NCBI GenBank assembly: GCA_903891045.1
Contig: CAITDH010000006.1
Coordinates: forward strand, 1 to 33,617
DNA from: an uncultured Desulfobulbaceae bacterium
GTDB lineage: Bacteria; Desulfobacterota; Desulfobulbia; Desulfobulbales; Desulfocapsaceae
Length of the DNA: 33,617 bases
Direction: 5' to 3'
Shown one piece after another: positions 1 through 33,617 of this stretch. A program made the translations under genes and the position numbers. Under the pieces are notes generated by a model. That model was not told the DNA's origin. It saw only the letters and a program-made list of their open reading frames with translations, and made no database searches. Each line of letters begins with the position of its first letter. The stretch's first letter is position 1.

Positions 1-635
1 AGGGACACCTGATCCTGAACATCGGCAAAGATAGAGAGGATCATGAAATCAAGTTCATTATCCGTCCCCATCCGCTCGGCCAGACGATGCATGGCCGTCG
101 GCGTTCCAACCTGGCCAAGTGCCTGAACTGCCGCGATAATCAGATCTCGATTGGCGGCATAGAGATAATCGGTCAGGAGATTAATAGCCTCAGGATCGCC
201 AATTAGACCAAGGGTCTCCAGAACAAGTTTAATCTCCGCTTCATCCTGGGAACCAGCAACCAGCTCCATCAAGGCCAGCGTTGAATCATCAGAACGAAGC
301 TCACCGGCGATCTGAATCAAATACTGTTTCCCTTTAATCCTTGGATTTGTGAGAAAACCACTCAACAGCTCTGGATAGGCCAGTAATTGTGAGATCAGTG
401 TTTCCTTGATAATAGGCAGTTCAGCGGCCAGCGCACCATGATCGGCAAGCAGATACAGCAGTTGAGGAATACTGAACGACACTTCACCGCGAGTCAACTC
501 ATAGATCAGACGATTCTGGGTCTTTTTATCAACATCACCCAAATGAGAGAGAACCAGCTGCGTTTTCATGGCGTCGCCGGTTTTTATATTATCCTGAATT
601 TCCTCAATCATATGCTGGGGATTTAGGTCAACCAT
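1..635 (-). CDS. HEAT-repeat-like protein, N-terminal part (3' end outside the window)
   Basis: This gene is not in the ORF track because no stop codon lies inside the window. Reading the minus strand from an ATG at 635 gives about 211 open codons beginning MVDLNPQHMIEEI and running off the window edge. An AAGGA Shine-Dalgarno lies just upstream. The ATG three bases further upstream (638-640) is in another frame and stops after five codons, so it can be excluded. The visible protein is a series of paired leucine/alanine-rich helices, with units such as LVLETLGLIGDPEAINLLTD and AVQALGQVGTPTAMHRLAER. These are typical HEAT or HEAT-like repeats, which act as protein-protein interaction scaffolds. 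No signal peptide is evident. What follows C-terminally is unknown, so no function is assigned. The gene lies downstream of, and in the same direction as, the reductase gene, separated by about 315 bp. Confidence 0.75.
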   Translation of the reverse strand, partial: MVDLNPQHMIEEIQDNIKTGDAMKTQLVLSHLGDVDKKTQNRLIYELTRGEVSFSIPQLLYLLADHGALAAELPIIKETLISQLLAYPELLSGFLTNPRIKGKQYLIQIAGELRSDDSTLALMELVAGSQDEAEIKLVLETLGLIGDPEAINLLTDYLYAANRDLIIAAVQALGQVGTPTAMHRLAERMGTDNELDFMILSIFADVQDQVS

Positions 636-950
636 ATCATTCCTTCCCGATCATGTTGGTTAATGTTGATGCATCATTCACATGTTCCAGTTTCGTGGGA
701 ATCTGGAACGACATTGTTCGACAAACTCTTTTATCATGGAGTGAACACCCTTTTTTTTAAAAAGTCACTTCCAAAAATTTATATCACAGAAAAACAAGAA
801 TTGTCCACAAAATCAGGACAAAAAAGCAGGACCCTTGTTTAGCTTCTGTACAGCAAACAAGACAGGCAGATGGCGGCAGATAACTGACCAGAAATATGTA
901 TCATTTTTTTACCGCCTCCCGGCAGCCATTCCTGACATCTCAACAGTAAC
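636..950. other. Intergenic region between the reductase gene and the HEAT-repeat gene
   Basis: This 315-bp non-coding stretch is AT-rich in its middle (720-830). It must carry the 5' leader of the HEAT-repeat gene and the 3' end of the reductase transcript. On the minus strand there are A/T-rich patches that could be a -10 element (for example TATAAA around 780), but no convincing -35 at the right distance. A 5-bp stem (CTGCC/GGCGG) near 913-926 is followed by A rather than T residues on the minus strand, so I do not call a terminator. No RNA gene or coding stretch is recognisable. Confidence 0.4.
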
Positions 951-2687
951 TTATTCGGGATACCAGTCAACCCCAATCTTGCGCACCACATTAAAGCCAC
1001 CACTCAGAACCAGACTGTTTTTCAGGCCTACACTGTCTAAAAAGCTCTGAATCTCAAAAGAACGGGTTCCGGCATCGCAAAGCAGGATCATGGTCTTATC
1101 GGCTGGCACCTCCTGGTACCTGGCCCTCACCTCATTATAGGGGATTCCCAGCCAGCGCTCTCCTCCAAATTTCGCCACAAACGGGCCAACCTCTTTCGGA
1201 TGTCTGATATCGAGGGCAACCCAGTCCGGTTGCGTGGAAAAATCAGCCATCCACTGCAGAAAAGAGGCGATGGAGAGCTTACGCAAACGGCCATCACAGA
1301 TATTATCAGCCACATAGGCTGCAGCATTAATGGAGTCAATGGCCGCTGAAAATGGCGGCGCGTAGGCCATTTCCAGGGTCCCGAAATCATCAATGGTGGC
1401 TCCCGTGCCGACAAGGGCTGCGGCCGCATCAATACGCGCCGAGATCCCATCTCCCATAGGCCCAAACCCTTGGAGCCCCAGAACCCGCCGCGTCCGCCGG
1501 TCAAAAACCATCTGAAAGACCACATTGTCGACAGTGGGAAAGAAATGGGCCCGGTCGGACGGGGCGGTCAAGGCCACATCCGCATCATAGCCCTCAGCCA
1601 GGGCCACATCAAGACTCAACCCGGTAGCACCGATACAGACATCAAAGGCCTTCATGATAAAACTGCCCACCGCCCCCTTGAAGACGGAAGGGATGCCTGC
1701 CATATTATCACCAACCACCCTGCCCTCTTTATTGGCAAGGGAGCCAAGAGGGGCGTAGAATTTCTTCCCCGAAACCAGATGACGAACCTCGATGCAATCG
1801 CCGGCGGCATAGATAGACGGATCAGACGTCTGCATCCGCTCATTGACCACAATCGCGCCCATGGGCGAGATCTGAAGTCCGGCATCACGTGCCAGTTCTG
1901 AACGGGGACGCACACCGGCGGCCATGATCACCAGATCAGCATCAAGGGTACGGTGATTAGTACGGATCGCGGTGACCTTGCCATCCTGCCCCAAAATCTC
2001 GGCAGCACCCTCACCCAGATGAACCGTCACCCCTTTGTCACGCAGATGCTTAGCCAGCATGGCAGCGAAGGGAAAATCAACAATGCGGGGCAGAAGCTGA
2101 TCCATGAACTCAACCAGTGTCGTCTCCACCCCCCACAAATCTGTCAGGGCCTCCGCCATCTCCACCCCGATAGCGCCACCGCCGATAACGATTGCCCGCG
2201 CCACCTTGCCGCCGGCAATCCGTTTCTTGATCTCAATAGCCTTATGCAAATTGCTGATGGTAAAGACCCCATCAAGATCTACGCCAGGGATCGGCAGGAC
2301 AAAAGGACGACTGCCCGTGGCCAGCATCAGCTTGTCATAGGCGATACTCTGCTGGACGCCGGTCTCTACATGCTCAACCTGCACCACTTTCTGCTTGCGG
2401 TCAATGGCCAGGGCCCGGGTTCGGGTAAGGGCATTCACTCCTTTGGCATCCTTGAAAAAGGTCTCATTGCGCACCATATGAAAACTGGTCGAACGCAATT
2501 CTGACTCATCAGACACATCACCCGAAACATAATAAGGGATACCGCATCCGCCATAGGAGATAAGGCTATCCTCATCAACAATGGTCACCTCCGCATCCTG
2601 CATCAGACGCTTAACCCGACATGCAGCCTTAGGACCTGCTGCCACCCCTCCAATAATTACAATTTTCTCGCCCTTGTTGTTGCTCAT
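951..2687 (-). CDS. CoA-disulfide/persulfide reductase-like flavoprotein with C-terminal rhodanese domain
   Basis: The 578-residue product is a pyridine nucleotide-disulfide oxidoreductase of the CoA-disulfide reductase / NADH-dependent persulfide reductase (Npsr) type. An N-terminal FAD-binding motif (VIIGGVAAGPKAA) is followed by the single redox cysteine motif SYGGCGIPYY (Cys48). A second dinucleotide-binding motif (VIGGGAIGVEMAEAL) and the FAD motif IYAAGDCIE come next, then a dimerisation domain with the family phrase MAYAPPFSAAID. Residues from about 475 form a rhodanese domain with the active-site loop CDAGTR (Cys537). Family members reduce CoA disulfides, CoA persulfides or polysulfides with NAD(P)H, and the rhodanese handles persulfide sulfur. 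The start has a GGAG Shine-Dalgarno nine bases upstream. The combination fits sulfur or polysulfide metabolism or sulfane-sulfur detoxification. The exact substrate cannot be read from sequence. Confidence 0.88.
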   Translation of the reverse strand: MSNNKGEKIVIIGGVAAGPKAACRVKRLMQDAEVTIVDEDSLISYGGCGIPYYVSGDVSDESELRSTSFHMVRNETFFKDAKGVNALTRTRALAIDRKQKVVQVEHVETGVQQSIAYDKLMLATGSRPFVLPIPGVDLDGVFTISNLHKAIEIKKRIAGGKVARAIVIGGGAIGVEMAEALTDLWGVETTLVEFMDQLLPRIVDFPFAAMLAKHLRDKGVTVHLGEGAAEILGQDGKVTAIRTNHRTLDADLVIMAAGVRPRSELARDAGLQISPMGAIVVNERMQTSDPSIYAAGDCIEVRHLVSGKKFYAPLGSLANKEGRVVGDNMAGIPSVFKGAVGSFIMKAFDVCIGATGLSLDVALAEGYDADVALTAPSDRAHFFPTVDNVVFQMVFDRRTRRVLGLQGFGPMGDGISARIDAAAALVGTGATIDDFGTLEMAYAPPFSAAIDSINAAAYVADNICDGRLRKLSIASFLQWMADFSTQPDWVALDIRHPKEVGPFVAKFGGERWLGIPYNEVRARYQEVPADKTMILLCDAGTRSFEIQSFLDSVGLKNSLVLSGGFNVVRKIGVDWYPE

Positions 2688-2919
2688 AGTTTTTTCTCCA
2701 TTCTTCGTAGCTATTTAGTATAAACACCCAATTATAAATTCAGAACCCTGCATATTCTCTCCCGCAAAGGCATAGAGACACAAGCCATGCATGGCAAGAC
2801 AAGCAACTGGAAGCAAAACCGCAGAGCAAGACATTTTTCAAGGTTAATTCCTGTAAGCTCCCGATTTTTTCTGCGTCTCAACGTCTCAGCACACAATCAA
2901 TCCACCCAAACATCAACGA
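2688..2919. other. Intergenic region between the histidine kinase and reductase genes
   Basis: This gap of about 230 bp carries the leader of the reductase gene. On the minus strand a possible -10 TATACT lies near 2717, preceded 17 bp upstream by a poor -35 (TTCTGA). I see no convincing terminator, RNA gene or repeat copy here. A short direct repeat of TGAGACG near 2875-2890 is the only other structure. Confidence 0.3.
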
Positions 2920-4476
2920 TCAAACTCCGGGCAAAACGATAGTAAACAACGTTCCTTCCCCCTCTTTGCTCTCAACAGCAATCGTTCCATGATGATGCTC
3001 GATAATATTGCGGCTGATGGCAAGACCAAGCCCGGTCCCACGATTTTTATCAGTAAAAAAGGGTTTGAAGATCTGCCCTACCTTTTCGGCAGACATCCCT
3101 TTACCATTATCACGAACCATAATCTTCACCGCTCCCGCCGTCCTTGGCTCCCGCGGGTTTAGGCCGTCCCTGGCCGTCACCGCTCTCGCCATCCCTGACT
3201 CCCGCGGATTTAGACTATCCCTGGCCGTCACCGCTCCGTCGGTTTCTCCAATGGTACTCGTGACCTGGAGTATTCCCTGATCACCCATAGCCTGCAGGCC
3301 ATTCACCAGAACATTTAACAGGGCCCGATAGAACATATCCTGATCCAGATCAATTGAAGGAAGATGGGGGTCAAGCTCGGCCCGTACCTCCACATTTTTT
3401 TCTCGGGCAGAGGGTTCAATAAACTGTAAGGCCCGACGGATCACACCATTGACATCAACCTTTGCCAGTTTTGGTTCCTGGGGTCGCGCAAAATCAAGAA
3501 ACTCCATGACAATGTTATTGAGCCGTGTAGTCTCGTCCACAATAATCCTGGCTAACTGCTCATTGCCGGGCGCCACCTTTTTAATCCTCTTTTCAAGAAG
3601 TTCAGCAGTGCTCCTGACAATACCCAACGGACTTTTGATCTCATGGGAAACCGTGGCCACCATGGTGCCAAGATGGGCAAGCCGTTCTGACTGGTTCAAC
3701 TTCTCCTCCAGACGAAGCCGTTCCGTAGCCCGTTCCTCCATAATCCGATCGCCACGACTGACAATCGTTCGCAGAACCAGAAACAGCACCGCCATAATAA
3801 TGCTGGAGACCAGAATAATTCGCCCCTGCAATTGGATGATAGCATCATATTCCTTGGACAGATCCTGGGTAATCTCGATCACCCCCATTATCTGTGGACT
3901 GGCTGTGCCGCTATTACCCACTTGACGAAAAGGGATATAGGTCTTGAGCTGACATTGCACCGATGGGGCACCAGGGATCAGATTCCAGAGGGAACCACTA
4001 AAGTGGATCTGGGAATTGGAATTGTTTTTCAAGGCCTTCTGATATTCAACCCCACCCATATCTTTCTTTCCCATGAGTTCCGGTCGTGTCGAGTAGGAAA
4101 TAATATTGACGCTGGAGTCATAGATAGTGACCGATTCGGTCTTCAGCCCCTGCGTGGCATTTTTGACAATGCGATCCAACAACTCAAACTGATCAGGGTG
4201 GCTGAGGGCAATTTTCCCAAAACGGACAACCGTTGGCAGGACAAAACTCCGAAAGACCTGCTGGTTTAGATTTTCCGCCAGCAGCAGCGAATAATCCTCG
4301 CTCTGCTCAAGCATGATCTTCCGGGCATGGTTAGAAATAACCCAGGAGAGAATCAGGGTAAAAACAAGAATAACACCCAGGCTGGTAAAGGAAAAATACT
4401 TAACCAACCGGAAAGGCCGCAATCCAGCCTGAACCTCCTCCTGGCGCAAAGGTTTTTCAACTGCCAGCGAGACCAT
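2920..4476 (-). CDS. Membrane-bound sensor histidine kinase (NtrB/ZraS-like) carrying an in-frame repeat insertion
   Basis: From ATG 4476 the product is 518 residues. It has a transmembrane helix at about 27-48, a periplasmic sensor region to about 217, a second helix at about 219-238, and a coiled-coil linker. The dimerisation/phosphoacceptor domain carries VSHEIKSPLG (His278). The ATPase domain has an N-box (LNVLVNGLQAMG), a G1 box (DNGKGM) and a G2 box (GTGLGLAI). It should autophosphorylate and pass phosphate to a response regulator not found nearby. Residues 415-449, in the hairpin between LQVTSTIG and VKIMVRDNG of the ATPase domain, are two tandem 17-residue copies of the dispersed repeat described separately. 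The ORF-track start at 4563 lies inside the radical SAM gene. The true start is probably 4476 or a GTG at 4503/4506 preceded by GGGG. It follows the radical SAM gene almost without gap, so co-transcription with the dcw cluster is possible. Confidence 0.85.
   Translation of the reverse strand: MVSLAVEKPLRQEEVQAGLRPFRLVKYFSFTSLGVILVFTLILSWVISNHARKIMLEQSEDYSLLLAENLNQQVFRSFVLPTVVRFGKIALSHPDQFELLDRIVKNATQGLKTESVTIYDSSVNIISYSTRPELMGKKDMGGVEYQKALKNNSNSQIHFSGSLWNLIPGAPSVQCQLKTYIPFRQVGNSGTASPQIMGVIEITQDLSKEYDAIIQLQGRIILVSSIIMAVLFLVLRTIVSRGDRIMEERATERLRLEEKLNQSERLAHLGTMVATVSHEIKSPLGIVRSTAELLEKRIKKVAPGNEQLARIIVDETTRLNNIVMEFLDFARPQEPKLAKVDVNGVIRRALQFIEPSAREKNVEVRAELDPHLPSIDLDQDMFYRALLNVLVNGLQAMGDQGILQVTSTIGETDGAVTARDSLNPRESGMARAVTARDGLNPREPRTAGAVKIMVRDNGKGMSAEKVGQIFKPFFTDKNRGTGLGLAISRNIIEHHHGTIAVESKEGEGTLFTIVLPGV
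3125..3237 (-). repeat. Dispersed in-frame repeat, two tandem 51-bp units inside the histidine kinase gene
   Basis: On the minus strand the sequence GAGCGGTGACGGCCAGGGA recurs exactly 51 bp apart (anchors GTCACCGCTC at 3176 and 3227 on the plus strand). A third, slightly altered anchor (TTCACCGCTC) lies at 3125, again 51 bp away. Each unit contains CTAAA(T/C)CCGCGGGAG and a second copy of the inner motif GCCAGGGACGGC. Translated in the kinase frame each unit gives a 17-residue peptide (AVTARDGLNPREPRTAG and a variant). That is a different frame from the one used by the copies in ftsQ and murE. Confidence 0.85.
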
Positions 4477-4495
4477 CTTGCTAGGGGAGATATCG

Positions 4496-6256
4496 TCAAT
4501 CACCACATACCCCACAACGCCTGCAAACCTTGGTATCGCAGGCCATAGTTGGCTTTTCCGCAAAGGCCTTCATATATTCATCCCACAGATATTGTTGTTT
4601 GACCCCGTGATCGACAATATTCCAGGGAACACGTTCATCGCCCCCATATCCACGGACGGCAAACTGTTCCGCCTCAAGCCGGTTTTTGCGCATGGCCTGT
4701 TTCCATGAGATCCCCTGTGCCGCCATATCCAACAAAATCGGGGCAAGCCGGCGATCCCCCCGCGCCAATACCGCCTGGAACAAGACGTTCTCCGGTTTGT
4801 CACAGGTCATACGGACATTGGCCTCTTTTTTTAGCCCATTTTGTAAAAACTTTATCTTGTCCTTGAGGGTCCGCACAACATCTGCCGCATCCCGCGTTTC
4901 TCCTGGTGCCAGTCGCTCACTCACCCCAAAGGGATGAAACTGAAACGGGGTCCACGGTTTTGGGGTAAAACTGTTCACCGAAAGGGTAATTTCACAGAGC
5001 CGCCCGCGGTTACGTCCTACGGGCTGGATCCGTTCCTTGATCTTTCTGATCAGCGCCAGCATCTCCTCAAGATCTTCCAGCGTCTCGGTAGGCAGCCCAA
5101 TCATCAGATACAGCTTCAACTTATACAGACCCGCGCGAGCCAAGGATTCAGCTGCAGTGAGAAGATCTTCTTCGGTCAACCCCTTGTTGATTACCCGGCG
5201 CAAACGCTCGGAGGCGCCATCAGGGGCAATGGCCACGCTTTTAAGCTGACTTTTTTGCAGAAGCCCCAGAAGTGGCCCGGAAATCCGGTCCGCACGCAGA
5301 GAAGAGAAGGAGAGGGAACAACCACTATCAAGGAGATACTGGGAAAGAAGGGTCAAGGAATCCTGATCCGCCATCTCCATCCCTAACAACCCGATGCGCT
5401 TGACTGTTTCCGGACGTTCGGCCAGACCCTGCAGGACGGCGTCAACATCCCACAGTCGTGGCGGACGATAGATAAATCCGGCGGCACAGAATCGACACCC
5501 CCGGGAACATCCCCGGCCAAGCTCGGTAAGATACAGGTCTGAAAACTCTGCCTGCGGGGTCAAAACCTGGGAATGCGCCGCCAGGTCACAGGTCTGGACT
5601 GTCACCTTGTGAATACGCTCAGGCAAGCCAGGTGCAGGAAGATGTCCGGCAAAGGTTCCATTCTTGTCATAACACGGGGTATAGAGCGCCGGGGCATAAC
5701 AACCGGGGAACTGCAGGCTCACCTCTTTTATCAAATCGGCACGTCTTCCGCCTTTCCCTCCTTCAAGATGGGCGGCAAGAAAGGTGACAAGGGCAACCAA
5801 AACAGGCTCGGCCTCGCCGAGAACAAACAGATCGATAAAAGGGGCCAGAGGCTCAGGATTCATAAAGGTGGCGACACCTCCACAAATAACTAATGGTTGC
5901 GCAGCGGCCACCTGTTCTTCGCGATTTTCAGCAAGAGGGGGGAGAGACCCAGCCAGAAGAAGACGAACCAGGTTCAGATAATCATGTTCAAAACTGATGG
6001 AGAAAAAAATCAGGGGAAAACTGTCAAGGGTGCGGCCAGACTCCAGAGATCGCAGGGGAACGTCTGGCCCGGAAAAGAAAAAGCGCTCGCAGACAATGCC
6101 TTCCATTGCCCCCAACAGACTATAGACCAGTTGAAACCCAAGGCTGGACATCCCAACGGAATAGGAATTGGGATAAATCAGGGCGACTGGCAGCTGCCCT
6201 GTCCATTTTTTGCAATAACTCCCTTTTTCCAGATCAAGCAGTACGCGACGATCCAT
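4496..6256 (-). CDS. Radical SAM protein with B12-binding-like N-terminal domain
   Basis: The 586-residue product has an N-terminal Rossmann-like region (LPVALIYPNSYSVGMSSLG) resembling the B12-binding-like domain of TIGR03960-type radical SAM proteins. The radical SAM cluster motif is CSRGCRFC, in the phrase LTELGRGCSRGCRFCAAGF. It coordinates a [4Fe-4S] cluster that cleaves S-adenosylmethionine. No DxHxxG cobalamin motif is evident, so cobalamin binding is doubtful. The tail is cysteine-rich (CDTKVCRRCGVCGD) and could hold a second metal or cluster site. The substrate is unknown; tRNA or cofactor modification would be typical of relatives, but this is inference. The gene starts 75 bp after ftsZ and ends about 20 bp before the histidine kinase start, so it looks like a 3' extension of the dcw operon. 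Confidence 0.8.
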   Translation of the reverse strand: MDRRVLLDLEKGSYCKKWTGQLPVALIYPNSYSVGMSSLGFQLVYSLLGAMEGIVCERFFFSGPDVPLRSLESGRTLDSFPLIFFSISFEHDYLNLVRLLLAGSLPPLAENREEQVAAAQPLVICGGVATFMNPEPLAPFIDLFVLGEAEPVLVALVTFLAAHLEGGKGGRRADLIKEVSLQFPGCYAPALYTPCYDKNGTFAGHLPAPGLPERIHKVTVQTCDLAAHSQVLTPQAEFSDLYLTELGRGCSRGCRFCAAGFIYRPPRLWDVDAVLQGLAERPETVKRIGLLGMEMADQDSLTLLSQYLLDSGCSLSFSSLRADRISGPLLGLLQKSQLKSVAIAPDGASERLRRVINKGLTEEDLLTAAESLARAGLYKLKLYLMIGLPTETLEDLEEMLALIRKIKERIQPVGRNRGRLCEITLSVNSFTPKPWTPFQFHPFGVSERLAPGETRDAADVVRTLKDKIKFLQNGLKKEANVRMTCDKPENVLFQAVLARGDRRLAPILLDMAAQGISWKQAMRKNRLEAEQFAVRGYGGDERVPWNIVDHGVKQQYLWDEYMKAFAEKPTMACDTKVCRRCGVCGD

Positions 6257-6331
6257 GTCAGAGGACGCCCTAAAGGAAATCCCTTTGGGGTACAGATATC
6301 AAAAGCCGTGCCGTCCCCAAAGATTCCGGCA

Positions 6332-7570
6332 TTAATTTGCCTTTTTACGAAGATATGTCGGGGTCTCCAGATAGTCCTCATTCTGATTCCAGGGTCGTGC
6401 TTCCTTCTGGTTACGCACCACTTCTTTACGGGGTGAGGAAACGCCAAGATTATCAAAACCTTCAAAATTAGACTGCAGCAGAGGGGTAACAAAAGTTGGC
6501 CGCGGATTAGCCGGAGCCGGCGCGGCCGGGGTCTCCTGCGTAGTCATGATTTTCACTGACTTGCGCGCGTCCTCCAGCAACGTGATCGGCTCATTCTTCT
6601 TGACCACATTGCCTATTCCTGTTGCAATAACAGTAACATGCAGCTCATCGCCAAGGGTTTCATCATAGAGCACACCGAGTACAATCTTAGCATCCTCATC
6701 CACTTTACTTTGAATAAGAGCCGATACCTCCATATATTCAGCCAAGGTCAAGCTCTCTTGTGTGGCCGAGACGTTGATAATCAAGCCACGAGCACCATCT
6801 ATCCCCACATCTTCAAGGAGTTGATTATCAATAGCCCGCTTGGCGGCCTCAGTCGCCCTGTTTTCGCCAACAGCCGAACCAGCGCCCATGATGGCCGGCC
6901 CCACTTCCCGCATGACCGTGCGCAGATCAGCAAAGTCGGCATTAATCATCCCCGGCACATTGATCAGATCCGTGATCCCCTTGACCGCCTGCAACAGGAC
7001 CAGATCGGCCATGACCAGCATGTCAGAAAGCCGGGTATTTTTCTGCATCAGAGAGAGAAGTCGATCATTGGGAACGGTAATAATGGTATCCGCGTATTTT
7101 CGCAGTTCTTCCCAACCGGCCTCGGCGTTGCGCATGCGGGCCTTGCCTTCAAAATGAAACGGCTTGGTCACCACTGCCACCGTGAGCGCACCCAACTCTT
7201 TGCTCACCTTGGCCACAACAGGAGCAGCACCTGTTCCGGTACCCCCACCCAGTCCGGCCGCGACAAAAACCATGTCACTTCCCTTCAGGGCTTTTTTGAG
7301 TTCCTCCAGGGACTCATGGGCAGCCTGGGCGCCGATCTCCGGATCAGTTCCTGCACCTAAGCCTTTGGTAATACTGGGACCAATCTGCATACAGACATCC
7401 GCAAGAGACTGGTTCAGGGCCTGTTTATCCGTATTGGCCACAATAAACTCAACACCCTGAAGTTTATTGTTGACCATGGTGTTTATGGCATTCCCGCCGC
7501 CACCGCCAACACCAATAACCTTTACGACTGCAACCCCTTCTGTCTCCGCCATTCTAAACGGCATATCCAT
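6332..7570 (-). CDS. ftsZ: Cell division protein FtsZ (tubulin-like GTPase)
   Basis: The 412-residue product forms the cytokinetic Z ring. It begins with a short extension and then VKVIGVGGGGGNAINTM. The tubulin signature GLGGGTGTGAAPVVA binds GTP phosphates, and the T7 synergy loop NADFADLRTVM supplies catalytic aspartates. Further conserved blocks include ATEAAKRAIDNQLLE and GARGLIINVSA. A variable linker of about 60 residues leads to the C-terminal peptide DYLETPTYLRKKAN, which matches the conserved tail that binds FtsA and ZipA-like anchors. Length is typical for proteobacterial FtsZ. The start is supported by GGGGTGAG upstream of ATG 7570. The 115-bp gap to ftsA is the longest within the core cluster from ftsI onward, and could carry an extra ftsZ promoter, though I see no strong consensus. 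Confidence 0.98.
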   Translation of the reverse strand: MDMPFRMAETEGVAVVKVIGVGGGGGNAINTMVNNKLQGVEFIVANTDKQALNQSLADVCMQIGPSITKGLGAGTDPEIGAQAAHESLEELKKALKGSDMVFVAAGLGGGTGTGAAPVVAKVSKELGALTVAVVTKPFHFEGKARMRNAEAGWEELRKYADTIITVPNDRLLSLMQKNTRLSDMLVMADLVLLQAVKGITDLINVPGMINADFADLRTVMREVGPAIMGAGSAVGENRATEAAKRAIDNQLLEDVGIDGARGLIINVSATQESLTLAEYMEVSALIQSKVDEDAKIVLGVLYDETLGDELHVTVIATGIGNVVKKNEPITLLEDARKSVKIMTTQETPAAPAPANPRPTFVTPLLQSNFEGFDNLGVSSPRKEVVRNQKEARPWNQNEDYLETPTYLRKKAN

Positions 7571-7685
7571 AAGCTCACCCCTGAATACGATTCGCCAAAG
7601 CCCCCTGCGTGAAGGCCTGTTAACAAAATATCAGCAAATAGAATATAGCACCTGCCGATACTCGCTTAAACAAAAAACGTCCGGA

Positions 7686-8948
7686 TCACATGATTTTTTT
7701 CATCCACGACTTCATCCTCCCAACCATGGAAGAATCATCGTTGATTTTCTGCGCCCGATTCTTGCGGCCATACATGACCAAACCGACAGCAGTCGTGCAA
7801 CGCGGGCTATGTACCTCTTCAACACGTCCTCCAATCTTTACCGGATACCCGATCCGTACCGGCAGATCAAAGATCTGCTCAGCCAGATCCACCAGATTGG
7901 CAAGCAGCGCCGTGCCACCCGTGATCACCACCCCGCCATGGATCTTGTTTTTCTGCCCGGAGTTAATAAGCTCCTGATTGACCATCTCCAAGATCTCGAC
8001 AATACGGGCCTGCAGGATATCCACCAGTACCTTCTGGGTTACCTTGCGCGGTTCCCGGTCCCCTACCGTCGGCACATCAACCACATGATTCGGCTTGATC
8101 AACGAGGCAATGGCGCTGCCATAATCCTCTTTTAACCGCTCAGCCTCCTGGAGCGGTGTCCGTAGCCCCACTGACAGATCATTGGTCAGGTTATGTCCAC
8201 CAAGCCCTATTTCACAGGTGTGCCTGATGGTCCCATCACAGAAGACCGCAAGATCAGTGGTTCCGCCGCCAATATCCAGAAGGGCCACCCCCAGTTCCAT
8301 CTCGTCAGCGCTGAGCACAGCGTAGGCTGAAGCAATGGATTCCAGCACCATATCAATCACCTCCAGCCCCGCCATCCGACAACAGGTATAGAGGTTATGC
8401 ACGGCGCCCATATCAGCGGTCACAATGTGGACATTCGTGACAAGACGGACTCCGGTCATTCCCAAAGGGTTCTGAATCCCGGTATGATCATCAACCATAT
8501 ACTCCTGGGGCAGGACATGAATAATCTGCTGATTCTCCGAGATCTTCACGGTTTTGGCAGCGACGATCACATCTTCAATATCAGTCTCTTTGATCTCCCG
8601 GCCATTAATGGCCAGGATTCCAGGACTGTTAAACCCCTTGATATGATTCCCGGCAATCCCGGCATAAACAGCATGCAATTCGCATCCGGCCGCATCTTCC
8701 GCCTGCGCCACGGCCTTCCGTATAGACTTGACGGTGGACTCAATATTGACCACAATACCTTTTTTCAGCCCCACTGATGGCGCAGTGCCGACACCAATAA
8801 TATCTACCCTGTCATCGAAGACCTCGCCCACGACACAGCATATTTTCGTGGTTCCTATATCAAGGCCAACCACAACTTCACCTGGCTCCCGTTTCGCGGC
8901 GTCCTGCCCCACCTCAACCATTGGCTCAATCTCTTTTATATCATCCAT
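7686..8948 (-). CDS. ftsA: Cell division protein FtsA (actin-like membrane anchor)
   Basis: The 420-residue product is an actin/Hsp70-fold ATPase that tethers FtsZ to the membrane. After a short acidic N-terminal extension it has the phosphate 1 motif VVGLDIGTTKICCVVGEV. Conserved FtsA blocks include VHILPQEYMVDD, the phosphate 2 motif LLDIGGGTTDLAVF, and the adenosine motif GGVVITGGTALL. The end, GRMKSWMKKIM, is the expected amphipathic membrane-targeting helix. The gene begins 6 bp after the ftsQ stop codon, so translation is likely coupled. Length is normal for the family. Confidence 0.97.
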   Translation of the reverse strand: MDDIKEIEPMVEVGQDAAKREPGEVVVGLDIGTTKICCVVGEVFDDRVDIIGVGTAPSVGLKKGIVVNIESTVKSIRKAVAQAEDAAGCELHAVYAGIAGNHIKGFNSPGILAINGREIKETDIEDVIVAAKTVKISENQQIIHVLPQEYMVDDHTGIQNPLGMTGVRLVTNVHIVTADMGAVHNLYTCCRMAGLEVIDMVLESIASAYAVLSADEMELGVALLDIGGGTTDLAVFCDGTIRHTCEIGLGGHNLTNDLSVGLRTPLQEAERLKEDYGSAIASLIKPNHVVDVPTVGDREPRKVTQKVLVDILQARIVEILEMVNQELINSGQKNKIHGGVVITGGTALLANLVDLAEQIFDLPVRIGYPVKIGGRVEEVHSPRCTTAVGLVMYGRKNRAQKINDDSSMVGRMKSWMKKIM

Positions 8949-8954
8949 CAGTTT

Positions 8955-10037
8955 TCAACCCGATCCGCTGTGTGCGACCAGCACCTTGTTTTCCAGATAA
9001 TCCATCCGGATATAGACAATATCCGCAATGGTCATTCCCTGCTCTGTCTCTTTATATAAAACCTCTAACACTCTTTTTAAACGACTGTATTTCGTTCTGA
9101 CTTCCCCTTTACCAAAATAAATAGGAAAGGGATAATCAACCAGATAGAGAGTCATTCCTATATCCTGATCAAGATGAATCTCGGAAAGATTCTGAACCGG
9201 AAAATTAGGATTATTCTGTTTAACTAATTTAAGCAAGGCCAGAGATTCACGAATCATCGCTTTTCGCTCGCCGTTGCCGATTCCGCCAGACAAACGAGAC
9301 GAAGCCGAGACTCCGGTCTTGGCTCCGGCGGCATTAGGCCGTCCCTGGCCGTCATCTCCTTTTACTTCAAGGCCGGTTATAATAGGGAAGTCCAGATCCT
9401 GTCCCGGCTCAACTGGTGCAAATGCAACCCCGCTCTTATCGAGATAAAAAAACTGTTTACGGCCAGAAGCCTCTGGAGCAATCAGGGCCTCTGCGACATA
9501 CTCCTTAATAGAGATCACCAGCACACCAGGCCAGTCACGTTTGACCACAGCCTCCGACACCCATGGATGCGCCTTGAGAATTGCCTCAATATGTGTCGGC
9601 CTCAGGGTCAGCAGGCTGGTCTGATACCTGACCCCGGCAAGTTCACGAATCAACGTGGGAGTAGTCTTCCGACAACCGGTGATTGTAATCTCCCGTATCT
9701 TAAAAAATGGCATATCAGATACAGCATTCACAAGCGGACCATACGCCACAAAGGCCACAAACACTATGCACGCCAGAAGACAGAGTGGAGCCACAAGGCT
9801 CCTGACCTTGCTTTTTGCCACTACAGGAGATCGTTGCAATTCTTTACGTTTAGCAGCCCGTTGAAACCTGTCCCGTATCCTGCTAACCAATCCGCTACGC
9901 TTCTGAGCCTGAGCAGCGGATTTTGAAGTAAACACCGGCTGCCCCCTGCGACCAGAAGCAGCGTCAGAGCGAACAGCTCTCTTATTTTTATTATGCAAAC
10001 GAAAAAAAGAACCGATCTTTTTAATAAAGTTCAACAT
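8955..10037 (-). CDS. ftsQ: Cell division protein FtsQ (POTRA domain) carrying an in-frame repeat insertion
   Basis: A basic cytoplasmic tail of about 95 residues precedes one transmembrane helix (VAPLCLLACIVFVAFVAYG). A POTRA domain follows (FFKIREITITGCRKTTPTLI, then HPWVSEAVVKRDWPGVLVI), then a beta domain. This is the FtsQ architecture, which links early and late divisome proteins and binds FtsB/FtsL. Between PIITGLE and IRESLALLKLV lies a low-complexity insertion (about 30 residues, including GQGRPNAAGAKTG) encoded by a copy of the dispersed repeat. The ORF track starts at a TTG (10046). ATG 10037 is the likelier start, although the GGGGAG before it is closer than usual, so the choice is not firm. 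The gene follows murB by a few bases and precedes ftsA by 6 bp. Confidence 0.92.
   Translation of the reverse strand: MLNFIKKIGSFFRLHNKNKRAVRSDAASGRRGQPVFTSKSAAQAQKRSGLVSRIRDRFQRAAKRKELQRSPVVAKSKVRSLVAPLCLLACIVFVAFVAYGPLVNAVSDMPFFKIREITITGCRKTTPTLIRELAGVRYQTSLLTLRPTHIEAILKAHPWVSEAVVKRDWPGVLVISIKEYVAEALIAPEASGRKQFFYLDKSGVAFAPVEPGQDLDFPIITGLEVKGDDGQGRPNAAGAKTGVSASSRLSGGIGNGERKAMIRESLALLKLVKQNNPNFPVQNLSEIHLDQDIGMTLYLVDYPFPIYFGKGEVRTKYSRLKRVLEVLYKETEQGMTIADIVYIRMDYLENKVLVAHSGSG
9265..9355 (-). repeat. Dispersed in-frame repeat inside ftsQ
   Basis: On the minus strand GATGACGGCCAGGGACGGCC is followed by TAATGCCGCCGGAGCC, matching the kinase and murE copies nearly base for base over about 40 bp. 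The remainder (to GGCAACGGCGAGCG) is diverged and resembles the short second copy in murE. The translation frame (GDDGQGRPNAAGA) equals the murE frame and differs from the kinase frame. Confidence 0.8.
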
Positions 10038-10051
10038 GCTCCCCAAACCAT

Positions 10052-10990
10052 TTAGAGAAAATGAACTTCCGGTTCAAGAACAATGCCGCTATCTGCCTGA
10101 ACCTTTACCCGCACCTTTTCCATAAGCTCCAAGACATTGGCAGCGGTTGCCCCGCCACTATTAACCAGAAAATTAGCATGAACAGGTGACACCATGGCGC
10201 CGCCAACCCTGAGACCCTTCAAACCACTGGCCTCAATAAGACGCCCGGCTGCATCCCCTTGCGGATTCTTGAAAAATGATCCGGCATTGGGCACGCCCTT
10301 GGGTTGCTTGGTCTGGCGTTTTTGATGATACGACTGGCAGAGACTGCGGATCTGTTCCTGATCCGCCATCGCACCTTGCAGCTCCACCCCAATCAACACC
10401 CGCGTCGCTTCTGTATCTTCCTCGACATGTTTATGATCATGCCAGATCCGATACCCAAATTTCAGTTCTGAGCGGGGCAGAGTGCGAACTTGCCCCGATG
10501 GGGTGACCACGGTCACCGAAACAATCACATCCGCCAGTTCACGACCCCAGGCCCCGGCATTCATGATGACGGCACCACCAATCGTTCCGGGAATTCCAGT
10601 CATAAATTCCAGGCCGGAGAGGCCCTGATCGACGAACCAGCCGCCAAGACGGGCCAGGCTGCAGGCTGCTCCCGCCTGAATAACCACCCCTGCACTCTTG
10701 GCCGCATCTCCACGAACGATAGCACCAAACCCTTTACCAAGAAGGAGGATAACCCCGTCAAACCCGGCATCACTCACCAGCAGGTTGGTTCCTCTGCCGA
10801 TAATACGCCATTGAATCTTGTGCTCCCCCAAAAAGAGAAGCAACCGCTGCAATTCCGCCTGTTCCTGAACTACAATCAGGGCCGTAGCCGGACCACCTAT
10901 AGCAAACGAGGTATAATCACACAAAGGGCAATCCCAAAGCACAGGGCTGCTTGCCAGGGACGCCAGGGCCTGTTTCAATACGGCATCCAT
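10052..10990 (-). CDS. murB: UDP-N-acetylenolpyruvoylglucosamine reductase MurB
   Basis: MurB reduces UDP-GlcNAc-enolpyruvate to UDP-MurNAc with NADPH, using bound FAD. The FAD-binding domain shows YTSFAIGGPATALIVV and IIGRGTNLLVSDAGFDGVIL, with LEFMTGIPGTIGGAVIMNAGA following. The C-terminal part has the catalytic segment VPNAGSFFKNP (the serine protonates the intermediate) and ends ELMEKVRVKVQADSGIVLEPEVHFL. This short form fits type II MurB enzymes. The ORF track begins at 11077, which would overlap murC by about 65 bp. I place the start at ATG 10990 (MDAVLKQALAS), which follows AAGGCGGGG and lies 19 bp after the murC stop, giving 312 residues. Confidence 0.96.
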   Translation of the reverse strand: MDAVLKQALASLASSPVLWDCPLCDYTSFAIGGPATALIVVQEQAELQRLLLFLGEHKIQWRIIGRGTNLLVSDAGFDGVILLLGKGFGAIVRGDAAKSAGVVIQAGAACSLARLGGWFVDQGLSGLEFMTGIPGTIGGAVIMNAGAWGRELADVIVSVTVVTPSGQVRTLPRSELKFGYRIWHDHKHVEEDTEATRVLIGVELQGAMADQEQIRSLCQSYHQKRQTKQPKGVPNAGSFFKNPQGDAAGRLIEASGLKGLRVGGAMVSPVHANFLVNSGGATAANVLELMEKVRVKVQADSGIVLEPEVHFL

Positions 10991-11009
10991 ACCCCGCCTT
11001 ATGACCGTT

Positions 11010-12395
11010 TCATGACTTCTGTTTCCTGAGCAGGTCAAGCAGCTCCTCACCGGCCCGCACAATATTGCCAGCGCCAAGGGTCAATACGAGATCATCATCA
11101 ACCAGCAGGGGTAACAGCTCTTCCGCCAGCCCTTCCACGGTCGGGATAAAATGGATGTGACGCTGACCATGTCGCTTGATATCCACCGATAGATTCTCAC
11201 TGCTCACGCCCGGAATCGGTGTTTCACTGGCGGCATAGATATCGGTCATCACCAAAAAATCCGCTTGATGAAATGCTGTCTGAAACTCTTTATACAAAGC
11301 CTCGGTCCGGGTATAGCGATGGGGCTGAAACAGGACCACCAGCCGTTTGTCAGGCCAGGCCTCCTTGAGGGCCGCCAGGGTTGCCCTGATCTCAGTGGGA
11401 TGATGACCATAATCATCCATGATCGTGATTCCCCGCGCTTCCCCTTTCAACTGCATGCGCCGCTGCACTCCCCCAAAACTGCCAAGGGCCCCGGCAATCA
11501 CCGCAAAAGGGATCTCCAGCTCAAGCCCTACACACACCACGGCCAGCGCGTTATAAACATTATGACGACCGGGCAGAGAAAGATGGATTTCACCCAGTTG
11601 CGCGTCACCTTTCCTGACCATGAAATGGGTCCTGCCCCCGGCCGCTTCCAACTGTTCCGCATGGACATCCGCCTGAGCCGTAAGGCCATAGGTGATCATT
11701 CTTTTCCTGATTCCAGGCAGGAGATCGGCAATATTGGCATCATCCAGACAAAGAATCACGGCGCCATAAAAGGGGATCTTGTCAATAAACTCCATGAACA
11801 CCGATTTAATATGCTCAATATCACGATAATAATCAAGATGTTCCAGGTCAATATTGGTGACCACCTCAAGTACAGGCGAAAGCTTCAGAAACGAGCCATC
11901 ACTTTCATCAGCCTCCGCCACCAGAAACTCGCCTTCTCCGAGCTTGGCATTGCCTCCCAGACTGTCAACCTTGCCCCCGACCACAATGGTGGGATCAAGT
12001 CCGGCCTGGGTCATCATCCAACTAACCATAGAGGTGGTGGAGGTCTTCCCATGACTGCCGGCAATGGCAATGCCGAATTTCTTCAGCCGCATCAACTCGG
12101 CCAGCATCTCCGCCCGCTGGATCACCGGGATACTCGCTTCATGGGCAGCCACCACCTCCGGGTTGGTTTCGGCAATGGCCGATGAGGTCACCACCACATC
12201 GGCGCCGCTTACCCACTGTCCTTGATGGCCGGCATAAATCACCCCGCCCAGAGCCGCCAGATTGGCCGTGATTGCCGAAGTGTACAGATCAGACCCCGAC
12301 ACCTTGTACCCCAAATTCAGCAGGAGTTCGGCAATACCACTCATGCCGATACCACCAATACCAACAAAGTGGATATGTTTGGTTTTTTTATACAT
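11010..12395 (-). CDS. murC: UDP-N-acetylmuramate--L-alanine ligase MurC
   Basis: The 461-residue product adds L-alanine to UDP-MurNAc in the cytoplasm. The N-terminal UDP-binding domain starts with [19 protein letters not shown]. The ATP-binding P-loop is [13 protein letters not shown], followed by the Mur ligase blocks [12 protein letters not shown] and [12 protein letters not shown]. The C-terminal domain has [15 protein letters not shown] and [11 protein letters not shown], both characteristic of MurC. Length is typical. It sits 17 bp after murG and just before murB, the usual dcw order. Confidence 0.97.
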
Positions 12396-12412
12396 GATCT
12401 ATTATCACTGTT

Positions 12413-13525
12413 TCAGCCTTGCCATTTCATTACTTCCAAACAACTATCAACGATTCTTTCCGTGGCATCAGGACGGCCTTTAGCCCGTATGGCCTCGGCC
12501 ATCTCTTGCAATCGACCTGGATTGCCGACAAGCTCCGCCAGGGTCTCAGCCAGTTTCTTGGCTGTCAGTTCCCGCTCCACCAAAACCACGGCCCCACCAC
12601 TTTCGGCATAATAACAAGCATTTTTATATTGATGATCATCGGCGGCAAAGGGGTAAGGGATCAATACCGCCGGTTTTCCAAGCACCGCCAACTCGGCAAG
12701 GGTTGTGGCTCCCGCCCTGGAAAGAATTAAATCACTCCTGGCATAGACCTCAGCCATATCCGTAAAAAAAGCGGCCACTGTGGCCTTGATTCCGGCCTGT
12801 TTATAAACTGATTTCACCCATTCCGCATCCGCCGGGCCGGTCTGGTGAATAATCTGGAGCCCTGCCGACAATAACCTGCCATGCTTGGTCAGGGCATCCA
12901 CCACCAGTTCGTTGACCCGGTGCGCCCCCAAACTGCCCCCCAGAATCAGAATTGTTAGCTCTTTACCAATTTTTACGGATGGCTGTTCAGCCAGTTCCAG
13001 GATCTGGCGACGCACAGGATTACCGGTCAGCACCGTCTTTCCTGCCGGGAAAAAGACCTCACTGCCTGGCAGCGAAAGACAGATCCTGGTGGCCAGGGCC
13101 CCTAATTTCCTATTGGCAAGACCGGGCACGGAATTCTGTTCATGAATCACTGTTGGCCGCCCCAGTATCCTGGCCGCAGCCACTACCGGCCCGGTCACAT
13201 ATCCGCCAACCCCCACCACCAGATGCGGACGGAAACGGAGGATATGCCAGAGGGCCTCGATAAAGGCAACCGGGAGCAGAATAAGGGCCTGAACAAGCTT
13301 CAACAACCCCTTTCCCTTTATCCCCTGACAATGAATGGCCCTGGCACTGAACCCATAGTGAGCGAGGCTGGTTGTATCCATCTTCCGGTGCGTCCCCACA
13401 AAAAGAACCTGGGTTCCAGGAAGACGCCGGCACAGGGCCTCGGCAGTGGCAATGGCCGGGAAGAGATGCCCGCCGGTACCACCGCCGGTAAGTAACAGAC
13501 GTATGGGCTCCCGACCCTGCACCAT
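12413..13525 (-). CDS. murG: UDP-GlcNAc:lipid I N-acetylglucosaminyltransferase MurG
   Basis: The 370-residue product converts lipid I to lipid II at the inner face of the cytoplasmic membrane. The N-terminal glycine-rich motif LLLTGGGTGGHLFPAIA and VVGVGGYVTGPVVAAA contact lipid I. The C-terminal UDP-GlcNAc site includes ILGGSLGAHRVNELV and ILSRAGATTLAELAVLGKPA, with PYPFAADDHQYKNA downstream. The ATG shares its A with the murD stop codon (TGATG), giving tight coupling. In most proteobacterial dcw clusters ftsW would lie between these two genes; here there is no room for it. Confidence 0.97.
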   Translation of the reverse strand: MVQGREPIRLLLTGGGTGGHLFPAIATAEALCRRLPGTQVLFVGTHRKMDTTSLAHYGFSARAIHCQGIKGKGLLKLVQALILLPVAFIEALWHILRFRPHLVVGVGGYVTGPVVAAARILGRPTVIHEQNSVPGLANRKLGALATRICLSLPGSEVFFPAGKTVLTGNPVRRQILELAEQPSVKIGKELTILILGGSLGAHRVNELVVDALTKHGRLLSAGLQIIHQTGPADAEWVKSVYKQAGIKATVAAFFTDMAEVYARSDLILSRAGATTLAELAVLGKPAVLIPYPFAADDHQYKNACYYAESGGAVVLVERELTAKKLAETLAELVGNPGRLQEMAEAIRAKGRPDATERIVDSCLEVMKWQG

Positions 13526-14928
13526 CAGACGCTACCAGCCTTGCATCCGACTGGTTCGGACTGGCCAATCACCTTGTGCACCGCATCGGCAAAGACCTTG
13601 CCCCGATGGCCATAATTCTCAAACATATCAAAACTGGCGCAGGCCGGAGAAAGCAGCACCGTATCCCCCGCTTTGGCAATGGCTGCCGCCAGCATGACCG
13701 CTTCTTCCATTGACGCAGCCTTCTTTATCTCCGTTACACCAGCCAGGGCCTGGGCAATCAGCTCTGCAGCCTCACCAATCAGGATCAAACAGCGCACCTT
13801 CCTGCCGACACTCTCTCGCAGCAGGGTATAATCATCGCCCTTATCCCGGCCCCCGGCAATAAGGATCACGTTGCCGCTAAAATTTTCCAGGGCGCTGAGA
13901 ACGGCTCCGGTATTGGTGGCCTTGGAATCATCATAATAGAAGACCCCGGCGCTCTCCCCTACCAGGGCCATCCGATGCGCCGCCACCTGAAAGGCAGTCA
14001 GACCTTGCGCTATCGCCTCCGGCGGGCAACCAAGGGTGCGCGCGGCAAGGATGGCAGCGGCGCTGTTCAATCCTCCGGTCGCAGTAGCAAGCATCGATCC
14101 TGCAAGATCATACCGTTCTTGTTTCCCCTGCCACTGCAGATGAATGCAATGGCCATCAACCTGCGCCTGACAATCACTGTCATGGCCGAAAAGCAGCAGT
14201 TGCTGCCCCCCGTCAAGTCCTGCCGATAGCTCTCGACACAACATGTCATTACCGTTCACAATCGCAGTATCCTTCGGCCCCTGCCCGGAAAAGATCTTCA
14301 TCTTGGCCGCGGCATAGCCGGCCAGAGTACCGTGTCGATCCAGATGATCCGGGGTCACATTGAGCAGGATCGCCACATCGGCCTTAAAGGCCCCTGGAGA
14401 CTCTAGTTGAAAACTCGAAAGCTCCAGAACCAGCACATCAACATCATCAGGATCGTTCAGGTAATCAAAGAGCGACGTACCTATATTGCCACCAACAAAG
14501 ACCTTTTTCCCTGCTCGTTGCAGCAGCTCGCCAATCAGGGCCGTCACTGTGGTCTTGCCATTGGTACCGGTGATCGCCACCACGGGATTATGCAGCAGTG
14601 GTGCGGCCATGGCCAATTCACCCAGCACCGGAATTCCAAGGTCTCGAAGCTGCTCCAGAATCTCCAGATCCTGCCTGATCCCGGGGCTGACCAGGATTTG
14701 GTCAGCCTGCCTGAGAAAGGTCAGGGTATGGCCGCCACATTCGTACTCCACTCCATGATCAGCCAGAAAAGCCAGATCTGCGGCTGGCAAAGTCTGAACA
14801 CTCCTGGCATCAGAAAGCGACACCTCCACCCCTTGCGCCACCAGATACCGAACCGCCGCCCGGCCGGATACCCCCAGTCCCATCACCGCGACATGAGTGT
14901 CGATTATCTTTTCATCTTGCATGTTCAT
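13525..14928 (-). CDS. murD: UDP-N-acetylmuramoylalanine--D-glutamate ligase MurD
   Basis: The 467-residue product adds D-glutamate to UDP-MurNAc-L-Ala. The N-terminal nucleotide-binding fold starts at HVAVMGLGVSGRAAVRYL. The P-loop is VAITGTNGKTTVTALIGELL, with VLELSSFQLE and LLNVTPDHLDRHGTL marking the Mur ligase core. The C-terminal block YDDSKATNTGAVLSAL and the segment ILIAGGRDKGDDY are specific to MurD. Start and stop overlap the neighbours by one base each (TGATG with mraY upstream and murG downstream). Nothing is abnormal in the protein itself. Confidence 0.97.
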   Translation of the reverse strand: MNMQDEKIIDTHVAVMGLGVSGRAAVRYLVAQGVEVSLSDARSVQTLPAADLAFLADHGVEYECGGHTLTFLRQADQILVSPGIRQDLEILEQLRDLGIPVLGELAMAAPLLHNPVVAITGTNGKTTVTALIGELLQRAGKKVFVGGNIGTSLFDYLNDPDDVDVLVLELSSFQLESPGAFKADVAILLNVTPDHLDRHGTLAGYAAAKMKIFSGQGPKDTAIVNGNDMLCRELSAGLDGGQQLLLFGHDSDCQAQVDGHCIHLQWQGKQERYDLAGSMLATATGGLNSAAAILAARTLGCPPEAIAQGLTAFQVAAHRMALVGESAGVFYYDDSKATNTGAVLSALENFSGNVILIAGGRDKGDDYTLLRESVGRKVRCLILIGEAAELIAQALAGVTEIKKAASMEEAVMLAAAIAKAGDTVLLSPACASFDMFENYGHRGKVFADAVHKVIGQSEPVGCKAGSV

Positions 14929-16007
14929 CAGCGCAGTTTCAAGGTGGCAATGGCAAAAAGGCCAAGGATGATGGACACGATCCAGAACCTGACCACCACC
15001 TTTGATTCATGCCAGCCTTTTTTCTCAAAATGATGATGAAAAGGGGCCATGAGAAAGATCCGCTTACCTTTGGTCATCTTGAAATACCCCACCTGCATGA
15101 TGACTGATAATGCCTCCATGACAAAGATCCCGCCAACAATGGCCAGCAGGATCTCCTGTTTGATAATAATGGCAATCGAGCCCAAGGCCCCGCCCAGGGC
15201 CAGGGATCCGACGTCACCCATGAAGATCTGGGCCGGATAGGCGTTAAACCACAGAAAACCAAGACAGGCACCAACCATGGCCCCGCAGAAGATCGCCAGC
15301 TCACCTGCCCCGGGCACAAAGGGAATTTGCAGATAATCTGCCAGCACAGTATGGCCGGCCAGATAGGAAAAAATCAGATAGACGGACCCAGAGATAACTG
15401 TTGGACCTGTGGCCAGGCCATCCAAACCATCTGTGAGATTCACCGCATTGGAGGATCCAACAATCACCAGTACCGCAAAGACAAGATAGAACCAGCCAAG
15501 ATCCGGATGAATATTCTTAAAAAAAGGTACACTCAACTGCCCGTCAAATCCTGGATGCAGAAGGACAAAGAGTCCAACAACCAAGGCGCCGCCAATCTGC
15601 AGGATCAATTTTCCACGGGCACTCAGCCCTTTACTGTTTTTTTTGCGCACCTTTCTCAGATCATCAATTCCACCAATCATGCCAAAAAAGAGGGTCACAA
15701 AGAGCAGCAGCCAGACAAGCGAACTATCCAGCCTGGCCCAAAGCAGCGTAGCACAGGTAATGACAGCAAGGATCAGTACCCCGCCCATGGTCGGCACTCC
15801 CTGCTTGGCCAGATGGGTTTCCGGCCCATCATCCCGCACCACCTGTCCTATCTGAAAACGTCGCAAGGCCCTGATAAACAACGGCCCCAGCACAATCATC
15901 AGGAGAAAGGCTGTCATCGCCCCGCCGATAGAGCGCACGGTAATATAGCGGAATACGTTAAACCCGCCGATAGTCGCATGCAATGGATAGAGGAGATGGT
16001 AGAGCAT
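14928..16007 (-). CDS. mraY: Phospho-N-acetylmuramoyl-pentapeptide transferase MraY
   Basis: The 359-residue integral membrane enzyme transfers phospho-MurNAc-pentapeptide to undecaprenyl phosphate, making lipid I. It is strongly hydrophobic, with about ten membrane segments. Conserved loops include [33 protein letters not shown] (catalytic aspartates), [40 protein letters not shown] in two parts, and the C-terminal [13 protein letters not shown] histidine motif. Length is typical. The gene starts 44 bp after the fused murE-murF gene. Confidence 0.97.
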
Positions 16008-16051
16008 AACTGTCTGTAAATGTTAAATTAAAAGAGGAGCCCTTGAATTCT

Positions 16052-19000
16052 TCAAGGAACCATTAACTGCTCAACCACGACTTCAAGACGCATACCCCTT
16101 GAACCTTTGACCAGTAACCAATCGCCAGCCTGCACCTGACCCGCAGCCAACAGCCCTTCAATCCAGGCTGCCATATCTTTCTTCTCCTGAAAAATTCTGA
16201 TCCGCTGGTTATCCATACCTGCCATCCTGGCCCCCGTGGCAGTTTCATCAGCGAAATCCCCAACGAGTGCCAGATAATCAACCCCCTGATCCGCCGCATA
16301 CTGCCCCACTTCCCGGTGCGCGCCGGCACTTGTCGGCCCCAGCTCCAGCATATCTCCCAGAATCGCCACCCGTCTGCCGCCATCCTGCCGGCCAAGGGTC
16401 GCAAGCCCTGCCCGCATGGAGGCCGGATTGGCATTATAGGTATCGTTTAAAATATGCAAGCCGCCCTTTCCGGTAACAATCTGCATCCGTTTATCAGCAG
16501 GCTGAAAGGCAGCAAGACCTGCGGCAATCTCACTGATGCCGATCCCAGCGGCACAGGCAATGGCGGCGGCGGCCACTGCATTGGAGATATTATGCACGCC
16601 TGGCACCTGCAAGGTCACCGGAATGGTCTCGCCGGCAGCATGGAGGACAAAACTCTGGGCAAAGTTCCCAGCTTTCTGGACGTCAGAGGCAAAAACCTGA
16701 GGCGCGTAGCGCATACCGGCTTCATCTGCGGCGTATGAAATCTTTTGTTGCTGATACCTCTCAGCACAGGCCCGCACAAGGGGATCATCCAGATTAATCA
16801 CCAGCGTAGTAGCGGCGCCACTGCCGGCAAACAACTCTTCTTTGGCTCGGGCAACCCCTTCCAGAGAATGCAGTCCTTCCAAATGCGCGGCATGGACATT
16901 GACAATACAGGCAATATCAGGATCAGCAATCTCAGCCAGCCTGGCGATCTCACCGGGCCGGTTCATCCCCATCTCCAGGATGGCGGCCTTCTGGCCTGGG
17001 CCAAGAGGTAAAAGAGAAAGAGGTAACCCGATAAGGTTATTAAAATTACCTCGGGTCTTCAATACCTGATCAGGCGGCGCATCCTCACGCGATAGCCAAT
17101 GCTGCTCAAAAATCGCCGAGGTCATCTCCTTGACCGTGGTCTTGCCACAACTCCCGGTAATCCCCACCACCAACGGTCGGCTGACCGTCTTCATCACCTG
17201 CCGCCGGTACGCGGCCAGATCGCCAAGGGCCCGCAAGGTGTCATCCACCAACAGACAGGGAATGGCGGGAAGTGCCTTCTGCGGTGTATCCTTGCAGACG
17301 ACAAGACAACCTGCACCGGCCGCCGCCACCTGTTCCAGAAAATCATGACCGTCAAAACGCTCGCCGGCAAGGGCCACAAAGATATCGCCAGCCGCCACCT
17401 TCCGGCTATCCGTGACCACTGCCCCAAGCCCTACTGCTCCGCACGAATCACAGGTCAACATACCCTTGGTCGCCAGTTTGAGATCCTCAAGCTTCCAGGC
17501 GGTCAGCGCCTTTTTTACCTCAAGGGTATCATCAAAAAAACGCTTTCCATCCTGACTAAGCTGATACAACTCATGCCCTTTGCCGGCAATGAGCACGATA
17601 TCCTCTGCTGTCGCCGCACCAATGGCCGTAGCGATAGCCTGGGCACGGCTATAGATTACCAGAAATCCCTTCTCGTTTGCTACTGAGGTCCAAAGCCAGG
17701 AAGGGGATCGCTCGCCGTTACCGCTCAAACGGATACCGGACACTATCTGGGCGACTATTTCCTGGGGCGATTCACCACGCGGGTTATCATCAGTAACAAG
17801 CACCACATCACAGCGCTGACCGGCAATCTCACCCATAATCGCCCGTTTTCCTTTGTCCCGGTCACCGCCGCAGCCAAGGACACAGATCAATCTCCGATGC
17901 GGAAGCCGGGACAGGGTCTCCAGTACCTTTTCCAAGGCGTCCGGGGTATGGGCATAATCAACAAAAACCGCGGGCCGAAGATGCGCCTGCTGCTCTGCCG
18001 GCAGCACCCGCTGCATACGACCAGGGGCCCCGGACGCATGGGCCAGCATGGAGGACAAAGCCTTGGCCTGAATGCCCAGGGCCAGTCCCAGCCCCATCAC
18101 GGTCTGCAAGTTTGCCACATTGAAGTCACCCACCAGAGGGGTTGCAACCTGCACCTCATCGGCGAGAACATGCAGGGTCATAACAGTGGAATTCAAATCT
18201 AACTGGATCGTCAAAGGATAGATATCACAGTCACCGCTCCCGCCAGTCGCTCCTGCGCCGTCCCTGGCTCCCGCGGCATTAGGCCGTTGGCCGTCACCGC
18301 TCCCACCACACTGCAAGACCTGCGCACCCTGAGCTTCACACAGCTCAACCAATCGTCGCGTCCTTTTCTCTTCTTCAGGGTCATAACAGACGGAACGGGT
18401 AATAACCGCCTTGCCGTCTTTTTTCAGATGATCACGAAACAGGAGGGCTTTGGCCGCGAAATAATCATCCATGTCCTGATGATAATCCAGATGATCACGA
18501 GAGAGATTCGTAAAGGCAACCACATCAAACTGCAGATCACCCAGGCGACGCTGAACCAGGGCATGCGAAGAAACTTCCATGATCACATGGGGCACACCCG
18601 CGTCTGCCATCTGCCGGAGGAGGGCCTGAAGCAATAACGGCTCAGGAGTTGTAAAAGGGGCGGGAATTGTAATATCCTGCCCCTTGGCATCTCGATAACG
18701 ATAATTGACCGTGCCGATGACCCCAACCGACAGTCCGAGCTGCTTCAAGCAGCTCTCAAGGAGGTAGCTGACAGTGGTCTTGCCATTGGTGCCAGTGACA
18801 CCAATCATGGTCAAGCCCTGTGCTGGATGTCCATACAGATTAGCCGCGATCTGCGCATAGGCCAGATGGCTGTCCGCAACCACAATCACACACTGGCCAC
18901 ATCCCGCAAACTGTTCTGCTGTCACCCTGCCTTCTTCCACCACCAATGCCGCACAGCCGCTGGCCATCACCTGTTCCAGATAGGCATGACCATCTGTTCT

Positions 19001-19195
19001 GCTACCGGCCAGGGCCACAAAAAGAGAACCAACCTGAACTTTTCGCGAATCAGCCGTCACCCCAGAGACCGTTATTCCGGCGGGCAGTTTTGTACCCAAA
19101 ACAGAATACGCCATCGAGCCCAAAAGTGCCTGCAGAGAATATTCTCCGCTGCCACTCTCTTTGGAAAACTGCCTTTCAGGTTTTACACAATTCAT
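16052..19195 (-). CDS. murEF: MurE-MurF fusion: UDP-MurNAc-tripeptide synthetase and tripeptide--D-Ala-D-Ala ligase
   Basis: One 1047-residue frame encodes two consecutive cytoplasmic Mur ligases. Residues 1 to about 567 are MurE: VTADSRKVQVGSLFVAL, P-loop GVTGTNGKTTVSYLLES, FVDYAHTPDALEKVL, the DNPR motif (469-473) that in MurE indicates meso-diaminopimelate as substrate, and IAGKGHELYQL. Residues from about 575 are MurF: VVTDSRKVAAGDIFVALAGE, P-loop GITGSCGKTTVKEM, ILEMGMNRPGEIARLAEI and LNDTYNANPASMRAGL. The lengths match two complete enzymes, and no stop or frameshift separates them. MurE carries two insertions: residues 297-322, a copy of the dispersed repeat, and about 488-513, a shorter related stretch before the SRAQAI helix. 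The upstream Shine-Dalgarno is weak; the start was chosen as the first ATG before the conserved domain. Confidence 0.95.
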   Translation of the reverse strand: MNCVKPERQFSKESGSGEYSLQALLGSMAYSVLGTKLPAGITVSGVTADSRKVQVGSLFVALAGSRTDGHAYLEQVMASGCAALVVEEGRVTAEQFAGCGQCVIVVADSHLAYAQIAANLYGHPAQGLTMIGVTGTNGKTTVSYLLESCLKQLGLSVGVIGTVNYRYRDAKGQDITIPAPFTTPEPLLLQALLRQMADAGVPHVIMEVSSHALVQRRLGDLQFDVVAFTNLSRDHLDYHQDMDDYFAAKALLFRDHLKKDGKAVITRSVCYDPEEEKRTRRLVELCEAQGAQVLQCGGSGDGQRPNAAGARDGAGATGGSGDCDIYPLTIQLDLNSTVMTLHVLADEVQVATPLVGDFNVANLQTVMGLGLALGIQAKALSSMLAHASGAPGRMQRVLPAEQQAHLRPAVFVDYAHTPDALEKVLETLSRLPHRRLICVLGCGGDRDKGKRAIMGEIAGQRCDVVLVTDDNPRGESPQEIVAQIVSGIRLSGNGERSPSWLWTSVANEKGFLVIYSRAQAIATAIGAATAEDIVLIAGKGHELYQLSQDGKRFFDDTLEVKKALTAWKLEDLKLATKGMLTCDSCGAVGLGAVVTDSRKVAAGDIFVALAGERFDGHDFLEQVAAAGAGCLVVCKDTPQKALPAIPCLLVDDTLRALGDLAAYRRQVMKTVSRPLVVGITGSCGKTTVKEMTSAIFEQHWLSREDAPPDQVLKTRGNFNNLIGLPLSLLPLGPGQKAAILEMGMNRPGEIARLAEIADPDIACIVNVHAAHLEGLHSLEGVARAKEELFAGSGAATTLVINLDDPLVRACAERYQQQKISYAADEAGMRYAPQVFASDVQKAGNFAQSFVLHAAGETIPVTLQVPGVHNISNAVAAAAIACAAGIGISEIAAGLAAFQPADKRMQIVTGKGGLHILNDTYNANPASMRAGLATLGRQDGGRRVAILGDMLELGPTSAGAHREVGQYAADQGVDYLALVGDFADETATGARMAGMDNQRIRIFQEKKDMAAWIEGLLAAGQVQAGDWLLVKGSRGMRLEVVVEQLMVP
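17708..17731 (-). repeat. Probable short degenerate copy of the dispersed repeat in murE
   Basis: On the minus strand GAGCGGTAACGGCGAGCGA matches the repeat's left end GAGCGGTGACGGCCAGGGA at 16 of 19 positions and is read in the same frame as the first murE copy (SGNGERS versus SGDGQR). It sits in an insertion of roughly 20 residues between the DNPR-helix region and the SRAQAI helix, where most MurE proteins have a short loop. Confidence 0.45.
18230..18304 (-). repeat. Dispersed in-frame repeat inside murE, bounded by 12-bp direct repeats
   Basis: The 12-mer GGGAGCGGTGAC (minus strand) occurs at 18293-18304 and again at 18230-18241, exactly 63 bp (21 codons) apart. Between them lie GGCCTAATGCCGCGGGAGCC and GCCAGGGACGGC, shared with the ftsQ and kinase copies. 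Relative to the 51-bp kinase unit it lacks 3 bp near the left end and has 15 extra bp (CAGGAGCGACTGGCG) near the right end, so the frame is preserved. It encodes a glycine/alanine-rich loop. Confidence 0.85.
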
Positions 19196-19264
19196 TGAGA
19201 ATGGTTGAGAGATGGAAGTTGAATGATAAAACCGTAATCAATGGCCCAAAAAACTATCTGTTTT

Positions 19265-21337
19265 TTACTTTTTACTTTCAGCTTTATTCTTTATTTTCCC
19301 ATCACTTACTGTCTGACTTTTGGCAGGCGCTGTCTTATCAGCTTTTTCATCTTTTTTCAAAGTGAGCAGACACTCTTTCACTCCATACAAGGGTATTCCT
19401 GCTGACGGGCTCTGCGCCACAACCCGTCCAGTTCCTTGAATCCGGATCTTGACTTTTTTGTCCTGCAACAACCGCAAGGCCCGCCGCAAACTCATACCAC
19501 CAAGATCAGGCATGAGAGGATGATGCGATTCAAGCACAGTCTCGAGGCCGGCCAAGGCTTTTTTCTTTTGCTCCTGCTGGTAATTGCTCCCTTTTCTCTC
19601 AGACATACTCATCATATCCGAAAGATTTTTATGCACCTGCTGCAGGGCCACCATCGACGGCAAAATCTTGCCGGCTGGTCCAGCCAGGTCCCACACATCT
19701 TTGGCAGAGGCAAGGGATGGTTCAAGATACGGCTGACGCACGATCACCATAAGAATCAGTTCCGGTTTTTCTGCCGGCAACAGAGCAAACATCATTCTGT
19801 TCCTGACATATTCGCCGTCCTTGCCGTCCCCAGCAGCGGACTGACCTGCGGTCGTTCCAGCCTCAACCGGCTGAAAAGAGAACTCACGGGTATCAACAAA
19901 AACAGAATCAAGCACCCCTTTATGCCCTCTGGCCTTGAATAATCTCCAGATTTCTGCTGATGCAGGATGCGATGCCTGCGTGCGCCCCGCAGGAAGCGCT
20001 GCTGAGATGGGCGTTTCACCTATTACCGACAACCTGAAAGGATACTCATGCTCACCATTCCGCTCCAAAACACGATCAAGAACATGCGGCAAGACCTGAT
20101 GACTGCCATTTAAGAGATAATTCATACCAAGAAGTATCTGTATTGGCGTCGCCTCAACCGGCATAGTTCCTGTTGCCTTTTCCGGCGCCACAGCTTTTTT
20201 TCCAATCCCGACAAAATTGCCTTTGCCATTTGTCGTTCCCGCACTGTCTTTGGCGCCCGCGACACTCAGAGTTTCGCTTCCAGCTCGCTGACCTGGTCGT
20301 CCATGGTCTGCCTGTACCGAGAAGTCCAGATCCGGCACCGCACTCAAGCCCAACCGCTCCCACAAACGAAGCTCACTGCCGGCATCAACGGTTCCTGCCG
20401 CAATGCTCCATGGATAACCCTGTTCATATCTATCCCAATCGGCCTGAAGCAGGGCCGCATCCTGAAAGAAGCCCCGTATTTCCTGAGGGATAACCACCGG
20501 CTCAAGCAGGATATTGGCAAGAAGTTTCTTCTTGTATTGATAGAATATATTTGGATCAAAAGAGGGGAAATTGGCATTGGCGACAATGGCACCGGTTTCT
20601 GTCTCCATGAGAATGGCGGCAATCTCCACCCCCTCATGCCCTCCCCCGATCGATGTCACAAATTTTTCAAGAAAATCCTGTATTTTCAAGTCGATGGTCA
20701 AAGCAAGATGCTGACCACTGATGCCCGTCCGAGAATGTCCAGCCAAATCAATATGAGGGAACTCATCCTGACTGATACTGGCCTGACTAAGGAGGCGATT
20801 ATAATAATGTTCCGCCCCGGCTAATCCCATATTCTGATCGGCAAAACCAATCACATGGGCCGCAACGCCCTTGTACGGATAATAGCGGACCTGCTCCCTG
20901 TCCAAAAAGATACCAGAAAGATGAAGATCCGTTATGGCCTTTTCTTCTTCCAAACTGATATTTTTTGCCAGCCAGATCCGCTGCGCATCCTTTTCCAAAC
21001 GCCCCAGCAACTCTTGTTCACGCATCCCCAAAACAGTGGCAAGCTGCTCGGCGCTCCCGTGAATATCTTCCAGCTCCCTGGGTCTTACATAGACAGAAAC
21101 CCGGTCAAGAGACAGGGCCATCTCCTTGAAATTCCTGTCATAAATTATCCCACGCTCATTCTTTTTTCTTTCTGTCGCCTTTGCCTGCCCAAAAAACACC
21201 TTACGAGCAAGCCCTGTGATCTCCTGTTTATACAGAACACCGCCCACAACTCCGACGACAACCACCAGGGCCACACACAAAACCGCCAGCCTACTTCGTC
21301 CGCTCTTCTTTGCCTTCCGACGCGACTGTATGACCAT
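19265..21337 (-). CDS. ftsI: FtsI/PBP3-like divisome protein with PASTA domain, catalytic transpeptidase motifs missing
   Basis: The position between ftsL and murEF, the basic N-terminus with a transmembrane helix (about 17-36), the pedestal motif ERGIIYDRN (61-69), QVRYYPYKGVAAHVIGF and LTIDLKIQDFLEKF identify an FtsI-type protein. A transpeptidase-like outline follows: METETGAIVANANFPSFDPN and VEATPIQILLGMNYLLNG. A PASTA domain lies at about 605-662. All active-site motifs are absent. The EPGSTFK position reads EPVVIPQ (279-285), the SSN region reads PWSIAAG, and the AGKTGTAQ position reads EAGTTAGQ (492-499). There is also no room for the usual segment of about 50 residues between the first two. 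It is therefore probably unable to bind penicillin or cross-link peptidoglycan and may act as a scaffold. The frame is intact, so this is not simple decay. Residues 345-380 form a low-complexity insertion that may derive from the dispersed repeat. Confidence 0.85.
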   Translation of the reverse strand: MVIQSRRKAKKSGRSRLAVLCVALVVVVGVVGGVLYKQEITGLARKVFFGQAKATERKKNERGIIYDRNFKEMALSLDRVSVYVRPRELEDIHGSAEQLATVLGMREQELLGRLEKDAQRIWLAKNISLEEEKAITDLHLSGIFLDREQVRYYPYKGVAAHVIGFADQNMGLAGAEHYYNRLLSQASISQDEFPHIDLAGHSRTGISGQHLALTIDLKIQDFLEKFVTSIGGGHEGVEIAAILMETETGAIVANANFPSFDPNIFYQYKKKLLANILLEPVVIPQEIRGFFQDAALLQADWDRYEQGYPWSIAAGTVDAGSELRLWERLGLSAVPDLDFSVQADHGRPGQRAGSETLSVAGAKDSAGTTNGKGNFVGIGKKAVAPEKATGTMPVEATPIQILLGMNYLLNGSHQVLPHVLDRVLERNGEHEYPFRLSVIGETPISAALPAGRTQASHPASAEIWRLFKARGHKGVLDSVFVDTREFSFQPVEAGTTAGQSAAGDGKDGEYVRNRMMFALLPAEKPELILMVIVRQPYLEPSLASAKDVWDLAGPAGKILPSMVALQQVHKNLSDMMSMSERKGSNYQQEQKKKALAGLETVLESHHPLMPDLGGMSLRRALRLLQDKKVKIRIQGTGRVVAQSPSAGIPLYGVKECLLTLKKDEKADKTAPAKSQTVSDGKIKNKAESKK
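20198..20305 (-). repeat. Possible diverged copy of the dispersed repeat inside ftsI
   Basis: The minus-strand segment GCGGGCGCCAAAGACAGTGC and the following bases align without gaps to the right half of the murE copy (GCGGGAGCCAGGGACGGCGC) at about two thirds of 35 positions. The encoded peptides also match in frame (AGAKDSAGTTNGKG versus AGARDGAGATGGSG). It occupies the low-complexity insertion in the degenerate transpeptidase domain. The similarity is suggestive, not decisive. Confidence 0.4.
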
Positions 21338-21390
21338 CTTAACCCTGACTCAGCCGCTGCTAACAAACAGCTAATAAATAATTGATAGTC

Positions 21391-21753
21391 CTAGAAACGA
21401 GTGACCTGCCCTTTTTCAGGGACATACAGGGCAAGCTGCTTCGCCGCCATTGTGTTGAGAGACCCAGGAGAATAAAGACGGGCCCGCTCAGCCCTGAGTT
21501 TGATATTTTCATCCATAAGGCCATAACGACCTTCCTCGGCAGCCAGAATTGTTCTGGCGTTCCGCTCCGCAGAGGAAGAGAGCCAGAAATTAACCAGAAA
21601 CAACAAAGGGAAAAAAAGAAACAAGACCTTTCCTACAGCTATCCACAATACTTTGGGGCCAATCAGACCGAGGACTTTTTGACATACCTGTCGACGCATC
21701 GAGGATGAAATCATGGGACGACAATATGCTGGGGTAGAGTGGTTGATCAACAT
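21391..21753 (-). CDS. ftsL: FtsL-like cell division protein
   Basis: The 120-residue product has the FtsL layout: a cytoplasmic N-terminus, one transmembrane helix (VLFLFFPLLFLVNFWL, about 43-58), then a periplasmic coiled coil (LMDENIKLRAERARLYS) and a short tail with AAKQLALYVPEKGQV, the usual FtsL C-terminal helix-strand. FtsL partners with FtsB and FtsQ and activates FtsW-FtsI. Sequence identity within the family is always low, so the call rests on topology and position between rsmH and ftsI. The start could be the first Met or one of the downstream Met residues at 14 and 19. The gene ends 53 bp before ftsI. Confidence 0.82.
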   Translation of the reverse strand: MLINHSTPAYCRPMISSSMRRQVCQKVLGLIGPKVLWIAVGKVLFLFFPLLFLVNFWLSSSAERNARTILAAEEGRYGLMDENIKLRAERARLYSPGSLNTMAAKQLALYVPEKGQVTRF

Positions 21754-21810
21754 GATACGCTCCTGTGTTTGTTTCTTGATACAGCCCCTGATACAATAAG
21801 ATTCAAACTG

Positions 21811-22710
21811 TCACTTCCTGACCGCTACTCTCAATCGTGCACTGCGCGACCTGTAATTTGCTGCAATCTCAGCAGGTGTCGGCATTACAGGTTTGGGAGT
21901 AAGGATCTCCATATTTTCCTGTTCCCTGAACTTTCGTTTCACCATCCGGTCTTCCAAAGAATGAAACGAAATCACACAAAACCTGGCCCCGGATCGAAGC
22001 AGTGGCGGCACATCCTCAAGGATTCGGGCCAGATTTTCCAACTCACTATTCACCGCGATACGCAGGGCCTGAAAAACCTTGGTCGCCACATGAATATTCT
22101 CTGGATGAAAACGTCTGGGGATGGCCCGGGCCACAACAGCAGCCAGTTGCCCAGAGGTTACGATCTTTTCAGGAAAACGGGATCGCACGATCTCACGGGC
22201 TATCGGCCTGGCCTGTTTTTCATCTCCATAATAAAAGAAAATGTCTGCCAGCTCTTTCTCGGTACACGAGGCAAGGAGCGATGCGGCCGTCACTTCGCGC
22301 CTGGTATCCATCCGCATATCAAGGGGCTCATCCCGCTGAAAGCTGAAGCCGCGGCCACCTAAATCCAGTTGCAGCGAGGAAAGACCGATATCAATGAGCA
22401 CGCCATCCACCTGTTCCACTCCCAGCTCGGCGAGTCCATCGGCAATCTCGGCAAAATTACGTCTGACAATAGTCAAACGATCAGCAAAAGACTGTAACCT
22501 GACCCGACTCCTGGCAATGGCCGTCTCATCCCACTCAAAGGCAATGACCCGACCATCCGGCGCGGAGTGGCGCAAAATCGCCTCGGTATGCCCGCCAAGA
22601 CCTAAAGTGCCATCCACATACACTCCCCCTGAGCGGGGAGCAAGATAAGTAAGAATTTCTTCGGGCAGTACCGAACAATGAATTGGCGTTTCCGACCAAT
22701 CAGAATCCAT
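21811..22710 (-). CDS. rsmH: 16S rRNA (cytosine(1402)-N(4))-methyltransferase RsmH
   Basis: The 299-residue product (formerly MraW) methylates N4 of C1402 in 16S rRNA using S-adenosylmethionine. It starts with the family motif HCSVLPEEILTYL, then YVDGTLGLGGHTEAIL (SAM-binding motif I) and VDGVLIDIGLSSLQLD (motif IV region). FSFQRDEPLDMRMD and RIAVNSELENLARIL are further conserved blocks, and VISFHSLEDRMVKRKFRE lies near the end. Length is normal. The ATG overlaps the mraZ stop codon as TGATG, the usual arrangement of this pair. Confidence 0.97.
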   Translation of the reverse strand: MDSDWSETPIHCSVLPEEILTYLAPRSGGVYVDGTLGLGGHTEAILRHSAPDGRVIAFEWDETAIARSRVRLQSFADRLTIVRRNFAEIADGLAELGVEQVDGVLIDIGLSSLQLDLGGRGFSFQRDEPLDMRMDTRREVTAASLLASCTEKELADIFFYYGDEKQARPIAREIVRSRFPEKIVTSGQLAAVVARAIPRRFHPENIHVATKVFQALRIAVNSELENLARILEDVPPLLRSGARFCVISFHSLEDRMVKRKFREQENMEILTPKPVMPTPAEIAANYRSRSARLRVAVRK

Positions 22711-23180
22711 CAGAAAATCCCCAACCTGGCCAGACTCTCCTTGTAATCCCCAAAATTGTCACGGGTGGCCTGATTCTCCAGCTCCCAGGCGCCCTTGTCC
22801 CAGATCTCGACATAATCAAGCATTCCAGCCAAGACTACATCCTGAACAATGCCGGCCTCACTGCGCAGCGATGGCGGCAACAACACTCGTCCCTGTTTGT
22901 CAGGAAGGCAGGGAGTAACCCCAGAGACCACCAGACGGATAAAATTAGTCAGGCCGGGCTGTTCACGGCCATTAGTCAACAGCTTGTTTTCCAGGATCTC
23001 CCACTGCGAGACCGGAAAGGCGCGCAGATGGGCGCCCCAATTGGTCACCATCAGCTCCTCGGACTCATACTGCGCAAGGACATCCCGAAATCGGCTGGGG
23101 ATATTCAACCGTCCTTTGATATCGAGCGCGTGTTCCGACCTGCCGCGAAATCTGCTGGTTGTTAAATTGCTGTTTTCCAT
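22710..23180 (-). CDS. mraZ: Transcriptional regulator MraZ
   Basis: The 156-residue product is the first gene of the dcw cluster. It has the two AbrB-like half-domains of MraZ, each with the family motif: DIKGRLNIPSRFR near the N-terminus and DKQGRVLLPPSLR in the second half. MraZ forms ring-shaped oligomers and in E. coli represses its own dcw promoter by binding TGGG/GTGG-type direct repeats. A matching phased array lies directly upstream here, so autoregulation is likely. The start ATG 23180 is preceded by GGGAGG at close spacing and by GAGAGGGTGG slightly further up. Confidence 0.96.
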   Translation of the reverse strand: MENSNLTTSRFRGRSEHALDIKGRLNIPSRFRDVLAQYESEELMVTNWGAHLRAFPVSQWEILENKLLTNGREQPGLTNFIRLVVSGVTPCLPDKQGRVLLPPSLRSEAGIVQDVVLAGMLDYVEIWDKGAWELENQATRDNFGDYKESLARLGIF

Positions 23181-23187
23181 GGCCTCC

Positions 23188-23233
23188 CGCCACCCTCTCC
23201 CACCACGTTCCCTTCTTCACCACTTTACACCAC
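23188..23233 (-). promoter_or_regulatory. MraZ-box array (five sites at 10-bp phase)
   Basis: Reading the minus strand, hexamers GTGGTG (23228-23233), GTGGTG (23218-23223), AGGGAA (23208-23213), GTGGGA (23198-23203) and GTGGCG (23188-23193) follow one another at exact 10-bp steps, one helical turn each. The middle site is degenerate. They lie between the predicted transcription start and the mraZ ATG. This is the expected form of MraZ operator repeats, which lets the ring-shaped MraZ oligomer contact one face of the DNA. Confidence 0.65.
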
Positions 23234-23243
23234 TATTTACCCT

Positions 23244-23271
23244 TTTATAGCAGGAGGAGACCACTTGTCAA
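23244..23271 (-). promoter_or_regulatory. Sigma70-type promoter of the dcw cluster
   Basis: On the minus strand a perfect -35 TTGACA (23266-23271) is separated by 16 bp from a -10 TATAAA (23244-23249). The predicted start of transcription is near 23237, leaving a leader of about 57 nt before mraZ. A further GTGGTC lies in the spacer. No equally good promoter was seen before any gene downstream in the cluster. Confidence 0.75.
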
Positions 23272-23400
23272 GATTTTTCCCAATTTTGTAAAAAACAACT
23301 TCCTTCACACATTTAAAGACAAAATACTACAGAATGTACAGCAGCGAAACAAAATACGCAACAGAAGACACAACAGAAACATCATTCACAAAATAGCAAA

Positions 23401-23431
23401 AGGATGGCCTGTCGTGAAGAAAGACCATCCT
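23401..23431. repeat. Inverted repeat with 7-bp arms
   Basis: AGGATGG (23401-23407) and CCATCCT (23425-23431) are perfect complements separated by 17 bases. There is no T-tract on either side, so it is not a clear terminator. It may be a protein-binding site or part of a small RNA, or a chance match. Confidence 0.35.
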
Positions 23432-23602
23432 CCTGAAATAATGAATTAAATCTTGCAGACACTCTTTACTCAACAGGTAAGAAAAAAAGAAAAAAGAGGG
23501 GGGAGGAAAAAGGGAAATATTTTTTGATATTTTAACGAATAAGACTCTGCACCGAATTCTTCCTATCCCTTGATCAGAATTCAAAAAAGAGCACTCAACA
23601 CT

Positions 23603-23631
23603 TTGTTTTTTGGGTAACCTGTGTGTATTAT
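23603..23631 (+). promoter_or_regulatory. Probable promoter of the hemerythrin gene
   Basis: TTGTTT (23603-23608) and TATTAT (23626-23631) are separated by exactly 17 bp. The -10 matches consensus at five of six positions, the -35 at only three. Transcription would begin near 23638, just before the leader inverted repeat. Confidence 0.45.
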
Positions 23632-23647
23632 TTCATATAGTTGTCAC

Positions 23648-23682
23648 TTGTGGTAGATTGAGTTACTTTGGACCTACCACAA
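23648..23682 (+). promoter_or_regulatory. 9-bp inverted repeat in the hemerythrin leader
   Basis: TTGTGGTAG (23648-23656) and CTACCACAA (23674-23682) are perfect inverted repeats with a 17-nt loop. They lie roughly 10-45 nt after the predicted transcription start and 70 bp before the likely start codon. This could be an operator for a dimeric repressor or an RNA stem-loop in the leader. Confidence 0.5.
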
Positions 23683-23751
23683 CTTGTTTCTCAAACTGAC
23701 CACAATGAGTTGTCTTTACAACTTGAATCCAGAATTATTTGCCAAGCTATT

Positions 23752-24222
23752 ATGAGTAACGAACAACCGTATATTGTATGGACGGAGGAGTTAAAGACTG
23801 ATTTCCCCACCATTGACATTCAACATAAAAAAATAATCGACATTGCAAACAACTTACATTCGAGCCTTGGAAGTGACAATCTTCAGGAATTGATCAAAAC
23901 CCACTTAAGCCAATTAAAGATCTACAGCGCCGTACATTTCAGGTTTGAAGAGAAAATCCTTCAAAATCACAATTATTTTTTACTTAACGAACATGAATGT
24001 TTGCATGATGCTTTTGTAGGAGAACTTATCAAGTTAGAAGAAAGATTTTCTGAGTTGGAAAACAAATTCCCGAGAATACTCACCTACAAAGAAATCGAGT
24101 CTTTTTCTTGGGAAATATTAAATTTTGTCTCAAAGTGGTGGTTGCATCATATTTTAGTAGAAGATAAAAAATACTTGGATTTCTTACAAAAAATTGCGGA
24201 CACATATGACAGTGGCAACTAA
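23752..24222 (+). CDS. Bacteriohemerythrin
   Basis: From ATG 23752 (MSNEQPYIVWTEEL) the product has 156 residues, the usual size of a single-domain bacteriohemerythrin. All diiron ligand motifs are visible: the QH in IDIQHKKI, the HFRFEEKIL pair, the two histidines of EHECLHDAF, and the final HHILVEDKKY. Such proteins bind O2 reversibly and serve as oxygen carriers, oxygen or NO sensors, or delivery proteins, in the cytoplasm. The ORF-track start at 23668 is a TTG inside the loop of the inverted repeat and precedes the conserved region by 28 residues of unrelated sequence, so I reject it. Shine-Dalgarno pairing is weak. The gene is markedly AT-richer than its neighbours, hinting at separate origin. 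It runs co-directionally with the sensor kinase that follows. Confidence 0.9.
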   Translation: MSNEQPYIVWTEELKTDFPTIDIQHKKIIDIANNLHSSLGSDNLQELIKTHLSQLKIYSAVHFRFEEKILQNHNYFLLNEHECLHDAFVGELIKLEERFSELENKFPRILTYKEIESFSWEILNFVSKWWLHHILVEDKKYLDFLQKIADTYDSGN

Positions 24223-24239
24223 AATAGTTAGTAATATAA

Positions 24240-24395
24240 GCAGGACATGAAGTTGAGGATCCTTCTGATTACAGTCAAATCTATCCTGCGACAAAAAACC
24301 ACCTCACAACTGTCTCCATACCAACTGCACAAGAATTGGCTGCGTTTTGCAAATGGACAAGAGGATGCCATCGCTCGAAACTTTTAGTAAGGTAA
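24240..24395 (+). pseudogene. Possible remnant of a coding sequence (no start codon)
   Basis: The 204-bp gap between the hemerythrin and kinase genes contains one frame open for 51 codons, containing DPSDYSQIYPATKNHL and ending ELAAFCKWTRGCH...LLVR before TAA. There is no in-frame ATG or GTG near its 5' end and no Shine-Dalgarno. The peptide looks protein-like, with no simple repeats, but I do not recognise it. It may be the 3' remnant of a deleted gene, or a chance open frame. Confidence 0.25.
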
Positions 24396-24426
24396 GGTCA
24401 TCACGTTTATATCATGAGGTATTTTC

Positions 24427-27400
24427 TTGAAAGACACAAACAAACCATTGAGCATGACCACTGCTGCCGGACCTGACCCCGTGAGTGCCACGCCCCAGAG
24501 CTCCGGGGGACAGCCCCTCACAAACCGCCGTGTTCTCTTCCTTCGTCTTGCCCTGGTGACGGCGGGCTATTTCGCGGCCTCGCACGCCGGCCAGTTGCTG
24601 GTCCTCGATCCCCTCCACGCCTCGCCGATATGGCCAGCGGCCGGAATCTCGCTGGCTTCCTTGCTGATATGGGGATCCAGACTGTGGCCCGGGGTGTGGC
24701 TCGGGGCCTTCCTCTTCAATTTTTTAGTGCATCCATCCGTTGCTGCCATTTTTCTGGCCGCAGCCGTGGCCAGCGGATCAACTCTGGCTGCCCTGCTGGG
24801 GGCGCGGCTGACCCGGCGGCTTTTCACTCCCGCCCTCCCCTTGGGAAAAGGGTCTGACATCTGGCGCTTTCTGCTTCTAGCCGGGCCGTTGCCCTGTCTC
24901 ATTTCTGCCTCCGTGGGCGTGGCTTCCTACTACCTTGTCGGCTGGATGAGCGCGGACGACATCGTCAGCCAGTGGCTCATGTGGTGGACGGGCGACAGTC
25001 TCGGCGTCGTGCTCTTTTCTCCGATGCTGCTCTCCCTCTGCTATGGGAACCAAAGGTTATGGCCCCGTTGCCGGGTGCGGATCGCCTTGCAGCTCTTCAT
25101 CACCGCCATGCTCTTAGCCGCAGGCCATTACGGCCTGGATCGCCTGGAGGAGATGCAGGCCCTGGCCGCAGCCACCAACAAGATGGATGCGGCCAATGAG
25201 CTTGGCTTCCACCACCTGTCGAACCCGACGCGCGGCCTGGCGTGCATCGAACGCTTCTTTGCCGCCAGCGAGGAGGTGACCAGGCAGGAATTTGCCACCT
25301 TCACCGCCAATATCATCCATCGTTCGACCATCCTGGCCGTGGACTGGGCGCCGCGTGTGGCGTCAAGCGAACGCCCGGCCTTCGAGGCCGCCAGGCAACA
25401 GGAGGAAGGGCACGACTATAACATCTTAGAAGTCAATTCCAGCGAGCAAACGGTCAGGGCCGGAGAACGCCCGGAGTACTTCCCCATCCTCTTCAGCGCC
25501 TCGCGGGCCTCTCTCCGGCCGGTGCCTGGCCTTGACCATGGCTTCCAGGAGGAGCGGCGGATAGCGATGGCCCAGGCTCGCGACACCGGCACCATGGTCG
25601 CCACCCGGATCTTGCCCCAGCCACGCACTAACCAGGACTCAATCATCATCTTCATGCCGGTGCATAACCAGGGCCTTGCTGCCGCGGGTGCCACGGTGGA
25701 GGAGCGGCGGATGGCCCTGCGCGGCTTCATTGTTGGCCTGTATGAGGTGAAGGCCCTCTTTGCCGACCTGACCCAGGCAGCAGAGACCAGAGGACTGTTC
25801 TTCCGGGTCACGGACATCAGCCCTGGCGAACCGGCACAGGTACTGATGAGCACCCTGCCGGCAGCGGTCACCCCCGCCTGGCATCAAGAGACAACCTTTG
25901 CCGGTCGAACCTGGCGACTGGACCTGCAGCCGAAGACTGTTGTCTGGCAGGACGGGGGTAGTCTCCAGTCACGTCTCTACCTCGGTTTTTCAATGCTGGC
26001 CGCCTTGCTGGTCGCCTTCGCCGCCCTGGGAGCCGCCAGCAGCAATGCGCGGGTCACGGCCAGTGAGATTTTCACCCATGCCGTCCTCGACAGCCTCAGC
26101 GCCCATGTGGCGGTCCTTGATGCCGAGGGCCGCATCCTGACCACCAACCGGGCCTGGCGGGACTTCGCCCAAACCAATGACTGCGATTGGAAATTGGTGA
26201 GCGAGGGGAGCAATTATCTTGCGGTCTGCGACCAGGCGGCGCTGCAGGGGGATAAAGATGCAGCCAGTGTCGCCCAGGGAATCCGGGATATCCTGGACGG
26301 TCAGCAAGGCACCTGGTTTCATGAGTACCCCTGTCATTCCCCCAGCGAGCAACGCTGGTTCTACTGCACCCTCTCCCGGTTTGCCATCAACGATACCTGC
26401 CATGTGGTGCTGGCCCATGCCAACATCACTCCCATGCGCCAGGCGCAAACCGCCCTCCAGGAGAGCCAGGACCGCTACCGTCGGCTGGTCGAAAATCTGG
26501 GCAGCGAGTATTTCTTCTATCAGCACGATACGAGCGGCCGCATGCAGTACGCCAGCCCCTCAGTCCAGGAGATCCTGGGCTACCCCGCGGAGGCATTCCG
26601 GGGCCATTACTTGGAATACACCCTGGACAGTGAAGAGAATCAGGCCGTGGCAGCCAATACTGACCTTGTGCTACGAGGGCGCCAGAGCACCTACACGGTG
26701 CTGGCCCGCTGCCAGGACGGTAGTGGCCGATGGCTGGAGGTGACCGAATTCCCGGTCCGAGACACCGCGGGGCAGGTGATCGGAGTGGAGGGTATCGCCC
26801 ATGACATCCATCAGCGGAGGCTGGATGAGGTCGCCCTGCGTCAGTTCACCGAAGAGCTGGAGACCAAGGTCGAGGAGCGGGCAGGCGCCTTGAAGACGGC
26901 CAATGACCTGATCGCCCGCCAGGAAGAGGAAGTGCGCGCCACCCTCGACAATCTGCTGGACTGCGTCATCACCATCAACGACCAGGGGATCGTCGAGTCC
27001 GCCAACAAGGCCGTGCAGAAGGTGCTGGGCTACACCCCGGAAGAACTCATTGGTTATAACGTCTCCAAAATCCCCGCCGAGCCCTACGGCAGCCACCATG
27101 ACGAGTACATCGCCCGCTACCTGCGCAGCGGTGATCCGCACATCATCGGCATCGGCCGCGAGGTGGAAGGGCGGCACAGGGACGGACGACTGATCCCCCT
27201 GGAACTGTCGGTCAGTGAGTTCCAAAGCCACGGCCAGCGATTCTTCACCGGTGTTCTGCGCGATATCAGCGAGCGGAAACGGCTCATAGCCGATCTGACC
27301 GAGGCCCGAAAGTTAGCCGAACAGGCGAACCGTGCCAAGTCGATCTTCCTGGCCACCATGAGCCACGAGATCCGCACCCCTATGAACGGCGTCATCGGCA

Positions 27401-29283
27401 TGGTGGAGGTGCTGGAGCAGAGTACCCTGAGCACCTCCCAGGTCGATATGGTGCATACCATCCGGGACTCGGCCATCAACCTGCTGGGGCTCATCGACGA
27501 TATCCTCGACTTTTCCAAGGCCGAGGCCGGCTACCTGGAAATGGAGCAGGTACCGGTCGCCCTGGTGGAGCTGATCGAGGATCTCTGCCAGTCGCTGGTA
27601 CCGATGATGGTCGCCAAGGGGATTCACTTTGATCTGTTTATCGCCCCGGCCGTCCCGGAGCTGGTCATCGGTGATGCCTTGCGGCTACGGCAAGTTTTCT
27701 ATAACCTGCTGGGCAACGCCATCAAGTTTTCCGATCCCGCTCAGACCCATCAGCCGGGACGAATATCACTGCGGGTGGAGGTGGCGCAAGCCAGACCACT
27801 GCAGTTGCTCTTCCGGGTCAGCGATAACGGCATCGGCATGACGCCGGAGACCGTGGCCCAGCTCTTCACACCCTTCTCCCAGGGTGAGATGTCAACCACC
27901 CGCCGCTTTGGCGGCACCGGGCTGGGACTCACCATCTGCCATCGCATAATGACCATTATGGGGGGGGACATTGTAGTGGAAAGCCGACCGAACAAGGGCA
28001 CAACCTTCTCCGTCACCCTGCCATTGACAGCCCCAGAAGAGCAGCCGCACCACTCATGGCCCGATCTTACCGGGGTTGATTGCCTGCTGGCGGACAGCCC
28101 CGATCTCGACAGGGCCGGTCTTTCCGTCTATCTTGAATATGCTGGGGCCCGGGTTGTCGCTACGGCAACTGTGTCTGCGGATTCCCCCCTGGTGGTGATC
28201 CTGGATGGCGGCAATGGGATGATTCCCAAGGAGACGCTGCTTGCCCCTTTTGTTGCCCTGCCGAATATTCGGGCCGTGCTGCTGCTTACCCGGGGAAGAC
28301 GGCGGCGGGCCCGGCAGGAAATCAACGGGATGGTCACCCTGGACGGTGTTGCCATGCGACGGCAGAGCTTTGTGAATGCGGTGGCGCTGGCAGCCGGCCG
28401 GACCGTTGCCGAGCCTCTTCCCCAGAAACAGGCCAAGGAGATGACTCTCGGCCAAGGGGCCACGTTGCCCAGCATCGCCGAGGCCATGGCACAAGGTCGG
28501 CTCATCCTGGTGGCCGAAGACGACGAGATCAATCAGAAGGTCATTCTCCAGCAGCTCGCCCTACTCGGCCAGAGGGCGGAAGTGGCGGACAATGGGGCGG
28601 AAGCTCTGTACATGTGGCGAGAGGGGGATTACGCTCTCCTGCTCACCGACCTGCATATGCCGGAGATGGACGGCTATACGCTGGCGAAAACCATCCGCCG
28701 GGAAGAGAACGGCGGCCGACGGATGCCCATTCTGGCATTGACGGCCAATGCCTCGCAGGGTGAGGTGCATCACTCCATCGCCGCCGGAATGGATGAGTAC
28801 TTGACCAAACCAATTCGTCTCCAGACCCTGCAGGCAGCCCTCAGTAAGTGGCTTCCCCCGACCCAGGAACCGTCTTTACCAGCGCCGCAGCCCGAGCCCT
28901 CAAGTGACAACAGCGAAACGATAGCAGTTGTCATGGATGTTACCGTATTGCAGGGGCTGGTGGGGGATGACCATGATACCGTGCGCGAATTCCTTGCCGA
29001 CTACCTGGCCGCGGCCCAGCGTCTGGGCGCAGAACTCAGCACAGCCGCCGCTATTGGTGACGGTGAACAGGTCCAGGCCATCGCCCACAAGCTGAAGTCC
29101 TCGTCGCGAACCGTCGGGGCAGGAACCTTGGCCGATCTGTGTGCCTCCCTGGAAAAGGCTGGTCAAGCCAGGGATCGGGATAGAATCCACCAGGTTATGA
29201 CAGACTTTACGGCCATGCTCGAGGCAGTGAAAACAGCATGCCGCACCTGGCTGACAAAACACGAAAAGGGAAAACGCCCATGA
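24427..29283 (+). CDS. Hybrid sensor histidine kinase: MASE1-CHASE-PAS-PAS-PAS-HisKA-HATPase-REC-REC-HPt
   Basis: This 1618-residue phosphorelay protein starts at a TTG preceded by GAGG at good spacing. The next ATG, at 24454, has no Shine-Dalgarno. Residues about 34-205 form a multi-span MASE1 sensor with the phrase ASPIWPAAGISLASL. A periplasmic CHASE domain (about 225-500) contains VDWAPRV and ERPEYFPILFSAS, and is closed by a helix at about 518-540. Three PAS domains follow (near 551, 678 and 834). The kinase has MSHEIRTPMNGV (His980), NLLGNAIKFSD, DNGIGM and GTGLGL. A degenerate receiver (about 1215-1320) keeps only LLADS and ILDGG. A canonical receiver (from 1358, LVAEDDE, Asp1408 in LTDLHMPEMDG, Lys in LTKPI) and an HPt domain with AHKLKSSSRTVGA (His1554) complete the relay. 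The stop overlaps the start of the EAL-type regulator, the probable output partner. Confidence 0.93.
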   Translation: MKDTNKPLSMTTAAGPDPVSATPQSSGGQPLTNRRVLFLRLALVTAGYFAASHAGQLLVLDPLHASPIWPAAGISLASLLIWGSRLWPGVWLGAFLFNFLVHPSVAAIFLAAAVASGSTLAALLGARLTRRLFTPALPLGKGSDIWRFLLLAGPLPCLISASVGVASYYLVGWMSADDIVSQWLMWWTGDSLGVVLFSPMLLSLCYGNQRLWPRCRVRIALQLFITAMLLAAGHYGLDRLEEMQALAAATNKMDAANELGFHHLSNPTRGLACIERFFAASEEVTRQEFATFTANIIHRSTILAVDWAPRVASSERPAFEAARQQEEGHDYNILEVNSSEQTVRAGERPEYFPILFSASRASLRPVPGLDHGFQEERRIAMAQARDTGTMVATRILPQPRTNQDSIIIFMPVHNQGLAAAGATVEERRMALRGFIVGLYEVKALFADLTQAAETRGLFFRVTDISPGEPAQVLMSTLPAAVTPAWHQETTFAGRTWRLDLQPKTVVWQDGGSLQSRLYLGFSMLAALLVAFAALGAASSNARVTASEIFTHAVLDSLSAHVAVLDAEGRILTTNRAWRDFAQTNDCDWKLVSEGSNYLAVCDQAALQGDKDAASVAQGIRDILDGQQGTWFHEYPCHSPSEQRWFYCTLSRFAINDTCHVVLAHANITPMRQAQTALQESQDRYRRLVENLGSEYFFYQHDTSGRMQYASPSVQEILGYPAEAFRGHYLEYTLDSEENQAVAANTDLVLRGRQSTYTVLARCQDGSGRWLEVTEFPVRDTAGQVIGVEGIAHDIHQRRLDEVALRQFTEELETKVEERAGALKTANDLIARQEEEVRATLDNLLDCVITINDQGIVESANKAVQKVLGYTPEELIGYNVSKIPAEPYGSHHDEYIARYLRSGDPHIIGIGREVEGRHRDGRLIPLELSVSEFQSHGQRFFTGVLRDISERKRLIADLTEARKLAEQANRAKSIFLATMSHEIRTPMNGVIGMVEVLEQSTLSTSQVDMVHTIRDSAINLLGLIDDILDFSKAEAGYLEMEQVPVALVELIEDLCQSLVPMMVAKGIHFDLFIAPAVPELVIGDALRLRQVFYNLLGNAIKFSDPAQTHQPGRISLRVEVAQARPLQLLFRVSDNGIGMTPETVAQLFTPFSQGEMSTTRRFGGTGLGLTICHRIMTIMGGDIVVESRPNKGTTFSVTLPLTAPEEQPHHSWPDLTGVDCLLADSPDLDRAGLSVYLEYAGARVVATATVSADSPLVVILDGGNGMIPKETLLAPFVALPNIRAVLLLTRGRRRRARQEINGMVTLDGVAMRRQSFVNAVALAAGRTVAEPLPQKQAKEMTLGQGATLPSIAEAMAQGRLILVAEDDEINQKVILQQLALLGQRAEVADNGAEALYMWREGDYALLLTDLHMPEMDGYTLAKTIRREENGGRRMPILALTANASQGEVHHSIAAGMDEYLTKPIRLQTLQAALSKWLPPTQEPSLPAPQPEPSSDNSETIAVVMDVTVLQGLVGDDHDTVREFLADYLAAAQRLGAELSTAAAIGDGEQVQAIAHKLKSSSRTVGAGTLADLCASLEKAGQARDRDRIHQVMTDFTAMLEAVKTACRTWLTKHEKGKRP

Positions 29284-30473
29284 AGATCCTGATTATTGAT
29301 GACGAACCCTTTGTCCTCAAGGTGCTGCACCGTCAACTCTCCAGTCTCACCGACGCGGAGGTGGTGCCCTGTGACAGCGCCCGCGCTGCCCTGGCCGAGC
29401 TGGCAGCCGATGCCGCCCAAATTTTTCTGATCTTCTGCGATCTGCAGATGCCGGAAATGGACGGCATCGAATTCGTGCGTCAGCTGGTGGCCATCCGCTA
29501 TGACAAAGGGCTGGTTCTGATCAGCGGTGAGGACAACCGGACCCTGCAGACTGCCGAAAGACTGGCCCTGGCCCATAAGCTGCAATTCCTTGGCGCGATC
29601 CAAAAACCGGCAGCGCGGGAACAACTGCAACAGATGCTGGAGCGTGCCGCGAGCATCTGCGCCCCGGCGCCACCCCGCGCTGCCCACAAAAAGTATGGGA
29701 CCGAGGATCTCCGGCAGGCGATTGCCGCCGGCCATCTGGAGAACTATTATCAACCCAAGGTGGAGCTCGCCACCGGCCACGTCGTAGGCGTCGAGACCCT
29801 GGTGCGCTGGCGCCATCCCGACGACGGGCTGATCTTTCCCGATCAATTCATCTCCCTGGCCGAAGAGCACGGTCTGATCGATGATCTGTCCAGAGTCGTG
29901 CTCACCGCCGCCCTGACTCAGACCCGCCACTGGCTGGATGCCGGCCTTGATCTGAAGGTGGCGGTGAATGCCTCCATGGACAACTTCAACGACGTCGAAT
30001 TTCCTGATTTTATCGCCCGCACGGCAGAGAAGGTAGGGGTGCCCTTAACCAACCTCATCCTCGAGATCACCGAAAGCCGCTTGATGAAAGATCCTCTTTC
30101 CGCCCTCGACATCATCATCCGCCTGCGCCTCAAGCGGATCAAACTCTCTATCGACGATTTCGGCACCGGTCATTCCTCCCTGACCCAACTGCACGACCTG
30201 CCTTTTGATGAGCTCAAGGTGGATCGCAGCTTTGTGCACGGCGCTTGGCAGAATGACGCCATCAGGGCCATCTTTGAGGCCAGTCTCGGCATGGCACGGC
30301 AACTGGGAATGAAGACTGTCGCGGAGGGACCGGAAGATCGGGAGGATTGGGATTTCTTGAAGAAGTCTGGATGCGATCTGGCGCAGGGCTACTTCATCGC
30401 CAAACCGATGCCCGGCTCAGAGATGCTAGGGTGGATCTCGGCATGGGAAGCCCGCCGGCAAGAACTTGTATGA
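29280..30473 (+). CDS. Response regulator with EAL domain (c-di-GMP phosphodiesterase)
   Basis: The start is ATG 29280 (MKILIIDDEPFVLKV), whose ATGA overlaps the kinase stop codon. The ORF-track start at 29238 would add 14 residues translated within the kinase gene. The 397-residue product has an N-terminal receiver with acidic pocket IDDE and phosphoacceptor Asp54 (CDLQMPEMDG). An EAL domain runs from about residue 145 to the end. The signature reads ETL in VVGVETLVRWRHP. Other catalytic/metal residues are present: NASMDN, LEITESRL, LSIDDFGTGHSSL, ELKVDRSFV and VAEGPEDRE. It should hydrolyse c-di-GMP to pGpG when signalled by the preceding kinase. No GGDEF domain is attached. Confidence 0.93.
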   Translation: MKILIIDDEPFVLKVLHRQLSSLTDAEVVPCDSARAALAELAADAAQIFLIFCDLQMPEMDGIEFVRQLVAIRYDKGLVLISGEDNRTLQTAERLALAHKLQFLGAIQKPAAREQLQQMLERAASICAPAPPRAAHKKYGTEDLRQAIAAGHLENYYQPKVELATGHVVGVETLVRWRHPDDGLIFPDQFISLAEEHGLIDDLSRVVLTAALTQTRHWLDAGLDLKVAVNASMDNFNDVEFPDFIARTAEKVGVPLTNLILEITESRLMKDPLSALDIIIRLRLKRIKLSIDDFGTGHSSLTQLHDLPFDELKVDRSFVHGAWQNDAIRAIFEASLGMARQLGMKTVAEGPEDREDWDFLKKSGCDLAQGYFIAKPMPGSEMLGWISAWEARRQELV

Positions 30474-30518
30474 CCAATAAGTTGAAAGCGGTGAGACTGG
30501 ATACGCTCAAGGCTCCGA

Positions 30519-31358
30519 TTACTTCTGCCCCGAAAGCTCACTGAAATCACACTGGGAGGGAAAGCTGTGCGCTGCATCGGGAAACGAACCCTGACGCACC
30601 TCCTCGGCATAGCGGGCCACATTTTCTTTGATCAGAGGAGAGAGACTGGTGTAGGTCTTGACAAAACTGGGGATAAATTTTTCAAACATCCCCAGAAGGT
30701 CATGGGTGACCAGCACCTGGCCATCACAATGGACACCGGCGCCGATGCCGATTGTGGGAATGGAAAGGGTTTCCGTTATAATCCTGGCCAGTTGATCAGG
30801 GATACACTCCAGTACCAGACCAAAGACCCCGGCATCCTGCAGACCCTTGGCCGCCTCGACCATCTTCCGGGCCGACTCCAGATCCCGACCCTGCACCTTG
30901 TAGCCGCCAAGCTGGGTGGCTGTTTGCGGCGTCAGTCCGATATGGCCCATCACCGAGATCCCGGCCGCGACCATGGCGGCCACCGTCGCGCATACCTCCA
31001 GCCCCCCTTCCAGTTTCACCGCATCACACCCCGCCTCTTTCAAAAACCGGCCGCCATTGATAATGGCATCGCGCGAACTGCTCTGGTACGAGCCAAAGGG
31101 CATGTCGCCAATGACAAAGGCGCCGGGCGCCCCCCGCCTGACCGCGGCCGCATGATGGATCATCTCATCCATGGTCACCGGCACCGTCGAATCATATCCA
31201 AGCACCACCATGCCGAGCGAGTCCCCCACCAGCAGGGCATCCACCCCGCAACCGGCAAGCAGGGCGGCCATGGAGGCATCGTAAGCGGTCAGCATGGCGA
31301 TCTTCTCGCCGGCGGCCTTCAGGGCAATAAAATCAGCAACGGTCTTTCTTTTGGCCAT
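30519..31358 (-). CDS. panB: 3-methyl-2-oxobutanoate hydroxymethyltransferase PanB
   Basis: The 279-residue product makes ketopantoate from 2-oxoisovalerate and 5,10-methylenetetrahydrofolate, the first committed step of pantothenate and coenzyme A synthesis. Family blocks are clear: KIAMLTAYDASMAALL, DALLVGDSLGMVVLGYDST (metal-binding aspartate), VIGDMPFGSYQ, AVKLEGG, MGHIGLTPQ and IGIGAGVHCDGQVLVTHDLLG in two parts. Length is typical for this cytoplasmic decameric enzyme. It begins 3 bp after the ruvB stop codon. panC and panD are not in the window, so its place behind ruvB is an operon oddity rather than a pathway cluster. It converges with the EAL gene over a 45-bp gap without an obvious terminator. 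Confidence 0.96.
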   Translation of the reverse strand: MAKRKTVADFIALKAAGEKIAMLTAYDASMAALLAGCGVDALLVGDSLGMVVLGYDSTVPVTMDEMIHHAAAVRRGAPGAFVIGDMPFGSYQSSSRDAIINGGRFLKEAGCDAVKLEGGLEVCATVAAMVAAGISVMGHIGLTPQTATQLGGYKVQGRDLESARKMVEAAKGLQDAGVFGLVLECIPDQLARIITETLSIPTIGIGAGVHCDGQVLVTHDLLGMFEKFIPSFVKTYTSLSPLIKENVARYAEEVRQGSFPDAAHSFPSQCDFSELSGQK

Positions 31359-31361
31359 GGA

Positions 31362-32423
31362 TTATTCTCCAATATCAAAGAGTGAAGGCTGACAGATGTT
31401 CTGCTTTGGAATTTTCCGCTTAAAATGCTGGTAGGCCTTGATCGTGGCGACCCGTCCCCGTGAAGTCCTGGCCAGGAATCCGGACTGGATCAGGAAGGGT
31501 TCATACACATCTTCCAGGGTGCTTTTCTCTTCGCACACGACGATAGCCAGGGTCTCCAGACCAATAGGGCCGCCCTGAAAGGTATCGATGATGGTCAGGA
31601 TAATCCGCCGATCCATCTCATCAAGGCCAAAGGGATCGACGTTCAGCAGATTCAGGGCCGCGTCCGCAACCCCGGCATCAATGACCGGGTGATTGCCGAC
31701 CTCGGCAAAATCACGCACCCGGCGCAGCAACCGATTGGCGATCCTGGGGGTGCCGCGGGAGCGGCGTCCAAGCTCAAGGGCCCCACTGGCATCAATCCGC
31801 ATCCCGAGAATCAGGGCCGACCGCTGAACAATAACGACCAGTTCCTCTGGGGCATACAATTCCAGACGGAGAATCACCCCGAAACGATCACGTAGCGGCG
31901 GGGTGAGCAGACCGGTGCGGGTGGTGGCCCCCACCAGGGTAAAACGGGGCAGATCCATGCGCACCGACCGGGCGCCAGGGCCTTGGCCAATAATCAGATC
32001 AAGCTGAAAATCCTCCATGGCCGGATAGAGAATCTCTTCCACCGCATGATTCAAACGGTGGATTTCATCGATAAAGAGGACATCCCCTTCCTGCAGGCTG
32101 GTGAGGATGGCGGCCAGGTCCCCCTGCCGCTCAATGACCGGGCCGGAGGTGACTTTGATCCCGGCATCCATCTCATTGGCAATGATATGAGAGAGGGTGG
32201 TTTTACCCAAGCCGGGAAAGCCGTGAAACAGGACATGGTCAAGGGGTTCGCCGCGCCCTTTGGCGGCGCGGATGAAGATATCCAGGCTCTTGCGCAGGGG
32301 CTCCTGCCCTATATAATCCACCAGCCTTTTGGGCCGCAAATCATACTCATACAAAGGCTCACGACTGACAGCCTTCGGGTTGACCAGCCGCTCTTCTACG
32401 CCTATTTCTTCCTCGATATTCAT
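31362..32423 (-). CDS. ruvB: Holliday junction branch migration ATPase RuvB
   Basis: The 353-residue AAA+ motor drives branch migration with RuvA. The N-terminal segment [20 protein letters not shown] is followed by Walker [16 protein letters not shown], Walker [11 protein letters not shown] and sensor 1 in [20 protein letters not shown], which also carries the arginine-finger region. The C-terminal winged helix shows [10 protein letters not shown] and [13 protein letters not shown]. Length is slightly longer than E. coli RuvB because of an acidic N-terminal extension. The start codon overlaps the ruvA stop by four bases (ATGA). Confidence 0.97.
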
Positions 32424-33052
32424 GCCAGTGTCCGCAAGGTTTCCCGAATAAGTTCTTCAACCGGCATACCGGCAAAAGGGGCATCCCCCACCCGCTTCTT
32501 GACCGCAGTCAGGGCCTGTCTGGCCACCGGGTCAGGGTAGCCAAGATTGACCAGCACCGACAGGGTATCGGCAACTGCGCCACCTGGGGCCAAAGACGAA
32601 ACTGTTGTTTTCCCTGTTGCCACCTCACGCCCATCATTAGCGCCCTGGAGATGCCCCACCTTATCCTTCAACTCCACACAGAGCCGCTCGGCCGTCCGCT
32701 TCCCCACCCCCTGCAAGGTGGTGAGACGACTGATATCTTCACGAACGATAGCCTGACACAACTCATTCACCCGCATCCCGGACAGGATGGCAAGGCCGAG
32801 TTTGGGGCCAATACCGGAGACCGTCTTGAGGACAAGAAACAACTCTTTTTCGTCTGCCTCCAAAAAACCGTAGAGGACAATGGCGTCCTCCCGGACATGG
32901 GTATGGATATGGAGAAAGACCTGACTGTTTTTTTCAGGCAGACGGGCCACCCCGTCCGTGGAGAGAAAGACCTCATAGCCCACCCCGCTCACATCAATCA
33001 CGGCCCGGTCCGGGCCTGTCATCAACACATTTCCTGTCAGGGTAGCAATCAT
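32420..33052 (-). CDS. ruvA: Holliday junction DNA helicase subunit RuvA
   Basis: The 210-residue product binds Holliday junctions as a tetramer and recruits RuvB. The N-terminal OB fold starts [26 protein letters not shown], with [18 protein letters not shown]. Two helix-hairpin-helix motifs follow ([16 protein letters not shown] and [19 protein letters not shown]). A flexible glycine/threonine-rich linker (about 140-165) leads to the C-terminal RuvB-binding domain ending [15 protein letters not shown]. The linker includes [13 protein letters not shown], only faintly like the dispersed repeat; RuvA linkers are variable anyway. The gene lies 54 bp after ruvC. Confidence 0.96.
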
Positions 33053-33106
33053 GGTTTTTACAGGGAAGAAAAAGAATTAAAAAGAAAAGAAAGAAGAGAA
33101 CCAGTT

Positions 33107-33574
33107 TTACAGATGATGGGCATGGCAGATGGCAACCGCCAGGGCGTCTGCGGCATCGGAGCTGGGCAAAGCTGAAAGGCCCAGCAGCACCCGGACCATA
33201 TGCTGCACCTGTCCTTTTTCGGCCTGACCATACCCCACCACCGACCGTTTCACTTTTTTGGCGCTGTAGTCATGGACACCCAGGCCATTCTGCATGGCCG
33301 CAACCACCGCCGCCCCCCTGGCCTGGCCAAGCTTCAGGGCGGAACTGGCATTGCTGGCCATGAACACATCTTCCACCGCCGCGACCTCAGGCATGTGGAG
33401 CTGGATCACCTCATTGACCCCATCAAAGATCTCATTGAGACGATGGGCAAAGGGAAATTGCTGGGTCGTCTTCACCACCCCGCAGGCGACAAAACGGATC
33501 CTGCCGGCAACAACCTCGATAACGCCATACCCGGTAATCCGGGAACCAGGATCAATACCGAGGATACGGGTCAT
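33107..33574 (-). CDS. ruvC: Holliday junction resolvase RuvC
   Basis: The endonuclease cuts Holliday junctions symmetrically after RuvAB migration. From ATG 33574 it has 155 residues starting MTRILGIDPGSRITGYGVIE. The four acidic catalytic residues are visible: Asp in GIDPG, Glu in AVEDVFMA, and the two aspartates of SSDAADALAVAICH. YSAKKVKRSVVGYGQAEKGQV is the conserved DNA-binding region in two parts. The ORF track starts nine codons upstream (33601); that ATG is possible, but the family usually begins right before the first catalytic block. Only 16 bases of the window lie upstream of that ORF. Confidence 0.95.
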   Translation of the reverse strand: MTRILGIDPGSRITGYGVIEVVAGRIRFVACGVVKTTQQFPFAHRLNEIFDGVNEVIQLHMPEVAAVEDVFMASNASSALKLGQARGAAVVAAMQNGLGVHDYSAKKVKRSVVGYGQAEKGQVQHMVRVLLGLSALPSSDAADALAVAICHAHHL

Positions 33575-33617
33575 AAAAAAAGGCTGAAGACTTTCATCCA
33601 ATTACTGCATCCACCGG

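Follow-up and report, generated by a model that had tools for sequence, protein, structure and literature searches.

The tandem repeat inside a sensor histidine kinase gene of an uncultured Desulfobulbaceae bacterium is, with good confidence, one site of a mobile DNA element that is short, non-autonomous and REP/RPE-like and that forms tandem arrays through recombination; its movement is inferred, and all genomes compared are drafts or metagenome-assembled genomes (MAGs). Apart from Rickettsia, few genomes are known to have selfish repeats in coding sequence. The filled, empty and multi-unit alleles detected in core enzymes across a genus constitute a natural experiment on proteins acquiring segments, and the element family also bears on the movement of short hairpin repeats for which no enzyme is known.

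A 51-nt array in a histidine kinase gene

The analyzed window, a stretch of 33,617 nt, corresponds to contig 6 in a draft assembly of 2.85 Mb. TRF identified a single strong tandem in it, at 3126-3237 (period 51, 2.2 copies, 85% matches, 0 indels), which confirmed the 51-bp units that the initial annotation had placed at 3125-3237. The host gene (2920..4563, minus strand) encodes a 547-aa sensor histidine kinase with HisKA and HATPase_c domains by Pfam and is ZraS-like by PDB sequence search. On the plus strand, the array consists of unit 1 (3129..3179; element strand CCGCTCCCGCCGTCCTTGGC...GGCCGTCA), whose complement the gene reads as AVTARDGLNPREPRTAG, unit 2 (3180..3230; CCGCTCTCGCCATCCCTGAC...GGCCGTCA), read as AVTARDSLNPRESGMAR and with a partly broken stem II (GACT/GGCC), and the partial third anchor CCGCTCC (3231..3237), a terminal direct repeat that closes the array. 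This anchor, already suspected from the first inspection, is real (3228-3237, TCACCGCTCC).

The insert had been described as 35 residues in a beta hairpin of the ATPase domain. Its length was exact, the orthologue in genome G083 being shorter by precisely those 35 residues, and the turn position was borne out by PDB sequence alignment, without a predicted structure. Kinase residues 438-475 align between ZraS residues 162 and 165 (PDB 9jfj), and the ZraS strands flanking this position are joined by two residues. Across orthologues, the site contains zero (G083), one or two units or decayed forms. In G088, the orthologue appears as two ORFs (173 and 392 aa); upstream of the insert, either a frameshift or an error in assembly divides it. 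A further kinase of the window, a 1618-aa hybrid sensor histidine kinase (BarA/TorS-like; 24427-29283, plus strand), lies on the strand opposite the cell-division cluster.

Related copies in ftsQ and murE

A repeat search of the window placed the two kinase units in one family with a copy in ftsQ and a copy in murE. The second host gene, ftsQ (8955..10046, minus strand; POTRA_1 and FtsQ_DivIB_C), harbors a truncated copy on the plus strand at 9317..9355 (9301-9351 in the repeat search) with gene frame GDGQGRPNAAGAR, frame B1. The third, a fused murE-murF gene for 1047 aa (16052..19195, minus strand), harbors a rearranged plus-strand copy at 18230..18307 (18246-18296 in the repeat search) with gene frame GGSGDGQRPNAAGARDGAGATGGSGD, also frame B1, and with the terminal repeat present at both ends. 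As initially noted, the kinase copy is read in another frame (AVTARDSLNPRESGMAR and AVTARDGLNPREPRTAG) than the copies in FtsQ (GDDGQGRPNAAGAK) and MurE (GGSGDGQRPNAAGARD).

The initial annotation had named a kinase copy matching the others no better than shuffled sequence as the result that would refute it. Kinase and ftsQ copies aligned with a score of 59 (best of 2000 dinucleotide shuffles, 28), kinase and murE copies with a score of 77 (best of 2000, 32). Because the real scores exceed every shuffle, this test does not refute the relationship. The MurE/MurF fusion ORF (1047 aa) matched NCBIfam PRK11929 (bifunctional MurE/MurF) at 1015 bits, slightly under the cut-off of 1023, and a long fused murE-murF ORF occurs in most genomes of the genus.

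Anatomy and fold of the element

The unit comprises 51 nt (element strand CCGCTCCCGCCATCCCTGGCTCCCGCGGCATTAGGCCGTCCCTGGCCGTCA) that begin with CCGCTCCC and end with GGCCGTCA, with ends placed consistently by comparisons of filled and empty orthologues. Its GC content is 75%, versus about 53% in host genomes. A related 54-nt subfamily generates 18-residue steps; spacing within arrays is mostly 51 or 54, and units are arranged head to tail.

We propose a fold in two parts. The first is an imperfect nested hairpin, CCGC-TCCC-GCCA-TCCC-TGGC-TCCC-GCGG, in which CCGC pairs with GCGG and GCCA with TGGC, while TCCC forms the loops. The second comprises the linker CATTA, a covarying hairpin GNNC-N6-GNNC (stem II) and then GTC, with a conserved CGTC end. 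In 42 representative copies, 94% of cells were paired in this fold, and the covariation score was 0.171, as compared to 0.068 for shuffled copies (0 of 500 shuffles reached it); sliding the stem partners destroyed the signal (at most 0.055). For 208 unique copies, we counted 87 double-change cells versus a mean of 29 and a maximum of 42 in 300 shuffles, and pair 36-45 showed 39 double changes with one single change. Since column shuffles leave the relatedness between copies in place, independent events are fewer than double-change cells. One row of the 42-copy alignment contains a wrong base in unpaired column 8, which affects none of the counted pairs; the 208 copies were extracted by machine. 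The stem types seen were GGCC/GGCC, GGAC/GTCC, GACC/GGTC, GGGC/GCCC, GCCC/GGGC, GTCC/GGAC and GTGC/GCAC. At the CGTC end of the 42 aligned copies, C47 and G48 are invariant and T49 and C50 are conserved in at least 90%; C47 pairs in stem II, leaving GTC unpaired. Such covariation of stems within coding sequence indicates that selection or copying acts on a DNA or RNA fold. The folding energy of the 51-mer was not better than that of shuffles (z of -0.4 to -1.5), and 54-type units scored better than the 51-type (z of -2.2 and -3.2).

Distribution across genomes

The genome of origin contains the element at about 30 places. BLAST recovered 35 pieces, and a core pattern of 30 bases, allowed three mismatches at most, occurred 13 times versus 0 on the reversed control. 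Scoring at most ten candidate regions per genome, we obtained matches in 17 of 93 Desulfocapsaceae genomes, comprising 15 of the same genus and one each in two other genera. Within the genus, 15 of 17 genomes contain the element; the other two, in which nothing matched, have completeness values of 55% and 63%. Most named records that include the exact core bear the label Desulfocapsaceae, Desulfobulbaceae or Desulfocapsa sp.

Beyond the family, copies were present in seven further genomes of the order, several at 94-98% identity and often at copy number one. Copies outside the genus frequently fall outside long ORFs. One genome of another family, G104, contains about 40 copies (41), of which those sampled (loci L303-L328) lie outside long ORFs; here, longer mosaic repeats, which have an 83-bp block in common and partly consist of TATTCGA heptamers, enclose the 51-nt core. 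In the wider phylum, three additional genomes matched, one of them weakly, and two have the core within longer repeats.

Two viral contigs contain the element. IMGVR_UViG_3300000815_000010, with portal, terminase and minor-head genes, is a genuine phage and a possible vector between hosts; its single, consensus-identical copy (L081:1634-1687) has a TGA end that serves as the stop codon of the minor-head gene. The second viral contig contains an in-frame copy within a 549-aa ORF. A search of viral contigs with the 54-type pattern gave no match, and neither did searches of PLSDB plasmids and INPHARED phages for the element.

Coding frames and host proteins

The length of the unit is divisible by three, and four of its six frames are free of stops. 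We considered these open frames as a selected trait and rejected the idea, as 94% of dinucleotide shuffles of the unit likewise have at least four; openness is attributable to base composition and needs no special design.

A profile search of 135 sampled stretches (1.1 Mb of DNA) returned 237 hits in 173 arrays, versus 0 on reversed DNA, and 165 of the 173 arrays lie within coding ORFs, chosen by a simple codon-usage score. Merging by orthology yielded about 111 independent sites, assigned to frames B1 (33), T1 (30), B2 (25), T2 (14) and T3 (1) or to no gene (8). All four stop-free frames, on both strands, are thus in use, while possible stop-frame sites number at most 9 of 111 versus 37 expected (p = 3e-10). 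Host proteins include GlnD, GlgC, IspDF, BioF, CCA tRNA nucleotidyltransferase, an ABC-F protein, MurD, a [NiFe]-hydrogenase subunit, TamB, a CobB/CobQ-like amidotransferase, QueA, MurE-MurF and FtsQ. MurG and FtsI, named from cluster position and sequence without a family search, are also hosts.

Protein-level selection would offer another account, in which a useful low-complexity linker peptide was duplicated and recruited as a module and the likeness in DNA is secondary to that in protein. The frame B1 peptide is flexible and Gly-rich (GGSGDGQGRPNAAGARDGGSGD), and the kinase insert sits in a loop, as this account would have it. It is already contradicted, however, and we give it next to no credence: the same DNA is read on both strands in four frames, of which none is rare, and the resulting peptides are unrelated; stem covariation crosses frames; and many copies outside the genus are not in long ORFs. 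Moreover, the GGAC/GTCC stem variant occurs at coding sites of all four frames, for which protein selection cannot account.

Differences in unit number at orthologous sites

At many sites, filled and empty orthologues differ by exactly 17, 18, 34 or 36 residues, with the ends of the element fixed. Two MurD sites, in two different species, each carry a single insertion of 17 residues, and these sites are empty in the relatives compared. Such clean single-copy insertions, where orthologues have no element-like sequence, are difficult to reconcile with ordinary intragenic minisatellites, by which each array would originate through local slippage and likeness between genes through gene conversion, without any insertion process. 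Changes in the number of 51- and 54-nt units at existing arrays and the direct repeats bounding them agree with such an origin, but the near-identical, often single copies in other families do not, and we consider it improbable as an explanation of the element.

The tRNA nucleotidyltransferase site has one unit in G079, two in G081, five in G087 (one of the 54-type) and none in nine others. The three filled species belong to three separate clades of the cluster tree. Their units are nonetheless identical at 48-50 of 51 positions (94-98%) in a surrounding gene that is only 74-78% identical. This pattern is better explained by repeated conversion, or by a recent copying event into a preferred site, than by long-standing vertical descent. 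The same data weigh against an exchange of entire gene segments among species, by homologous recombination or horizontal transfer, in which the element would be a passenger devoid of intracellular mobility: the flanks track species divergence and the units do not. Transfer of segments could account for the 27 of 111 sites common to at least two genomes and for the consensus-identical phage copy; about 84 of the 111, however, were found in one genome only (sampling incomplete), and we regard this alternative, too, as having only a slim chance of being correct.

Two earlier proposals are supported. Conservation or copying at the DNA level is strongly supported by the use of four frames, rather than the two originally noted, by the compensatory hairpin changes and by the near-identical units in diverged flanks. 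Tandem amplification is supported by differing unit numbers at orthologous sites, namely those of the kinase (0, 1, 2 and decayed) and the tRNA nucleotidyltransferase (0, 1, 2 and 5). In murE, two close relatives without the unit still have 12-13 nt of the terminal repeat, as expected, by inference, from deletion by recombination between terminal repeats. Junctions gave no consistent result for a target-site duplication or strict target motif (0-6 nt in common, no pattern). Concerted evolution within genomes was not supported: in a nearest-neighbor comparison for genome-specific homogenization, mean identity was 0.813 for other sites of the same genome versus 0.805 for other sites of other genomes.

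Relationship to known repeats

RPEs, as well as coding palindromes of Wolbachia and Methanocaldococcus jannaschii, lie in-frame in unrelated housekeeping genes (PMC3733652, PMC10969869, PMC2229807, PMC2996958). The 51-nt element is likewise a short dispersed repeat that occupies unrelated housekeeping genes in-frame, is, by inference, tolerated as a loop and in some genomes also lies between genes. It shows a defining feature of RPEs, in-frame placement within protein genes that are not related to each other, since 165 of 173 arrays lie in ORFs, in four frames. It differs by its units of 51/54 nt versus 105-146 nt, by its head-to-tail tandem arrays, mostly intragenic in the host genus, and by its occurrence in uncultured environmental Desulfobacterota rather than in obligate intracellular bacteria or an archaeon. 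Instead of one long palindromic stem-loop with terminal inverted repeats, it has two short hairpins.

CGTC-tagged REPs, for which no dedicated transposase is known, include RPE-4 and RPE-6, both ending in CGTC (PMC3733652). Our element shares with them the small stem-loop, the lack of a known dedicated transposase and some intragenic copies. It also ends in a conserved CGTC, but of this end only GTC is unpaired, whereas the tag of these REPs is an unpaired CGTC tetranucleotide. It lacks their 8-9 bp stem with a 4-5 nt loop and AT pairs at the base of the stem, having stems of 4+4 bp with an internal loop and of 4 bp and a GC-rich base, and it lacks their CCA tail and mostly head-to-head dimers, beginning with CCGCTCCC and forming head-to-tail arrays. 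The string 'Desulf' is absent from the text of the CGTC-REP paper (PMC3733652). As size, stem length, tail and head-to-tail tandems fit neither definition, we did not file the element as an RPE or CGTC-REP member; by analogy, its behavior resembles that of RPEs, and its CGTC end recalls CGTC-REPs.

RAYT-mobilized GTAG REPs and REPINs are similar as dispersed hairpin repeats, and each of the 17 genomes in the genus has Y1 transposase genes. The consensus has no GTAG tag, and no flanking RAYT gene was apparent, with no element at 10 sampled Y1_Tnp loci (29 kb; a subset of the Y1_Tnp loci found). MITEs are defined by terminal inverted repeats and target-site duplications, whereas the ends of the element are direct repeats and junction identity is 0-6 nt. 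Mycobacterial interspersed repetitive units (40-100 bp) are dispersed and tandem and polymorphic in unit number, all of which the element shares; they differ by lying mainly between genes and are not known to have a covarying hairpin. Rfam covariance models did not match the element, a single sub-threshold match lying outside it, and we found no earlier description of it in the open-access literature, most subscription papers being outside the scope of the search.

Proposed mechanism

The hairpins, defined ends and non-autonomy are most easily explained, by inference, by single-strand transposition in trans. Single-stranded hairpin copies may be inserted, possibly by a Y1-type (IS200/RAYT-like) transposase. 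Selection would then purge insertions that are out of frame, that place the element in either stop-containing frame or that fall within critical protein cores, leaving inserts that the host protein may tolerate as loops, for which no translation data exist. Between the terminal direct repeats of an array, RecA-dependent recombination or slippage could lengthen or shorten the array by whole units, and a short solo repeat would sometimes remain.

Many core enzymes gain 17 aa per copy in whichever of the four stop-free frames is read, and in this respect the element behaves like parasitic DNA tolerated by proteins; translation of the inserts and mobility were not observed. More tentatively, and with substantial doubt, it might represent a mobile element of a new class with preferred insertion sites: a double hairpin of 51 nt, without stops in four of its six frames, which inhabits essential genes, moves between bacterial families, perhaps on phages, and repeatedly adds or removes exact 17-residue loops at those same sites.

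For annotation, the 17- and 18-residue loops should not be taken for protein domains, and arrays can break assemblies. Contig 16 of G078 starts within a three-unit array (L220:1-136), which suggests that repeats of this element interrupt short-read assemblies.
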